Source: an uncultured Desulfomicrobiaceae bacterium
GTDB taxonomy: Bacteria > Desulfobacterota > Desulfovibrionia > Desulfovibrionales > Desulfomicrobiaceae
Assembly: GCA_937989665.1 (NCBI GenBank)
Contig: CALKRN010000006.1
Span: forward strand, 62,001-126,000
DNA: 64,000 bases
Reading direction: 5' to 3'
Part shown: piece after piece, positions 1 to 64,000 of the stretch
Position numbering within the stretch: position 1 is the stretch's first letter
Layout of the letters: each line of letters opens with the position of its first letter
The notes under the pieces: generated by a model
Seen by the model: only the letters and a program-made list of their open reading frames with translations
The model's database searches: none
What the model was told of the DNA's origin: nothing
Program-made: the position numbers and the translations under genes

Positions 1-26
1 TCCTCCTTCTTGGCCGGGGCAGCCTC

Positions 27-386
27 TTGATTCGAAACGAGTCCCTGTTGTGGGCTACCGCGACTCTGGCCCTGGCCCTCGGCCTCGGCGTCCTCAAAAG
101 CCGCGTTATCTTCGACCCTGCTGCCCAAAGAGCCCTCGCCCACATCCGCCGCAAACCCAATCATGCCTGTCTTGGCGGCTTCCTGTCGCTGCGCAACTGG
201 GGACTCGTCGTCCTCATGATGGGGTTTGGCCAGCTGGTGGGGGCCATGCCCCTGCCGGGGACTGTACGCAGCGGGGTCCTTACGCTCGTCGGGATAGGGT
301 TGATCCGCTCCAGCCGCCTCCTGTGGCAGGCGTGGCATGCCACACCGGCCACGCCCCTTGGGGACCTGCGCCCTGGCCGAAAGTAA
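27..386 (+). CDS. small membrane protein, function unknown (possibly 5'-truncated by window edge)
   Basis: No function is recognised. The product has at least two hydrophobic stretches, at residues 7-22 (ATATLALALGLGVL) and about 57-72, followed by a third weaker one near 80-95, and a basic linker between them, so it is probably an inner-membrane protein. The only start in the window is a TTG at 27 with no clear ribosome-binding site. The frame stays open to base 3 (LLLGRGSLL upstream), so the gene may begin outside the window. The last 107 bp overlap the 3' end of the convergent phosphatase gene. Similar short proteins are common in Desulfovibrio-type genomes (recollection, not checked). Confidence 0.55.
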   Translation: MIRNESLLWATATLALALGLGVLKSRVIFDPAAQRALAHIRRKPNHACLGGFLSLRNWGLVVLMMGFGQLVGAMPLPGTVRSGVLTLVGIGLIRSSRLLWQAWHATPATPLGDLRPGRK

Positions 387-1185
387 ACCCCTGCCCCTGG
401 AGCAGCGCGTCCAGATCCGCATACCGAAAGCCCACGTGCTCCACGGCATGGGCATCGTCACCATAGGCAAAAGGGATGCCTAAGGTCTTTGCCGCTTCTA
501 CGATGGAGGAGCAGGGATAAATCTCGGACGCCCCCTTGCGCCACGCCGCCACATTGGCATCGAGCACAAGCCCAAGATCGCGCACGGCCGTGAGGTTGCG
601 CACGACCCGCGCCCAGACCGCAGGCCGGCTCAAGGTGGAAGGGAAGTCCGGGTCAAAAAGACGCACGAGGTCAAAATGCCCGACAACCTCCGGCCGCACG
701 GCCTCGAGCATGGCGAGTTGGGCATCGAAATAGGCGAGGTAGAGGTCCTCGAGCCCGCCCACCGCAGCCATGGCCTGGGCATAGCCCTGGGGCGAGGCAT
801 CAAAGCAGACCCCTGCCACATGGTGCACCGAGCCCACCACAAGGTCGAGGCGGTGCCAGGCACGCAGCTGCTCGATCCACGCGCCAGCATGCTCGTACCA
901 CTCGCTCTCCATGCCCACGAGGATGGTCGCCTGCCCGGCGTATTCCGCCTGCAGGCGCCGCGCCTCGGCGACGTAGGCCGCAAAACGCCCTGCCATCCAG
1001 GCGGCATCCCGACCAAGGGCGACCTCGTCGGGATAGCGCCAGCGGTTGGAAAGCGGCGGCATGTGTTCGGTAAGGGCAAAAAGGGAAAAGCCCTGACGGA
1101 CATAGGCGGCCACCAATGCAGCGAGGGGGTCTTGGGCATGGTCACAAAAATCCCGGCTATGGCCGCCGTGCAAACAAGCGCGCAT
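280..1185 (-). CDS. PHP-domain histidinol-phosphatase
   Basis: 301 residues. The likely reaction is L-histidinol phosphate to L-histidinol (histidine biosynthesis, cytoplasm). PHP metal-ligand motifs are visible in order: HGGHS at residues 6-10, TEH at 39-41, GMESEW at 91-96, GSVHHV at 118-123, GHFDL near 168 and YGDDAH near 251. The DFCDHA segment just after the first motif is typical of HisK/HisJ-type phosphatases. The ATG has an upstream GGAGGAAG. The start codon region lies inside one copy of a 66-bp-spaced direct repeat (1191-1279). The C-terminal ~35 residues are glycine-rich, do not resemble the family, and lie antisense to the neighbouring membrane-protein gene, which suggests the original stop was lost. 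No other histidine genes are nearby. Confidence 0.8.
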   Translation of the reverse strand: MRACLHGGHSRDFCDHAQDPLAALVAAYVRQGFSLFALTEHMPPLSNRWRYPDEVALGRDAAWMAGRFAAYVAEARRLQAEYAGQATILVGMESEWYEHAGAWIEQLRAWHRLDLVVGSVHHVAGVCFDASPQGYAQAMAAVGGLEDLYLAYFDAQLAMLEAVRPEVVGHFDLVRLFDPDFPSTLSRPAVWARVVRNLTAVRDLGLVLDANVAAWRKGASEIYPCSSIVEAAKTLGIPFAYGDDAHAVEHVGFRYADLDALLQGQGFTFGQGAGPQGAWPVWHATPATGGGWSGSTLSRRA

Positions 1186-1190
1186 TCTTC

Positions 1191-1279
1191 CTCCAGTGGA
1201 CTACGGTTGCGGAAAAAGTCTCCCCGGCGGCGCCTTGAGCACGGACGCGCCTCTCCCTCCAATGGACTATGCTTGCGGA
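1191..1279. repeat. paired direct repeat, 66-bp spacing
   Basis: Two copies of a 23-base unit, at 1191-1213 and 1257-1279. Both read CTCC-(A/G)TGGACTA-x-x-x-TTGCGGA with only a few mismatches. On the minus strand both copies end in a GGAGG run. The downstream copy supplies the ribosome-binding site of the PHP phosphatase, and the upstream copy overlaps the 3' end of the GGDEF gene. Confidence 0.65.
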
Positions 1280-2526
1280 GCCATCCCGAGCTCCACCCGA
1301 TTCCGGCCACGGTTTTTGGCCCGATAGAGCAATTGGTCGGCACACACGAGGTGTCGCTCGAGCGTTTGCCCAGGAAGCTGGCACACCCCGATGCTTGCGG
1401 TTACAGATACCTCGCCCTGAGGCGTCACCACGGGCTGGGCCGCGAGCTCCTGCCGAAATCGCTCCATCTGCTCGACGATATCCCTCCCACCGCCAACGAG
1501 GACCGCAAACTCCTCACCGCCGAGACGCCCCACCACCCCCGCCTTGGCAAAATGGTGTTCCAGGAGCGTCCCTACATGACGGAGCACGGCATCGCCCACG
1601 GCATGGCCATAGTGGTCATTGATCCGCTTAAAGTGATCGAGGTCCAACATCGCGACATAAACAGGAAGCCCGGTGGTCTGCGCCTTCCGCATGACCTTTT
1701 CCGCTTGCTCGAAGAAATACCGGCGGTTCGCCACTCCGGTCAGGGGGTCCTTTTGCGAGAGATCACGGATAGTGTGGATGTACTCGAGTAAATCCAGGTT
1801 CTGGATAATCCGGCAGTAGAGCTCCTCGGCGGAAAATGGCTTGTGGAGGAAGTCATTGGCCCCGCTTTTCAGAAAGCGCGCCGAAAGATTTTTTTGGTCA
1901 TGGCCCGAAATCCCGATGATGGCTAACTCTTCCTTGGAAGCGATGCCCCGTACTGCATGTACAAAGCGGATTCCATCCATTTCAGGCATTTCATAATCCG
2001 TGATTACCAACTGCACTTCCGGATGCTCTGTCAAGACCTGCAGCCCTTGTCGGCCATTGTCCGCTTGAAAAACCGTAAGACAATGCACTGCCAGCATCTC
2101 GGCAAGCATATGCCGCACCGTCGCCGAATCATCTACCACAAGCACGGCAATACTTCGATTATGTATGATACGGCGCACAAGACGCACCGCATAGTGGAGG
2201 CTCTCCTCCCCTTCTTTGATGATGTAATCGACGATGCCCTTGGTCCACAAGCGTGTCCGGGTCTCCTCGCTGCAATCGCCGGCAAAGACAATGACCGGGA
2301 TGGTGTGGGCGAGCACGACGTCCACCACCTCACCGTTTGGGGCATCGGGGAGGTTAAGGTCGAGCAGCGCCACATGAAAGGCCTGGTCCGCTTCCACAAC
2401 GGCGCGGGTGGCCCCCAAAGTGCCGGCAGTCACCACCTCGACGTCCAATGCTGCCTTCATGCGCTCCACCAGGACCTGGACAAACATCCGGCTATCATCC
2501 ACCACCAAGAGCCGAGGCCGTGCCAT
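1267..2526 (-). CDS. REC-REC-GGDEF response regulator (diguanylate cyclase)
   Basis: 419 residues with PleD-like architecture. Receiver 1 covers about 4-120 (D10/D11 acidic pair, D56 phosphoacceptor, K104). Receiver 2 covers about 128-245 (acidic pair in VVDDS at 130-134, D177, K229). A GGDEF domain covers about 255-410 with an intact GGEEF at 336-340. Both receivers keep their catalytic residues. The expected role is phosphorylation-controlled synthesis of cyclic-di-GMP from two GTP. The inhibitory RxxD site normally found five residues before GGEEF is absent (AKAG there), so simple product inhibition is unlikely. It is encoded alone on this strand and its cognate kinase is not evident. Confidence 0.93.
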   Translation of the reverse strand: MARPRLLVVDDSRMFVQVLVERMKAALDVEVVTAGTLGATRAVVEADQAFHVALLDLNLPDAPNGEVVDVVLAHTIPVIVFAGDCSEETRTRLWTKGIVDYIIKEGEESLHYAVRLVRRIIHNRSIAVLVVDDSATVRHMLAEMLAVHCLTVFQADNGRQGLQVLTEHPEVQLVITDYEMPEMDGIRFVHAVRGIASKEELAIIGISGHDQKNLSARFLKSGANDFLHKPFSAEELYCRIIQNLDLLEYIHTIRDLSQKDPLTGVANRRYFFEQAEKVMRKAQTTGLPVYVAMLDLDHFKRINDHYGHAVGDAVLRHVGTLLEHHFAKAGVVGRLGGEEFAVLVGGGRDIVEQMERFRQELAAQPVVTPQGEVSVTASIGVCQLPGQTLERHLVCADQLLYRAKNRGRNRVELGMAPQA

Positions 2527-2645
2527 ATCTCCACCCTCCCTACTTGCCGTTTTTCCAGCTCGCCACTAACCTCGCCACTAGACAAAGCATGGTGCATTTC
2601 TTCATCTTCATAACCCAGAATAACCCAGACAGCCCCCCCTCCACA

Positions 2646-3284
2646 ATGCAAATTGTTCTCGTCGCCCATGGCCGTTTCACCAACACCCCGCAAGAACGGG
2701 AGGCGCTCCAAAAGGCAGCACGGATTATCGCCGCTGATGGCGGGGCAGAGCACGTCCTTGCCGCCGGCTTGCTTCCCCACCTCGTGATCGGCGACATGGA
2801 CTCCCTTGCCCCGGCGACCCAACGCCATCTGCGGGCCTACGGCGTCCCCATCCAGGTCCATCCACGGCACAAGGACGAAACCGATCTCGAACTCGCCCTG
2901 GGCGCTGCCGCAGACGCCACGGGGATCACGATCCTCGGCGCCATGGGCGGCAGGCCAGATCACGAATGGGCCAATGTCCTCCTCCTCGCCCAAACCCATT
3001 GTCCGGCACGTATCCTCGATGGGACAGCCACCATCCACCTCCTCAATCACCAGCGCCCTAGCCTCCACCTCGCCACCACCCCAGACGACACCATAAGCCT
3101 CATCCCCCTTGCCGATTGCACCGGGGTCACCCTCTCCGGCCTGGCCTATCCCCTCCACAATGCCGTCCTTTCCCTCGGCAGCCCGCGGGGAGTAAGCAAC
3201 GTCGCTCGAGGGGAAAAGGCGACCATTTCCTTGACCTCCGGACAGCTCCTCGTCATGCATCTGCCCCACACCACTTTCCTGTGA
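2646..3284 (+). CDS. thiN: thiamine diphosphokinase
   Basis: 212 residues, the usual size. The enzyme transfers pyrophosphate from ATP to thiamine to give thiamine diphosphate. Hallmarks are AADGGAEH near residue 30, GDMDS near 50, a conserved DETDLE near 80, LGAMGGRPDH near 100 and a C-terminal TLSGLAYPL...GSPRGVSN segment. I chose the ATG at 2646 because the protein then starts MQIVLVAHG, like the family. An in-frame ATG at 2589 would add 19 residues, and neither has a strong ribosome-binding site. It is followed 7 bp later by a DUF475 gene. With thiBPQ at the other end of the window it would form a salvage route. No TPP riboswitch is visible upstream. Confidence 0.85.
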   Translation: MQIVLVAHGRFTNTPQEREALQKAARIIAADGGAEHVLAAGLLPHLVIGDMDSLAPATQRHLRAYGVPIQVHPRHKDETDLELALGAAADATGITILGAMGGRPDHEWANVLLLAQTHCPARILDGTATIHLLNHQRPSLHLATTPDDTISLIPLADCTGVTLSGLAYPLHNAVLSLGSPRGVSNVARGEKATISLTSGQLLVMHLPHTTFL

Positions 3285-3291
3285 GGTTTGC

Positions 3292-4335
3292 ATGCCCCAA
3301 CGCCATTGGTTTTTCTTTTTTTGGGAATCGTTTCTTGGGACGATTCTGGGCATTGGTGTCGCCTTTTGGCTTGGCTACCAGGCCGGGGGGCCCTCCGAGG
3401 CCATCGCTTATCTCATCACCACGACCCTGCTTGCCTGTCTCGAGACTTCGGTCTCCCTGGACAACGCCGTGGTGAACGCCGCTGTGCTCCGGGTCATGCG
3501 GCCTGTCTGGCGGTTCATCTTCCTGACGGTGGGCATCGCCGTGGCCGTGTTCGGCATGCGGATTCTCTTTCCGATCCTCATCACCTCGGTGATGGGGCAT
3601 GTGCCTCTAGCGGAAGCCTGGCGCATCGCCACCACCCAACCCGAACGCTACCAAGCCCTCATGGAGGCCAGCCACGTCAGCGTCATGGGCTTTGGCGGGA
3701 TGTTCCTCCTTATGGTCGCCCTGACGTATTTTCTCAACGAGAACAAAGAAACCCATTGGGTCCCCTGGATAGAACGCTTTCTCGCGCGGGCCGGGAACGT
3801 CGAAAACGCCGCCGCTTCCCTCGCCATCGGCGTTGTCCTCGCCACCTTGCCCTTCCTGCCCGAGAGCAACAAATACCCTTTTCTCATCAGCGCCCTGGCC
3901 GGATTTGGCGTCCACGCCCTCATCGATGTCCTCAAACACATCGTTGGCGGCAGCGACATCCTCGAGGCCGCGTCGAAAAACGGCCTGGTGGGCTTCGTTT
4001 ATCTGGAAATCCTCGACAGCAGCTTTTCTTTTGACGGGGTCGTGGCGGCCTTTGCCCTCACCAATAAATTCTGGCTCATCGCCTTGGGACTTGGCATCGG
4101 GGCCCTCTTTGTGCGCTCCATGACCGTGTATCTGGTCGATCGCGGCACCTTGGAGCACTTCATTTACCTCGAGCCAGCGGCCTTTTGGGCCATCGCCTTT
4201 CTTGTCTCCGTCATGTTTGCCTCAGCAGCGGGACACCACCTGCCTGGCGGTGAGGTCACCACTGCCGGAGCAAGCCTCGTCATCCTGCTGGCTGGCGTCA
4301 TCACGAGCGCCGTCTCGAGGCGCCGGAACTCATGA
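3292..4335 (+). CDS. DUF475 / TerC-like integral membrane protein
   Basis: 347 residues with about eight hydrophobic helices. It carries the two internally similar acidic motifs of the DUF475/TerC superfamily: LETSVSLDNAVVNA (residues 50-63) and LEILDSSFSFDGVVAAFALT (near 242-261). These paired acidic motifs are thought to bind or move divalent metals. The substrate here cannot be read from sequence. The start has a GAGG upstream and follows thiN by 7 bp. The stop overlaps the ATG of the next gene (ATGA), so thiN, this gene and the MFS gene are probably co-transcribed. Confidence 0.85.
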   Translation: MPQRHWFFFFWESFLGTILGIGVAFWLGYQAGGPSEAIAYLITTTLLACLETSVSLDNAVVNAAVLRVMRPVWRFIFLTVGIAVAVFGMRILFPILITSVMGHVPLAEAWRIATTQPERYQALMEASHVSVMGFGGMFLLMVALTYFLNENKETHWVPWIERFLARAGNVENAAASLAIGVVLATLPFLPESNKYPFLISALAGFGVHALIDVLKHIVGGSDILEAASKNGLVGFVYLEILDSSFSFDGVVAAFALTNKFWLIALGLGIGALFVRSMTVYLVDRGTLEHFIYLEPAAFWAIAFLVSVMFASAAGHHLPGGEVTTAGASLVILLAGVITSAVSRRRNS

Positions 4336-5507
4336 ACCCTCGCCTCCTGCAGCTGGCTGTCTTTGCCCAAGTCTCGGCCTGCTTTACCTCCATATACCTC
4401 GTGCAGCCGGTGCTGCCCATCCTGCAGGCGGAGTTCGGTGTCTCCCTCCCCCAGGCCGCGCAAAGCGTCTCCGTCGTTATCCTCGGCGTAGCCCTCTCCA
4501 CCCTCTTCTTTGGCCGTCTGGCGGACACCGTGCCCGTCAAGCCTCTCATCGCCGCTGGCGGCATCGTCGTGGCCGGGGCAGGTCTTGCCTGCGCCGGGGT
4601 GCATTCCATGCCCCTTTTTCTCTCTTTGCGCTTTCTTCAAGGGCTGTTCATCCCTGCCCTCACCACCTGTCTTGCCGCTTACCTTGCGCGCACCTTACCA
4701 GTGGCGCGCCTCAACACCGTCATGGGCGCCTACGTGTCGGCCACGGTGGTGGGCGGCCTGGGCGGACGGCTTCTCGGCGGCTGGATCCACCCGCCACTGC
4801 ACTGGCGGGTGGCCTTTGTGACCTCGAGCACCCTCGTCCTGGGCACCACCCTCATTGCCCTGCTCGTCCTACCCCCCGAGCAACGCCCTCCGCAAAGCTC
4901 GGCCACGGACTCAGGGTACTTAAACCTCCTCTGCTCCCCGCGCCTGCTCGGCCTCTTTTTTCTGGGCTTTGGCTCACTGTTCGTCTTTGGCGCTACCTTC
5001 AACTACCTGCCCTACTACCTGTCTGCCCCGCCCTTTGCCCTCTCCACCTCTGCCATTACCACCATCTACTTCACGTACCTTCTCGGCGTGGTGGTGGCAC
5101 CAGCCTCCAGCCAGCTGAGCAACCGCCATGGCAATGGCGCCACCATGCTCCTGGGAGCCACGGCCATGGCCCTTGGCCTCATCATCACCCGCCTCCCTTG
5201 GCTGCCTCTCGTTGTCTTCGGCCTTGCGCTCCTTTGTTCTGGCTTCTTCGCCCTCCATGCCGCTGCCGTAGGGGCAATGAACCGCAGCCTCTCGGAAAAC
5301 CGTGGCCGAGCCAATTCCCTTTACATCTTGCTCTACTACCTCGGCGGCAGCAGTGGCATCACCGCCATGGGCTGGGCCTGGCAGCACGCAGCTTGGGATG
5401 GGGTGCTCCTCACGGCTCTGGCCATGCTCCTCCCCCTTGCGGCCGTAGCCCTCTGGGAGTGGCGCAACGAATGGCCAAACGAGGGCCCAGGAAGAAAGGG
5501 AGGATAG
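4332..5507 (+). CDS. MFS transporter (YnfM-like)
   Basis: 391 residues, about 12 transmembrane helices, a typical major facilitator length. The loop 2-3 motif appears as FFGRLADTVPVKPL (about residues 59-72). The N-terminal QVSACFTSIYLVQPVLP segment and overall pattern resemble the YnfM/Bcr-type drug or metabolite exporters. The substrate is unknown. It is translationally coupled to the DUF475 gene by a 4-bp ATGA overlap, and no gene follows for 343 bp. A different-frame long reading across this region is antisense-like noise and not a gene. Confidence 0.85.
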   Translation: MNPRLLQLAVFAQVSACFTSIYLVQPVLPILQAEFGVSLPQAAQSVSVVILGVALSTLFFGRLADTVPVKPLIAAGGIVVAGAGLACAGVHSMPLFLSLRFLQGLFIPALTTCLAAYLARTLPVARLNTVMGAYVSATVVGGLGGRLLGGWIHPPLHWRVAFVTSSTLVLGTTLIALLVLPPEQRPPQSSATDSGYLNLLCSPRLLGLFFLGFGSLFVFGATFNYLPYYLSAPPFALSTSAITTIYFTYLLGVVVAPASSQLSNRHGNGATMLLGATAMALGLIITRLPWLPLVVFGLALLCSGFFALHAAAVGAMNRSLSENRGRANSLYILLYYLGGSSGITAMGWAWQHAAWDGVLLTALAMLLPLAAVALWEWRNEWPNEGPGRKGG

Positions 5508-5850
5508 CGGCTTTAGTGCCGCGGTGGCTTTGGTGCCGCGGGCCGTCGATTGCTGCAACCAGCCCGCTCCAAAGAAGCACTTGGGAGGTACGAGCCAAGG
5601 CCACCCGCTGCGGCTGGCCGCCAGAGGGCTCCTCAGGGAGACGATCTCCCAAGCCACAACGCCCACTTGACAAAGCAATTCCATAAACAACGGATGCTGT
5701 CCTAGCCAGGGGCAACCCGTTGGTGGCTTCCATTGTACAGGTCTTAGCCGAAAAAGGCCTTGGTTTTGTAACCATCTCGCCCCATTTTTGTCGCCCAGTC
5801 TTCTTCCTTGGCGGGCATAAGAGGGTCTCCTTCCACCATAAGGAGCTTCT
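5508..5850. other. intergenic region between MFS and chemoreceptor genes
   Basis: 343 bp without a convincing gene. It starts with a tandem 16-base repeat (5509-5524 and 5526-5541, GGCTTT(A/G)GTGCCGCGG), whose first copy can fold on itself (GCGGC...GCCGC). A TTGACA at 5668-5673 could be a -35 box, but no good -10 follows at 16-18 bp. An AAGGAGC lies just before the chemoreceptor ATG. Confidence 0.5.
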
Positions 5851-7977
5851 ATGCGCCACCTTTCTTTTCCCCTCAAGCTCACCTTGTTGGTTATCGGTGC
5901 CGCCCTCCTGGCGAGCCTCGCTACGGCCATGGGAGGGAGCCACATGGCCCGGCAGGGCTACGTGGAGCGCGGCCAATCGGCCTTAGCCCATATCTCCTCG
6001 ACCCTAGTCCAAGCCACCAAACTTCAGGCCCGTCTCGAAGAAGAACGCCTCGCTGCCGACCGCGACATTGTCCGCACCACCGTGGAGCTCGCTGGATTTC
6101 CGGTGGTAGAGCCCCTCGCCGAGGCAGAAATCACCCTCGCTGGCGAGACAAGTCCGACCATCCTTCCTGCGATAAAACTCGGGACTACCTACCTCCACGA
6201 GTCCGCCCCTGCCCTGGTCAAGGCCGCAGGCCTTGTGCAGTCACGAGTTCATTTTCTCCAACTGTATGACCGCCGCCTTGTGCGCATCGCCGGAGGCGCA
6301 CCCCGAGAGCAATCCCCATGGGCTCAAGGGACCTGGATGGGCGCCGATCACCCTGCGTTCCAACGTATTGTGGAGCACAAAGCCCCGTGGCTCGGCCCGG
6401 TGGAATACGACGGCGCCCTATGGCTGGCGGGGTACACGCCGGTGCTTGACCTTGGGGAGCAGGTCATTGGTGCCCTTGAGGTTATCCACCCCCTTATCCG
6501 CCCAGAATTCGCTCAATTCGTTGCGGCCACAGGCTTGGGAGGGGCCGGTGGTTCTTGTCTCGTGGACCCAGCAGGGCGCATCCTCACCCCCCAGGCCGAC
6601 CCCCGCCTTGTGGCCCATGCCGTGGCCGCACCTGCCTCTACGGGAACCGTTGACGACAACGAACCCATCGTGTGGCAGCGCGCCTCCAACCTCCCTTGGG
6701 GGCTTCGCGCCATCACCTGGGTACCAGAATATGATCTCCTCGCCGGGGTCACTGCCCAAGTGGTGCAGGGCGCCCTTGTCAGCCTGCCCGTGCCGTTGCT
6801 TCTTGCTGTGGCCATCGGCATCCTGGGTAGCCGCGTCCTCCTGCGCCCCATCATGCGCATGGCCACAGCCGCCAGTTGTGCCGAGGCCGGAGACTATTCC
6901 TGCCGCCTCCGCTACGAAGGCAAAGACGCCATTGGCACGCTCGCCCAAGCCATGAACAGCCTCCTTTTGCGCCTCCAAACGCTCTTTGAAGAAATCCAAT
7001 CTGCAGCGAGTGAGACGGCCAACAGCGCCAAAGGGCTCAGCAGCAGCGCCCACGACCTCCTTGCCCAAGCGAATCAAGCGGTCGCTCAAGCTGACGAGGT
7101 GGCAGGCAACACCCGCACCATGGAGTCCAACCTCGACGCGGTGGCCGCGGCCATGGAAGAGGCCACCGCCAATGCCCATCTCATCTCCCGTGCCGTGGAG
7201 GCCAACTCCGCGGACATCGCCCAAATGGCAGAGCACACTGCGGCCATTGAGGCCAATACGCAGGTGGTAGTCTCCCATGCCCAAGTGACTGTCAGCACGA
7301 GCCAAACCCTGGAGGAATCCACCCGCCGCATCGATGCAATCATTGGCCTCATCCACTCCATTGCCACCCGCACCCAGATCCTGGCCCTGAACGCCACCAT
7401 CGAGGCCGCTCGCGCAGGCGAGGCCGGACGCGGCTTTGCAGTTGTGGCCAACGAAATCAAAGACCTCTCCCTCCAAACAACCCGCGCCACTGCCGAAGTG
7501 GATGCCGTCCTGCGCCATATCCGCACCGGGACCCAAAGCGCCCGCGAACACGCTGAGGCCATGCGCCAATCACTCCACATCACCCATACGGCCATCGTCT
7601 CCCTGACCGAGGCCATCAACCGCCACGCTCAAGTCAGCCAAGAATCGGCCACGGCAGTAAGCCAGCTGTCGTTGGGGCTCCAGGAAATCGCCAGCAATGC
7701 CGTTGCCATCTCGGAGCTCTGCCAGCGCAACAGTACCGACATCCAAGCGGTCCACTCGGCCACTACGGCCATTGAGGCCGAAGGCCAAGCCGTACGCCGC
7801 CAGGCTGAGGAGCTCGAGACCCTCTCCCGACGGCTTTTACGCCTTGTGGAAGACGAAGCCACAACAGACGCTGCCCCACCTGCTCTCCAAACCCCAATGC
7901 CCCTCCCTGCCCCCAACCAGGCCCAAGGGCGGAGGCCAGTGTGGATGCAACGCCATGGGCTTGTCCCAACGGCCTAA
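5851..7977 (+). CDS. methyl-accepting chemotaxis protein with periplasmic sensor domain
   Basis: 708 residues. Transmembrane helix 1 is at about 8-28, a periplasmic sensing region (probably Cache-type) at about 30-305, helix 2 at about 308-328, HAMP at about 330-385, and a cytoplasmic signalling domain from about 400. The CheA/CheW-interacting hairpin tip is clear, with [19 protein letters not shown] followed by VVANEIK near residue 510-540. The ligand is unknown. The ATG has AAGGAGC six bases upstream. No C-terminal CheR-docking pentapeptide is seen (ends GLVPTA). It is followed 78 bp later by a second receptor. The two differ strongly in the sensor domain, so this is a pair with different inputs. 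Confidence 0.93.
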
Positions 7978-8055
7978 AGAGCGCCTCATGCAGACTTGCG
8001 CAGAACAGCGTTACCTTCTTCACCCCCTCTCCGCGAAAAACGTTACGGAGGTCCC

Positions 8056-10140
8056 ATGCATTTTCGCTTCAACGTCTCGTTTCCTGTCAAACTCGCTGGA
8101 GCCATCATCGGTCTAGTGACGGTGGCCATCGTTCTCTCCACTGCCGTGACCTTCCGCCAGGCTGTGCACAACGCGCAAGAACTTGGCGAAGAGTCCCTGG
8201 AAAGCACCACCGACATCCTCGCCCGGGCACTCCTTCCCCTGCACTCCATGCTGGCCCAAGACCTACGCAACCACATGACCTTCCTGCGGGATAAAATGGT
8301 TGAACTGGGCATGGGCCATGTGGACAACGAAGAACAACGCTCCGTCACCATCACCGACGAGACTGGGGCCCAGCGCACCACAAAGGTCCCTCTCTTCAAG
8401 CTCAAGGACTACCTCCTCACCGAAGACACCGCCCTCGTGGACGAAGTGCGGCGGGTCACCGGCAGTCATCTCTCCCTTCTCCAGGTCGTCGATGGCGCCC
8501 TCGTTCGAGTGGCGACGACGATCCCCAAAGACGATGGCTCGCGGGCCATCTGGACCGCCCTCTCTGGGGCAAGCCCCGTTACCCAGGCGATCCTCCAGGG
8601 CAAGGAATACGTGGGTATGGCCACGGTCCTGGGCCAGCCCTACATGACCTTCTACCAGCCCATCAAAGATCGCCGCAATGGAGTCATCGGAGCTCGATTT
8701 GTCGGACGTCCACTCCTCACCCCGGAGATCGTGAACCTCATTAAAGGCACCCGCCTTGGGGAAGAAGGCTATGCCTTTCTTTTTGATTCTACTGGCATAC
8801 TCCACATCCATCCCACAATCCAAGGAAAGAATGTCTACCAAATCCCTGTTGTCGGCGAGCTCTTCCGGCAGCAACCCGAGGGACTTATCCGCTATACCTT
8901 CCAAGAGAAGACAAGACTCGCCTTTCTGCGTCCGCTGCCTGAGCTCGGGGTCACGGTGGGGCTGACTATCCCGGCAGAGCAACTCACCGATAGTCTGCGT
9001 CCTGCCCTTGTGCAGGGCATTTGGGTCGCTTTAGGGCAGTTGGTGGGCACCATCCTGATAAGCTGGTTATTGATCCGGGCCTTGCAGCGCCCCATCCAGG
9101 CCATGGGGAACGCGGCAGCCTGTCTTGCTCGTGGAGACTTCCGAGTGAAGGTACACTACGCTGCCCGGGACATCCTCGGCGAGTTGGCCCAGGCCATGAA
9201 CACCATGATCCAGGCCATTACCCCGGTCCTGCGTAATCTCGGCCAGGCGACAACTTCCCTGGATACAGGGGCGCGGCGCCTTGAACGTGTCGCTGACGCC
9301 ACCGTGTCCCAAGCTCAACAGGAAATGGGGCAAACCGAGGCCATGGCCGAGCGGGCCGGGGTCATCCATGAAGCCATTGACGCGGTCCGCAATGCCATCG
9401 AGCGGGCCGGGAGTAACCTGGCGTCCATTGCTGCTGCCGCCCACCAGATGAGCACCACCATGCACGGCATCGCCGGGCAAGCGGCCTCGGCCAAGACCAC
9501 CGTCACTGACGCTCGCGCCACAACGCAGGAGTCCTCAGCCACTTTAGCCCGTTTGGACGAGGCCGCCCAAGAGATCGGGGCCGTAACACGCACCATTGCC
9601 GATATCTCGGCCCAGACCAATCTCCTCGCCCTCAATGCCACCATCGAGGCCGCCCGTGCCGGCGAGGCCGGACGCGGCTTTGCCGTTGTAGCCAATGAGA
9701 TCAAAGAACTTGCCAATCAAACCGCCCGCGCCACGGAGCAAATCCACACCACCATCGGCAGTATTCAGCATGCCGTAGCGGAGGCCATTGCTGGGATGGA
9801 ACGCATCACGCATGTCATGGATGCCGTGGTCACCACGGTCACCAACATCACCACCGCTGTGGATGAAGAGGCCCTCACCGTGGGAGGGATTTCCTCGAAT
9901 GTGGGGGATGCTGATGCCGACATGCGCCAAATCATCTCCCGGGTGGAAGAGGTGGCGGCCATGGCCAGCTCCTTGAGCCAAGACGCCCAAGCGCTGCGCG
10001 CTGCGGCAGGTCGGCTTTTGGAACAAGGCCAAAGCGTACGCCAAGAGGCGGTCACCATCCGCACCACCGCCGAGGACCTGGGTCAGCTCACCGGGTATTT
10101 TCAGATCGAGGGGACGGCATCATGTGAACCCTCTCGCTAA
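8056..10140 (+). CDS. methyl-accepting chemotaxis protein with Cache sensor domain
   Basis: 694 residues. Helix 1 is at about 12-32 and the periplasmic dCache/Cache_3-like domain at about 35-320, including the typical [17 protein letters not shown] strand near residue 236-252. Helix 2 is at about 325-350, followed by HAMP and a signalling domain with [20 protein letters not shown] near 521-540. I chose the ATG at 8056 because GGAGG lies six bases upstream and the protein then starts directly with its first helix. The frame is open 20 codons further. The product senses a small periplasmic molecule and signals to CheA. Its stop codon lies in a hairpin (10129-10150). Confidence 0.93.
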
Positions 10141-10150
10141 AGCGAAAGGG
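10129..10150 (+). terminator. hairpin over the stop codon of the second chemoreceptor gene
   Basis: CCCTCTCGCT, AA, AGCGAAAGGG: a 10-bp stem with one mismatch and a 2-base spacer (the loop must open by a pair or more). It spans the TAA. It has no T tract, so it is a weak terminator candidate or a 3'-end stabiliser. Confidence 0.4.
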
Positions 10151-10192
10151 AGGACATCCGCCTCGCCACCGCGCCCCTGACGGCAAAGCAAC

Positions 10193-10297
10193 GACCGCCC
10201 TCTGAGAACGGCGGTCGCTCCCTGCCGCTTTGATCTGGCCCAAGCATCCCCCGCGCACCGCCCAGGCTCTTTTCCCTCCGGAGGGAAAAAGAGGCCC
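10193..10297. repeat. two inverted repeats in the 10.1-10.57 kb spacer
   Basis: The first stem is GACCGCC (10193-10199) with GGCGGTC (10210-10216). The second is a near-perfect zero-loop palindrome at 10266-10297 (CTCTTTTCCCTCC against GGAGGGAAAAAGAG). The second carries A/T tracts inside its arms and could end transcripts from either side. With the tandem terminators at 10421-10532, this gene-free 430-bp spacer is mostly hairpins. Confidence 0.5.
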
Positions 10298-10420
10298 AAG
10301 GGGACCCTGGAGCCAAAAGCGACGCTCGGCATCAGCCCATCGCCAGATCATCTTGTTGTGCCCAACTTGACGGACACAACGTGCTCACCAACCAGGGCCA
10401 AGACGGTCTCGATCCGGGGG

Positions 10421-10458
10421 CCAAAAAAGAGCCCCCACGGATCAACAGCAGGGGCTTC
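10421..10458 (-). terminator. intrinsic terminator, distal copy, after the hybrid kinase gene
   Basis: Read on the minus strand this is GAAGCCCC, a loop containing TGCTGT, GGGGGCTC and then TTTTTTGG: a GC stem followed by a T tract, the form of a Rho-independent terminator. It is nearly identical to the copy at 10492-10532. Confidence 0.7.
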
Positions 10459-10491
10459 TCCTTTTGACGGTTCGCCAAGAAGCATGCCACG

Positions 10492-10532
10492 CCCAAAAAA
10501 GAGCCCCCCCACGTTCGACAGCAGGGGGGCTT
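10492..10532 (-). terminator. intrinsic terminator, proximal copy, after the hybrid kinase gene
   Basis: On the minus strand this is AAGCCCCCC, loop TGCTGTCGAACGT, GGGGGGGCTC, TTTTTTGGG. It is a strong stem with a six-T tract about 40 bp beyond the kinase stop codon. The next terminator 71 bp downstream repeats the stem, loop and T tract. Confidence 0.8.
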
Positions 10533-10570
10533 GGGCTGGCGGAGACCTGGTATCGCCTTAAGCGAACACG

Positions 10571-12922
10571 TTAAGCGAACACTCGGTTGTCAGACACGGC
10601 GGTCTGTCCCCCTGGCGCGGGCACCATCTGCACTTTGGCGCAGCGCCGGGCCTCGATCAACTCCATGAGTTCCACCCGCTGGATGGGCTTGGCAAGATAC
10701 CCATCGCACCCAGCGGCCTCGATTTCCTCACGCTTCTCACTGAAGGCATGGGCAGTCATGGCCACGATGTGGACCGGGGGGTTGCCGTGTTCCTGCTCCC
10801 AAGCACGAATGGCCTGCACGGCACTGAGACCATCCATGTCCGGCATCTCCATGTCCATGAGAATGAGGTCAAAACGCTGGGAGCAGGCAAGTTCCACCCC
10901 TTGGACACCGCCGTTGGCGAGCACCAGATCCACCTCGGCCTGGCGGAGGAAGAGCTCCACCACCCGGCGGTTGGCGTCCACGTCGTCCACCACCAGGACC
11001 CGAAGCTCCCGCTCCGTAGAACAGCTTGGCTCCTGGGGCGAGCACCAACAGCACGAGGATGGGGCCTCCGCGCCCAAGGCCGCGGGATCACCCTCTGGCA
11101 AGGGGAGGAGGACCGTGAATTCAGTCCCCTGACCCACAGTACTCTGGACCGTAATCGTGCCGCCCATGAGCGTGGCTAACCGCTTGGAAATGGCCAATCC
11201 CAATCCAGTGCCGCCGTACTTGCGGCTGGTGGAGGAGTCGGCCTGCGTAAAGCTCTCGAAGATGGTGTCCAACTTGTCCGGCGGGATACCGATACCCGTA
11301 TCCCTTACCCGGAAACGGCACAGGTGCTGGCCGGACCGCTCGAGGGTATCTACCGCCAAGGTCACTGAACCCTCATGGGTAAACTTGATGGCATTGCCCA
11401 CCAGGTTCATAAGAATTTGCCGCAGGCGCGTGGGGTCGCCTTCATAGCAGGGCGCCACTTCTGGGGCGATGCGCATCTGTACGGTGAGGCCTTTGTTTTG
11501 CGCTTGGACATGGAAAAGACGAACGACATCCTCCACGACTCCAGAGACATCAAAGGGGATCTGTTCCAGGGTGATATGCCCTTCCTCGATTTTCGCGAAG
11601 TCCAGAATGTCGTTGATAATGGAGAGGAGCACTTCACTGGCACTGGCAAACGTCTCCACGTATTCGCGTTGCTCTTCGTTAAGCGGCGTCTCGGCCAAGA
11701 GCTGGGACATTCCGAGGATGGCGTTCATGGGGGTGCGGATCTCGTGGCTCATGCGGGCCACAAACTCGGTGCGCGCATGGGCGGCAGCCTCGGCCTGTTC
11801 TTTGGCCTCGCGCAACTCTCGAGCTTGGATACGCAGCATTTCATTGATCCGTTTGCGCTCGGTGATGTCCTCGAAGACCCACACACTGCGTCCTGCTCCG
11901 ATATCATCGGCCACAGGTTTGGCCGCTACCTGCACCCAAAAACGGCTGCCATCCTGCCGAGCCATCTGGTAGTCCATCTGGAAGACACCGTTTTGGTTTA
12001 CAGCGCCATGGTAGTGCAAAAGGAGCTCCGCATGGGCGACACCGCCTAAATCCCGAAGACTGGAGCGGCCATCCCCATTGAGGCCAAACATCTCCTGAAA
12101 TCGGGGGTTTGCCCGGACGACTGTGCCATCGCCCTCCACAACGGCAATCCCCACAAGGGAGTTGGAAAACGTGGCCTCCAATTCTCCCAAGGTGGCATGA
12201 AGTTCCTTGGTCCGCTCGGCCACGACCTGCTCGAGGCCTTCATAGGCCGTCTCGAGGCTTGCGCTCATGGCATTGAGTTCACCAGCCAAAAGCCCAAGTT
12301 CGTCCCGCCGCTTATCGAGATCCGTGCGCACAAACTGGCGTTCTCCCACGGTTCGGGCCATGCGCACGAGGGCCTGCACCGGTGCCACCACCGAACGGCG
12401 CACCAACATCGCCCCGAAAAAGACCACCATCCCCAGCGCCGCCCCGCACGCCGCGGCCACCCGGACCCCGGTGACATGAATCTCCCGCCTCGCTTCATCG
12501 GTGCGCATCCCGACGAGCACATGACCCAAGACCTCGCCCCCATCGGCGACAATGTCCTGGCGCACCACGAGCATATCGGGAGAGGAGAGATTAACCTTGC
12601 GGTTAGAGGGGACAAAGTCATTCCCCTCGTGGTCTCGGATAAAGCAAAACGCCACCTGCGGGGCGTATTCCACTTTGGCGATGAGGGATTCCAGCAAATA
12701 AAAGCTGCCGCGCCGAATGGGATCGACGCTGGCAGCTGCCGTGTTTTGGGCCTGGTGCAGTGCACGCCGCTCCAAATCAGCGAGGAGCAGCTGCCATTGG
12801 GTCGAAAGGAGAAACCATCCAAGACCACCAAAAACCAACACTAAGATCAATACTAAACCGGCCAGGACTCGACCTTGCAGTCCAAGGAACGAGCGTGTCT
12901 GGGATGTTGCTACCGCAGCCAT
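10571..12922 (-). CDS. hybrid sensor histidine kinase (HAMP-PAS-HisKA-HATPase-REC)
   Basis: 783 residues. Helix 1 is at about 17-39, a periplasmic region of about 110 residues follows, helix 2 is at about 153-174, HAMP to about 225, PAS at about 243-355 and HisKA with the phospho-acceptor H393 (MSHEIRTPMN). The HATPase has N (LVGNAIKFTH), G1 (DTGIGIP) and G2 (GGTGLGL) boxes at 505-577. A C-terminal receiver has D646/D647 and phosphoacceptor D690. A cysteine-rich linker (SSCCWCS, near 622-628) joins kinase and receiver. Its start overlaps the end of the upstream PstS-like/OmpA fusion gene by 13 bp, so the two are translationally coupled and probably form one sensing unit. No DNA-binding partner is nearby. 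Confidence 0.93.
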   Translation of the reverse strand: MAAVATSQTRSFLGLQGRVLAGLVLILVLVFGGLGWFLLSTQWQLLLADLERRALHQAQNTAAASVDPIRRGSFYLLESLIAKVEYAPQVAFCFIRDHEGNDFVPSNRKVNLSSPDMLVVRQDIVADGGEVLGHVLVGMRTDEARREIHVTGVRVAAACGAALGMVVFFGAMLVRRSVVAPVQALVRMARTVGERQFVRTDLDKRRDELGLLAGELNAMSASLETAYEGLEQVVAERTKELHATLGELEATFSNSLVGIAVVEGDGTVVRANPRFQEMFGLNGDGRSSLRDLGGVAHAELLLHYHGAVNQNGVFQMDYQMARQDGSRFWVQVAAKPVADDIGAGRSVWVFEDITERKRINEMLRIQARELREAKEQAEAAAHARTEFVARMSHEIRTPMNAILGMSQLLAETPLNEEQREYVETFASASEVLLSIINDILDFAKIEEGHITLEQIPFDVSGVVEDVVRLFHVQAQNKGLTVQMRIAPEVAPCYEGDPTRLRQILMNLVGNAIKFTHEGSVTLAVDTLERSGQHLCRFRVRDTGIGIPPDKLDTIFESFTQADSSTSRKYGGTGLGLAISKRLATLMGGTITVQSTVGQGTEFTVLLPLPEGDPAALGAEAPSSCCWCSPQEPSCSTERELRVLVVDDVDANRRVVELFLRQAEVDLVLANGGVQGVELACSQRFDLILMDMEMPDMDGLSAVQAIRAWEQEHGNPPVHIVAMTAHAFSEKREEIEAAGCDGYLAKPIQRVELMELIEARRCAKVQMVPAPGGQTAVSDNRVFA

Positions 12923-14646
12923 ACTTCTACCCTCCGATTGCGTTCCCGGCCAATGGGATCGTCGTTGGAAGCCACCGGGGCCTCTTCTCCTGCGGCCACG
13001 AGGGCAGAGATATTCACCCCTCGCTGCCGCAGTCCGTCGGCCACGGCCTCGGCCCGTCGACGGGAGAGCTCAAGATTGCGACCATAATCCCCAACAGAAT
13101 CCGAAAACCCTACGAGGACGAGCTGACGTCCCGGGGTCGTTTTCATCACTTCCGCTACCCGGTCGAGGTCGCGCACGGCCTTGGAGTCGAGGACAAAACT
13201 CCCAAACTCAAAACGGAAGTTAATGGGCAGCCGTTCTCCTCCCAAGACCGCCCGCCTGTAGGCCTCACCAACGGCATGGTTGGTAAAGACGATCCCCCGC
13301 AATGGGTCTTCAGGTGGCGTGCTCGGCGAAGCCGCCACCTGGACTGGCGCTGGCTGAGGAGCCGCAGACGTCCCGAGGACATCCCCCGCCGCAGGGGCAG
13401 AAGGGACAGCCGTCGTTGGTACCGGTGCCTTGGCCATCCTGGCCGAGGCAATATCCAAACTCACAAAACCATGTTTCGTCACACCATCCTGGCCATCCCG
13501 AGACAGTACAAAGGCGAGGAAGCGCTCGCCGTGGCTGCCCGGCGCATGCTTCGGGGCATAGAGATAGAGCCGGCGGGCAAGGGGATAGTCTTCTGTGGAC
13601 ACCGAAAAAGGACTCGGTTTGATAGGCAGACCTTCGTCTTGAATGGCCAATTCTTTGGATTTGTCGATATACGGCAACCCACAAAAACCAATGGCCTGCG
13701 GGTCGGCGGCCACTGCATTGGAGAGCTCGGACGTAGACTCAAAGCGCCGCGCATGAGGCGCCAATTTATCTTTGCCCAAGACGAGATGCTGGAAGGTGTC
13801 AAACGTCCCTGATTTGTCATCCCGAGCGTACAAGTTGATAGGACCGGGAGGAAGTCCCAAGGCGCTCCAGTCCGTAATCCGTCCGGCAAAGATATCGGCC
13901 ACCTGCTTGCGCGTCAGCCGATCAAGCGAATTGGCACGATTGACGATAATCGCGAGCCCATCCAGGGCCACGACATACTCGTGCTCTGGGGTCATAAAAT
14001 CACCAAGGTGGAGAAACCACTCGCGCTCCTCTTCCTTAATGCGACGGGAGGACATGCCGATGTCAGCGGCCCCAGCTTTTAGGGATTTAAACGACGTGGA
14101 TGATCCATGGGCCTTAATCTCAATGCGCAGCAACTCGCCGCGCTGCGAAAAAATCCCCTCAACATTTTTCTCTACCGGATCATTGCCGCGCACCACCCGC
14201 ACCTCGTCAGCGCCAAGGGAGCGCAGATAGCGCTGTGCCCACTCCGGGGCCATGTTTTCGCCAATCGTATTGGAACCATGGATGCGCAAAATCGTTTTCT
14301 CGGCCAAAGGTCGGCGCTGGTACTGAACCTGCACAAGCTGCTCTCCGCGACCTTGCGGCACAAGCACGGGTTGCGGGGGAATCCACCCCGCCACCTCCTT
14401 AAACTCCACGAACAGACTTCGCGAAGCTGTCCCTAAATCCAATTGGCTCTCCTGACGCCACTCCGTTGCCAAACGCCATTGGGCACCAGCACGCAGCGCC
14501 TCAGCGGGCTCCACTACCACTTTCAGGCTCGTTGTGCCGATGAGGAGCTCTGGCTGCCATGCCACCACTCCCAAAAGGGCAATTCCCAACACCAGCACCA
14601 CCCCGGCGATCCATCGCCCAAGGCTGCTTTTCTCCATCGTCTCCAT
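12910..14646 (-). CDS. membrane-anchored PstS-like phosphate-binding domain fused to OmpA peptidoglycan-binding domain
   Basis: 578 residues. An N-terminal transmembrane anchor lies at about 12-33 with no obvious signal-peptidase site. A short beta-rich region runs from about 38 to 115. A PstS-like binding domain covers about 118-400 (RIHGSNTIGENMAPEW; HGSSTSFKSL; ARDDKSGTFDTFQ). A Pro/Ala linker covers about 405-450. The OmpA-like domain at about 465-578 has FSDSVGDYGRNLELSRRRA and the terminal GRERNRRVEVWL, keeping the Asp and Arg that hold peptidoglycan. AGGAGG lies five bases before the ATG. The expected place is the periplasm, bridging inner membrane and cell wall. It overlaps the hybrid kinase gene, so a role as phosphate (or other oxyanion) receptor for that kinase is likely, though this is inference. 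Confidence 0.85.
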   Translation of the reverse strand: METMEKSSLGRWIAGVVLVLGIALLGVVAWQPELLIGTTSLKVVVEPAEALRAGAQWRLATEWRQESQLDLGTASRSLFVEFKEVAGWIPPQPVLVPQGRGEQLVQVQYQRRPLAEKTILRIHGSNTIGENMAPEWAQRYLRSLGADEVRVVRGNDPVEKNVEGIFSQRGELLRIEIKAHGSSTSFKSLKAGAADIGMSSRRIKEEEREWFLHLGDFMTPEHEYVVALDGLAIIVNRANSLDRLTRKQVADIFAGRITDWSALGLPPGPINLYARDDKSGTFDTFQHLVLGKDKLAPHARRFESTSELSNAVAADPQAIGFCGLPYIDKSKELAIQDEGLPIKPSPFSVSTEDYPLARRLYLYAPKHAPGSHGERFLAFVLSRDGQDGVTKHGFVSLDIASARMAKAPVPTTAVPSAPAAGDVLGTSAAPQPAPVQVAASPSTPPEDPLRGIVFTNHAVGEAYRRAVLGGERLPINFRFEFGSFVLDSKAVRDLDRVAEVMKTTPGRQLVLVGFSDSVGDYGRNLELSRRRAEAVADGLRQRGVNISALVAAGEEAPVASNDDPIGRERNRRVEVWLR

Positions 14647-15193
14647 GCGGTCCTCCTGATACCCTCTATCTTACAAATTGAAGAAGAAACTCAGAAACTG
14701 GTAGAGCCTCTGCGCCCCGCATGCATGACCGCATCGCAACAATACCGTGTTTTTTAGGTAACAACCTGCGGCTATGCCTTGCCTGTTTCGCAAAGAAATG
14801 CCGCCTTCTCTCAAGGTGAGTCCCATGAGCTCGCTTCACGAGCTGCCCTCCATTGCGCGTTCCAGTCCTCAGAACGCAAAAGAGGACTCCACCAAAAGAG
14901 CAGTGCCCATTTGCCCACCTCGACACCACTGCCCCGAGACGATACCAGGCCCATTGATAACCCACCCTATCCGGGGAAGAGCGCGGCCCAGCAGCACAGA
15001 ACCTCCAGCCAAAGAACGCCTTCGGGGCAAGAGAGAGAATACGAGCCGCGGCCACAACGCCCCGGAGCCCGCTGGCGCGCAGAAACACAGACCCGCTGCA
15101 ACGGGACGTTGGGGTTCCTATTTCGGTTATTCTGGTAATTGGTGCTGTTGGCAGAGAAACAAACTAGCTGCAACGAAACGCTGCGATACCACC
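14647..15193. other. intergenic region, no gene seen
   Basis: 547 bp. Frames that stay open (for example from 14774) have no family resemblance and odd composition. The left end holds the leader of the minus-strand binding-protein gene. The right end holds a paired repeat (15079-15180). Confidence 0.5.
15079..15180. repeat. paired direct repeat, 72-bp spacing
   Basis: Copies at 15079-15108 and 15151-15180 match at 23 of 30 positions by eye. The shared core is GCTGCAACG with GCAGA at the left end. It lies just upstream of the DUF2905 gene. Confidence 0.5.
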
Positions 15194-15394
15194 ATGAATC
15201 GTTTGTTCCTCTTCCTTGGTTTTCTCCTGGTGGCCATAGGTCTTCTGTGGCCCTTACTAAGCCGTCTGCCCTGGGGCAGGTTGCCCGGAGACATTGTCAT
15301 CCAACGGCCAGGATTTACCTTTGTCTTCCCCATCACCACCTGCATCGTCATCAGTGTGGTGCTCAGCCTCATTTTTTGGCTGCTGCGCCGCTAA
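15194..15394 (+). CDS. DUF2905 small membrane protein
   Basis: 66 residues. Helix 1 is at about 4-22, then the family signature LGRLPGDI-like segment (WGRLPGDIVIQRPGF, about 27-41), then helix 2 at about 43-63 and a basic end LLRR. Two short helices joined by the Gly-Arg-Leu-Pro-Gly-Asp loop define DUF2905. Function is unknown. The ATG is preceded only by a weak ribosome-binding site. The next gene is more than 300 bp away. Confidence 0.85.
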   Translation: MNRLFLFLGFLLVAIGLLWPLLSRLPWGRLPGDIVIQRPGFTFVFPITTCIVISVVLSLIFWLLRR

Positions 15395-15728
15395 GAGGCC
15401 ACATCCCCTGATGGCAAAACCAGCCACGCAGGCACATGCCCAGGCCGTAGCCTTCACCAGGTGATGATGGGGAGCAGGCGCACACCGGCACAACCCACGC
15501 CGCCAGAGCCCCTCCGGAGTCCTGAAGAGTAAGGCCGCTTGGCCCCAGAGGTCTTGTGGAAGCAACCACCCGAGGGCCATCATTGTCGCTCATCCGAAGA
15601 CTCTTTTTGGGGCGTCTTCTGGAGGCAACCACGCCAGGGCCGCACGGTCAAAGGCCAGGGCCTGAGCTGCTCGCTCCAGGCACCATCTCTGCTTAACGCC
15701 CCGTGGACTTTTTGTTCCGATCCGCCTA
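15395..15728. other. intergenic region with repeats, no gene seen
   Basis: 334 bp. The only structure I see is the paired repeat at 15551-15641. No promoter stands out before the permease gene. Confidence 0.5.
15551..15641. repeat. paired direct repeat, 63-bp spacing
   Basis: Copies at 15551-15578 and 15614-15641 match at 24 of 28 positions. The shared parts are GTCTT, TGGA, GCAACCAC and AGGGCC. They sit just before the amino-acid permease gene. Confidence 0.65.
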
Positions 15729-16634
15729 ATGGGTTGGACTATGACCCTATTATCGCGTGCTTCCTGGAGCCTGTGGTGGCATTCTCCCCTCTGTGTGGGC
15801 GTGCGGGTGATCCTGACCCTCGCTGCCCTGGGCTGGATTGTTGTCCGGGGAGCGGAGGGGCTTGGCTATAGCTGGCAATGGAGTCGGCTATGGCCCCATG
15901 TGGGCACCTGGAGTGCCGCTGGCTTCACCCCTGGGATCCTCCTCCACGGCCTTGGTGTCACCGTCCAAATCAGTCTTCTCAGTCTCGCAGCGGCCAGCCT
16001 GACGGCCGTGGCCCTGGCCTTGCTGCGGCTTTCGCCCTCCCCCCTTTCTCGCCTCTTCTCCCGGGCGGTGATCGAAGCCGTGCGCGACACCCCGCTTATC
16101 GTCCAAATCTTCTTGCTCTATTTCGTGGTCGCCCCCATTGTCGGCCTTGGCCGTTTACCCACAGCGGTCATTGCCCTCGGGCTGTTTGAGGGGGTATATG
16201 CCGCAGAAATCCTGCGCGCCGGCATCCTCGCGGTGCCCAAAGGTCAATGGGAGGCAGGCCGCAGTCTCGGCCTCTCCCCTTGGCATCTCTGGACACGGGT
16301 CATCTTCCCGCAAGCCGTACGGGCCGTCCTGCCTGCCCTCGTGAACCAAGGAGTCTCCCTCATCAAAGATTCGGCCCTCGTGTCCACCATCGCAATCTAT
16401 GACCTCACCATGCGCGCCCAAGCCCTCGTTGCCGAGACCTTTCTTGTCTTTGAGACCTGGTTTTTCGTGGCAGCCCTCTATCTGCTGCTCACCGGTTCCC
16501 TCTCCTGGGTGGCCTCAAAACTCCAAGGGCCATCCTCTCTCAACTCTCTTCCTGGAGGTTGTTATGCACCGTCTTGTCTCACTGGTTCTCGTGTGCGCCG
16601 TGCTTCTCGGAAGTTCGGCTCCCCTGCACGCTGA
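15729..16634 (+). CDS. amino-acid ABC transporter permease (HisM/GlnP type)
   Basis: 301 residues. Transmembrane helices lie in the first 45 residues and about 70-265. The permease EAA loop is EILRAGILAVPKGQWEAGRSLGLS followed by FPQAVRAVLPALVNQ (about 162-205), where the ATPase docks. AVIEAVRDTPLIVQIFLLYF is typical of polar amino-acid permeases. The start is uncertain: ATG at 15729 or 15741, neither with a clear ribosome-binding site. The last ~24 residues overlap the next gene by 71 bp and look unlike the family, whose members end near SWVASKLQ. So this stop may be a read-through of the original end. It works with the next two genes, but no ATPase gene is adjacent. Confidence 0.85.
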   Translation: MGWTMTLLSRASWSLWWHSPLCVGVRVILTLAALGWIVVRGAEGLGYSWQWSRLWPHVGTWSAAGFTPGILLHGLGVTVQISLLSLAAASLTAVALALLRLSPSPLSRLFSRAVIEAVRDTPLIVQIFLLYFVVAPIVGLGRLPTAVIALGLFEGVYAAEILRAGILAVPKGQWEAGRSLGLSPWHLWTRVIFPQAVRAVLPALVNQGVSLIKDSALVSTIAIYDLTMRAQALVAETFLVFETWFFVAALYLLLTGSLSWVASKLQGPSSLNSLPGGCYAPSCLTGSRVRRASRKFGSPAR

Positions 16635-17364
16635 AGGTAGCCTCGACGCCATTCTCCAGCGCGGGGTACTGCGCGTCGGCTTTGACACCTTTGTCCCTTG
16701 GGCCATGAAAGATACAAATGGCGAGTACATGGGCTTTGAAATCGACGTGGCTCGCAAGCTGGCCGAAGACATGGGCGTCAGCGTGGAGTTTGTCCCCACC
16801 AAGTGGTCCGGGATCATCCCGGCGCTTTTGGCCGGCAAGTTCGACATCATCATTGGCGGCATGGGCATTACCCCAGCGCGCAACCTCAAGGTCAACTTCA
16901 GCCAGCCCTATGAGTTCTCTGGCATGTCCATCGTGGCCAGTTCTCAGCTCGCCCCTCACCGCAGCCGTCTTGAAGACTTCAATACGCCGGAGACAGTCCT
17001 CGCCGTAAAAACAGGCGCCACCTCTGTGGCCGCTGCCCAGAAGTTTATGCCCAAAGCGAATCTGCGCCTCTTTGACGACGAAGCCCAAGCCCTCCAAGAA
17101 GTCCTCACCGGCCGGGCCCATGCCATGGTGGCCTCTGCCCCCTTTCCAGAGCACCAAGCCGCCCGCCATAAAGAGCGTCTCTATCTCCCCCTCGCGGGCC
17201 AAACCTTCACCCGAGAACCCATTGGCTTTGCCGTGCCTAAGGGCGACCATGATTTTCTCAACTTTCTCAACAATTGGATCACGGTCATGAACGCCCAGGG
17301 CTGGCTGGAAGAACGCTACGCCTACTGGTTCCGCACCCTGGATTGGGAGTCGCGCCTCCGATGA
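16564..17364 (+). CDS. polar amino-acid ABC transporter substrate-binding protein
   Basis: 266 residues with a signal peptide at about 1-23 (MHRLVSLVLVCAVLLGSSAP, cut after HAEG region). It is a bacterial extracellular solute-binding family 3 domain: RGVLRVGFDTFVPWAMKD near 33-50, GFEIDVARKLAEDMG near 58-72 and DIIIGGMGITPAR near 94-106. Family 3 proteins bind amino acids such as glutamine, arginine or cystine, but the exact ligand cannot be read here. GGAGG is well placed before the ATG. The gene overlaps the upstream permease by 71 bp and the downstream permease by 4 bp. Confidence 0.9.
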   Translation: MHRLVSLVLVCAVLLGSSAPLHAEGSLDAILQRGVLRVGFDTFVPWAMKDTNGEYMGFEIDVARKLAEDMGVSVEFVPTKWSGIIPALLAGKFDIIIGGMGITPARNLKVNFSQPYEFSGMSIVASSQLAPHRSRLEDFNTPETVLAVKTGATSVAAAQKFMPKANLRLFDDEAQALQEVLTGRAHAMVASAPFPEHQAARHKERLYLPLAGQTFTREPIGFAVPKGDHDFLNFLNNWITVMNAQGWLEERYAYWFRTLDWESRLR

Positions 17365-18245
17365 ACCCTTCTCCACGGAATGGCCGGGGGTTCTGGGGGG
17401 ACCTCGTCCTTGTCCTTGCCCTGGCCATTGGAGCGGGATGGTTCCTTTTCCGTATCACGACCCAAGTCCCCTATGACTGGAACTGGCCCGCCCTCCTCCC
17501 CTACCTCGTCCGCACCGAGCCTGAGCTTGCCCCCGGACTGCTCCTCCAAGGGATGGCACAGACCCTTCGCCTCTCCCTATGGGGTGGGCTTGGGGCCATT
17601 GTCGTGGGGACCATGGGCGGCCTTGCCCGGGTAAGCCACTCCCCTTTCTGGCGCCTCCTCTCCGGGGTCCTCATCCAAGGCGTACGCAACACGCCACCCT
17701 TGGTCCTTGTCTTTCTTGGCTATTTTTTCCTTGCGGACCAAATTCCTTGGCTCGCCACGGCACAACATGCCGCCAGACAGACCACAGGACTATGGCGACT
17801 GCTGCTGGAATGTGCCTTTGGCCCCGTGGGACAACTCCAATCCCTCCTTGCTGCCGCCTCCATTTTAGGAGTCATGGAAGGGGCATACGTGGCCGAAATC
17901 GTTCGCGCCGGCATCCAATCCATCCCCCGTGGGCAATGGGACGCCGGCTATGCCCTGGGCTTTTCCAAAGGCCAGATTCTCTGCCACATCATCCTCCCCC
18001 AAGCCCTGCGGGTCATGACCCCTCCCCTCGCCGGACAAGGCATCTCCACGGTCAAAGACTCCGCCATCATGGCCGTTATCTCCATCCAAGAACTCACCTT
18101 CCAAGGCATGCAGCTCATGGCCACGACCTACCGCACCTTCGAGACCTGGATCGCCGTGGCCGCCATCTATTTCGTCCTCACCGCCACCCTCTCCTCCCTC
18201 GCCCATGCGGTGGAACGCCGCTTGGAACGGGGGCAAGAGGTCTAA
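17361..18245 (+). CDS. amino-acid ABC transporter permease, second subunit
   Basis: 294 residues. The N-terminal helix is at about 13-32. The core permease domain is at about 70-285, with the EAA loop EIVRAGIQSIPRGQWDAGYALGFS (about 175-198) followed by ILPQALRVMTPPLAGQGI. It starts at ATGA overlapping the binding-protein stop. With the first permease it would form a heterodimeric inner-membrane channel. The cluster permease-binding protein-permease ends here without an ATP-binding subunit, which must be encoded elsewhere or shared. Confidence 0.9.
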   Translation: MNPSPRNGRGFWGDLVLVLALAIGAGWFLFRITTQVPYDWNWPALLPYLVRTEPELAPGLLLQGMAQTLRLSLWGGLGAIVVGTMGGLARVSHSPFWRLLSGVLIQGVRNTPPLVLVFLGYFFLADQIPWLATAQHAARQTTGLWRLLLECAFGPVGQLQSLLAAASILGVMEGAYVAEIVRAGIQSIPRGQWDAGYALGFSKGQILCHIILPQALRVMTPPLAGQGISTVKDSAIMAVISIQELTFQGMQLMATTYRTFETWIAVAAIYFVLTATLSSLAHAVERRLERGQEV

Positions 18246-18381
18246 CCAGGGCAAACCGCGCCACATCGACCCCATCCACGGCGGCCAATAGGGAGGCCCG
18301 CACAGGCATCCATGGATGCTGCCCCTCGATGCGCCAACTGGCCACCTCCATCCGCTCGTCTGGCCCAAGAAGCGCTCCAAC

Positions 18382-20100
18382 ATGGGGTCCGTGGATCTCA
18401 ACAGTGCAACCGTAGCGGTCTCGTCCAAGAATGCAACCGTCTCCACCACACTCAACCCCACAAACTGGGTCCTCTTCACCTACGACGGTTACGTAGGGGA
18501 TGTGCGCAATAGCGCTGGTACCAAGTACCTTACAAGCGCCAACGCCGTGGTTGCCAAAAACGACGGGGCCACGGTGGACCTCACGGCTTCAGGGGCGATG
18601 GACCACTTTGTCCCTGGCTACGAGACCGTTATCTTCAGCGGCCCTGGTCAAGATATCATCAAAGTAGGCGCTAGCCCGATCTTTAACCCGCCAGGGAACC
18701 TGAACATTTTCGGTGGAAGCGGCAACGATACCTTCGACCTCAATGGCAGCTCGAGCAACATGCTCATGTTCCCCACGCTGGAGCGTATCTCGGGAAGCGA
18801 CGTCATCAAACTCGGCCAGTACACGGGCCATGTGCACATTTACCTCAGTGGCAACTGGACCGCGGGTAACGGCACCACCAACGACTCCGACGGGCCCATG
18901 GTCTTTCTTGCTGATGATAGCAACTACAATGTCGATTTAAGCGCCGCCAGTGGATCCAAGGGATGGTACCTCTCTGGCCGTGCGGCAAGCTCTATCGTGG
19001 GCTCCCCGCAATCGGACCTCATCATGTTCGGGTACCGGGGGAATGGATCGGCCATCAGCGTCGATGCGGGTAATGGGAACGACACGGTGAGTACCACCTT
19101 GTGGCAATACACCGGGAATGGTTCCCAAGTCGCCTTCGCCATCGACAACCTCAATGGCGGGGATGGGAACGTCGATACCCTTGTCCTGAGTGATGCGTAT
19201 GGGAGTGGTCTGGCAATGCCCACAGGAAACACCCTCGCCTTCAACCTCACGGAGGCCAACAATTGGACCATTACGGCCACGCCCCAAGGAGGCAGCGCAC
19301 AAACGATTGCCGGCTTGGGTGGCTCGACGATCCAGGGCTTCGAGTACCTCGACCTCTCGGGCCTCCATGTGAGCGATGGGGTGGTCACCATCACCGCCCA
19401 AGCGCAGAGTACGAGCTATTCCGTTGGGGTGACGGGGACCTCGGCAAAAGACACCATCACCAGCAACAATCCCAGCGGCGCTTCAGGAGCGCTCATGATC
19501 CGTGGCTACGGCGGCAACGACACCATCACCCTCGCCGCAAATACTGCGGAGTATGTGGTCTTCGACGGCTTGGAGGACAATGGCGAGGACAACATCGCTA
19601 CATTTACCGTCGGCTCCGGCACCCCCCTTGACGTCCTCAACTTTGCCCGCTTCCTTGGCGATACCACTACCCCAGCAGAGAAGGTGTACGATGCAAATAC
19701 GACGGAAGCTGGCATCCAACACGTTGCGGCAAATAGTACAGCTTCGGTCAATGTCACCGGCAAGGTGGTGATCGTCAATGGGACATTGGCTGACCTCCAA
19801 AATCCGTCCCACATTGCAGCGCTGTTTGGCTCCTCGGGCAAACCCCTCTCCATAACGTCCCCCAGTGATAGCCCCGCCAAGGCGGTGATCGTGACCACGC
19901 AGACGGGTACTTCTTCTATAGAAATCTGGTTCGCGGCCGATCAGAATGGGGACGGAAAGTTCGATGCGAATGATAGTACTCCCAGTGCCAGTGAAATCCG
20001 GCTTGTCGGCAAGGTGACGCTCAGCGCAAATTACAGCAACGGGCTCTTTTCCATCAACAACTTCAACTTCGACAACTTCAACTTCGAGCCCGTCCTCTAA
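18382..20100 (+). CDS. secreted RTX-like calcium-binding surface protein
   Basis: 572 residues from this ATG; an in-frame ATG at 18316 would add 22 atypical, basic residues. It is acidic, Gly/Asn/Asp/Ser/Thr-rich and lacks an N-terminal signal peptide. Degenerate RTX-type nonapeptides are visible (GGSGNDTFDLN, DAGNGNDTV, GYGGNDTITLA). Near the C-terminus is an EF-hand/dockerin-like loop, DQNGDGKFDAND. The extreme end INNFNFDNFNFEPVL is hydrophobic-aromatic and repetitive, as in type I secretion signals. I infer export by a type I system into the medium or onto the cell surface, with calcium-driven folding outside. No exporter genes are in the window. A strong inverted repeat follows the stop. 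Confidence 0.75.
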   Translation: MGSVDLNSATVAVSSKNATVSTTLNPTNWVLFTYDGYVGDVRNSAGTKYLTSANAVVAKNDGATVDLTASGAMDHFVPGYETVIFSGPGQDIIKVGASPIFNPPGNLNIFGGSGNDTFDLNGSSSNMLMFPTLERISGSDVIKLGQYTGHVHIYLSGNWTAGNGTTNDSDGPMVFLADDSNYNVDLSAASGSKGWYLSGRAASSIVGSPQSDLIMFGYRGNGSAISVDAGNGNDTVSTTLWQYTGNGSQVAFAIDNLNGGDGNVDTLVLSDAYGSGLAMPTGNTLAFNLTEANNWTITATPQGGSAQTIAGLGGSTIQGFEYLDLSGLHVSDGVVTITAQAQSTSYSVGVTGTSAKDTITSNNPSGASGALMIRGYGGNDTITLAANTAEYVVFDGLEDNGEDNIATFTVGSGTPLDVLNFARFLGDTTTPAEKVYDANTTEAGIQHVAANSTASVNVTGKVVIVNGTLADLQNPSHIAALFGSSGKPLSITSPSDSPAKAVIVTTQTGTSSIEIWFAADQNGDGKFDANDSTPSASEIRLVGKVTLSANYSNGLFSINNFNFDNFNFEPVL

Positions 20101-20123
20101 CCTTCTCCGAGATAGGAGCACCG

Positions 20124-20159
20124 CCCCCCTGCAGCACGTCACCCCGAGCCGCAGGGGGG
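20124..20159 (+). terminator. hairpin after the RTX-like gene
   Basis: CCCCCCTGC (20124-20132) pairs with GCAGGGGGG (20151-20159) around an 18-base loop. There is no T tract, so this could be an RNA 3'-end stabiliser rather than a terminator. Confidence 0.5.
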
Positions 20160-20255
20160 TCGCCTTGGGAAGGGACGGCCTTGTCCGCGGGAATCCCAAC
20201 CTCATCAAGGCACTCCAGCCCAGGCGCGGCGTGGTGGTCAAATGGGCGGCGGCTG

Positions 20256-20600
20256 ATGGCGCGCGACAATCACCCAAAAGAGCGCCACCGTCGGGGGCTC
20301 GAACGCAAGACAGGGCAGCGCGCCAGCTATGACCGCATCCGCATCGTCTCGGAAGGCAGCACGACCGAGCCCAACTATTTCAATGCGATCCGTTGGGCCG
20401 AGCGGTTGCACACGGTCCATGTCGGCGTTCAACCCAGAGAGCACCGCGCCGAACCCATCCAGGTGGTGGAGCATGCCAAGAAACTGTCCGAGTCCGGCAA
20501 CGGGGACAAAGGCATCCAGCCAGGTGCACGGGCGACGCAACGCGCACCCACAAACGTCTTGACGCCCTGGCCGCCTTGGGGCAAAGAAGCCCTCGCTTTC
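20256..20600 (+). pseudogene. RloB-like protein remnant (truncated, frame broken)
   Basis: The first ~75 codons from the ATG at 20256 match the start of RloB-domain proteins: basic N-terminus, YDRIRIVSEGSTTEPNYFNAI (about residues 25-45), then EPIQVVEHAKKLSESG and KGIQP. RloB proteins are about 200 residues and are often encoded with restriction-modification or abortive-infection loci. Here the frame stops resembling the family after KGIQP. A THKRLDALAALG segment, recalling the next part of RloB, appears in another frame about 25 bases later. The rest is missing and tRNA-Gly begins immediately after. I conclude it is a decayed fragment, probably of transferred DNA. Confidence 0.6.
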
Positions 20601-20602
20601 GA

Positions 20603-20678
20603 GCGGGTGTAGCTCAATTGGTAGAGTACAAGCTTCCCAAGCTTGGTGTCGCGAGTTCGATTCTCGTCACCCGCTCCA
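20603..20678 (+). tRNA. tRNA-Gly (anticodon CCC)
   Basis: 76 bases, CCA encoded. The acceptor GCGGGTG pairs with CACCCGC. D-stem GCTC/GAGT. Anticodon stem CAAGC/GCTTG with loop TTCCCAA, giving anticodon CCC (reads GGG). T arm GCGAG-TTCGATT-CTCGT. An intrinsic terminator follows at 20722. A broken RloB-like gene lies directly on its 5' side. Confidence 0.96.
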
Positions 20679-20721
20679 CTCCTCACGGAATGGAACCGCA
20701 TGGTTGCGGACAACCACTGAG

Positions 20722-20754
20722 GGTGGGCCCAGGTCTTGGTCCACCTTTTTTTTT
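20722..20754 (+). terminator. intrinsic terminator after tRNA-Gly
   Basis: GGTGGGCC, loop CAGGTCTT, GGTCCACC and then nine T. The 8-bp stem has one mismatch. It separates the tRNA gene from the rimP operon, whose first ATG follows 20 bp later. Confidence 0.85.
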
Positions 20755-20773
20755 CCCAACCTCAAGGCTGGCT

Positions 20774-21259
20774 ATGCTGCCCGATACGTTGACCCTGCAT
20801 GCCCGCATCACGGCCCTGGCCGAAACCGCCTGCCGTGCCCATGACCTCACCCTCTGGGGGGTGGAGATCGCTGGCGCCCGACGCCTGCTGGTGCGCGTCT
20901 ACCTGGACGCACCTGGAGGGGTGAGCATTGACCAGTGCGAGGCCGTGAGCAAGCATCTTAGCCTTGCCTTGGATGTGGAGGACCCCATTCCTGGGGCCTA
21001 CACGTTGGAGGTCTCTTCTCCAGGACTGGACCGCATCTTTTTTCATCCACAACAACTCGCCCAATATACCGGCAGCACGGTCAAGGTCCGGCTGCGCGAA
21101 CCCCAGGCTGGGCGGAGAAATTTCCAAGGCACCGTGGAAGGAGTGGAAGGGGACACCATCCGTCTACGCGAAAAGGACACGCTCATTACCATCCCCTGGA
21201 CAGCGTGCGCCAAGGTCCAACTCGTCTTCCATCCCGCCGCCCTGTTGCGTGGAGAATAA
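20774..21259 (+). CDS. rimP: ribosome maturation factor RimP
   Basis: 161 residues, normal length. RimP assists 30S subunit assembly. Recognisable parts are WGVEIAG...LLVRVYLD (about 27-45), GVSIDQCEAVSKHLSLALDVEDPIPGAYTLEVSSPGLDR (48-90, including the family-defining SSPGLDRIF) and a C-terminal SH3-like barrel. The ATG at 20774 was chosen over a longer open frame because the protein then begins at the usual point. It is the first gene of the long nusA-infB operon and lies 3 bp before nusA. Confidence 0.93.
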   Translation: MLPDTLTLHARITALAETACRAHDLTLWGVEIAGARRLLVRVYLDAPGGVSIDQCEAVSKHLSLALDVEDPIPGAYTLEVSSPGLDRIFFHPQQLAQYTGSTVKVRLREPQAGRRNFQGTVEGVEGDTIRLREKDTLITIPWTACAKVQLVFHPAALLRGE

Positions 21260-21262
21260 CCC

Positions 21263-22546
21263 ATGAATCTCGAGCTGAAAAAAGTCATCGATCAAATCAG
21301 CAAAGATAAAGGCATTGACCGCGACCTCCTCATCGATACCCTCGAAGAGGCCATCCGCGCTTCGGTCATCCGGAAATACGGGGACGGCCTCGATATCGAG
21401 GTCTCTTTCAACGAAGACACCGGCGCCATCGATGTCTTTCAGTTCAAGATCGTGGTGGACAAGGTCCGGGACCCGGACAACGAGATCTCCCTTGAGGAAG
21501 CCCGCAAACACGACCCCGGGGTAGTGCTCGACGACGAAATGGGCTTTCGCCTCCACATCGAAGATTTAGGGCGCATCGCTGCCCAAAGCGCCAAACAGGT
21601 GCTCATCCAGCGCATGCGCGATGCCGAGCAGGAGATCATCTACGAGGAATACAAAAACCGTAAAAACGAGATCGTCAGCGGCATCATCCAGCGCCGGGAT
21701 CGCGCCGGCTGGATCGTCAACCTCGGCCGCACCGAGGCCCTGCTTCCCAAGGAGCAGCAGATCCCCCGGGAACATTTTCGCCAAGGGGACCGCGTGGAAG
21801 GGCTCATCATCGATGTGCGCAAAGAAGGCCGCGGTCCACAGATCATCATCTCCCGTGCCCATCCGGACTACATGGTAGCCCTCTTCCGCCGAGAGGTGCC
21901 CGAAGTAGCTGACGGCACGGTGAACATCATGAGCGTCGCCCGCGATCCGGGACTGCGGGCCAAGGTCGCGGTCCTCTCCCAGGACTCCAACGTGGACCCG
22001 GTGGGCGCGTGCGTCGGGGTGCGCGGCTCGCGCATCCACAACATTGTCCAGGAACTGCGCGGCGAGCGCATCGATATCGTCCTGTGGAGCCCGGACATTG
22101 CCACCTATGCGGCCAATGCCTTGGCGCCAGCGCGCATCAGCAAGATCATTGTCGATGACGAGGACAAGACCCTCGAGGTCGTAGTGCCCGATGACCAGCT
22201 CACCCCGGCCATTGGCAAAAAGGGCCAAAACGTGAAGCTGGCGGCCAAGCTCCTTGGCTGGAAGATCGACATCCACTCGCTGACGCGCTTCAACCAAATC
22301 TACAAAAACCGGCAGCAGCTCGAGCAAGTGGCCAGCGCAGCCCAGATCTCCCTCGCCGATATCCTAGAAGCTGGCTTCGACTCCCTAGAGTCCCTGGCGC
22401 AGGCGGATCCGGAAGCCCTCCTGGGTATCCGGGGCGTCGATGCGGAAAACGTGGGAATCTTGCGCACTGCGGTCAACCTGCTGCTGCCCAAGGCAACGCC
22501 TGGACATGCAGACGAAAGACAACCGAACGAAGACAATGGCCAATGA
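21263..22546 (+). CDS. nusA: transcription termination/antitermination factor NusA
   Basis: 427 residues. The N-terminal RNA-polymerase-binding domain is at 1-125, S1 at about 130-200, KH1 at about 205-275 (VGVRGSRI), KH2 at about 280-345 (AIGKKGQNVKLAAKLLG), then a helix-hairpin-helix-like C-terminal segment at about 360-410 (LLGIRGVDAENV) and a short polar tail. It binds RNA polymerase and nascent RNA, controls pausing, termination and rRNA antitermination. It overlaps ylxR by 11 bp. Confidence 0.96.
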   Translation: MNLELKKVIDQISKDKGIDRDLLIDTLEEAIRASVIRKYGDGLDIEVSFNEDTGAIDVFQFKIVVDKVRDPDNEISLEEARKHDPGVVLDDEMGFRLHIEDLGRIAAQSAKQVLIQRMRDAEQEIIYEEYKNRKNEIVSGIIQRRDRAGWIVNLGRTEALLPKEQQIPREHFRQGDRVEGLIIDVRKEGRGPQIIISRAHPDYMVALFRREVPEVADGTVNIMSVARDPGLRAKVAVLSQDSNVDPVGACVGVRGSRIHNIVQELRGERIDIVLWSPDIATYAANALAPARISKIIVDDEDKTLEVVVPDDQLTPAIGKKGQNVKLAAKLLGWKIDIHSLTRFNQIYKNRQQLEQVASAAQISLADILEAGFDSLESLAQADPEALLGIRGVDAENVGILRTAVNLLLPKATPGHADERQPNEDNGQ

Positions 22547-22778
22547 GACGCGGGCACGGCATCGCCCCCTACGCACCTGCGTCATTTGCCGGCGGCAATT
22601 CTTGCAGGAGATGCTGAGCCGGTATGTCTGTCCGCCGCCAGGGGGCGCGGCTTTGGTGCCGGACCCCAGCGGCCGGCAACCAGGCCGGGGTTTTTATGTC
22701 TGCGGCAACGCCACCTGCCAGGAGCGCATCGGCGCTTACCGCGGATGGCGCACGAAATGTAAGGGAGAGAGGGGATGA
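22536..22778 (+). CDS. ylxR: YlxR/DUF448 RNA-binding protein
   Basis: 80 residues. The family pattern RTCVxCR is present ([10 protein letters not shown], about 12-21) along with a second pair of cysteines in [16 protein letters not shown] (about 48-63). The four Cys could hold a metal, which not all YlxR proteins have. YlxR proteins are found between nusA and infB in many bacteria and are reported to bind RNA. The start at 22536 overlaps nusA by 11 bp; an ATG at 22506 is possible. The stop overlaps the infB ATG (ATGA). Confidence 0.9.
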
Positions 22779-25489
22779 CGACGAAAATGCGGATTCGGGA
22801 TTTGGTGGCCGAGTTGGGGGCCCAGGGCCGCGAGATCATGCGGATTGTCCATGAGCTCGGCATCGAGGCCAAGACCCAGATGAGCGGGCTTACCGAAGAG
22901 CAAGTCGCCCTCGTGCGGGCGCGCTACCACGCCTCCCAACAGATACCGATGCAGACCCACATGGCCGGCGAGGTCGTCGTGCGCCGCCGCCGCCGCGAGA
23001 CCACCACCGACGACGTGCCCCAACCACAAGAGGCCCCAGCCCCTCCTGCAGCCGCTCCAGAAGCCCCATCGCAGGAGACAACGCCCACGTTCGCCGATCA
23101 CCCCCGCACCCCGCGCCCGGCCCGGCCCGAAATGCCACGGGCACGCATCATTGCCACTCCCCAACCCACCCCTGCCGAGCCAAGCCCCCAGGCCCCAGTC
23201 GCGCCAGCAGCGGCCGAACCCAGCTCGCAACCGCCCGCGGAGCAAGCAGAGACCAACGCCCCGCAGGACACCCCAGCTTTGGTAGAACAGCCCAGCGAGC
23301 CCCCCGCGACCCCTGCTCCGCCTGCCGAGGAGGCCTTCGTGGCCTCGCCGGAGGCCTCGGCCGATGGTCGCCCCCCCAAAGCACCGGCACCAAAAGCCGA
23401 CGCCAAAGAACTCCAGAAACGAGGGCGCGATCGGGGACGCAAGCCAACGGCCCCGCAGGTGGCGGTCAAAGTCATCTCACGCCCCAAAGTCGTCGAATTC
23501 CCCCAAGTGACGACGCCTCGGCCCGAGCCCCGTCCAGCGCCCATGGCGGCCCTCACTCCCAGCGACGATACTGGCCGCAGCAAGAAGAAAAAGGGCCGCC
23601 GCACGGTAGAGGCGCGTGATATTTACGAGAAGCAGGAAGCCACCATCCTCGCCAAGAGCAAAAAGGCCCAACGTGCCGAAGCGCGGCGCCAGTCGGAGCG
23701 CCGCGATCCGGTGACCCAGCCCATTAAGGCGGCCAAGCGCAAAATCCGCATCGAAGAAAGTATCCGCCTCAGCGATTTGGCCCACCAGATGGGCGTCAAG
23801 GCCCAGGAGGTCATCAAGGCCCTGTTTGGCATGGGGGTGATGGCCACCATCAACCAGTCCCTGGACTTTGACACCGCAGCCCTCGTGGCCACCGAGTTCC
23901 AGTACGAAGTGGAAAAAGTGGGCTTCTCAGAAGAGACCTTTCTGTTGCCCCAAGAGGCCGATGCCCCCGAGGCCTTGAAGCCGCGGCCACCGGTGGTGAC
24001 CATCATGGGCCACGTGGATCATGGCAAGACCTCGCTCCTCGATGCCATCCGCCAAACGAATGTGGCCTCGGGCGAGGCCGGCGGCATCACCCAGCACATC
24101 GGCGCCTACCATGTGCGCACCGCCCGCGGGGAAGTCGTCTTTCTCGATACCCCGGGTCATGAGGCCTTTACCACCATGCGTGCCCGCGGCGCCCAGGTGA
24201 CGGACATCGTTGTCCTTGTCGTGGCTGCGGACGACGGTGTCATGGAGCAGACCCGCGAGGCCATCAACCATGCCCGCGCGGCAGGCGTCCCCATTGTCGT
24301 GGCCGTGAACAAGATGGACAAGCCTGGCGCTGACCCGGATCGGGTCAAGCGCGAGTTGGCGGACCTGGGGCTTCTCGCTGAAGACTGGGGTGGGGATACC
24401 ATTTTTGCGTACGTGTCTGCCAAAAAACGCACCGGTTTGGACGAGCTCTTGGAGCTTATCCTCCTGCAGGCCGAGGTCCTCGAGCTCAAGGCCAACCCAG
24501 ATAAACCAGGCCGTGGGCACGTCATTGAGGCGCGCCTAGACAAAGGCCGCGGCCCGGTGGCCACGGTGCTCGTCCAAGAAGGCCAACTTCGGCAGGGCGA
24601 TGCCTTTGTCTGCGGGCTCTTTAGCGGCAAGGTGCGCGCCATGTTCAATGATCAAGGCCGCAGCATCAAGGTCGCTGGCCCTTCCATGCCCGCCGAGATC
24701 CAAGGCCTCGAGGGCGTGCCTGAGGCTGGTGACGAATTCGTCGTCGTCCAGGACGAAAAAGTCGCCCGCCGTATTGCCGAAGAGCGGCGCATGAAACAGC
24801 GGGAGCGCGACCTGGCCAAGGAGTCCAAGATCACCCTGGAAGGCTTTTTGGCCGCCCAGGCGAGCGGCGAGACCCAGACCCTCAACATCGTCCTCAAGGC
24901 CGATGTCCAAGGGTCGCAGGAGGCCATTGCCGAGGCCTTGCGCAAGCTCTCCACCGACGAGATCAAGATTGGCATCGTCCATGCTGGCACTGGCGCCATC
25001 TCGGAGTCAGACATCCTGCTGGCCTCGGCCTCCAATGCCATTGTCATTGGCTTTAATGTGCGGCCCACGGCCAAGGCCAAAGAGATTGCCGAACAGGAAA
25101 AGGTGGATGTGCGCTTCTACGACATCATCTACAAGCTCGTGGACGACGTCAAAGCCGCCATGTCCGGCATGCTCTCGCCGGAGATCAAAGAGGTTATCCT
25201 TGGATTGGCCGAGGTGCAGCAGACCTTCAGTGTGCCCAAGGTGGGGACTGTTGCCGGCTGCATCGTGAGCGACGGCAAGATGAAGCGCGGTGCTGGTGCC
25301 CGCTTGCTGCGCGATGGTGTTGTCGTGTACACTGGCCGTATTGCCTCGCTCAAACGCTTCAAGGAAGACGCACGGGAGGTGGCCAAGGGCTACGAGTGCG
25401 GCATTGGTCTGGAAAACTTCAACGACGTTAAAATCGGTGATGCCATCGAGGCCTTTGAGCAAGTGGAAGAGGCGCGTACCATCGAGTAG
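22775..25489 (+). CDS. infB: translation initiation factor IF-2
   Basis: 904 residues. An IF2N domain is at 1-55, a long Pro/Ala-rich linker at about 70-300 of low complexity, a second IF2N at about 325-375 and the GTPase from about 408. G motifs are GHVDHGKTS (G1), DTPGHEAF (G3) and NKMDKP (G4), followed by domains II, III and the fMet-tRNA-binding C-domain ([13 protein letters not shown]...[12 protein letters not shown]). It brings initiator tRNA to the 30S subunit and promotes subunit joining. It is coupled to ylxR by a 4-bp overlap. Confidence 0.97.
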
Positions 25490-25555
25490 CCCTGTGTATC
25501 GGGGCAAATATCGCTCTCGGCGGTATCCGTTCTTTTTTGACTCGATGGAGTAGCT

Positions 25556-25843
25556 ATGTATATCGGGACGTTACGATTGGAATTCCGACTGCATGGCATC
25601 TTCTCCCTCAAGGAAAAGCGCCGTATTGCCGCCAGCCTGAAACAGAAACTGCGCAACAAGTTCAACGTGGCTGTGGCCGAAACTGAAGACCAAGACAGCC
25701 ATGGGCGTTTGGTCCTTGACGTGGTCACAGTGAGCGGCGATGCCGGTTATGCCCACGGCCTGCTCCAAAAGGCCGTCGCCCTGGTGGAAGCCGCCACAAG
25801 CGAAGAGCTCGTGACCGCAGACGTAGAAGTTTTTGGAGTCTGA
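25556..25843 (+). CDS. ylxP: YlxP/DUF503 family protein
   Basis: 95 residues, full length. The family signature SLKEKRRIAASLKQKLRNKFNVAVAE lies at about 17-42 (ferredoxin-like fold). DUF503 proteins sit next to infB and rbfA in many bacteria, and a role in ribosome maturation or RNA binding has been proposed but not settled. It lies 66 bp after infB, and its TGA is one base before the rbfA ATG. Confidence 0.9.
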   Translation: MYIGTLRLEFRLHGIFSLKEKRRIAASLKQKLRNKFNVAVAETEDQDSHGRLVLDVVTVSGDAGYAHGLLQKAVALVEAATSEELVTADVEVFGV

Positions 25844-25844
25844 C

Positions 25845-26189
25845 ATGCACCGCGCCACAAACCGACGGGCCCTGCAACTGGCCGATCAGATGCTCCAAGT
25901 CCTCTCCCAAATTCTTGTGGAAGAGGTGGAAGACCCGGCCCTGCACTTGCTCACCTTCACTGGGGTGCGCCTCAACCGTGACTTGAGCATTGCCGAAGTC
26001 CTCTTTACCCATATCCAAGGGCGGGAAGTGGAGAAACGAAGTCTCGAGGGACTCGCTCGGGCAAAGGGTTTTCTGCGCCTGCGCCTTGGCCAAGAGCTCC
26101 GCTTGCGGGCCGTGCCGGACCTCCGCTTTACCTGGGATATCTTCCTGGAGGAAATGGTGTATGATCCCCCCGCTGCACCCCATTGCTGA
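25845..26189 (+). CDS. rbfA: 30S ribosome-binding factor RbfA
   Basis: 114 residues. It is a KH-like fold protein needed for late 16S rRNA maturation and cold adaptation. The RbfA pattern includes RRALQLADQMLQVLSQILVEEVEDP at about 7-31, and the end PDLRFTWDIFLEE replaces the usual P-x-L-x-F-x-x-D segment. The start at 25845 is preceded by GGAG, and a start four codons earlier would overlap ylxP. It overlaps the next gene by 29 bp. Confidence 0.9.
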   Translation: MHRATNRRALQLADQMLQVLSQILVEEVEDPALHLLTFTGVRLNRDLSIAEVLFTHIQGREVEKRSLEGLARAKGFLRLRLGQELRLRAVPDLRFTWDIFLEEMVYDPPAAPHC

Positions 26190-27153
26190 CGCCATCCGCC
26201 AGCATACACGCTTCCTTGTTACCTCCCACGTCAATCCCGACGGTGATGCCATTGGCTCCATGCTTGCCATGTATTGGGTGTTGCGCACCTTGGACAAAGA
26301 AGTTGTCCTTTTCAATGAATCTGGCCTGCCTCGACGCTTCGATTGGGTGATTGGGGGCGAGGCCATCTCCTCCACCCTACCGGACACTAAACCAGAGATC
26401 ATCATCGTCCTCGATTGCGGCGATATCCGTCGTCCAGGAGAGCTCCTCCAGCCCTGGCTCGCGACCTTGCCGATCATCAACCTGGACCATCACCTCGGCA
26501 ACCCCCATTTTGGCACCTACAACTGGGTGGACCAGCGCATCGCCGCCACAGGCGAGATGGTGGGGATGATCGCCCGTGTCTTCGGCATTCCCTTTTCTGG
26601 CCCCCTGGGAGAGGCCCTCTACCTGGCGCTCACGGCTGATACCGGCGATTTTTGCTACAATAACACCCGCCCGCAAACCTTGGAAATGGCCGCCGAGATC
26701 CTCCGTCAAGGCCTGCAAGCAGGCCCCTTTTACGAACGTAAACTGGCCACAGGCACCCTCAACCAGCTCCGCATGCGCGGCGAGGTCCTTCAAAACGCCC
26801 AAATCTTCGCCGGGGGACGCATCTGCCTCTTCCGATTCACCCAAGAGCTTTTTCATCGCACCGGCACAACGGCCGAAGACACCGAAGGCTTGGTGAACGA
26901 AGGCCTTACCATCCGCGGAGTCGATGTGGCTGTCAGCCTGCGGGAAGACGGACATCGCATCAAATTTTCCTTGCGCTCCAAGGGCGAGACCAACGTCCAA
27001 TACATTGCCGCCCAATTTGGAGGTGGCGGCCACCGTAATGCGGCTGGTGGCGCCATCCCCACGGCCAACATGGACGATGCCCTGCGCCTTATTGTCGAAG
27101 CCATCACGGCAGCGCTCGAGGTCCCATGCAACACCACGGTGTTCTCATCGTAG
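26161..27153 (+). CDS. nrnA: DHH-family bifunctional oligoribonuclease / PAP phosphatase
   Basis: 330 residues. DHH phosphoesterase motifs: SHVNPDGDAIGS (about 20-31), VLDCGD (about 81-86), NLDHH (about 107-111) and ADTGDF (about 159-164). The DHHA1 domain has the glycine-rich GGGGHRNAAGG near 288-298. Family members degrade 2-5-nt RNAs and hydrolyse 3'-phosphoadenosine 5'-phosphate to AMP; the latter would be relevant if sulfate is assimilated. The start at 26161 lies inside rbfA (29-bp overlap), and the 3' end overlaps truB by 28 bp. Confidence 0.9.
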   Translation: MIPPLHPIADAIRQHTRFLVTSHVNPDGDAIGSMLAMYWVLRTLDKEVVLFNESGLPRRFDWVIGGEAISSTLPDTKPEIIIVLDCGDIRRPGELLQPWLATLPIINLDHHLGNPHFGTYNWVDQRIAATGEMVGMIARVFGIPFSGPLGEALYLALTADTGDFCYNNTRPQTLEMAAEILRQGLQAGPFYERKLATGTLNQLRMRGEVLQNAQIFAGGRICLFRFTQELFHRTGTTAEDTEGLVNEGLTIRGVDVAVSLREDGHRIKFSLRSKGETNVQYIAAQFGGGGHRNAAGGAIPTANMDDALRLIVEAITAALEVPCNTTVFSS

Positions 27154-28061
27154 CCAAACCTGCAGGCCTGACTTCAGCGCAGGTGACAGATCGCATCAAG
27201 CGCACCCTAGGGCAGCGCAAGATTGGCCACGCCGGCACCCTGGACCCCATGGCCACCGGCGTGCTGGTGGTTCTTCTTGGCCAGGGGACGAAACTGGCCG
27301 AACACCTCAATGCGGGCCCCAAGACCTACCGCGGGGTCCTGCGCCTGGGGATAACCACCGACACCTACGACCGCGATGGCCAAATCCTCGCTGAGGCCCC
27401 CTGGCAGGACATCTCGCCAGACACCGTGCGGCAGCACATCCTTGAGTGGACCTCTCTCACCAAGCAGGAGGTGCCGCCGGTCTCCGCGGCCAAACACCAA
27501 GGCAAGCCCGGCTACCTCCTCGTGCGCCAGGGAATCACCCCGCCGGCCAAGACCAAGCCGGTGACCATTTTTTCCGCCCAGGTCCTCCAGGTGGACCTGC
27601 CGCGGGTCCTGTTTCGAGTCACGTGCTCTACCGGCACCTATGTCCGGTCCCTGGCCCACAGCCTGGGGATGCGACTGGGATGCGGGGCCGTGCTCGAGGA
27701 GCTGGAACGCGAAGCATGCCATCCCTTCTTTCTGGAGAAAGCCCATCCTCTCGAGGCGGTCCTCGCCGCGGGCCCAGCCTTTGGCCAAATGGTCATCCCC
27801 CTGGCCGAGGTCCTGCCCCATTGGCCCCGCCTGGTGGCGGATGCAGCCCAGGCCGCCAGCATCCGCCGCGGCCAGGCCGTACCGGTCAGGATGTTTCCAG
27901 AAGTGGAGGCAGCCCCTGGCCACAAGGCCATGGTGCTCGCCCCAGATGGCTCGGCCTTGGCCCTTGTCCAGGCCAAACTCCAAGGAAAGACTGTGGTTTG
28001 GACCGTGCTCCGCGGCCTTTGGGAGGACCAGCTCCCTCCCCGACAACCTCAACGAACATAA
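27126..28061 (+). CDS. truB: tRNA pseudouridine(55) synthase
   Basis: 311 residues. It makes pseudouridine 55 in the T loop of tRNAs. The catalytic motif [14 protein letters not shown] is at about 35-48 with the catalytic Asp in LDP. KPAG near 11-14 and the later [15 protein letters not shown] (about 164-178) are also family marks. The C-terminal part has a PUA-like region. It overlaps nrnA by 28 bp and lies 11 bp before rpsO. Confidence 0.95.
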
Positions 28062-28072
28062 AGGAGTATGCT

Positions 28073-28342
28073 GTGGTCCTGACACCAGAACGCAAAGCGG
28101 AAATTGTCAAGGAATTCGGCAAGTCGGAAACCGACACCGGCAGCCCGGAGGTCCAGATCGCCCTGCTGTCGGCGCGCATCGACTACCTCACCGAACACTT
28201 CAAGAGCCATCCCAAGGACCATCATTCCCGGGTGGGACTCTTGAAATTGGTGGGCAAACGCAAGCAACTGCTTACCTATCTGCGCGGCAAAGACGTGCAG
28301 CGCTACCGCACGGTCATCGCCAAGCTCGGTCTGCGCAAGTAA
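28073..28342 (+). CDS. rpsO: 30S ribosomal protein S15
   Basis: 89 residues, exactly the usual length. The start is GTG at 28073, decided by AAGGAG at 28061-28066 with six bases of spacing; an upstream ATG is out of frame. The protein begins [15 protein letters not shown] and contains [15 protein letters not shown] and the conserved [20 protein letters not shown]. It is a primary 16S rRNA-binding protein. A GC-rich hairpin after the stop separates it from pnp, as in many bacteria where the rpsO-pnp mRNA is processed. Confidence 0.97.
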
Positions 28343-28349
28343 CCCGCAA

Positions 28350-28374
28350 AGGGGCGGGGGAAAGCCCCGCCCCT
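28350..28374 (+). terminator. rpsO-pnp intercistronic hairpin
   Basis: AGGGGCGGGG, loop GAAAG, CCCCGCCCCT: a perfect 10-bp stem without a T tract. In other bacteria the rpsO-pnp spacer carries an RNase III/terminator structure. A similar role here is inference. Confidence 0.6.
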
Positions 28375-28481
28375 GTACCCCTCCCACGTCTGGGTTTCGT
28401 GCTGCGGTCCAGGCAGCGAAGCTCGTTGCCTGCACGCATCACCAAACCCGTAGGGGGAGGGCCCATCTCAAGGAGAATCGT

Positions 28482-30653
28482 ATGTCTGTTTTTGCGACCA
28501 CCACACGGACCATCCCCTGCGGCGATGCCACCATCACCATCGAACATGGCCGGCTCGCCCTCCAGGCCAGTGGTGCGGTCACTGTGCGTTGGGGGGACAC
28601 CATTGTCCTCGTCACCGCCACCCACCAGGCCTTGGACCGGGAAGTGGATTTCCTCCCACTTACCTGTAACTACCAAGAAATGCTCTATGCCGCAGGGCGC
28701 ATCCCGGGCAGCTACTTCCGCCGGGAAATCGGCCGCCCCAGCGATCACGAAACCCTCATCTCCCGCCTGGTGGACCGTCCCATCCGTCCGCTACTCCCTA
28801 AAACCCTCAACCACGAGGTGCAGATCATCGCCACGGTCATCTCCTCAGACCGGGAACACCCGGCGGATATCCTGGCCATGCTCGGCGCCTCAGCCGCCCT
28901 CCACCTCTCGGATATCCCCTTTGCCGGACCCATGGCTGCCATCCGGGTAGGTCTCAACGATGACCAATTTCTCCTCAACCCAACGGCCAAACAACTGGAA
29001 ACCAGTCCCCTCAACCTCGTCCTCGCCGGCACCCGGGACGCGGTGGTCATGGTGGAAGGCGGAGGCCACTTCATCCCCGAGGCCGTCCTTGCCGAGGCCA
29101 TTGCCTGGGGACATCGCCAGCTTTCCCCCTTCCTCGAGGCCCAAGAATCCCTGCGCCAAGCATGTGGCAAGGCCAAATTCGCCGTGACCACACCGGTCGC
29201 CGATGCAGAACTCATCGCCGCAGTGCGCGAGATCGCCACAACCCCCTTGGCCCAAGCGCTCACCGTGCCCTCCAAGCTCGCCCGCAAAGAGGCCAAGGCA
29301 GCCGCCAAACAGGCCATCCTTGCGGCCGTGCAAGAACGCTTTGCCCAGACCCCGGAACGGCTCCACAAGGTCGGCGAGGTCCTGGAAGACCTGGAAAAAG
29401 AGCTCGTGCGCCGCCGCATCCTGGAGGAGGGCCGCCGCATTGACGGCCGAGACCTCACCACCGTGCGGCCGCTGGCCATGGAAGTGGGGGTGCTGCCGCG
29501 AACCCATGGCTCGGCCATCTTTGCCCGCGGCGAGACCAAGGCCCTGTGCACCTGCACCCTGGGCAGCTCCCGCGACGAACAGCGCCTGGAGACCCTGGGC
29601 GGCGATGTGGCCAAGCGGTTTCTTATGCATTACAATTTCCCTCCCTATTGCGTGGGTGAGGCCCGGCCCTTACGGGCCCCGTCCCGCCGCGAAGTGGGTC
29701 ATGGCGCCCTCTCGGAACGGGCACTTGCCCCCATCCTGCCCGACCCCCAATCCTTCCCGTTTACCATCCGCCTGGTGTCCGACATCATGGAGTCCAACGG
29801 CTCTTCGTCCATGGCCTCGGTGTGTGGCGGCTGCCTGGCCCTCATGGACGCCGGCGTGCCCATCCGCACCCCAGTGGCCGGGATTGCCATGGGCCTCATC
29901 AAAGAAGGCGACCAGTACCTCGTGCTCACCGATATCCTCGGCGACGAGGATCACCTCGGCGACATGGACTTCAAAGTTGCTGGTTCCCGCGACGGGGTGA
30001 CGGCCATCCAAATGGACATCAAGATCGCCGGCATCCCTGCCGAGGTCATGCGCCAGGCCTTGGAGGCCGCCCGCACGGCCCGACTCTTTATCCTCGACGC
30101 CATGGCCCAGGTCCTGCCCGCCCCGCGGGGTGAGCTCTCCCGCTTTGCGCCGCAAACCGACACCGTGTCCATCTCGCCGGAGAAGATCCGCGAGCTCATC
30201 GGCCCCGGCGGCAAGAACATCAAGGCCATCTGCGAAGCCACCCAGGCGGACATCGACATCGACGACTCCGGCAAGGTGACCATCTTTGCCCCGGACCAAG
30301 AGACCCTGGCCAAGGCCCGGGAGATGATCCTCTTTTATGACCAAAAGGCCGAAATCGGCTGCGATTACGATGGCATCGTGAAGAAAGTCATGGACTTCGG
30401 GGCCTTCATCGAGATTTTGCCCGGTCTTGAAGGCCTGTGCCATATCTCCCAGCTCGATCGCAGCCGGGTGCAGAACGTCACGGACGTCGTGCGCGAGGGC
30501 GATGCCCTCCGCGTGCGGGTCATCGACATCGAACCCTCTGGCCGCATCAAACTGAGCCGCAAGGCCATCCTCCAAGAGGCTGCGGGCGAGACCCCGGACC
30601 CAGTGGAGCGCCAACCCCCTCGCGGAGGCAAGCCGCGCGGCGGCAGACGCTAA
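28482..30653 (+). CDS. pnp: polyribonucleotide nucleotidyltransferase (PNPase)
   Basis: 723 residues. The enzyme degrades RNA 3'-to-5' using phosphate and releases nucleoside diphosphates. Two RNase PH cores flank an alpha-helical linker: core 1 at 1-220 and core 2 at about 310-540, with RREVGHGALSERAL, MASVCGGCLALMDAGVP and the catalytic DILGDEDHLGDMDFKVAG. KH at about 560-615 (IRELIGPGGKNIKAI) and S1 at about 625-695 follow, ending in a Gly/Arg-rich tail. AAGGAGAA precedes the ATG. It closes the rimP-nusA-infB operon. Confidence 0.97.
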   Translation: MSVFATTTRTIPCGDATITIEHGRLALQASGAVTVRWGDTIVLVTATHQALDREVDFLPLTCNYQEMLYAAGRIPGSYFRREIGRPSDHETLISRLVDRPIRPLLPKTLNHEVQIIATVISSDREHPADILAMLGASAALHLSDIPFAGPMAAIRVGLNDDQFLLNPTAKQLETSPLNLVLAGTRDAVVMVEGGGHFIPEAVLAEAIAWGHRQLSPFLEAQESLRQACGKAKFAVTTPVADAELIAAVREIATTPLAQALTVPSKLARKEAKAAAKQAILAAVQERFAQTPERLHKVGEVLEDLEKELVRRRILEEGRRIDGRDLTTVRPLAMEVGVLPRTHGSAIFARGETKALCTCTLGSSRDEQRLETLGGDVAKRFLMHYNFPPYCVGEARPLRAPSRREVGHGALSERALAPILPDPQSFPFTIRLVSDIMESNGSSSMASVCGGCLALMDAGVPIRTPVAGIAMGLIKEGDQYLVLTDILGDEDHLGDMDFKVAGSRDGVTAIQMDIKIAGIPAEVMRQALEAARTARLFILDAMAQVLPAPRGELSRFAPQTDTVSISPEKIRELIGPGGKNIKAICEATQADIDIDDSGKVTIFAPDQETLAKAREMILFYDQKAEIGCDYDGIVKKVMDFGAFIEILPGLEGLCHISQLDRSRVQNVTDVVREGDALRVRVIDIEPSGRIKLSRKAILQEAAGETPDPVERQPPRGGKPRGGRR

Positions 30654-30737
30654 CCGCCGTCCACCACGATAGGGGCCACGCCCCCACCTCCTGCGGCGGG
30701 GGACGAATATCCTCCGCCGCCATCCTAGGGGGAACCG
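30654..30737. repeat. possible paired direct repeat, ~60-bp spacing
   Basis: Degenerate copies start at 30654 and 30714 (CCGCCG...TAGGGG...AC in both). It is weaker than the other pairs and lies in the spacer after pnp. Confidence 0.35.
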
Positions 30738-30799
30738 AGATCACAACACCGATGCTTTCCCCGTCGCAACTCGTCTCCCGCCATACAGGTGGACCCCCC

Positions 30800-31663
30800 A
30801 TGCGCCATCACGAAACAATTGCGCACCTGCTCCTTCTTTGCACCGCCGTCATTTGGGGGCTGGCATTCACGGCCCAACGCGCCGGCATGGCCCACATGGG
30901 CCCGCTTACCTTCAACGGGGTCCGCTTTCTGCTCGGCGCCGCAAGCCTCATCCCCTTGGCATGGGTCCTTGGCGAACGCCGTCTTCCTTCGGTCTGGACC
31001 ATCCGTCGGGGGGTCGTCCTCGGTCTCTTTCTTTTTCTTGGTGCCTGGCTCCAACAATGGGGGCTCTGCTGGACCACGGCTGGAAACGCCGGCTTTATTA
31101 CCGGACTCTACGTCCTCCTCGTCCCGGTCCTCGGCGTCCCTCTCGGGTATCGGGTTGGCCGCCGCGCCTGGCTGGGCGCGGTCCTGGCCACGGTGGGGAT
31201 GTTTCTCCTCTCGGTCACCGAAGACTTCTCCGTCGGCCGCGGCGACCTCCTTGTCCTTTTCTCGGCGTTCTTTTGGGCCGCCCATGTCCTTGCTGTCGGT
31301 CGCTTTAGCGCCGGCATCAGCGCCGCCACCGCCGTCGTGCTCTCCATCATCCAGTTTGCCACCTGTGGGGCCATCAGCCTCCTTGGCGCCCTCGCCACAG
31401 AAACCATCACCACCACCGGCCTGCACCAAGGACTCTTGCCCATCCTCTACGGCGGATTTGCCTCCGTGGGCGTGGCCTACACCCTGCAAGTCATCGCCCA
31501 ACGCCACGCCCGTCCGGCACCGGCAGCCATCATCCTGAGCCTCGAGGCCGTGTTCGCGGCCCTCGGCGGCTGGGGCCTCCTGGGCGAGACCATGACCCCT
31601 CGCGGGATACTGGGGTGCAGCCTCATGCTTGCTGGCACCCTTCTTGGCCAGAGCCGCGATTGA
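30800..31663 (+). CDS. EamA/DMT-family transporter
   Basis: 287 residues with about ten helices in two EamA repeats (about 8-140 and 150-285), the standard drug/metabolite transporter size. Features are AVIWGLAFTAQRAGM near 14-28 and the second-repeat PAAIILSLEAVFAALGGWGLLGE near 241-263, the most conserved DMT segment. The substrate is unknown. The ATG at 30800 is preceded by AGGTGG and starts right before helix 1; longer frames run into the pnp gene. Confidence 0.88.
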   Translation: MRHHETIAHLLLLCTAVIWGLAFTAQRAGMAHMGPLTFNGVRFLLGAASLIPLAWVLGERRLPSVWTIRRGVVLGLFLFLGAWLQQWGLCWTTAGNAGFITGLYVLLVPVLGVPLGYRVGRRAWLGAVLATVGMFLLSVTEDFSVGRGDLLVLFSAFFWAAHVLAVGRFSAGISAATAVVLSIIQFATCGAISLLGALATETITTTGLHQGLLPILYGGFASVGVAYTLQVIAQRHARPAPAAIILSLEAVFAALGGWGLLGETMTPRGILGCSLMLAGTLLGQSRD

Positions 31664-31779
31664 CCCCCTCCTCCGCCCCCCCACATTGCTACCACCATTG
31701 GCAAAAAAACGTTGGCAGAAGCAGCTCCATTGGGATAAAGGGGCCCAAGAGGCAGGAAGTATCATCGGAAGGAGATCCT

Positions 31780-32130
31780 ATGCGCACAGCTGGTTTCACC
31801 CTCGTGGAGCTTCTCGTGGGCATGGCCATCGTCGGTATCCTCGCGGCCATCGCCATCCCCCAGCTCGTCAAATACCGCCTTCAAGGGGCCATCGCCCACG
31901 CCCAAAGCGACCTGCGCTCGTGTATGATGCAGACCACGAGCCAAGAGATCGTCAACGGGATACAAAACTTCACCTGCAGCGACATGCCCGGGAACCGCCT
32001 CAACTGTACGGTCACCATCCAAGTCGCCAATGGAACAACAAGTTTGTCCATTCCCTGTCTCCAAACCTACGATACGTTCTCCATCAATTGCTCCATCAGC
32101 GCCAATGTGGCGGTATGTACCCCGCAGTAA
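31780..32130 (+). CDS. type IV pilin-like protein
   Basis: 116 residues. A five-residue leader MRTAG is followed by the prepilin peptidase site and N-methylated helix FTLVELLVGMAIVGILAAIA, with the essential Glu at +5. The C-terminal domain has six cysteines, more than the single pair of classic pilins. It could be a minor pilin, a pseudopilin or a predation/DNA-uptake pilin. GGAAGGAG precedes the ATG. No assembly genes (pilB, pilC, pilD, pilQ) are in the window. It is followed 2 bp later by a sensor kinase gene, so the two may be co-transcribed. Confidence 0.85.
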   Translation: MRTAGFTLVELLVGMAIVGILAAIAIPQLVKYRLQGAIAHAQSDLRSCMMQTTSQEIVNGIQNFTCSDMPGNRLNCTVTIQVANGTTSLSIPCLQTYDTFSINCSISANVAVCTPQ

Positions 32131-32132
32131 CC

Positions 32133-35048
32133 ATGCGTTCCTTCCGCGGCCTTCATTGTGTCCGGGGTTTCCTGGATCGAGGCAGCATCGTGAGGCCCAT
32201 CGCCTTGGGTCTGCTCCTTGGTTTGGGATTGGTCCTCGGTAACACTCCAGAGGTATGGGCCGCCCCAGTGGAGCTTACTGCAGAAGAACAAACGTACCTC
32301 GCCCAACACTCCCCCCTAACGGTGGTCTTTGACCGCGACTACCCGCCGTTTGAATACCTCGAAAATGGTGAATTCCAAGGATTCACTCGTGGGCTGCTCG
32401 ACCTCCTCGAAGCCCGTATCGGCGTTCGCTTGCGCCGCGTTGCCCCAGCCACCTGGACCCAGGCCTTGGAGTGGATGCGCCGCGGCGAGGCGGACATCAT
32501 CACGAGCATCGTCCGCACCCCAGAGCGCGAAGGCTATCTCCTGTTCACAAAACCCTACTTTTCCCTCCCCCTGGCCATCCTCACCCGCAAGGATGCGCCA
32601 TGGACGGGCATTGATTCCCTCCACGGCCGCACCATCATCTTGGTGCGCAACTATGCCGAATCGGAACTCATCCGCCAGCGCTACGCCGGCCGTGCCCAAT
32701 TTATCGAAGTTGATACCATCTCCGAGGCCCTGCTCCGGTTGGCGTTTGGTGAGGCCGATGCTGCGGTGCACAATAGCGTCGTGGCCGCCCACCTCATCAG
32801 TCACCTTGGGCTTACCACCCTGCACACCACCCCCCTTATCCAGCAGGTGGAAGACCTCTGCCTCGCTGTGCGCCGCGATGCCCCGCTTCTCGCGAGCATC
32901 CTCGACAAAGCCCTGGCCTCCATTACTCCCGAGGAATGGGAGGCGCTGCGCCAGCGCTGGCTGCCCGTGATCCAACCCATACATCCCGATACCCGTCGAT
33001 TCCTGACTCTGGCAGGGGTCATTGGCCTCGGCCTCTTGGTGGCTACGACCATTACCGCCCTTGTCCTCTCTTGGCGGCTACGGATCCGGGTACGCCAGCT
33101 CCACACAGCCCACCGGGAGACCCACCGCGCCCTCCAGCGCCTCCAGGTCGCCCTGGAGGCCTCCAAGGCCGGCATCTGGGAACACGATTGTACCAGTGGA
33201 GAAGAGTCCCACGAAACAAGCTGGTACAGGATGCTCGGCTACCCCGTGCCGCAAGACCAGCGCAATGGCTATGCCGAGTGGCGAAGCCTCGTCCATCCTG
33301 ACGACCTCCCTGCTGCCGAGGCCGCCTTCCAGGACTTTCTCCGAGACCCCGACAAAGAACGCTACACAAGCCGGTTCCGCATACAGGCGGCCGATGGCAC
33401 ATGGCGCTGGATCCTCTCCTTTGGCCAAGCCATGGAGCGGGATGACGCCGGCAGGCCCCTACGGGTGGTCGGCATTCATCTCGACATCCACGCAATCGAG
33501 ACCACCCGCCAGCAGCTCCTCCACAGCGAACGCCAGCTGCGGGCCATCCTCCACCATGTCCCCCTGGCCTTCGGGCTCTTTCGCCGCACCCCAGAGGGCC
33601 AGTGGGTCATCGAGGACTATAATCCAGCAGCGAGCCAAACCATGGAGATTGACGCTGCCGATGTCCTCGGCCGCCCGCTGCTCGAGGTCTTCCCCCGCCT
33701 CAAGCAAACCCCTTTCGTGGAGATGCTCGACGCTACGCTGGAATACGGCACTCCCCATATCCAGGATGCCCAGCCCTATACCACCCGCCTCGGCCAGCAG
33801 CGTTTTTATGCAATTATCGCCTTTCCTGTCCCCACGGGCCTGGTGGGCGTCTTTTTCCGCGACGTCACCGAGCAGCACCGAAGCCAGGAAGCCACCGAAG
33901 ACGCCCTCAAGCTCTTCACTACGGTCTTCCACCTCTCCCCTGAGGCCCTGGCCTTGGTGGATAAAACGGGGCGCATCCTTCACGCCAACGCCGAATTCAC
34001 TCGCTTGACCGATACGTCGGCTACCTTGCCCGAATATATTGGCTCCATCTCCCTGTTCTCTGAACGGTTAGCAGAACTGCACAACCTGGTCCTCCTCCAA
34101 GGCCAAACCCTGCGCCGAGAGCTCGAGGTCGGCCGCCCGGATGGCACCCGCATCCCCCTGGTCGTCATTGCCCGCCCCCTCTCTCTCCACGGCGAGAGCC
34201 ACATGCTCCTGGCCCTGCGGGATATGACCGAGCACCACCGGGTCCAAGAACTGTTGGTCCAAACCGAAAAGATGCTCTCCCTTGGAGGGATTGCCGCCGG
34301 TATTGCCCACGAAATCAACAATCCTCTGGGCATCATCCTTCAAAGCGCCCAAAACGCCGAACTCCGCCTGCGGCCTGACTTTCTCAAAAACCGCCAGATA
34401 GCTGAGGAGTTGGGGGTCAATCTTGACGACCTCTCCCGCTACCTCGAAGCCCGTGGCATCCCCGGCTTTCTTGCCGATATCCGCGAAGCCGGGGGCCGAG
34501 CGGCCACCATCGTGCGCACCATGCTCGATTTTAGCCGCAAAAGTGAATCCAAGCGCGCCCTCGTCGCCGTCCACGAGATGATCGAGAATGCCATCTCCTT
34601 GGCGAGCAAGGACTACGACCTGAAAAAACATTATGATTTCCGGCAAATCACCATTGAGCGCGACTTTGCTGCAAAGCTGCCGCCGGTCTTCGTCTCCCAG
34701 ACGGAAATCGAACAGGTCCTGCTCAACCTCCTGCGCAATGCCGCCCAGGCCCTTCACGAGGCCCCTCCGGCCGATGGCCCGCGCATCCGCATCACCACCC
34801 GTGCCAACGCGGGGACCATCCACCTCACCGTGACCGACAATGGCCCCGGGATCCCGCCAGCAATCGGAGCGCGCATCTTCGAGCCTTTCTTTACGACCAA
34901 GCCGCCGGGACAAGGCACTGGTCTGGGTCTGGCTGTCTCCTACTTCATCGTGCAGAACCATGGCGGCCGCCTCTGGGTCGAATCCCAGCCCGGCCAGGGG
35001 GCGAGCTTCCACCTTGAGTTGCCCATAACCCCGGCTTCAGCTACATAG
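32133..35048 (+). CDS. sensor histidine kinase with periplasmic solute-binding domain and three PAS domains
   Basis: 971 residues. A signal/anchor lies at about 21-44. An SBP_bac_3-type binding domain covers about 58-275 ([37 protein letters not shown]). A transmembrane helix is at about 289-313, then three PAS-like domains (about 335-455, 465-580, 590-700). HisKA has H726 in [11 protein letters not shown]. The HATPase has [17 protein letters not shown] and [11 protein letters not shown]. It probably senses an amino acid or similar solute. No receiver is fused. The adjacent HD-GYP response regulator starts 35 bp later and is the natural partner. The ATG is 2 bp after the pilin stop. Confidence 0.9.
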
Positions 35049-35082
35049 CCCCGATACTACCTCTGCAACAGAAGGAGCTGCC

Positions 35083-36165
35083 ATGCGCGTGCTCGTCGTC
35101 GACGATGAACCAGCCCTGCGCCGCTCGGTGCGGGCCTACCTCGAGGATCTGGACCATCAGGTCCTCGAAGCCGAACATGGCCAAATCGGCCTCGATATCC
35201 TTGCCGAGACCACCGTGGATGTGGCGGTAGTGGACCTCAATATGCCGGTACTCGACGGCTACGCGTTCATCGAGGTAGCCTGCCGTCACTATCCAGACCT
35301 GCCCACCGTGGTCATCTCCGGTGTGGGGGTGGTGGAAGATGCCCTGCGCGCCGTGCGCCTTGGCGCCTGGGACTATCTCACCAAGCCCATCCGCAATTTC
35401 GATGTCCTTATGCATACGCTGGACAAAGTCGTAGAACGGGCCGCCCTGCGTCGGGAAAACCGCCGCTACCAAGAACACCTCGAAGTTCTCGTTCGCCAAC
35501 GCACTGAAGAGCTGGAGCGTACCCGCCGCCAGATCATGCAGCGGCTAAGCCGGGCAGCCGAATATAAAGACAACGAGACCGGCAACCACGTCATGCGGGT
35601 CGGAGAGATCAGCGCCGTGCTCGGCCAAGCCATGGGGATGAGCCCAGAGCGCTGCCAGATGCTACGCGAATGCGCCCCGCTTCATGACATCGGCAAGATT
35701 GGCATTCCGGACGCCGTGCTCCTCAAACCAGGCAAACTCACTCCCGAAGAGTGGGCCATCATGCAGCAGCATTGCCTCTATGGCTGCGAGATCCTCTCGA
35801 GTCTCACCAGCCGCGATCAGGCCCGCTACCACTGCCTCCACTTTGACGAGACTGACCCTGATGACAACGAGCTCCTCCATCTCGCCCGCATCCTTGCCCT
35901 GCTCCACCACGAGCGCTGGGACGGCACAGGCTATCCCCTCGGGATCATGGGCGAGCAAATCCCGGTGGAGGCGCGCATCGTCGCCCTCGTGGATGTTTAC
36001 GATGCCCTGTGCAGCGAGCGGCCCTACAAGCCAGCATTTCCGGAAGACCGGTGTCTGGCCATCATCGCCGAAGGCCGGGGTACCCACTTTGACCCCGCGG
36101 TGGTGGACGCCTTTTTTGCCTCGCTTGATGAAATCCGTGCCATCCGTCATCGTTGGGGAGACTGA
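35083..36165 (+). CDS. response regulator with HD-GYP cyclic-di-GMP phosphodiesterase domain
   Basis: 360 residues. The receiver is at about 1-120 (acidic pair at 7-8, phosphoacceptor D51, K near 104), a short coiled coil at about 125-150 and an HD-GYP domain at about 155-350. Catalytic motifs are intact: HDIGKIGIPD, HHERWDGTGYP and DVYDALCSERPYK. HD-GYP enzymes hydrolyse cyclic-di-GMP to pGpG or GMP. A 30-residue insertion (HFDETDPDDNELLHLARI) lies inside the domain. AGAAGGAGC precedes the ATG. The upstream PAS kinase probably phosphorylates it. Confidence 0.94.
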   Translation: MRVLVVDDEPALRRSVRAYLEDLDHQVLEAEHGQIGLDILAETTVDVAVVDLNMPVLDGYAFIEVACRHYPDLPTVVISGVGVVEDALRAVRLGAWDYLTKPIRNFDVLMHTLDKVVERAALRRENRRYQEHLEVLVRQRTEELERTRRQIMQRLSRAAEYKDNETGNHVMRVGEISAVLGQAMGMSPERCQMLRECAPLHDIGKIGIPDAVLLKPGKLTPEEWAIMQQHCLYGCEILSSLTSRDQARYHCLHFDETDPDDNELLHLARILALLHHERWDGTGYPLGIMGEQIPVEARIVALVDVYDALCSERPYKPAFPEDRCLAIIAEGRGTHFDPAVVDAFFASLDEIRAIRHRWGD

Positions 36166-36232
36166 TGACATGCCTTGATTCTCTGGCTTTTCCTACGTGA
36201 CCGTTTGGCCACCTCCGTGGATGGGAGAGCGG

Positions 36233-37321
36233 ATGCATCTCGAAACCTGTTGGACGATCGATACCCCATGGACCAACCTCCCAGAGTGTCCTCCGGCCGC
36301 TCTTGTTTTGTTGTGGGCGAATCTGTCCCAACGCACCGTCACAACAGCAGCGGCCACCCTCCTTCGGCGCTTTCCAGGAACTGCGCTCATTGGATGTTCC
36401 ACCGCTGGCCTTGTGCACGAAGGGCGCCTCGCCAGCTCCGGTCTCCTCGCCATATTCTGGTATACCCGCCACCCAATCCAGGCCATCCGTGCCCGGGCCC
36501 GTGGTCTCGCCAATGAATGGAGCCTCGCCCGCCAGCTCGCCGCCGCCATCGGCGGACAACCCACCGGCCCCGTGCTTCTTCTGTGTGAAGGCCTGCATCT
36601 CGACGGGGAACGTCTTGCCGAGGCCCTCAGCTCCAGCCTACCCGGGTGCCCGATGGTTGGCGGCATGGCTGGCGATGGAGAACGTTTCCACCGCACCTCT
36701 CTGCTCTGGGGTGAAGACATCCAAGAAGACGGCCTCGTGGCTCTGGTCTTTCCCCCTTCGGTGGAAAGTACCTGGGCATCGGGCTGCGGCTGGCACCCCA
36801 TAGGCCCCCCCCGCACGGTCACCGCAGCACAAGGCCCGCTGGTGCTGGAAATTGACAAAGAACCCGCCCTTGAACTCTATTCACGCTATCTTGGCCCCCA
36901 TGCCGCGGATCTGCCGGCAAGCGGTCACCATTTCCCCCTCCTCGTGACCCCGCCTGGGAGCAAGCCTCGCCTGCGCAGTCTCATCGCCGTCGCCCCGCAG
37001 CGCCAGGGGCTGCGCTTTACGACCGCCATCCCCGAAGGCAGTACCGTGCGCCTCATGCACGCCTCTCTCCCCGATGTCCTCGCCGAGGCCCAAGCCACGG
37101 CAGCGCGTCTGCCTTCAGGCTGGGAAGCTGCCCTCATGGTGAGTTGCGTGGCCCGGCGCCATGTGCTCGGCCCCCTCGCCGACGATGAGGCCGCCACCGT
37201 GACCCAGACCCTGGGCATCCCCACCATCGGGTGGTATTCCTACGGAGAAATAACCCCCTGCCCGTGTACGTTCCACAACCAAACCCTCTGCCTGACGCTT
37301 TTTCGAGAGCAGGAGGGCTGA
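36233..37321 (+). CDS. FIST-domain sensory protein
   Basis: 362 residues. FIST_N at about 20-180 includes LIGCSTAGLVHEGRL and PMVGGMAGDGERFHRT. FIST_C at about 200-360 ends in a C-terminal PTIGWYSYGEITP, the most conserved FIST segment. FIST domains are soluble, are found beside signal-transduction genes and are proposed to bind small molecules such as amino acids. The start was set at the ATG at 36233 (GGGAGAG upstream); GTG at 36197 is possible. The stop overlaps the ATG of the GGDEF-EAL gene by one base, so the two are translated together and probably act together. Confidence 0.88.
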   Translation: MHLETCWTIDTPWTNLPECPPAALVLLWANLSQRTVTTAAATLLRRFPGTALIGCSTAGLVHEGRLASSGLLAIFWYTRHPIQAIRARARGLANEWSLARQLAAAIGGQPTGPVLLLCEGLHLDGERLAEALSSSLPGCPMVGGMAGDGERFHRTSLLWGEDIQEDGLVALVFPPSVESTWASGCGWHPIGPPRTVTAAQGPLVLEIDKEPALELYSRYLGPHAADLPASGHHFPLLVTPPGSKPRLRSLIAVAPQRQGLRFTTAIPEGSTVRLMHASLPDVLAEAQATAARLPSGWEAALMVSCVARRHVLGPLADDEAATVTQTLGIPTIGWYSYGEITPCPCTFHNQTLCLTLFREQEG

Positions 37322-40029
37322 TGCACCGCCTCCTTGCCCGACAACTTTGTGACTTGGGGCTATCCCTTGAAGCCATCCCTGCGAATCTGCAGCCCCTGGC
37401 TGAGGCCATCAGCCAGGCGTATGCCCACTTCGAAAACGAGATCGAGCTTCAGACCCGAGCGCTGCGGCTGACCACCGAAGAGTTGGCCCAACAAGGCCAA
37501 CGCCTTGGCGAAATGCAGGAGCGCCTTACCCGCATCATCGAATTTCTCCCTGATCCCATTCTCGTCATCCACCGTGACGGCACGGTCCAGGCCTGGAACC
37601 GAGCCATGGAAGAATTCACCCGGGTGCCGGCCATGGAGATCCTCGGAAAAGGCAACGGCTGCTACGCCATCCCCTTTTACGGTCACGTCCGGCCGATCCT
37701 CGTGGACCTCGTCCTTGATCCGCATCGCCCCGGTCGCTCTGCCTACCCAGGACTCCAAGAAGAAAATGGCGCCCTCACGGCCGAGGTATTCGCCCCGGCC
37801 TTGCGCCAAGGCACCGGGGCCTTTGTGTGGGCTAAGGCCGTGGCCCTGCGCGACGCCTCAGGCCACATTATCGGGGCAATTGAGAGTGTTCGCGACATCA
37901 CCAACCGCAAACGGGACATCGTGCGCGCCCGCATCCTCTACGACCTGGCACGCCAGATCCCAAACCTCACAACCCTGGACGCCTTGCCTGAAGCCGTTGC
38001 CGCTATCCTCGGCCAGCATCTCCCCATCACCGATTTCGCCCTGCGCCTGCACCCCGAAGGCCAAAGCGAACACTTCTTTTGCCACGGCAACCATCCGGGC
38101 TTTCCCCAACGGGCAAAGGCGGCGATGGACCATGCCCAAAACCTCGGTCACGGTACCGAGACTGCCCTCCTGGCGGATGGATGGGTCATGGCAGCCCCCA
38201 TAACCCTCCCCCACCTCAGCGGTGCCTTGGCCGTGTGCCTCTCCCAAGCCGGTCGTCTGCTCGCCACCGGCCGCGGCGGCCTACTCGACCAGGTGGCCGA
38301 ACAGATCGGCCTTATGAGCGCCCATGTGCTCCTCCAGGAACGCTTGGCCGCCACCCAAGACAAATTCCAGCAGCTCTTCGACAACGCCCCCATCGGCATC
38401 CTCATGGTGGACACCGCTGGCATCCCCCAAGCAGCCAACGCCGCCTTCCTGCATCTCTTTGGGCTGTTGCCACCAGAGATCCCCAACGCCTTTTCCCACA
38501 TCATCGATGAAGCCAACCGCGCCCAGCACACCAATTTTTTGCATCGGGCGCTGAGCGGCGGCAATGTCCAGGTGGAGACCGTACGCCGCCATCGCCTTGG
38601 CCATCTGATCGATGTGGCCATCCTCGGCTATCCCTACCTTGCTGCTGGCCGTGTGGCAGGGGCCTTCTTCCTCTACCACGACATCTCCGAGCGCAAACGC
38701 TACGAAAACGAACTCACCCGCCAGGCCCTCCATGACCAGCTCACCGGGCTGCCAAACCGCACCCTATTTCTGGACCGCCTCCGCCACGCCCTGGCGCGAC
38801 GGCATCGCCGCTTTGCCGCCATGATGCTCGACCTCGACGACTTCAAACGCGTCAACGACACCCTCGGCCATGCCGCCGGTGACGCCCTGCTCCAACACGT
38901 CGCCCGCACCTTGAGCCTTGCGGTGCGCACCGGCGACACCGTGGCCCGCTTGGGCGGAGACGAATTCGCCATTCTCCTTGAAGACCTTGCCGCGCCCCGG
39001 GATGCCGTGCCCATCATCCGGCGCATCCTCTCGGCCATGAACCAAGCTGTGGCGTTGGACGGCCATACCTACCGCACCGCCACCTCCATCGGCCTGGTAC
39101 TTCATACCGAACACTATACCTCTGCCGACGACGTCCTGCGCGATGCGGACATCGCTATGTACCATGCTAAAAACGCTGGAAAAAACCGGTTCAAGGTCTT
39201 TACCCGGCGCATGTATGCCCAAGTCATGCGGGATATGCATCTTGAAAGCGCCCTACGCCAGGCCATTGATTCCGGCGAGCTCTCCATCCACTTCCAACCC
39301 ATTGTCCAAGTGGCCGACGGCCGGCCCGTGGGCTTTGAAGGTTTGGTGCGATGGATCCATCCCCAATGGGGTGCCATCGCTCCCTCCACCTTTGTGCCCT
39401 TGGCGGAAAAGGCGGACCTCATCACCAGCATCACGGCCTGGATGCTTAAGGCCGGCTGTGCCACCTTTGCCTCCTGGCGGCAGCGCCACCCCTGGATCGG
39501 CTCCCTTTTTCTCTCCCTGAACCTCTCCGCCCAAGACCTCGGTCACCCCAATCTCGTGCCCATCGTCCTCCAAACCCTCCGCACGACCCGCCTGCCTGCT
39601 TCCTGCCTCAAACTCGAAATCACTGAGACCGCCATCATGCGCAACATCGACCAGGCAAGCCACAAGCTCCACCGTTTGCGCCAAGAAGGTATCAGCATCT
39701 GTATGGACGACTTTGGCACTGGCTACTCCTCGCTCTCCTACCTGCGGCGGCTGCCAGTGGATACCCTCAAGGTGGACCGCTCCTTTGTCACCTCCATGGG
39801 GGAGAACCCCTCGAACCTCGAGATCGTCCGCATCATCCTAGGTCTCGCCGGGGTCCTCCATCTCCAAACCGTGGCCGAAGGCGTAGAGACCGCCGAGCAG
39901 CTCGCCACATTAACCCACCTTGGCTGCCACCTCGCCCAAGGCTATCTCTTTGGCCACCCCATGACCGAGGACAAGGCCTTGGAATACCTGCGCCAATACA
40001 TCCCCAAGGACAATGCCCATGAAGCATGA
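37321..40029 (+). CDS. PAS-GAF-PAS-GGDEF-EAL cyclic-di-GMP turnover protein
   Basis: 902 residues, no transmembrane segment. Order: coiled region about 30-70, PAS about 70-200, GAF-like about 210-350, PAS about 350-460, GGDEF about 465-625, EAL about 640-890. The cyclase site GGDEF is at 545-549 with an intact inhibitory RxxD (RTGD, 536-539). The phosphodiesterase motif is EGL (673-675) in place of EAL, but the other residues remain: LNLSAQD, LKLEITET, DDFGTGYSSL, KVDRSF and AEGVET. Both activities are therefore possible. AGGAGG sits four bases before the ATG, which overlaps the FIST stop. The FIST protein is the likely input. Confidence 0.94.
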   Translation: MHRLLARQLCDLGLSLEAIPANLQPLAEAISQAYAHFENEIELQTRALRLTTEELAQQGQRLGEMQERLTRIIEFLPDPILVIHRDGTVQAWNRAMEEFTRVPAMEILGKGNGCYAIPFYGHVRPILVDLVLDPHRPGRSAYPGLQEENGALTAEVFAPALRQGTGAFVWAKAVALRDASGHIIGAIESVRDITNRKRDIVRARILYDLARQIPNLTTLDALPEAVAAILGQHLPITDFALRLHPEGQSEHFFCHGNHPGFPQRAKAAMDHAQNLGHGTETALLADGWVMAAPITLPHLSGALAVCLSQAGRLLATGRGGLLDQVAEQIGLMSAHVLLQERLAATQDKFQQLFDNAPIGILMVDTAGIPQAANAAFLHLFGLLPPEIPNAFSHIIDEANRAQHTNFLHRALSGGNVQVETVRRHRLGHLIDVAILGYPYLAAGRVAGAFFLYHDISERKRYENELTRQALHDQLTGLPNRTLFLDRLRHALARRHRRFAAMMLDLDDFKRVNDTLGHAAGDALLQHVARTLSLAVRTGDTVARLGGDEFAILLEDLAAPRDAVPIIRRILSAMNQAVALDGHTYRTATSIGLVLHTEHYTSADDVLRDADIAMYHAKNAGKNRFKVFTRRMYAQVMRDMHLESALRQAIDSGELSIHFQPIVQVADGRPVGFEGLVRWIHPQWGAIAPSTFVPLAEKADLITSITAWMLKAGCATFASWRQRHPWIGSLFLSLNLSAQDLGHPNLVPIVLQTLRTTRLPASCLKLEITETAIMRNIDQASHKLHRLRQEGISICMDDFGTGYSSLSYLRRLPVDTLKVDRSFVTSMGENPSNLEIVRIILGLAGVLHLQTVAEGVETAEQLATLTHLGCHLAQGYLFGHPMTEDKALEYLRQYIPKDNAHEA

Positions 40030-40762
40030 TCCCTGGGTCCGAAGCTACCGCACCCCAGCAGCGGATCTCGTCACCTTCCAAGTCGTGATCGAGGAATCCG
40101 ACCTGTGGATCGCCACCACCGCGGAGCTGGCGGAGATGGCAGCTCAAGAGATTCGCCGCCAGCGGGGCCACCTCCAGGCGTGGGCGGAGCTCCACCCGGA
40201 GTTGTATCCCGCCCTCACCCCCTTGCCGATCCCCGACCATGCCCCGACCATTGTACGCCGCATGTACCAGGCCGCGGCTGCCGTGGGGGTCGGCCCCATG
40301 GCCGCGGTAGCCGGCGCCATTGCCCAGGCCGTGGCCGAGGCCCTCCACCAGGAAAGCCCCGAGGTCCTCGTGGAAAATGGGGGTGATACCTATCTCATCT
40401 CCCAAAAAGAGCGCATCGTCGGGCTGCTGGACGATCCAGATGCTGGCCTCTTTCTTGGCTTGCGCCTTGGGCCCAAGGACTTCCCCTGCGCGGTTTGCGC
40501 CTCCTCGGCACGCATTGGCCATTCGCTAAGCTTTGGCGCCGCAGACCTGGCCGTGGTGCGCGCTCGCGACGGCGCCCTGGCCGATGCCGCGGCCACGGCC
40601 TTGGCCAATCACCTCAAGGGGGGAAAGGCCGCCCTCCAGCGCGCCCTGGATGTGGCCCAAACATGGGCCGCCCATGGGGTAGAGGGGGTGTTGGTGCGCT
40701 GCAGCGACCTTTTTGGCGCCTGGGGGGCCATGGAACTCGTGCCCTTGGACCCTAGAGCGTGA
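40019..40762 (+). CDS. UPF0280 (ApbE-like) protein
   Basis: 247 residues, a typical UPF0280 length. The pattern includes FQVVIEESDLWIAT near the N-terminus, PMAAVAGAIAQAVAEAL (about 92-108) and VENGGDTYL (about 118-126), which resemble the flavin-transferase ApbE superfamily; UPF0280 members are known mainly from anaerobes and archaea. Function is unknown. The start at 40019 is preferred because AAGGA lies eight bases before it; an ATG at 40013 is too close. It overlaps the GGDEF-EAL gene by 11 bp and the convergent gene by 11 bp. Confidence 0.82.
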   Translation: MKHDPWVRSYRTPAADLVTFQVVIEESDLWIATTAELAEMAAQEIRRQRGHLQAWAELHPELYPALTPLPIPDHAPTIVRRMYQAAAAVGVGPMAAVAGAIAQAVAEALHQESPEVLVENGGDTYLISQKERIVGLLDDPDAGLFLGLRLGPKDFPCAVCASSARIGHSLSFGAADLAVVRARDGALADAAATALANHLKGGKAALQRALDVAQTWAAHGVEGVLVRCSDLFGAWGAMELVPLDPRA

Positions 40763-41720
40763 GCATGGCGTATAGCCCACCGCACACCATAAGGCTCACG
40801 ACGCGCAAGCCCTGGCTTGCGGCGATTAGCTCTACGGCGAGCCGCGGCGGGAAGATTCCAGCATAGTACGGAAATTGATGGCGGAATGCGCGCATGGGCG
40901 AAGAGACGATGTTCCCCACCACCAGGGCGAGGACAATCTGGTGTTCGGGCAGGGCAGCGGCATCGAGGAGCGCACCGGCCGCGGCCATGCCGGCCGAGAG
41001 CTCCGCTGCGAGTTGGAAAAGGACAATGCTCATGGCCTGAGGCGGAAGCAAGGCTGCGCCAAGATGGGCCACCAGCCAGTTTTCCATGGCGTGAAACACA
41101 CCCACGGCCTGAAGTCCTTGAAAGAGGAGATAGACAGGGAGGGTGATGGCGAGGATCTTGCCAATGCGGCGCACAAAACGCCGCCACGCCGCCTGAAACA
41201 CCGCCCTCACCCCATGGGGAGTAGCAGGCAACACCGTTTCCTCCAAGCTACAGCGCCCCACATCCCGCAAAAGCAGGCGGGCAACGCCCAAGATCCCCAC
41301 CGTGCGCAGCAGCGCCGCCCCGACGGTGATGCCAAGATAGACGACAGCCGCATGCCCCAGCAGCGGTACCGTAAGGAACACCATGCTCGGCAGGTGGAGA
41401 AAATACGTGGGCAGGCTATTGAACAGATTGGAGAGGATGAGCTCGCGCCGCGTGAGATGCCCTTCGGCAAAGGCAGACGCGAGCATGGTATTGGCCGTAT
41501 AGCCCGAGGCAAAGGCCACGGCAAAGCTCGCGGCGGAGATATCACAAAAATGCCCCACGCGGGCCACCGGTCGGGCGAGGCGCGCCAAAAACCGCGACCA
41601 GCCCGAGGCCTCAATGAGATGGCCCACCAGCACGCCCGCCGCCACTGCTGCCACCAATTTGAAACTTGGAAGGAGCACGGTGCGCACCGCTGCTTCCCAC
41701 GAAGACACCTCCAGCATCAC
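40752..41720 (-). CDS. nucleoside-recognition/Gate domain membrane protein
   Basis: 322 residues with about eight helices in two related halves. The gate motif region is present (SYTANTMLASAFAEGHLTRRELILSN-like, starting near residue 73), with FNSLPTYFLHLP. Such proteins resemble the nucleoside-transporter gate and spore-maturation proteins SpmA/B and FeoB C-terminal part. The substrate is not established. The ATG has no strong ribosome-binding site. It ends inside the last codons of the UPF0280 gene. Confidence 0.75.
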   Translation of the reverse strand: MMLEVSSWEAAVRTVLLPSFKLVAAVAAGVLVGHLIEASGWSRFLARLARPVARVGHFCDISAASFAVAFASGYTANTMLASAFAEGHLTRRELILSNLFNSLPTYFLHLPSMVFLTVPLLGHAAVVYLGITVGAALLRTVGILGVARLLLRDVGRCSLEETVLPATPHGVRAVFQAAWRRFVRRIGKILAITLPVYLLFQGLQAVGVFHAMENWLVAHLGAALLPPQAMSIVLFQLAAELSAGMAAAGALLDAAALPEHQIVLALVVGNIVSSPMRAFRHQFPYYAGIFPPRLAVELIAASQGLRVVSLMVCGGLYAMLTL

Positions 41721-41722
41721 AA

Positions 41723-41918
41723 CCCTCCACGAACCGCTCTTGTCCTGCCATAGGTATTGCGTCCACAGAAGAGGCTCGGCCCTCCACGAACCGCTCTTAA
41801 TCCCACCCCCTCAACAGCCGTTCCCATCCACGGCACCGTTCTCAGGATGGCCCAAGCCTCGACGCTGCCAAGGCAGCCAAGGCCCCTTAACAGCCGTTCC
41901 CATCATGGCACCGTTCTC
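41723..41918. repeat. two paired direct repeats (57-bp and 76-bp spacing)
   Basis: Pair 1: CCCTCCACGAACCGCTCTT at 41723-41741 and, identical, at 41780-41798. Pair 2: AACAGCCGTTCCCATC followed by GGCACCGTTCTC at 41813-41843 and 41889-41918, differing only by a short indel and substitution. They fill most of the spacer between two minus-strand genes. The short motif ACCG(C/T)TCT is common to both pairs. Confidence 0.8.
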
Positions 41919-41993
41919 CCTCTGACCGCCATCTCCCGCACGTTGCCACTGCGGGGCGACAGTGTGCATCAGTGCAGCCATCTTCCCCCTCCC

Positions 41994-43166
41994 TCAGGCG
42001 CCCCCCACCCCTGAAGCCCGGCGCAAAACAGCCCGCACCGCAGCCACCACATCATCGACATCCTGATCCGTGAGCTTGGCGGAGAGAGGCAAACTCACGG
42101 TACGCCGCCCAAGGTCCCGAGCATGAGGGACATCGTCTGGGGACCACCCAAAACGTTCCCGGTAATAGGGGTGTTCTGGGATGGCCAGATAGTGGACCCC
42201 AACACCAATGTTCTGCTGCCGCATGGCCACTAAAAATTCATCCCGCGACAGGCCACAGCGGGCCTTTTCAACGCCAATCGTAAAAAGATGCAGGCCATGG
42301 CGCTGATCCGGCTCCAGGGGGGCAGGGAGGTCAATGGGCAAATCCGCGAACTCTGCGAGATAGCGCTGCCAGATCTCCCAGCGGCGCTGCCAATAGACCT
42401 CGACTTTGCGCAGCTGGGTGCGCCCCATGGCGGCCTGGATATCCATCATGTTGTATTTGAAGCCTGCCTCCGTAACGTAATAGTGCTTATAGCCATCATC
42501 GCCAAAACGCTTCCAGGCATCGGCACTCATGCCGTGCAGCGCCAGGACTTTGATGCGCGCCGCCGCAGCAGCATCATCCGTAAGGACCATGCCCCCTTCG
42601 CCCGTGACGACGTTCTTGGTGACGTAAAAACTAAAGCAACCAAACTGCCCCATGGTACCTGCCGGACGGCCGCGGTATTGGGTTTCGATGGCATGGGCGC
42701 AGTCTTCGATGATCAGAAGACCGTGGCGTTCGGCTAAGGCCAAAAGGGCATCCATGGGACAGGCACGTCCGGCAAAGTGCACCGGCAGCACGGCCCGAGT
42801 CCGCGGGGTAATGGCCGCGGCCACTGCTGCAGGGTCGATGTTGCCGGTGGCGGGGTCAACGTCCACGATGACCGGGGTTGCCCCAGCGTGGATAATGGCA
42901 TTCACGGTGGCACAAAAAGTCATGGCAGTGGTGATGACCTCGTCGCCTGGGGCGAGTCCCGCGGCCAAAAGGGCCAGATGAAGGGCGGCGGTACAGGAAT
43001 TGACCGCCACCGCATGGCTCGCGCCTTTGTAGGCGGCAAACTCGGTTTCGAAGGCCGCCACCTGCGGGCCAGTCCCGATCCACCCGCTGCGCAGACAAGC
43101 AAGGACCGCATCCATCTCGTCCGCTTCGATGCGCGGCGAACCAAACACCAAAAAATCCGAACGCAT
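41994..43166 (-). CDS. DegT/DnrJ/EryC1 family PLP-dependent aminotransferase
   Basis: 390 residues. It transfers amino groups to a keto-sugar, as in surface polysaccharide synthesis. The N-terminal RSGWIGTGPQVAAFETEFAAYKG, VNSCTAALHLALLAAGLAPGDEVI, the EDCAHA Asp that holds PLP nitrogen and the Schiff-base lysine in FYVTKNVVTGEGG (about residue 185) are all present. The start at 43166 (MRSDFLVFG) was chosen because GGAGAGGAG lies just upstream; the frame extends seven codons further. No other sugar genes flank it, so it may act on a polysaccharide encoded elsewhere. Confidence 0.92.
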   Translation of the reverse strand: MRSDFLVFGSPRIEADEMDAVLACLRSGWIGTGPQVAAFETEFAAYKGASHAVAVNSCTAALHLALLAAGLAPGDEVITTAMTFCATVNAIIHAGATPVIVDVDPATGNIDPAAVAAAITPRTRAVLPVHFAGRACPMDALLALAERHGLLIIEDCAHAIETQYRGRPAGTMGQFGCFSFYVTKNVVTGEGGMVLTDDAAAAARIKVLALHGMSADAWKRFGDDGYKHYYVTEAGFKYNMMDIQAAMGRTQLRKVEVYWQRRWEIWQRYLAEFADLPIDLPAPLEPDQRHGLHLFTIGVEKARCGLSRDEFLVAMRQQNIGVGVHYLAIPEHPYYRERFGWSPDDVPHARDLGRRTVSLPLSAKLTDQDVDDVVAAVRAVLRRASGVGGA

Positions 43167-43269
43167 GGGCTTCTCCTCTCCGGGCATGGACGCCAGCGGA
43201 CAAATGGGCTAACCGGAAAATCGGCTCCCGCGGGCTATCCCAGCCCTATCTCTGATGCAAGGAGGAACC

Positions 43270-43530
43270 ATGTCCCATTCTACCCCTATCACCCTCTATG
43301 CCCTAAGCACATGCATTCATTGCAAGCATACGAAAGAATATCTTGAACGCTGTGGCGTTCCCTATAATTGTATCTTTGTCGATAAACTAACGGGAGATGA
43401 GAAAAAATCCATGGTAGAGCAGATCAAAAAGATCAATCCAAAACTCTCATTTCCAACTCTTGTCATCAATGATGAGGTCATTGTTGGATTCAAAGAAAAA
43501 GAAATTGAGGAGGCATTGCGCAATTTATGA
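43270..43530 (+). CDS. glutaredoxin-family thiol-disulfide protein
   Basis: 86 residues. The active site is CIHC (C15, C18) after TLYALST, with the cis-proline motif FPTLVINDEVIVGF near 67. An extra Cys is at 28. AAGGAGG precedes the ATG at 43270. The stop overlaps the next gene by 4 bp (ATGA), and the neighbour is the ferredoxin:thioredoxin reductase catalytic subunit, so this glutaredoxin is the likely substrate or partner of that enzyme. The coding DNA is visibly richer in A and T than its neighbours. Confidence 0.9.
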   Translation: MSHSTPITLYALSTCIHCKHTKEYLERCGVPYNCIFVDKLTGDEKKSMVEQIKKINPKLSFPTLVINDEVIVGFKEKEIEEALRNL

Positions 43531-43880
43531 CTACCCAAGAACTGTATGAAAAACTTAAATCTATTCAAGAGCCAAAAGGTTATTTTTTTAATGGCGATAT
43601 GCAAATGACAATGGATCTGCTCGAGAGTCTTCTCGTCAACAAAGAACGCTATGGATATATGGCTTGTCCATGTCGGCTGGCATCAGGAGATCGCGAATTG
43701 GATCGGGATATTATCTGTCCATGCGTATATCGAGAGCCCGATGTGGCAGAATACGGTGCCTGTTATTGTGGGCTCTATGTTTCCCAAGACTGGAACGAAG
43801 GCCGTATTCCCCACGTTACGGTTCCGGAACGCCGCCCCTCAGATAAACTCCTCGCGGCCCTCCTTGGTGGCGAAGATTGA
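43527..43880 (+). CDS. ferredoxin:thioredoxin reductase, catalytic subunit
   Basis: 117 residues. The full cysteine set is present: C47/C49 (CPC), C64/C66 (CPC) and C79/C81 (CYC). These ligate the [4Fe-4S] cluster and form the redox-active disulfide that passes electrons from ferredoxin to a thioredoxin-like protein. No variable (SH3-like) subunit is adjacent, as is usual outside cyanobacteria and chloroplasts. The upstream glutaredoxin overlaps by 4 bp. It is probably a thiol redox system driven by reduced ferredoxin in an anaerobe. The first half of the gene is AT-rich. Confidence 0.92.
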   Translation: MTTQELYEKLKSIQEPKGYFFNGDMQMTMDLLESLLVNKERYGYMACPCRLASGDRELDRDIICPCVYREPDVAEYGACYCGLYVSQDWNEGRIPHVTVPERRPSDKLLAALLGGED

Positions 43881-43888
43881 CACAGGTC

Positions 43889-43917
43889 TCGGCCCTGCCT
43901 AACGGAGGCCGATTTTT
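43889..43917 (+). terminator. intrinsic terminator after the FTR gene
   Basis: TCGGCC (43889-43894) pairs with GGCCGA (43907-43912), followed by TTTTT. It lies 17 bp before the gltX start, between the ribosome-binding site and the FTR stop. Confidence 0.6.
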
Positions 43918-43934
43918 CCCGCTCTGGAGGAGTT

Positions 43935-45353
43935 ATGGCCATCGTCACTCGGTTTCCCCCTAGCCCCACCGGGTATCTTCACCTGGGCGGCGCCCGCACC
44001 GCTCTCTTCAATTATCTCCTTGCCCGCAAACATGGCGGCCGCTTTATCCTGCGCATTGAAGACACAGACCAGGCCCGCTCTACCCCAGAGATGACCGAGG
44101 CCATCTTGGAGGGGATGCGTTGGCTTGGCCTTGAGTGGGACGACGGCCCCTACTTCCAAAGCGAACGGACCGCACTGTATAACGAGTATGTGGATAAACT
44201 TTTGGAAACTGGCCACGCCTACTACTGTGACTGCGCCCCTGAAGCAGTGGAGGCCATGCGCGAGCGTGCCCGCGCTGCCGGGCTGAAACCCAAGTATGAT
44301 GGCCGTTGCCGAGAGCGTGGTCTGGGGCCAGGCCCAGGCCGGGTCGTGCGCTTCAAGACCCCGCAGAGCGGCAAAGTTGTCTTCGAGGACATGGTCAAAG
44401 GGACGATTGCCTGGGATGTTACGGAGCTCGATGATTTCATCGTACGGCGGGCCGATGGCTCACCCATCTACCAGCTCGCCGTTGTGGTGGACGATGCCCT
44501 CATGGGGGTCACCCATGTCCTGCGCGGCGACGACCACCAGAGCAACACCCCCAAGCAGATTCTCCTCTACCAGGCCCTTGACTTCCCCCTGCCTCGCTTT
44601 GGCCATGTGCCGATGATCCTGGGGCCGGACAAGAAAAAGCTCAGCAAGCGCCATGGCGCCATGTCGGTCATGGCCTACAAAGACATGGGCTTTTTGCCCG
44701 AGGCCATGGTCAATTACCTCGCTCGTCTCGGTTGGGCCCATGGCGACGACGAGATCTTCTGCCGGGAGGAGCTGATCGCCAAATTCTCGGTGGAGGGCCT
44801 TGGCCGCTCGCCATCCGTCTTCGACCTACAAAAACTCACCTGGGTCAACAGCCATCACCTCAAAAACGCCACCGTGGAGCGCCTCACCCCGCCCTTCGTG
44901 GAGCAGCTTGCCCTCCTTGGGATCAGGGACCCCGATGAAGCATTCGTCCGCCAGGTCATCCCCCTCTACCAACCTCGGGCCAAGACCCTGCGGGAAATGG
45001 CCGAAGCGGCGCGATCCTTCTTCCTCCCCACCGAGGCCCTCTCCTACGACACCAAGGCCATCGCCGCCCACCTCACCTCTGCGGCCCGGCAGCACCTCCA
45101 AGCCCTCAGCACCCGCCTCGCCACCCTAGAGGACTTTTCCATCCCGTCACTCGAAGCAGCCGTGGGAGAATATCTCAACACCGTAGGGCAACCCTTCAAG
45201 GCCATTGCCCAACCACTGCGTGTAGCCCTCACCGGGACCACGGTAAGTCCCGGTCTTTTTGAGACGATGGCGGTCCTTGGCAAAGCGCGCGTCCTTGAGC
45301 GCCTCAAGTGCGCCATCCACCTCTATCCTGAGGAAGTCTCTCGCGGCTCATAG
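43935..45353 (+). CDS. gltX: glutamyl-tRNA synthetase
   Basis: 472 residues. Charges tRNA-Glu. The class I HIGH-like motif is in RFPPSPTGYLHLGGARTALFN (P-T-G-x-LHLG), with the KMSKS-like loop KKKLSKRHGA near 234-243, then the helical anticodon-binding region. GGAGGAG precedes the ATG. tRNA-Glu itself is encoded 2.4 kb downstream. A discriminating or non-discriminating enzyme cannot be told apart here. After the stop there are 352 bp with no gene seen. Confidence 0.95.
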   Translation: MAIVTRFPPSPTGYLHLGGARTALFNYLLARKHGGRFILRIEDTDQARSTPEMTEAILEGMRWLGLEWDDGPYFQSERTALYNEYVDKLLETGHAYYCDCAPEAVEAMRERARAAGLKPKYDGRCRERGLGPGPGRVVRFKTPQSGKVVFEDMVKGTIAWDVTELDDFIVRRADGSPIYQLAVVVDDALMGVTHVLRGDDHQSNTPKQILLYQALDFPLPRFGHVPMILGPDKKKLSKRHGAMSVMAYKDMGFLPEAMVNYLARLGWAHGDDEIFCREELIAKFSVEGLGRSPSVFDLQKLTWVNSHHLKNATVERLTPPFVEQLALLGIRDPDEAFVRQVIPLYQPRAKTLREMAEAARSFFLPTEALSYDTKAIAAHLTSAARQHLQALSTRLATLEDFSIPSLEAAVGEYLNTVGQPFKAIAQPLRVALTGTTVSPGLFETMAVLGKARVLERLKCAIHLYPEEVSRGS

Positions 45354-45705
45354 GCCATTTGGCCTGTCACGGCAAAGAGGCTCCCGAAAGAGACTCCCCC
45401 GTCAACGCCGCAGAAGAGATGTTTCGGCCATCGCCGCGCTCCCATATGGAACACCTCGGCCAAGCAGGAAATACGCCCCACCATGTTCTTCCTCCCTGGG
45501 TCTCGACAAAAAAGGTATCCAAGAACCATCCTCTCCCCATCTGCATCCCGTTTATGGTTCACTTTTCCGGCATACGCCATGTCCAGGCATATCCTCTGCT
45601 CCAGAGCCTAGAGGACGCCCTTTTTCCGCTCACTGCCTTGACATAAGGCGAAAATTCTCGGAAAAAACAACGGTGATTCCATCAACCCATGTGAAGGAGG
45701 ACCAT
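45354..45705. other. intergenic region between gltX and sodB
   Basis: 352 bp without a convincing gene. AGGCC-ATTT-GGCCT directly after the gltX stop is a small hairpin. A TTGACA at 45638-45643 could be the -35 box of sodB, but no good -10 hexamer follows at 16-18 bp. A strong GAAGGAGG precedes sodB. Confidence 0.45.
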
Positions 45706-46302
45706 ATGCTGTTTGTGCTCCCGGATCTGCCCTATGCCAAAGACGCCTTGGCCCCTGTTATCAGCGCCAAGACCTTAGACTTCCACCACGGCAAGCACCA
45801 TCAAGCCTATATCGACAATACCAATAAACTCATTGCCGGTACGGAGCTGGAAAACCAAACCCTGGAAGCCATCATCCAAGCCACGGCCAACGACCCGAAG
45901 CGGGTAGGTATCTTCAACAACGCCGCCCAGGTATGGAACCACTCGTTCTACTGGCAGTGCATCAAGCCGGGGGGCGGGGGCAAACCGACGGGCCCGGTTG
46001 CTGAACGGATTGAACGCGACTTTGGCAGCGTCGATGCCTTTGCCGGGGCGTTCAAAGAAGCAGGCCTGACACAATTTGGCAGTGGGTGGGCCTGGCTCGT
46101 GGAGCGAGACGGCAAGTTGGAAATCATGAAGACCAGCAACGCCGACACGCCCCTTGCTCACGGCATCAAGGCCTTGCTGACCGTAGACGTTTGGGAGCAT
46201 GCCTACTACCTGGATTACCAAAACCGCCGTGGCGATTATCTCACGGAATTCATTGCCAAGCTTATCAATTGGGACTTCGTCAACGAACAACTGGCGAAAT
46301 AA
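45706..46302 (+). CDS. sodB: superoxide dismutase (Fe/Mn type)
   Basis: 198 residues, cytoplasmic. It converts superoxide to hydrogen peroxide and oxygen. Ligands: His27 in LDFHHGKHHQAY, His in NHSFYW (about residue 80), and Asp/His in DVWEHAYYLDYQN (about 163-175). LPDLPY and the Q in QFGSGWAWL (about residue 124-132) suggest the Fe form rather than Mn, though this is not decisive. It converges on bacterioferritin, with a 24-bp stem between, and both fit an oxygen-stress role. Confidence 0.93.
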   Translation: MLFVLPDLPYAKDALAPVISAKTLDFHHGKHHQAYIDNTNKLIAGTELENQTLEAIIQATANDPKRVGIFNNAAQVWNHSFYWQCIKPGGGGKPTGPVAERIERDFGSVDAFAGAFKEAGLTQFGSGWAWLVERDGKLEIMKTSNADTPLAHGIKALLTVDVWEHAYYLDYQNRRGDYLTEFIAKLINWDFVNEQLAK

Positions 46303-46318
46303 CTGCTCCTCGTTGGCA

Positions 46319-46370
46319 CCACCACACAAGACGGGCCGAACCATCAGGTTCGGCCCGTCTTGTGTGGTGG
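46319..46370. terminator. 24-bp perfect inverted repeat, shared bidirectional terminator
   Basis: Left arm 46319-46342, tetraloop ATCA, right arm 46347-46370, 24 of 24 base pairs. It sits 16 bp after the sodB stop and 18 bp before the bfr stop on the other strand. There is no T tract on either side. The arm length far exceeds a usual terminator. Confidence 0.75.
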
Positions 46371-46387
46371 GCTATGCGGCCTCGAAA

Positions 46388-46927
46388 TTAGGCATTTTGG
46401 ACTGCAGTGCCCAATACAAAACCCTTGGTCGATGGACCCGTGGATGCTGATGTCCCAGCGATTTTTGAGAGGTAGGTATCACCAAGGGTAGCGATGTGAT
46501 TGCCGACATTGTCAAAATAATTGTAATGAATCTGTTCTTCTTCAATGATGGTCTCAAAGAGCTTCAAACTGACACTGTCTCCACAGTCCCGACACACAAG
46601 AGCAAACTGATTGTATCGATCGATGGTGTCATCCTCGAGGGTTGCATCAAAGGGAAAAATCTCCCGCACGCCCTGACCTTTGGCAAGCGTCCCAAGGGAG
46701 TCCGTAGTTGGCTCACCACCCAGCTCTTTAATGCGCTCAGCAAACATCTCCGCATGGCGCATCTCGTCAATGGCAATAAGTTTCATCTTGGCTGCCAACT
46801 CCCCATAGTCCATAGCATCGAGACCATAGTGCTGATTCATGTACTGGGTAATGGCATACAACTCCATGGACCGAGCTTGATTAAGTACATCGATCACCTT
46901 TGCACGACGCTCTTCTTTAGATACCAT
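46388..46927 (-). CDS. bfr: bacterioferritin
   Basis: 179 residues of a four-helix ferritin-like fold. It stores iron as ferric mineral after oxidising Fe(II). The ferroxidase residues are seen in SMELYAITQYMNQHY, DEMRHAEMFAERI and EEEQIHYNYFDNV. The heme-binding methionine is Met56 (IAIDEMRHAE). The overall sequence closely resembles the Desulfovibrio bacterioferritin that binds Fe-coproporphyrin III; that cofactor here is inference. AAAGGAG precedes the ATG. The gene is AT-richer than average. It is divergent from the DciA-like gene and converges on sodB. Confidence 0.9.
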   Translation of the reverse strand: MVSKEERRAKVIDVLNQARSMELYAITQYMNQHYGLDAMDYGELAAKMKLIAIDEMRHAEMFAERIKELGGEPTTDSLGTLAKGQGVREIFPFDATLEDDTIDRYNQFALVCRDCGDSVSLKLFETIIEEEQIHYNYFDNVGNHIATLGDTYLSKIAGTSASTGPSTKGFVLGTAVQNA

Positions 46928-47120
46928 AAACATCTCCTTTTCGTTTGGTAGGACAAACTCTATCGGACAGCGCTTGGCTCCGCATAGCCATTCCTCGGAT
47001 ACCAGTCGCCAACCATCCTCGCTGGGAGTCGGACCGAGCAAAGCATCCTCCTTATGCCCAACGAGACCGTCCCAAGCAAGCCCCCTTGCGAAAATAGTCT
47101 CCCCTGCGTATGCATATCGT

Positions 47121-47768
47121 ATGTGGAGCAAACGCCGTGCACGTATCCTCACCCCGGCAGCCCAGGCCATTGCCTTGGTTTTACAACGCGGGGACGCGGC
47201 CCTTGAATTTGCCATCGCAAGCCTTTGGCGCCGCTGGGAAGAAATTGTCGGCCCGCACCTGAGCCAGATCGTCGTCCCCCTTGGCCACCAGGGGGGCGTA
47301 TTGCGGGTTGGCGCCCAGCACCCCGCGATCCTCCAAGAGGCCTCGTTCTTTGCGCCGGCCCTGCTCGAGCGAGCCAACGCCCTGCTCGGGCAACCCTATT
47401 TTGAGGAAGTTCGTTTCGAGCTCCCCGGAGGGCATACCCCCCTCAACCAACACTTCCTTCCCCCGGCCCCGCCCAAGCCTTGCCTTGCCGCTCCCGGCCC
47501 TCTCGGAAGCCTCGAACTTCCCCCGGATTCTCCCATTGGCCGTGCCTATTATGCCCACGTTGCCCGCCGGCGATCCGCCCAAAACACCTCGGAGTTTCCA
47601 CTTGACAGCTCCCCCGTCCTCTCCCTAGAGGACGGCTTCCGTTCTGGGCGATCGTTCAACGGCAGGACAGCGGACTCTGACTCCGTCAATCTAGGTTCGA
47701 ATCCTAGTCGCCCAGCCAGGTCCCCATCGTCTAGCTCGGTCCAGGACACCGGCCTTTCACGCCGATAA
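47121..47768 (+). CDS. DciA-like DUF721 protein, C-terminus overlapping two tRNA genes
   Basis: The first ~100 residues match DUF721/DciA (replicative helicase loader family): SLWRRWEEIVGPHLSQIVVPLG and HQGGVLRVGAQHPAILQEASFFAPALLERANALLG. The frame then stays open through a Pro-rich linker, a hairpin, all of tRNA-Gln and most of tRNA-Glu, to a TAA at 47766. Residues after about 175 (GRTADSDSVNLGSNPSRPA) are translations of tRNA sequence and are unlikely to be functional. The ATG at 47121 has no clear ribosome-binding site, and the true 3' end may have been removed by tRNA insertion or deletion. Function in replication start is inferred from the family only. Confidence 0.7.
   Translation: MWSKRRARILTPAAQAIALVLQRGDAALEFAIASLWRRWEEIVGPHLSQIVVPLGHQGGVLRVGAQHPAILQEASFFAPALLERANALLGQPYFEEVRFELPGGHTPLNQHFLPPAPPKPCLAAPGPLGSLELPPDSPIGRAYYAHVARRRSAQNTSEFPLDSSPVLSLEDGFRSGRSFNGRTADSDSVNLGSNPSRPARSPSSSSVQDTGLSRR
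47602..47635 (+). promoter_or_regulatory. candidate tRNA promoter with perfect 9-bp hairpin
   Basis: TTGACA at 47602-47607 is followed after 17-18 bp by CTAGAGG, a poor -10, and the tRNA-Gln starts 20 bp later. Overlapping it, CCGTCCTCT (47614-47622), CCCT, AGAGGACGG (47627-47635) is a perfect stem with a 4-base loop. It lies inside the DciA-like reading frame. Confidence 0.35.
47645..47718 (+). tRNA. tRNA-Gln (anticodon CTG)
   Basis: 74 bases, CCA encoded. Acceptor TGGGCGA/TCGCCCA, D arm GTTC...GGAC, anticodon stem GCGGA/TCCGT with loop CTCTGAC, anticodon CTG (reads CAG), T arm CTAGG-TTCGAAT-CCTAG. Two bases before tRNA-Glu; one transcript is likely. Confidence 0.95.
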
Positions 47769-47797
47769 CAGGGGTTCAAATCCCCTTGGGGACGCCA
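47720..47797 (+). tRNA. tRNA-Glu (anticodon TTC)
   Basis: 78 bases, CCA encoded. Acceptor GTCCCCA/TGGGGAC, anticodon loop CTTTCAC with anticodon TTC (reads GAA/GAG), T arm AGGGG-TTCAAAT-CCCCT. The first anticodon-stem pair (position 27-43) is C-A rather than a pair; the other four hold. An intrinsic terminator follows directly. Confidence 0.95.
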
Positions 47798-47808
47798 AGC
47801 CAAACGTT

Positions 47809-47841
47809 GCCCCCACGAGAACGACTCGTGGGGGCTTTTTT
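47809..47841 (+). terminator. intrinsic terminator of the tRNA-Gln/tRNA-Glu transcript
   Basis: GCCCCCACGAG, short loop, CTCGTGGGGGC and then a six-T tract. It is a textbook stem and T run 12 bp after the tRNA-Glu CCA. Confidence 0.92.
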
Positions 47842-48096
47842 CTCCCTTGCGCTGGGGCAACCCCATGCCCACCGTCAAGCCGGGGACGTCTCGGTACGCC
47901 CGCCACGGCACCGGGTCAGCCGCAACGCTCGTCCTCAGGTCCAAGGGCTGCTCGGAGGGGAGCTTCTCCCTGGTTGGGAATGCTGATGGTCTCCAGCCCA
48001 TTCCCTAGGGACTAGGCACGGCAAGGGACGCCCAATCCTCTGCTCCATCCAAGCGATCCGCCTCTCAGCTGGCGACGCCCCTCAGTCCATGCGGCT

Positions 48097-48114
48097 AGAC
48101 GAAGCGCTTCGTCT
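48097..48114. promoter_or_regulatory. 18-bp perfect palindrome upstream of a histidine kinase gene
   Basis: AGACGAAGCGCTTCGTCT reads the same on both strands. It ends 18 bp before the kinase ATG, in the leader. It may be a dimeric regulator site or an RNA hairpin covering the start. No assignment to a known regulator is possible. Confidence 0.45.
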
Positions 48115-48132
48115 CTGCCACAACGCCCCTCC

Positions 48133-49827
48133 ATGGCAGCAACGCACCCCACCCCCCTCGACACCCATCCGAGCCTTGTGGCCGAACGAACGCTCCGGCG
48201 CGCCACCGTAGCGGTGGCCATTGCACCACTCATCCTTGTTTCCGCCATTCTTTTTTACGCCTACGATATCATCTACCGCCAGACCGTGCTGGAGCATCTG
48301 CGCACCCAAGCTGCCCGGCACGCCCAACTCATTGATCGTTTTCTCCAAGAACGCACCGCTACCCTCCGCCTGGAGGCCAACAGCGTCCCTCTCGCCCAAC
48401 TCCACGATCCCGCCTACTTGGAAGCGCGCCTTAGCGCCCTCAACACCGCCTTTGGCAACGTGTACACTGACCTTGGCCTCATCGATCCACGTGGTCAGCA
48501 AATCGCCTATGCCGGCCCCTCCTTCACCCGCCGCACCTCGTATGCGGATGAATCCTGGTACCAGCAGGCCCGTCGCCAAGAGGCCTTGGTGTCCGATGTC
48601 GCCCTCGGCGCCCGACGCCGTCCCCACTTTCTGGTGTCCGTGCGCATCCTCGATGCCGAGGGGCAGCCCTGGATCCTCCGCGCGGCCATCGACTTCGCCG
48701 AGTTCAATGCCCGCGTTCGAGATATCCGTCTTGGGGAGACCGGTAAGGCCTTCATCATCAACCGGCGTGGCGTCTTTCAGACCGATGCAGGCGATGCCTC
48801 CTCCCTACCATCCAGAGTCCTCACTTCCCTTGTGCTCCGCGATCTCCCCCCCACCCAACCCATCATCCTCGAGGGGGATAATGACCGCGGTGTCGCGGCC
48901 CTGGCCTGTGTGGCGGCCCTCAAAAACGGAGAATGGCTCCTCATCCTCCACCAGGAACGTTTCGACGCCCTCCGTCCCCTCTATCTTGCCCGCATCGCGG
49001 CCATCAGTACGGTGACCCTCGGCATTATTGCCATTGTCACCGTCACCCACCTGGTGGCAGAGCGCATGGACCGCCGTCTGCGCGCCGCATCCGCCCTCCA
49101 GGAAGAGTTACAAGCGCAAATTGTCGCCAAGAGTAAACTCGCGGCCATTGGCGAGCTCGCTGCCGGAGTCGCCCACGAGATCAACAATCCAGTGGCTATC
49201 ATGATGGAAAACGCTGGATGGATTACCGATCTATTGGAAGGCGACAGCCCGCTTTTGCCAGAGACCGTCGCCGAAATCCGCGCCTCGGCGCAGGAGATCA
49301 CCACCCAAGGCCGTCGCTGTCGGGAGATTACCCACAATCTTCTAAGCTTCGCCCGCAAAGGCGACACCGCTGCCCATCCCATTCAACTTGCACAAATTAT
49401 TCATGAGGTTGTCGGCCTTTTGCGCTCACGTTTCTCACAACGCAATATCGCCTTGACGCTGGATCTCGCCGATGCCCCCCCCATCTTGGCCTCGCCCACC
49501 GAAATCCAACAGGTCCTCCTCAATCTCCTCACAAACGCCATGGACGCCATCTCCCACGACCATGGCCAGATCGTCGTGCGCCTCATGGCGCAACCCGAGG
49601 CGGCAGTCGTCGAAGTGCACGACAATGGCCAGGGCATTCCTGAAGACTACCGCCAGCGCATCTTTGAGCCCTTTTTTACGACCAAGCCTGTGGGCAAGGG
49701 TACGGGTCTCGGCCTGCCCATTTGCTACGGCATTGTACGCAAACTCGGCGGCGATATCGAAGTCGAAAGCACGCTTGGCGTGGGGACGACGTTTCGGATT
49801 GTTCTTCCCTATAATCCGCCGGCATAA
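48133..49827 (+). CDS. sensor histidine kinase with periplasmic Cache-type domain
   Basis: 564 residues. Helix 1 is at about 24-45, a periplasmic dCache-like domain at about 48-285 (GLIDPRGQQIAYAGP and GETGKAFIINRRGVFQTD), helix 2 at about 287-308 and HisKA with H348 (GVAHEINNPVAIMMENAGW). The HATPase has NLLTNAMDAI, DNGQGIP and GTGLGLPICYG. This is an NtrB/DctB-like kinase that senses a small ligand. No receiver gene is adjacent; the next gene is phoU on the opposite strand. The ATG lacks a clear ribosome-binding site. An 18-bp palindrome lies just upstream. Confidence 0.92.
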   Translation: MAATHPTPLDTHPSLVAERTLRRATVAVAIAPLILVSAILFYAYDIIYRQTVLEHLRTQAARHAQLIDRFLQERTATLRLEANSVPLAQLHDPAYLEARLSALNTAFGNVYTDLGLIDPRGQQIAYAGPSFTRRTSYADESWYQQARRQEALVSDVALGARRRPHFLVSVRILDAEGQPWILRAAIDFAEFNARVRDIRLGETGKAFIINRRGVFQTDAGDASSLPSRVLTSLVLRDLPPTQPIILEGDNDRGVAALACVAALKNGEWLLILHQERFDALRPLYLARIAAISTVTLGIIAIVTVTHLVAERMDRRLRAASALQEELQAQIVAKSKLAAIGELAAGVAHEINNPVAIMMENAGWITDLLEGDSPLLPETVAEIRASAQEITTQGRRCREITHNLLSFARKGDTAAHPIQLAQIIHEVVGLLRSRFSQRNIALTLDLADAPPILASPTEIQQVLLNLLTNAMDAISHDHGQIVVRLMAQPEAAVVEVHDNGQGIPEDYRQRIFEPFFTTKPVGKGTGLGLPICYGIVRKLGGDIEVESTLGVGTTFRIVLPYNPPA

Positions 49828-49850
49828 AAAACCCCGGCTCACGGCCGGGG
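49826..49850 (-). terminator. intrinsic terminator after phoU
   Basis: On the minus strand CCCCGGC, loop CGTGA, GCCGGGG and then TTTTTT. It sits 28 bp beyond the phoU stop and 3 bp from the convergent kinase stop. It is oriented for the phoB-phoR-pstB-phoU transcript. Confidence 0.85.
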
Positions 49851-49878
49851 CATGCATCGCATAAAGACAACAAGCAAC

Positions 49879-50550
49879 TCACCGATAGTCAAATGCATTT
49901 TTATGCTTAATGTTGATCCCTTTAAAAATGAATACTACAGATTCGCAGATATTTGTTATCAAATCTGCAATCCGCTCTAAATGACGAATAATTAATATTG
50001 TATGGACAGATCGTTCAATTGCAGGTGTTTCCTCAAGCATATAATGAATAACTTCCCGCATATTTTTATGGTTTAACATATCAATCTCTGCATCACAACG
50101 CCAGACCTCCAAAGCAAGATCCGTGTCCATTCGGACAAAAGATTGTGTCGCACGCTTGAGCATATCCAAAACTTTACCGCCCATTTCCTGAATCTGACGA
50201 TGAAAGGGAAGCGGCGGCCGTGCACTCAGAATCATCGCTCGCTCAGCGATATTGACCGCTTCATCGGCAATGCGCTCTAAATCGACGCTAATGCGCATAC
50301 AGCCAAGGACAAAACGCAAATCCCCGGCCACAGGCTGCTCGAGGGCGAGCAATTTGAGCCCTGTTTCGTCAATGACCACTTCTAGGGCATTGACTTCGGC
50401 ATCCCCATCCACCACGGCCTCCGCCAAAAATTCATCCCGTGCTACGTAGGCTTGCACTGCCTTGGTTACCGCGGCTTCAGCCAAACTCACCATCCGGAGC
50501 ACCTGCAACCGGAGGCGTTCCATTTCCTCATGCAAATGGGTGGCGGTCAT
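49879..50550 (-). CDS. phoU: phosphate signalling/transport regulator PhoU
   Basis: 223 residues, usual length. It has two PhoU repeats of three helices each (about 10-105 and 118-215), with metal-site motifs AVNIAERA/ERIADEAVNIAE and ERIADLITNICES. PhoU tones down Pst uptake and PhoR signalling when phosphate is plentiful. GGAGAG precedes the ATG at 50550; a longer frame exists upstream but contains the pstB end. It is the last gene of a minus-strand operon after pstB. The first part of the coding region is AT-richer. Confidence 0.93.
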   Translation of the reverse strand: MTATHLHEEMERLRLQVLRMVSLAEAAVTKAVQAYVARDEFLAEAVVDGDAEVNALEVVIDETGLKLLALEQPVAGDLRFVLGCMRISVDLERIADEAVNIAERAMILSARPPLPFHRQIQEMGGKVLDMLKRATQSFVRMDTDLALEVWRCDAEIDMLNHKNMREVIHYMLEETPAIERSVHTILIIRHLERIADLITNICESVVFIFKGINIKHKNAFDYR

Positions 50551-50572
50551 ATCTCTCTCCTCTGCAGACGCA

Positions 50573-51334
50573 TCAACCAAAGCGTCCGGTGATATAATCT
50601 TCGGTCTGTTTGTTGGCCGGCCGGGTAAAAATTTGTTCCGTATCGCCCACTTCAATGAGCCGCCCCATATAGAAAAAGGCTGTGCGGTCCGAAACACGTG
50701 CGGCCTGTTGCATGGAGTGGGTCACGATGACAATCGTAAAACGCTGTTTCAGCTCATGGATGAGCTCTTCAATCTTCTGGGTTGCGATGGGATCGAGCGC
50801 CGAGGCCGGCTCGTCCATGAGGAGCACCTCTGGTTCCACCGCCAGGGCACGGGCAATACACAGCCGCTGTTGCTGCCCTCCAGACAGCCCCAAAGCCGAG
50901 GTATGGAGACGGTCTTTCACCTCATCCCACAAGGCAGCCAGATGGAGGCTCTCCTCCACCCGTTGGGCGATGAACTGCTTGTCCCGGGCACCGTTGACCC
51001 GCAAGCCGTAGGCAACATTCTCGAAAATGGTTTTGGGGAAAGGGTTCGGTTTTTGGAACACCATCCCCACGCGGCGGCGCAGGGTCACGACGTCTACCGC
51101 AGAGCCAATGATGTTCTCCCCGTCCATGGAGAGTTCTCCCGTCATCCGTGTCCCCGGGATGAGGTCATTCATGCGGTTAAGGCATCGGATAAAGGTGGAC
51201 TTCCCGCAGCCCGACGGCCCAATGAGCGCGGTCGCCTGACGGGCATACATGTCGAACGAGATATCAAAGAGCGCTTGATTCTCTCCATAATAAAAATCCA
51301 AGTTACGGGCGCGGATCTTCACTTCTGATGTCAT
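50573..51334 (-). CDS. pstB: phosphate ABC transporter ATP-binding protein
   Basis: 253 residues. Walker [11 protein letters not shown] loop VFQKPNPFP, signature LSGGQQQR and Walker [13 protein letters not shown] are present, and the subgroup-specific [10 protein letters not shown] is typical of PstB. It drives phosphate import through PstC/PstA. The start at 51334 was chosen for GAGGGAG upstream; a GTG at 51346 overlaps the phoR stop. PstB is encoded with phoB and phoR, 6 kb from pstSCA and on the other strand, which is unusual. Confidence 0.95.
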
Positions 51335-51342
51335 CGTCTCCC

Positions 51343-53127
51343 TCACATGTGCGCCAAAGGTAAGATAATGGTGAATCGAGCCCCAGCCATCGCCCCCGGC
51401 ACGGGGCTTGTGGCAGTAATGGAGCCGCCCATCAAGTTCATAAGATGCCGGCAGATGGCTAAGCCCAAACCGGTACCACTCACAGCCCGGCTGCGATCCT
51501 TTTCCACTCGGTAAAACCGTTCGAACACCCGCTCGACCTCTTCTGGCGGGATACCCGGGCCATTGTCATCCACGTGCACCCGCACCACACGACCATTCTT
51601 TTCCGCGTGGACAGCGATGACTCCTCCCGGGCGTGGTACGTACTTGAGGGCATTCTCCAACACATTCCGGAACACTTGAACCAGCGATTCCCAATGCGCT
51701 TGCACAAGGGGCGCCTCATCCAAAAGGGATTGGAATTCAATCCCTTCCTGCAGAGGCAACCCCTTCCACGCTGCCCCCACCACCCCAGAGAGCGCGGTAG
51801 GCGCCAAGGCGAGCTGGAAACGACCGTGTTCTAGACGAGAGAGCTGGAGGACGTCCTCAATGAGGGCGTGCATCTGGTTGGCATTGCGCAGGATAGTCTC
51901 GAGAAAGCCCCGGGCCGGCTCCGTCGCGCAACCGTCGAGGCCGAGCAACGTCTCCGCATAGCCCTTGATGGAGGTCAGGGGCGTGCGCAGCTCATGGGAC
52001 ACATTGGCCACGAAGTCGCGCCGTACCTGCTCTGTCCGCCGGATGACCGTGATGTCATGAAACAGCAAAATAACGCCAATGTCCTCGTCGCCGTGCACTG
52101 GCACAAGGGAGATATCAAAGGTCCTGCCCGCCATGACGGCCTCCACTTTGAGCTGGCCAGTCTCCCCTCGCTGACGACGGGCAAGGGCCTCTTCGCACCC
52201 CTGCTGGAGGGCGGGCTCGAGAGTAAGTTCCATAATCTGCCGGCCAACAAAAGCCGACAGATCCGGAAACAAATCCCGCGCCGCAGGATTCCCCCGCACA
52301 ATCCGACCATGGCCATCGAGCACCACTACTCCGGCCCGCATGCCATTTAGAACAGCCTCGAGCTCCCGCCCTTGCTTGACCACCGTAGCCAGTTGTGTCT
52401 CCACCCGCAGAGCCATACCGCGGAGGGCCTGTACCAAAGGCACCAATTCCTCAACGATGCCTTCATCCAACTGTGGCATACTCCCGGCCCCACCCACAGC
52501 AGCCACCCCACGGCAAATGGCGGCAATGGACTTGCGTATATGATAAATCACAACGGCCATGCCGCTGATGGCCACGAGTGCCGCTACCGCGAAGAGGACC
52601 GCGACCTGGGCATAAAGCTGGGCCACCGCCTGGCGCACGACGCGATATGGGGTTGCAAACCGCACAACGCCTTTGGGCAATACCTCAGAAGCAGGCAGGG
52701 CCTGGGCAACATAAATCATCTCTTGGGCTAAGGTATCACTGAAGCGGATAGCCGTCCCCCGCCCTGTTACCGCAGCCTGACGGATTTCTGGACGATCGGC
52801 ATGATTCTCCAGCCGCTGCGCCGCAGCAAGCGGCATCGAGGAATCCACAAGGACCTCTCCGCCCTCAGCAATATACGTGATCCGGACGTCCAGGGCCTTT
52901 CCCATTTCCCGCAGCAGCATATCCGCTGCTTCCAATGAATCTGGCCCTTGACGCTGGAGCAGGACCACCACGGCGTCTAGCTCCTGCATTGTCTGCTCGA
53001 CAACCTGCCCCTCGAGGTCCGGCACCACCGTCGACTCGATTTGCCATACCAGTGCCCCCAAGACCAGCACCAAGATGAGAAGCGTGGCAAACCATAACTG
53101 CCCCTTGAGGGACCGGAGCAAGCTCAT
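51343..53127 (-). CDS. phoR: PhoR-like sensor histidine kinase
   Basis: 594 residues. Helix 1 is at about 11-31, a periplasmic region of about 145 residues, helix 2 at about 176-196, HAMP-like linker, PAS at about 255-365, HisKA H378 ([19 protein letters not shown]) and HATPase with [15 protein letters not shown] and [12 protein letters not shown]. The larger periplasmic part than in E. coli PhoR is typical of other phyla. It overlaps phoB by 4 bp (ATGA) and abuts pstB, so it is the phosphate sensor kinase by context. Activity is probably set by PstB and PhoU. Confidence 0.92.
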
Positions 53128-53819
53128 GCCTCCCCCTTGGGGCGCTGGAGTCGATACCCAACGCCACGCACGGTCTCGATGAGGTCCGCATAAGCCCCCA
53201 TTTTGCGACGAAGCCGTCGAACATGGGTATCCACCGTGCGCGAGTAGCCTTCAAACTCATAGCCCCATACCTTGGCGAGAAGATGCTCCCGGCTCAGGGC
53301 CTTGCCTTCATTGCGCACGAGCTCGGCGAGCAAGGCGAACTCCGTACGAGTGAGATGGACGTCCTCTCCATCCACATAAAGGATATGGGCTTCAAAATCC
53401 GCCATCAATCCGCCACGCTCCCACCGTTGGGGTAGCCCAGCCGCCGAGGCGTGACGCCGCAGCACGGTCTTGATGCGCAGCATCAGTTCGCGCGGGCTAA
53501 ACGGCTTAACCACGTAATCCTCAGCCCCCAGTTCAAAGCCAAGCACCCGATCCACCTCGTCGCCCCGAGCAGTGAGCATGATAATCGGGATATGATCCGT
53601 CTCCGGAGAGCCCTTGAGGGCCTTGCACACCTCAAGGCCATTCATTCCAGGAAGCATGAGGTCAAGGAGGATAAGACTCGGACGTTCGCTCTGGGCAAGG
53701 CGCACACCGGCCTTTCCATCTCGAGTAACAACACATTCGTAGCCAGCAGCCTTGATATGAAAGGCGAGCAAATTGCCAATATCTGGTTCGTCTTCAATCA
53801 CGAGAATTGTCGGCGGCAT
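53124..53819 (-). CDS. phoB: PhoB-like response regulator
   Basis: 231 residues. The receiver at 1-120 has ILVIEDEPDIG, phosphoacceptor in LILLDLMLPGMNG (about D54), LTARG and K near 105 (VVKPFS). The OmpR-type winged helix is at about 135-225 with LTRTEFALLAELVRN and SRTVDTHVRRLRRKMG. It activates phosphate-starvation genes by binding PHO boxes. The ATG at 53819 follows GAGGGAC; the frame extends upstream without a start that fits better. Divergent from the EAL-CBS-GGDEF gene, with 181 bp between. Confidence 0.94.
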   Translation of the reverse strand: MPPTILVIEDEPDIGNLLAFHIKAAGYECVVTRDGKAGVRLAQSERPSLILLDLMLPGMNGLEVCKALKGSPETDHIPIIMLTARGDEVDRVLGFELGAEDYVVKPFSPRELMLRIKTVLRRHASAAGLPQRWERGGLMADFEAHILYVDGEDVHLTRTEFALLAELVRNEGKALSREHLLAKVWGYEFEGYSRTVDTHVRRLRRKMGAYADLIETVRGVGYRLQRPKGEA

Positions 53820-54000
53820 GATTGTCCCTCTCGTCACGAGCTCTTCGCAATGCTTTACGTAAAAACGCGTCACAACCCAGCGTCTTTTTGGTGACACCCC
53901 TGCAACAATATACTTTGTCACGCAATTGCCATTGTCTATTCACAGGGTTGCCACACCCCCCTGCCATAGGACAAAAGCCTAAACAGGAGGTCTTCCCGCC

Positions 54001-55839
54001 ATGCTCGTCTCCAACATCCTCTCCCCCAACCGTGCCCCCCTCGGTCTGGGCATCGAAATCCCCATTCGGACGATCTTCCGCCGCATCCTAGAACATCGGC
54101 AGATCACCTCGTTGTTCCAGCCCATCTTCGATTTGCGCACTGGCTCTATCCTCGCATGGGAAGCCCTATCCCGCGGCCCCAAGGAGACCCCCTTCCACTC
54201 GCCCCTCGACCTCTTTACGTATGCCGAAAACAATGGCCAGCTGTTCGCTTTAGAGCAAATTTGCCGTGCCCAGGCCATCGCCTCTGTAGGCCCGCTCTCC
54301 GCCACTCAGAGTTTGTTCCTCAATATCCATCCGCGCACCATCGCAGATCCGGACTTCACCCCCGGTACCACCCGAGAACTCCTCGCCGCAGCAGGGATAA
54401 AGTCCGAGCAAATTACCTTTGAGATTACGGAACGTCATGCCATCGACAACGTCGACCTGCTCCAGAAGACCCTCGATCATTATCGGAGTCAAGGCTTCCG
54501 CGTGGCCGTGGACGACGCCGGCGCCGGCCACTCCGGCCTTACCACCATCGCCGTCTTGCGCCCGGACTTCATCAAGATCGACATGAGCCTTGTGCGCGAC
54601 GTCGACAAAGACCCGGTACGCCGCGCTCTCATGGAGACCATGGTCATTTTCGCGGAAAAAATCGGCTCGCGCATCATCGCCGAGGGAATCGAACGAAAGG
54701 GCGAGGCCATGGTACTTATGGACATCGGCGTGCACTATGGCCAAGGCTATTTTCTCGGACGACCCGCTTTCCCAAAGAACGAGGCCGCCCTCAATATCCG
54801 CGAACTCGCCCCGCCGCGCATCCGCACCAACACCCGATTCGCGTGCTCCATCCCTGCCGGCAGTCTCGCCAAGCCTGTACCCACAATCCCACCCGACACC
54901 AAAGTGGATGCCGTGCAACGCTTACTTTCCCAAAAAGCTACCACCCAAACCGTGGTGGTGGTGGATAACGCCGAACGGCCCTTGGGACTCGTTATGGCGC
55001 ATAGCCTCGATCGGCACCTCGCCTCCCTTTATGGCAGGTCACTCTATGCCGACAAACCCATCACAAGCATCATGGATAATACCCCGCTTATTGTTGACGA
55101 ACACGAACTCGTGGAGGCTGTGGCCCAACGTGCCCATGCCCGTCCTGCCATCAAGGCGTACGACGACACCATCGTGACGTCCCAGGGCCGCGTTCTGGGT
55201 ACGCTTTCCGTACACGACATGCTCCAAGCCCTGGCCCAAGTGCAGGTAGAGATGGCCAAAGGAGTCAACCCGCTGTCCGGTCTTCCCGGCAATGTGGCAC
55301 TGGAAAAGGAAATCGATCTCGTCCTGCGCCGAGATCCACGCATTTGTCTCATGTATGCTGACCTGGATAACTTTAAAGTATATAACGATGTCTACGGCTT
55401 CAAACATGGCGACCAAATCATTTTACTCTTGGCCCGCATCCTAACCTGGGCCATTGGCCGTCATGGAAGTCCCGGGGATTTTCTCGCCCACGTTGGGGGG
55501 GACGACTTTGTTGCCATCGTGGACCCCAAACGGGCGGATCGCATCGGCAAGGCCGTGGTGCGTTGCTTCAAACGCCTCGCTCCACTCCACTATAACCCTG
55601 AAGACCGGAAGCGAGGCTGGATTCTCGGCAAAGGCCGCGATGGGCAGCAACGGCAGTTTCCGTTGGTGTCGGTGTCCATCGCCATTGTAGAGCGCCCCTG
55701 CCACGGGAGCACCTTACAGTCCCTCGGAGAAGTGGCCGCCCAAGTCAAAAGCTACGCCAAAACCCTCCCTGGCAACGTCTGCGTGCGCGATCGCCGCGGC
55801 CCGCGGGAAGAGCAAAACCCAGAGGCAGCGAGCCACTAA
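54001..55839 (+). CDS. EAL-CBS-GGDEF cyclic-di-GMP protein
   Basis: 612 residues, cytoplasmic. EAL is at about 22-265 (EAL at 54-56; LNIHPR; FEITERHA; DDAGAGHSG; KIDMSL; AEGIE), with the phosphodiesterase residues kept, although the usual DDFGTGYSS loop is DDAGAGHSG. Two CBS repeats are at about 300-425. The GGDEF-like domain at about 435-590 has GGDDF at 499-503, a change that may leave it non-catalytic. CBS pairs often bind adenosine nucleotides, so energy state could be the input. It lies between phoB and pstSCA, giving a possible link of phosphate starvation to cyclic-di-GMP. AGGAGG lies upstream of the ATG. Confidence 0.92.
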   Translation: MLVSNILSPNRAPLGLGIEIPIRTIFRRILEHRQITSLFQPIFDLRTGSILAWEALSRGPKETPFHSPLDLFTYAENNGQLFALEQICRAQAIASVGPLSATQSLFLNIHPRTIADPDFTPGTTRELLAAAGIKSEQITFEITERHAIDNVDLLQKTLDHYRSQGFRVAVDDAGAGHSGLTTIAVLRPDFIKIDMSLVRDVDKDPVRRALMETMVIFAEKIGSRIIAEGIERKGEAMVLMDIGVHYGQGYFLGRPAFPKNEAALNIRELAPPRIRTNTRFACSIPAGSLAKPVPTIPPDTKVDAVQRLLSQKATTQTVVVVDNAERPLGLVMAHSLDRHLASLYGRSLYADKPITSIMDNTPLIVDEHELVEAVAQRAHARPAIKAYDDTIVTSQGRVLGTLSVHDMLQALAQVQVEMAKGVNPLSGLPGNVALEKEIDLVLRRDPRICLMYADLDNFKVYNDVYGFKHGDQIILLLARILTWAIGRHGSPGDFLAHVGGDDFVAIVDPKRADRIGKAVVRCFKRLAPLHYNPEDRKRGWILGKGRDGQQRQFPLVSVSIAIVERPCHGSTLQSLGEVAAQVKSYAKTLPGNVCVRDRRGPREEQNPEAASH

Positions 55840-56089
55840 CCTTCTCAGCGGATGGACTCGGCTCGATATTGCGGGTGCGCTACCGAAGACATCGGACGCC
55901 AAAAAAACCTGCCCGAGGAGAGCGAGAGGGAGGCCTGCGGCCGATCCACGCGCCCCCCGTTTCACCTCCCTCGAACAAGCGGAAACGCCTCCACGAGGAC
56001 GCGAAGGACACGCCAGCGCCGGCACACCCGGCCCTGAAGGCGCCTCCACCAAGCACTCTGATGCTGTCCTCGATGGAGAGGAAGCAGCC

Positions 56090-56821
56090 CTAGAAAATCC
56101 CAGCGATGGAGCGCGCCAGCCCATCCTGGAGGGCGGGCAAGGCTTCCTCGAACTTGAGGTTTACCTTGTTGGCCGAAGAGGCGATACGGGTCTGGTAGCG
56201 CTGCCGATCACTCGTCTTTTGGATCGCCTGGGTCACCGTTGTGCCTTTGCTCTTCGCCAAATGCGCCTGCTGGCTCTCATAGACGGGATCCTTGGTCTTT
56301 TCCGAGACCATGACGTCAGTAATAATCGAAAAGGTGACGTCTTTAACGAGCGACCCGGCCACCATCTCTGCCGCCCCACCCACAAGGCCACCAAGAGCAC
56401 CGCCGTAATAGACGCCCGAGCCACGACCCGTCGTCGCTCCAATTACCGCTCCAGCCAGCCCACCAGCCAAGGCCCCACCATAGCCACTATACACCGAAGA
56501 TCGCAGGGCAGAGGGATCGGCCTGACCCACTTGCAAAATATTCACCTGAAGGATGTAACTCGCCGTAGCCGGGTCCGCCACCACGGTATAGCCCCGCTGG
56601 GAGAGTTTGGCGGTCACCGGGCCGAGGAGGTCGAAGTCTTTGTCCGAAGCGTTGCGGATATCGACATACACCGTACGGGGAAGATTTTTCTCCACATCGA
56701 GAAAAATGGTATCCGACATCAACGTCTCCACTTTTAGGTCTTTTTTTTCGATGGCCACTTGGGTAGCCGCACAGCCATAAAACAGGCCAACCATAAGGAA
56801 AAAGAAAAACAGCCGCTGCAT
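56090..56821 (-). CDS. TraT-like outer-membrane lipoprotein
   Basis: 243 residues. Signal sequence MQRLFFFFLMVGLFYGC with a lipobox cysteine at 17 (LFYGC, then AATQ) points to a lipoprotein; acyl chain attachment at Cys17 is inferred. The central Gly-rich segment at about 112-147 (YSGYGGALAGGLAGAVIGATTGRG) and a following ALGGLVGGAAEMVAGSLV match TraT surface-exclusion/complement-resistance proteins. This is a chromosomal homologue with no conjugation genes near. GAGGAG precedes the ATG. It sits between the EAL-CBS-GGDEF gene and pstS. Confidence 0.85.
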   Translation of the reverse strand: MQRLFFFFLMVGLFYGCAATQVAIEKKDLKVETLMSDTIFLDVEKNLPRTVYVDIRNASDKDFDLLGPVTAKLSQRGYTVVADPATASYILQVNILQVGQADPSALRSSVYSGYGGALAGGLAGAVIGATTGRGSGVYYGGALGGLVGGAAEMVAGSLVKDVTFSIITDVMVSEKTKDPVYESQQAHLAKSKGTTVTQAIQKTSDRQRYQTRIASSANKVNLKFEEALPALQDGLARSIAGIF

Positions 56822-56906
56822 ACCAAAACTCCTCTTGTGTTGTGGTACTCCTTTCTAACTGCAACCCCATTGCCAATCTCCTGGGAACATCCATCGGCTC
56901 AAGACG

Positions 56907-56935
56907 ATTATGACACGCCTCATGGTATAGAGCAA
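56907..56935 (-). promoter_or_regulatory. candidate promoter of the TraT-like gene
   Basis: On the minus strand TTGCTC (56930-56935) and CATAAT (56907-56912) are separated by exactly 17 bp, giving 4/6 and 5/6 matches to the sigma-70 consensus. The gene start is 85 bp downstream. Confidence 0.45.
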
Positions 56936-56962
56936 GAAAGATGTCCCAAAGCGCAGACCCCT

Positions 56963-57003
56963 CTTGTCACCAAATCGTCACTGAGATATCGTCATCTCGT
57001 CAC
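56963..57003 (+). promoter_or_regulatory. PHO-box-like array upstream of pstS
   Basis: TTGTCAC-CAAA-TCGTCAC (56964-56981) has two half-sites 11 bp apart with a 4-base A-rich gap, as in PhoB sites. GTCA occurs at 56966, 56977, 56991 and 56999. Three of these (first, second, fourth) keep an 11-bp register. It ends about 60 bp before the pstS ATG. The PhoB-like gene is 3 kb away. Confidence 0.6.
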
Positions 57004-57063
57004 ATGCTGTCCATAAGGTCCTCTTCGTTGTTTCTCGTCCTATTTTCAACAAGGAGGATATGT

Positions 57064-58077
57064 ATGGCACGTGGATTTCTTAAAGTGCTTTTGGCTGCGA
57101 CACTCTTCGTGGCCAGCGCCAGCCTGGCCCAAGCCCGGGACCAGATTAAAATTGTAGGTTCATCAACGGTCTTTCCCTTCTCGAGTTTTGTGGCCGAGGA
57201 GTTCGGCGCGACGGGCAAATTCAAGACTCCGGTCGTAGAATCGACAGGGACCGGTGGTGGTTTCAAGCTTTTCACCGCGGGGGTAGGCACGCAAACCCCG
57301 GACATCAGCAACGCCTCCCGCCGGATCAAGCGTTCCGAATTCGAGACCGCCGAACAGAATGGGGTGACCGATATCTCCGAGGCCCTCATTGGCTTTGACG
57401 GCATTGTCGTGGCCCAAAACAAGGACGCGGCCCCGCTCAACCTGACGCTGCAGCAGCTGGCATTAGCGGTTCTCGCCGAGATCCCCAAAGACGGGAAGCT
57501 TATTCCTAACCCCTACACCAGCTGGGATCAGATCAGCCCGGACCTGCCGAAGCGCAAGATCATCGTCTACGGCCCGCCCACTTCGTCTGGGACTCGTGAC
57601 GCCTTTGAAGAGCTTGTGGTGGAGCCCGTAGCCCACAAGCTGGGTGGTTATGAAAAGGGATACAAAAAAATCCGCCAAGACAATGCCTATGTTCCATCCG
57701 GTGAAAACGACAACCTCATCGTGCAAAAGCTGACGAAGGACAAAGAAGCGGTGGGTGTTTTCGGGTACAGCTTTTACGAAGAGAACCAAGATTCCCTCTC
57801 CGTAGCGAAAATCGAGAGCTGGACACCGAATATGGATTCCATTGCGAGCGGTTCGTATCCCATCTCTCGTTCGCTGTATTTCTATGTGAAAAATGCCCAC
57901 TACGACAAAGTCCCTGGGCTCAAAGAATATGTTGAGCTCTTCATGAGCGAGAAGATGATCGGCGACAATGGTGCCCTCAAGCGCATCGGCCTCGTGCCCC
58001 TGCCTGCCGCCGAACGGGAAAAGGCACGGAAAAAGGTCCTCGGTCGTGTCAAAGTCACCAAAGAAGAACTGAAGTAA
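57064..58077 (+). CDS. pstS: phosphate ABC transporter substrate-binding protein
   Basis: 337 residues. Signal peptide at about 1-24 (LLAATLFVASASLAQA). It binds inorganic phosphate in the periplasm: GSSTVFPFSSF (about 33-43), ESTGTGGGFKLF (about 58-69), DISNASR and PTSSGTRDAFEE (about 176-187) line the site. AAGGAGG precedes the ATG. The start of an operon with pstC and pstA; a stem-loop after the stop probably lowers downstream transcription so that pstS is made in excess. Confidence 0.95.
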   Translation: MARGFLKVLLAATLFVASASLAQARDQIKIVGSSTVFPFSSFVAEEFGATGKFKTPVVESTGTGGGFKLFTAGVGTQTPDISNASRRIKRSEFETAEQNGVTDISEALIGFDGIVVAQNKDAAPLNLTLQQLALAVLAEIPKDGKLIPNPYTSWDQISPDLPKRKIIVYGPPTSSGTRDAFEELVVEPVAHKLGGYEKGYKKIRQDNAYVPSGENDNLIVQKLTKDKEAVGVFGYSFYEENQDSLSVAKIESWTPNMDSIASGSYPISRSLYFYVKNAHYDKVPGLKEYVELFMSEKMIGDNGALKRIGLVPLPAAEREKARKKVLGRVKVTKEELK

Positions 58078-58087
58078 CACCAACCAA

Positions 58088-58116
58088 ATGGCGGGGGAAG
58101 CATTCCTCCCCCGCCA
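58088..58116 (+). terminator. pstS-pstC intercistronic stem-loop
   Basis: ATGGCGGGGGA, loop, TCCCCCGCCAT: an 11-bp GC-rich stem without a T tract between pstS and pstC. Such hairpins commonly stabilise upstream mRNA or attenuate transporter genes. Confidence 0.6.
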
Positions 58117-58131
58117 TCGCGGGATACCACT

Positions 58132-59361
58132 GTGACGTCGCAGACCATTACTCTTGTGCTCGTCCTCGGACTCCTCCCATTGGCGGCCTTTGGCTACCGC
58201 CTTGGACGGAACAAATGGCTGGCCATGAGCGCCACGCCCTCGCCTTTTGTCGGCTCTGCCGGCATCTTTGGTTGGTATGTCATGCTTGGGGCCTTGAAGC
58301 CAGTTCTTGCCCTCAATCTTTTGGCGCTTGTGGCCAACATGATAGACCTCTTCTCGCTTCCAGGACCCATTCTCGCAAGCATCTCGTTTGTCACAGCCAC
58401 CGCGGGAATGGCCTATGCGTTGAAAGCAATTAGCCCGCATTTCAAGGCACGCGAGGCCATCGAGACGACTATCCGTCGTCTCCTTTTCGTGGCCTCGCTC
58501 ATCTCTATTTTCACAACGATTGGAATCGTGGTCTCCATTTTATTCGAGGCCATCCAATTTTTTCGTCTTGTCTCCATCTGGGACTTTATCACGGGGACTC
58601 AATGGAATCCTGATGACGCGGTTCGGCCTGACGGCAGTATTGATAGCACACTCTTTGGGGCCGTACCGCTCTTTGCCGGCACATTGATGATTACCTTCAT
58701 CGCCATGACTGTGGCCATCCCAGTGGGCCTGTTTTCGGCCATTTGTATGTCAGAATATGCCTCGACGCTTACCCGACGCATCGCCAAGCCCACTTTAGAA
58801 ATCCTCGCTGGCATTCCCACGGTGGTGTACGGCTTTTTTGCGGCCATCACCGTCAGCCCACTGGTAGTCCAAGCTGCCGCCTTCTTCGGCCTCGAAGCCG
58901 AATACACCAACGCCCTCAGCCCAGGCTTGGTCATGGGAATCATGATTATCCCTCTTGTTTCCTCCTTGGCCGACGACGTTATTAGCGCCGTACCCCAAAA
59001 CCTGCGCGAGGGTTCCTTTGCCCTTGGTGCCTTCCCCAGTGAGACCATCAAATGGGTCGTCCTGCCCGCTGCCCTCCCGGGCATCGTCTCCGCCTGTCTA
59101 CTCGCCATCTCCAGGGCTGTGGGTGAAACCATGATCGTGGTCATGGCCGCCGGACTCCAACCCGTGCTCTCCTGGAACCCCTTGCGCGGGATGACGACGG
59201 TGAACGTACGCATCGTTGACGCCTTCACCGGGGACCAAGCCTTTGACAGCCCCGAAACCCTGTCTGCCTTTGGCCTGGGCCTCGCCCTTCTCATCACCAC
59301 CTTATGCCTTAATATCGTTTCGCTTGTCGTTATCCGCAAATTCCGCCAGCAGTACGAGTAA
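58132..59361 (+). CDS. pstC: phosphate ABC transporter permease PstC
   Basis: 409 residues, longer than the E. coli protein (319) because of an N-terminal part with two to three extra helices (about 5-110). The core has about six helices at 125-400 and the permease loop with ALGAFPSETIKWVVLPAALPGIV (about 298-320). The start is GTG at 58132. No strong ribosome-binding site is seen. PstC and PstA form the channel; PstB from the other operon supplies energy. Confidence 0.93.
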   Translation: MTSQTITLVLVLGLLPLAAFGYRLGRNKWLAMSATPSPFVGSAGIFGWYVMLGALKPVLALNLLALVANMIDLFSLPGPILASISFVTATAGMAYALKAISPHFKAREAIETTIRRLLFVASLISIFTTIGIVVSILFEAIQFFRLVSIWDFITGTQWNPDDAVRPDGSIDSTLFGAVPLFAGTLMITFIAMTVAIPVGLFSAICMSEYASTLTRRIAKPTLEILAGIPTVVYGFFAAITVSPLVVQAAAFFGLEAEYTNALSPGLVMGIMIIPLVSSLADDVISAVPQNLREGSFALGAFPSETIKWVVLPAALPGIVSACLLAISRAVGETMIVVMAAGLQPVLSWNPLRGMTTVNVRIVDAFTGDQAFDSPETLSAFGLGLALLITTLCLNIVSLVVIRKFRQQYE

Positions 59362-59364
59362 GCC

Positions 59365-60522
59365 ATGCTCCACACCGATCCCCAGTTCTACCGCCGCCGG
59401 CTGGCCAAGGAACGTCTCTTTCGGGCGATATCTTACACGGCCATCGCCGTTGCCAGTGTCTTTCTCGTCTTTTTCTTTGCCGACATCATCGGCCAATCCT
59501 TGACGGCCTTCTCCCAAACGGAAATCCGGGTTCCCATCCACTTTACCCAGGAGATTTTAGATGCACCAGAGAGCGCCGTTGACCCTGAGTTCGCTCCTCT
59601 GGTGAGCCGCGGGGTGCTGCGCCTTCTGCCTGGCGAACTGAACGCCAATCCCCGTCTCCTTGGAACCACCCGAGAGGAATGGATGCTTGCTACCGCCGAA
59701 GTGGACCAGTACCTCAAAGGCAAACCCAACCGCCTCAAACCACGGGATATCCGCACCATTGAGCGCCTCCAACAGGAGGGACGCTTCCGTATGGCATGGA
59801 ACTGGGGGTTCTTGACACGGGGGGATTCGAAGCTTCCTGAAATGGCCGGTATTCTCGCGGCGGCCGTCGGTTCAGTTTATGTCCTTCTTGTCACCTTGGC
59901 CTTCAGTTTCCCCATCGGGGTGATGGCAGCTATCTATCTCGAAGAATTTGCCCCAGATAACCGATTCATGCAGTTTATCGAGGTCAACATCAACAACCTC
60001 GCCGCCATTCCTTCCATCCTCTATGGTCTCCTGGGCCTGGCCATTTTCATCCAATTCCTCGGACTGCCCCGTTCTTCCAGCGTGGTGGGTGGTCTCACGC
60101 TGGGCTTGATGACCCTGCCCGTCATCATCATCTCCACCCGTACCGCAATCCGCGCCATTCCGAGCTCCATCCGGGAAGGAGCCCTCGCCCTGGGGGCGAC
60201 CCGCTGGCAGATGGTATGGGACCACATCTTACCCCTCTCCCTGCCGGGCATCCTCACCGGGACCATCATTGGCCTCGCCCGAGCCATCGGAGAGACCGCG
60301 CCCCTCATCCTTGTCGGTATGGTCGCCTACATCCCCCAACCAGCAAGCAGTTTCCTCGAAGCCACCAGCGTACTTCCCGCCCAGATCTATACTTGGGCGT
60401 CGGACTCGCAGCGCGCCTTTGTGGAACGCACCGCCGCCGGGATCATCATCCTGCTCATCGTGCTGCTCTCCATGAACGCCCTCGCCATCTTCCTGCGCTC
60501 CAAATACGAACGAAAGTGGTAG
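59365..60522 (+). CDS. pstA: phosphate ABC transporter permease PstA
   Basis: 385 residues. Helix 1 is at about 27-47. A large periplasmic insert at about 50-160 (the DUF3333-type N-terminal domain) precedes the core at about 165-378. The EAA loop has ALGATRWQMVWDHILPLSLPGIL (about 272-294). It follows pstC by 3 bp. No pstB or phoU follows on this strand; these genes lie 9-10 kb away on the minus strand. Confidence 0.93.
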   Translation: MLHTDPQFYRRRLAKERLFRAISYTAIAVASVFLVFFFADIIGQSLTAFSQTEIRVPIHFTQEILDAPESAVDPEFAPLVSRGVLRLLPGELNANPRLLGTTREEWMLATAEVDQYLKGKPNRLKPRDIRTIERLQQEGRFRMAWNWGFLTRGDSKLPEMAGILAAAVGSVYVLLVTLAFSFPIGVMAAIYLEEFAPDNRFMQFIEVNINNLAAIPSILYGLLGLAIFIQFLGLPRSSSVVGGLTLGLMTLPVIIISTRTAIRAIPSSIREGALALGATRWQMVWDHILPLSLPGILTGTIIGLARAIGETAPLILVGMVAYIPQPASSFLEATSVLPAQIYTWASDSQRAFVERTAAGIIILLIVLLSMNALAIFLRSKYERKW

Positions 60523-60536
60523 GGAAGTGGTAGCAC

Positions 60537-60580
60537 CGCCCCCCCTGCCCACGGCCACCTAAAAGGCAGCGGGGGGGCGG
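60537..60580 (+). terminator. hairpin after pstA
   Basis: CCGCCCCCCCTGCC pairs with GGCAGCGGGGGGGCGG around a short A-rich loop (CTAAAA near 60559). It is GC-rich with no T tract. It lies 14 bp after the stop. Confidence 0.55.
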
Positions 60581-60620
60581 CAGGCCACCAGGAGAGAGGA
60601 TCTCCGCCAACATCTTCGGC

Positions 60621-60728
60621 TCCTTCGGGGATGGAAGTGGTAGTTTACTTCCTGCACGTTGGGCCAAAAAACGGGTTTTTACCCCCGTTTTCTTCGGGAA
60701 TCTCAACGACAGTTCGCTTCCTGCACGA
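60621..60728. repeat. paired direct repeat, 70-bp spacing
   Basis: Copies at 60621-60658 and 60691-60728 share CTTCGGG, CAGTT- or AGTTT-like and CTTCCTGCACG at the 3' end. The shared 3' part is near identical and the middle is diverged. A hairpin sits between them. Confidence 0.6.
60667..60690. terminator. terminator-like hairpin between repeat copies
   Basis: AACGGG, loop TTTTTACC, CCCGTT, then TTTCTT on the plus strand and AAAA tract on the left (TTTT on the minus). It could act in both directions. Confidence 0.5.
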
Positions 60729-61078
60729 CAAGGCGAACGAAGGCCTCCCCAACGCGACCCCTGCGCTGGGCCACACGCTCTCCCCAAAGAGCGCCCAGAG
60801 GAGTGTCCGCTTCAAAGCAACTCCCCCTGTCCAAGGGGATGGCGGGGACGCTCGACGGAATCAGGGGCTTGAGATAAACGAACTCTTGGGTGGTGGCAGT
60901 CGTTGTCTCTCGCTCTCTGCTGGCCAAAGGCGTGCACCTACGCGCCGCAGATGCCAAGACGGAAAGCAGTATTCGAACCAAAAGAGGTCCTTTACTGAAG
61001 CACAATTGTCAGGCACGCCCCCGGCCACCATCGACGCCTTTTCCGTCACGCCTTTTCCTTTGTCCTGGAGGTCGTTGT

Positions 61079-62107
61079 ATGCGCTCTTTCTTGTTTACCC
61101 TCATCTTCCTGGCAGCTCCCCTCCTGGCCTCTGCTGCCGGGCCACGCGAACTCACCGTACTCGTCCACAGCAGCTTTAGCGCCAGTACGGACGTCATTGC
61201 CTCCTTCGAAGCGGAGCACAATTGTACGGTGCGTTTTCTCCAAGGCGGTGATGCGGGACTCACCCTCAACCAGGCCATCCTCACCAAACACGCCCCTCTT
61301 GCCGACGTCCTTTTTGGCGTGGACACGACCTTCCTCTCCCGCGCCCTCAACGCCGACATCTTCGAACCCTACCGCTCGCCGGCCCTAGGAGGGGTGCGCC
61401 CCGAGCTTCTCCTCGATTCCCAAGGCCGCGTCACCCCCATCGACTTTGGCGATGTTTGCCTCAACTACGATCGCGCGTGGTTTGCGGCCCGCGGCCTCCA
61501 ACCACCGCGCGACATCCTCGACCTCGTGCGGCCTGAATATGCGGGGCTCCTTGTCGTGCAGCACCCCGCCACCTCCTCCCCAGGCTTGGCTTTTTTCCTC
61601 ACCACCATCGCCCGATTTGGAGAAGACGAGGCCTTTTCCTTTTGGGAACGGCTGAAGGCCAATGGCGTCCTTGTGCGTCCCGGGTGGAAAGAAGCCTATT
61701 GGGGAGATTTTACCGCTGCATCCAAAGGCAAACGCCCGATTGTCGTAAGCTATGCCACGAGTCCCGCAGCGGAGGTCCACTTCAATCCCAACGCCACCGA
61801 GCCCCCCACCGCCGCAGTGCTCACCCCAGGTGCAGCCTTCCGGCAGGTGGAATTCGCCGGCATCCTCAAAGGGACCACAAATCTCGACCTAGCCCAACAA
61901 TTTATCGATTTTCTCCTCTCTCCCCGCTTTCAGGAGGACATCCCCCTGCAGATGTTCATGTTCCCGGCCGTGGAGGGCACACGCCTCCCGGAGGTCTTCC
62001 GCCGCTGGGCCCAACAGGCCGAGAGCCCAGCCTGGATCGCCCCGGAACGGATCGACACTGGTCGCGAGGTCTGGCTCACCCGGTGGACCCGTCTCATGCA
62101 ACCATGA
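61079..62107 (+). CDS. thiB: thiamine ABC transporter substrate-binding protein
   Basis: 342 residues. Signal peptide at about 1-20 (FLFTLIFLAAPLLASAAG). The ThiB/TbpA pattern includes LTVLVHSSFS, VIASFEAEHNCTVRFLQGGD and the family hinge ADVLFGVDTTFLSRAL (about 75-90). WKEAYWGDFTA near 200 and the thiamine-binding type VVSYATSPAAEVHF near 220 are also consistent. GGAGG is upstream. The next gene overlaps by 4 bp. Distantly related iron-binding proteins were considered but the DVLFGVD segment favours ThiB. Confidence 0.8.
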   Translation: MRSFLFTLIFLAAPLLASAAGPRELTVLVHSSFSASTDVIASFEAEHNCTVRFLQGGDAGLTLNQAILTKHAPLADVLFGVDTTFLSRALNADIFEPYRSPALGGVRPELLLDSQGRVTPIDFGDVCLNYDRAWFAARGLQPPRDILDLVRPEYAGLLVVQHPATSSPGLAFFLTTIARFGEDEAFSFWERLKANGVLVRPGWKEAYWGDFTAASKGKRPIVVSYATSPAAEVHFNPNATEPPTAAVLTPGAAFRQVEFAGILKGTTNLDLAQQFIDFLLSPRFQEDIPLQMFMFPAVEGTRLPEVFRRWAQQAESPAWIAPERIDTGREVWLTRWTRLMQP

Positions 62108-63723
62108 GATCATTTCCCTGGCTCCATCCCCTTACCTGGCCCACGGTGGCCTTTTTGCTCCTCTTCCTCGCCTATCCCCTAACCGCAATCCTCACTCAGG
62201 GCCTTGCTGGCGGAGGATGGCAAAAAATGGGCATGGTCCTTGGCGACCCCGTGCTGCACCGCCTCCTCATCTGGACTACCGGCCAGGCCCTGGTTTCCAG
62301 CCTCCTCACCCTCCTCCTCGCCTTGCCAGCGGCCTTTTTCCTTGGTCGCGTACGATTTCCTGGTCAGGACATTGGGGCCATGCTTATCCTCATCCCTTTT
62401 GTCCTGCCCACGGTCGTTGTGGCCACGGCATTTGGGGTCCTTGCCAGTCCATCCACCCTCATCGGCCGCTGGACCGCCCCACTTCTGGGCTCCCCGGAGC
62501 TCCCAGGCTTACCTGCCATCCTCGCCGCCCACGTCTTCTACAACTTGGGGCTGGCGGCCCGCATGATGGCTGGACTCTGGGCGCGTATTCCCCACAGCAC
62601 GCTGGAGGCGGCCGCTACCCTCGGCGCCTGCCCCTGGACCGTCTTCTGGCGCATCCACCTCCCGCTGCTCGCCCCAGCGATCCGTGCGGCAGGGATCGTT
62701 GTTTTTGCCCTCTGTCTGAGCTCCTTTGGTGTGGTCCTCCTCTTGGGAGGTGAGCGCTTCGCCACCCTGGAGGTGGCCATTTACCAGGCCACGACCCAAC
62801 TCCTTGACCTGCCACGGGCCGGGACCCTCGCCATCCTCCAGCTGGCCATAAGCATTGCCCTCTTTGGAACCCTGGGCCGCCTCGGCCGCTCTCCCGCCTT
62901 GCCGGGAAGCGCCCAGCGCATCCCATGGGGACAACTCCCGCGTCGGTTGCGGGTTGCAGGCATCGTTTACGGCATCCTCCTTCTTGTCGGCATACTCCTT
63001 CCCCTGGTTGCCCTCACCCTCGAGTCCCTCCGCTTCCACGACACCTGGACACTGGAAGCCTATCGCCTCCTCACCAAAGATACCCGCCATTCGGCCCTCG
63101 GCACTGCCCCCATCCATGCCCTCATTCAATCTTTGCGCTACGCCGCCCTGGCCGTTGTTCTGGCCCTCCCCCTTGGGCTTACCGCCGCCCTCGGCGCCCA
63201 ACGCAGCCGCGCACGAGCAAGCCTCGAAACCCTGTGCACCCTCCCCATGACCATCTCGGCAGCCACCTTAGGTCTTGGTTTTCTCCTTGCCCTACGTACC
63301 CCCTGGTGGGACGCACGCACCAGCGCATGGGCCATTCCCATTGCCCATGCCCTTGCAGCCCTACCGCTTGTCCTCCGGGTCCTGCTGCCGGCTCTCGACG
63401 CCCTCCCTCCAGCCCAAGCTGAGGCTGCCGCCACCCTCGGCGCCTCTCCGCGCCAGCGCGTTCAACGGGTCGTTCTTCCCCTCATGGCCCGTCCGCTCGC
63501 CGTAGCCGCCACGGTGAGTGCTGCTGTCAGTCTTGGCGAATTTGGCGCCAGTCTCTTTCTCGTGCGCCCCACAGCACCGACCCTGCCCGTGGCCATCTAC
63601 CGCTGCCTCAGCCTGCCTGGCTCCACCAACCACGGCCAAGCCATGGCCCTCACCACCCTGCTTATGCTCACCTGCCTCGGCCTTGGCCTTCTCGCCCAGC
63701 GCCTCGCCCACCCCAAGGATTAA
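62104..63723 (+). CDS. thiP: thiamine ABC transporter permease
   Basis: 539 residues with about twelve helices in two homologous permease halves (about 1-275 and 280-535), as in ThiP and FbpB. Two EAA loops: [26 protein letters not shown] (about 170-195) and [25 protein letters not shown] (about 438-462). The start is ATG at 62104 overlapping the thiB TGA. It forms the inner-membrane channel with ThiQ. Confidence 0.85.
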
Positions 63724-63725
63724 AA

Positions 63726-64000
63726 ATGGCTGTTCTTACGCTCCACGGCCTATCCACCGCCTATCCTGGCTGGCGCCTTGCTCCCCTCCACCTGGAGCTT
63801 TCCCACGGCGCTACCCTGGCGGTGCTTGGCCCAAGCGGCAGCGGCAAATCTACGCTCCTGCGCCTTATCGCCGGTCTCGAGCGTCCCACGGCGGGGCACA
63901 TTTTTCTCGAAGGCCAGGACATCACCTCCTGGCCACCCCATCGCCGAGGACTGGGCCTCATGTTCCAGGACTATGCCCTCTTCCCCCACCTCTCGGTGGC
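63726..64000 (+). CDS. thiQ: thiamine ABC transporter ATP-binding protein (3' end outside window)
   Basis: Partial, 91 codons visible. It begins [20 protein letters not shown] two bases after the thiP stop. Walker [17 protein letters not shown] (about 35-50), and a Q loop in [13 protein letters not shown] at the window edge, identify an ABC ATPase of the spermidine/iron/thiamine type. Its place after thiB and thiP supports ThiQ. The signature and Walker B motifs lie beyond the edge. Confidence 0.85.

Follow-up and report, generated by a model that had tools for sequence, protein, structure and literature searches.

Apparent lineage-specific loss of the dciA stop codon beside a tRNA-Gln-tRNA-Glu unit in an uncultured Desulfomicrobiaceae bacterium

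The window analyzed here is a stretch of 64,000 nucleotides on contig C6 of a 2.13-Mb draft assembly (26 contigs, 85.66% complete), which is the only genome of its species. The reading frame of dciA on its forward strand (47121-47768, 215 aa) is free of stop codons through a complete tRNA-Gln gene and ends within a tRNA-Glu gene, both on the same strand. The features of this locus are as follows.

47086..47114 (+): possible dciA promoter, TTGCGA, 17 nt, TATGCA, ending 6 nt before the ATG (by eye; layout common to both congeners, G001 and G002)
47121..47591 (+): dciA (DUF721 helicase loader), the part homologous to the congeners (PF05258; 67% identity to both)
47592..47768 (+): extension of the dciA frame, 58 codons past the column of the sister's TGA, plus the TAA at 47766-47768 (translation, alignment, frame scan)
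47602..47607 (+): TTGACA within the extended dciA frame, probable -35 box for the tRNAs (conserved position in relatives)
47614..47635 (+): perfect 9-bp hairpin (22 nt) over the -10 region (folding)
47626..47631 (+): weak -10-like TAGAGG after an 18-nt spacer (by eye; aligns with the TAAATG column of G001)
47645..47718 (+): tRNA-Gln(CUG), wholly within the dciA frame (ARAGORN and Rfam RF00005)
47720..47797 (+): tRNA-Glu(UUC), containing the dciA stop at 47766-47768 (ARAGORN and Rfam RF00005)
47809..47835 (+): intrinsic-terminator-like site after the tRNA unit, 11-bp stem and T run (terminator scan)

The product of this frame is DciA: residues 16 to 99 match the Pfam domain PF05258 (DUF721) with an E value of 1.4e-14 over profile positions 5 to 89 of 89, and the score of 54.5 bits, against a curated cut-off of 24, makes it a family member with a complete domain. 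Both congeners share its first six residues, MWSKRR, which supports the ATG at 47121 as the start. Upstream of dciA, the genus displays a promoter-like arrangement (TTGCGA or TTGTCA, 17 nt, TATGCA or TAGGCM, about 6 nt before the ATG), recognized by eye; the consensus promoter scan did not call the window's copy at 47086..47114. No Shine-Dalgarno sequence was seen by eye before the dciA ATG in the genus, and the dciA mRNA there may be leaderless. Further upstream, a perfect 23-bp inverted repeat at 46319-46370, located between convergent genes that end near 46302 and 46388, is probably a two-way terminator.

The initial annotation had described the frame as open from the DUF721 domain to 47766, with about its last 40 residues made of tRNA sequence, and translation bears out both points. 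The first in-frame stop is the TAA within tRNA-Glu, and 41 of the 215 residues include tRNA nucleotides, starting from codon 175 (47643-47645). The remaining two frames close sooner, at a TAG (47626) and a TGA (47603). Both tRNAs score far above the RF00005 cut-off of 29 bits (tRNA-Gln, 57.9; tRNA-Glu, 58.3), and the 5' ends of both lie upstream of the sole dciA stop, which overlaps no next start codon; the next conserved gene begins at about 48133, beyond the terminator-like site. The tRNA-derived tail has no homologues to which it could be aligned. When the segment 47578-47797 was shuffled with its dinucleotides preserved, 1758 of 5000 shuffles remained open for at least 62 codons. Thus, the open run is ordinary, and the event that needs explanation is the missing stop rather than the length of the run.

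The tRNA pair appears to form a separate transcription unit with its own promoter inside the dciA extension. TTGACA starts 41 to 47 nt before tRNA-Gln in 18 of the 18 distinct loci checked, a count that covers loci other than the 39 order-level ones sampled later. In the window, the dciA frame reads this hexamer as part of CTT GAC AGC, so that the frame that lost its stop takes in the probable promoter of the tRNAs as well as tRNA-Gln and part of tRNA-Glu. For the tRNA unit, no promoter was called by the consensus scan; given this and the weak -10 element, it is possible that the tRNAs depend on read-through from dciA. The hairpin over the -10 region folds with a modest z value of -1.74 (11 of 200 shuffles fold as well) and was not seen by eye in the aligned sequence of G001 or in the relocated tRNA unit of G002. 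The terminator scan recognized no terminator for upstream transcripts between dciA and the tRNAs. It found two sites of the kind seen after the tRNA unit, compared with 1.2 expected in shuffles, and a similar stem and T run is visible after the tRNA pair in both congeners.

The two congeners differ in their arrangement at this locus. In G001, the order is dciA, TGA, 61 nt, tRNA-Gln, and tRNA-Glu; the TGA aligns with GAG at 47592-47594 of the window, and the linker to the tRNA is longer than in the window. In G002, a TGA is found at the same codon and no tRNA adjoins dciA; the Gln-Glu pair, with TTGACA 42 nt before tRNA-Gln and a downstream stem and T run, sits elsewhere in the genome. DciA ends at 159 aa in both congeners, as against 215 aa for the frame in the window, and dciA directly precedes the tRNAs in two of the three genomes of the genus.

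Among 69 dciA loci, 39 have these tRNAs downstream, and the window is the only one in which dciA and a tRNA overlap. The set consists of an initial 30 loci and 39 further order-level loci, the latter drawn among the matches listed from 199 genomes (194 with DciA) and comprising 38 with open frames of at least 226 aa that were not in the first set and one of 210 aa, with shorter-frame genomes left out. In the initial set, the other 16 loci bearing tRNA-Gln have 394 to 696 nt between the dciA stop and that tRNA. No overlap was found in the 39 order-level loci, 21 of which carry a Gln and/or Glu tRNA downstream. In five order-level loci (L133-L136 and L140), tRNA-Glu alone was found downstream of dciA, 110 to 229 nt past the stop, and tRNA-Gln was not found. 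The count does not include G035, with a dciA frame of 289 aa, or L031, a Desulfomicrobiaceae MAG whose sequence lies letter for letter within contig C175 of G001 and thereby fixes the family; L016 reaches its contig end before the dciA stop, and the sequence of a few other loci stops shortly past dciA, where tRNAs may have been missed. The initial annotation had named an independent stop in close relatives with the same tRNA spacing as refuting evidence; G001 has such a stop at a similar spacing and no other examined locus overlaps, which counts against a conserved overlap, and a conserved dciA-tRNA fusion was rejected at one locus in 69.

The intervening gene varies among relatives, since the space between dciA and the tRNAs is filled by a DUF2927 gene (named from Pfam) in L007 and holds a different small ORF in L020. 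DUF2927 genes are found in 12 of the 22 family genomes, all of them in genus g4 and always next after dciA in coordinate order, that is, in 12 of the 19 family genomes outside the genus of the window and in none of the three within it. No DUF2927 match was found elsewhere in the window's draft (incomplete) genome or in 14 control genomes, with the g4 genomes serving as the positive control.

The simplest cause of the lost dciA stop would be a small linker deletion. By eye, an 11-nt deletion accounts for the alignment about as well as a one-base deletion does, given that the congeners share only 67% identity and the linker shows several differences. The initial annotation had proposed a deletion that both cost the gene its stop and joined it to the tRNA cluster. 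The TGA and longer linker of G001 agree with the first half of this proposal, a loss of the stop in this lineage with a small deletion as its simplest cause; the join, however, is older, because G001 already has it with the stop intact, and a single event for both was rejected on the same ground.

The explanation that we favor, with a probability of roughly 0.62, is a lineage-specific loss of the dciA stop beside an independently transcribed tRNA-Gln-tRNA-Glu unit, with the following consequences for the message. After the presumed small deletion, the tRNAs would be made mainly from their own promoter, from transcripts starting just before tRNA-Gln, and would be unaffected by dciA translation. 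RNase P would cleave, at 47644/47645 where tRNA-Gln begins, any dciA transcript that extends into the unit. Because both tRNA 5' ends precede the sole stop, every dciA message cut in this way would lack a stop, and the ribosomes on it would be rescued by tmRNA-SmpB; the genome encodes both tmRNA (185.9 bits) and SmpB (E value of 5e-57). Efficient tagging would deplete DciA, which is probably essential, so the mechanism needs leakage. Enough DciA could be supplied by ribosomes that finish on uncut transcripts or leave untagged, the domain itself ending at residue 99, and the tRNA-derived tail would have no selected function. A translated mRNA and tRNA processing had been expected to compete on the same RNA; such competition would be narrower than claimed, as the tRNAs appear to have a promoter inside the extension, and processing would thus be a greater threat to the dciA message than to the supply of tRNA. 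Being found in one genome only, the overlap is read here as a tolerated accident rather than a control circuit, and it looks like a recent one-off event, not a designed overlap.

To place this case among other overlaps in the same genome, same-strand frames were surveyed at the 41 tRNAs found there; the starts of several of these tRNAs are crossed by long frames, and eight frames besides dciA were inspected. Two frames with a recognizable gene, in addition to dciA, enter a same-strand tRNA:

L078:1530-2199 (-), contig C4 of the window's genome: tadA / tRNA-Ser(CGA) overlap (NCBIfam TadA)
about 20181-20612 of the window (L057:982-1413): RloB-like gene fragment, frame ending at the TAG at positions 8-10 of tRNA-Gly(CCC) (PF13707)

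Of the seven frames other than tadA, five have no match in Pfam, one is the RloB-like fragment, and one contains a thioesterase domain. The latter was rejected as an overlap of the dciA type, as its domain lies downstream of its tRNA. The RloB-like fragment matches PF13707 with an E value of 1.5e-7 and 32.2 bits (versus 31.5) over 50 residues, covering positions 2 to 56 of 195 in the profile, and may be what is left of a defence island at the tRNA.

The tadA gene of this genome has its stop 26 nt inside tRNA-Ser(CGA), and no TTGACA is present in the 80 nt before that tRNA. Among 30 tadA loci fetched (L078 and L082-L107 among them), tRNA-Ser(CGA) lies downstream in 29 and is overlapped in 19, namely, in all 17 loci from the same family (by 10 or 26 nt) and in 2 of the 13 from other families (by 24 nt). 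Five family genomes fall outside this count: three of them have a tadA match that came without a locus, and the other two have weak matches only. Genus g4 contributes 14 of the overlapping loci, and in these the tadA stop is the tRNA-Ser's own TAG, at positions 8-10. Excision of the tRNA may thus remove the tadA stop in the Desulfomicrobiaceae. Judged from these sequences, the tadA overlap is conserved, unlike that of dciA, and because tadA ends in tRNA-Ser(CGA) in every family locus fetched, overlaps of this kind are evidently tolerated in the lineage.

The possibilities that compete with a lineage-specific stop loss concern the assembly, the selective value of the overlap, and the point at which dciA transcription ends. 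The initial annotation had allowed for a frame change hidden from view, and the corresponding proposal is that the linker of the real gene contains a stop, which the assembly hides by lacking one base. A single lost base would indeed suffice to turn the TCG-TGA of G001 into the TCG-GAG aligned with it in the window, and the genome is a draft. However, each of the 15 other orthologous genes between 38 and 62 kb in the window matches the proteins of G001 and G002 in a single frame (as read from the protein alignment listing, with shadow frames left out), which makes poor assembly unlikely, and further length differences in the linker are what a real change would produce. A hidden frame change is possible, but we consider an error of this kind unlikely. 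We regard it as quite unlikely that the overlap is a selected one, with a natural nonstop dciA mRNA whose output is tuned by RNase P cutting and trans-translation, in the manner modelled for selB-selC and, with RNase III, reported for ArfA. The geometry, with both tRNA 5' ends before the only stop, would fit such a device, as would the presence of tmRNA and SmpB and of a second overlap of a coding sequence with a tRNA, that of tadA with tRNA-Ser, conserved in the family loci fetched; against it stand the occurrence in one genome only, the sister that keeps its stop in the same gene order, and the apparent conserved promoter of the tRNAs.

Finally, most dciA transcription could end before tRNA-Gln, for example, at the hairpin at 47614-47635, in which case there would be little effect on the tRNAs and the mRNA would still lack a stop. 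The stem is perfect over 9 bp and absent by eye from the compared sequences of G001 and G002, but it has no T run, was not called a terminator, and folds with the modest z value given above; this outcome seems to us very unlikely. A broader proposal, no less speculative than that of a selected overlap and in our estimate just as doubtful, is that in Desulfomicrobiaceae and their near relatives tRNA excision has repeatedly become a switch of mRNA 3' ends, with RNase P removing the stop of tadA and, newly, that of dciA. If this were true, the synthesis of TadA, itself a tRNA editor, and of DciA would depend on how translation, tRNA processing, and tmRNA rescue balance one another.

A loss of the stop beside the tRNA unit has partial counterparts in known systems. 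In Alphaproteobacteria, as described in Mukai 2021 (PMC8124441), selB contains a nested selC (tRNA-Sec) gene, and the proposal there is that processing of the tRNA leaves an mRNA without a stop; cases of partial overlap, in which the stop falls within the tRNA, are described as well. As in selB-selC, the dciA frame runs through an entire same-strand tRNA gene, and its C-terminal tail is translated tRNA. The selB-selC arrangement is conserved across many species, in contrast to the dciA overlap in a single genome, and in many though not all of the cases given in that account the selB stop overlaps the next start codon, which the dciA stop does not. In addition, the dciA overlap covers a whole tRNA and a portion of another, and its tRNA unit seems to have its own promoter. 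The Escherichia coli ArfA system, in the account of PMC3985003, relies on a natural nonstop mRNA that arises by an RNase III cut near the 3' end of the arfA mRNA, which is reported to be experimentally established and regulatory. Similarly, a cut before the dciA stop would yield an mRNA with no stop and a protein tagged by tmRNA; for dciA, however, the enzyme would be RNase P, as suggested by the geometry and by the presence of tmRNA and SmpB. AntiFam entries derived from ORFs that overlap tRNA genes treat the predicted proteins as spurious, according to PMC9710616. The dciA tail resembles this class in being a translation of tRNA sequence but differs from it in forming the end of a genuine gene and not a separate ORF. 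In searches of an open-access library, neither dciA nor tadA came up in a paper as overlapping a tRNA.

A natural loss of the stop beside a tRNA unit, together with a sister genome that keeps the stop, offers a clean pair for the effect of tRNA processing on a message that ends inside a tRNA. In turn, the overlap of tadA with tRNA-Ser, conserved in the family loci fetched, suggests that bacteria tolerate such messages, and may use them, more often than selB-selC by itself implies.
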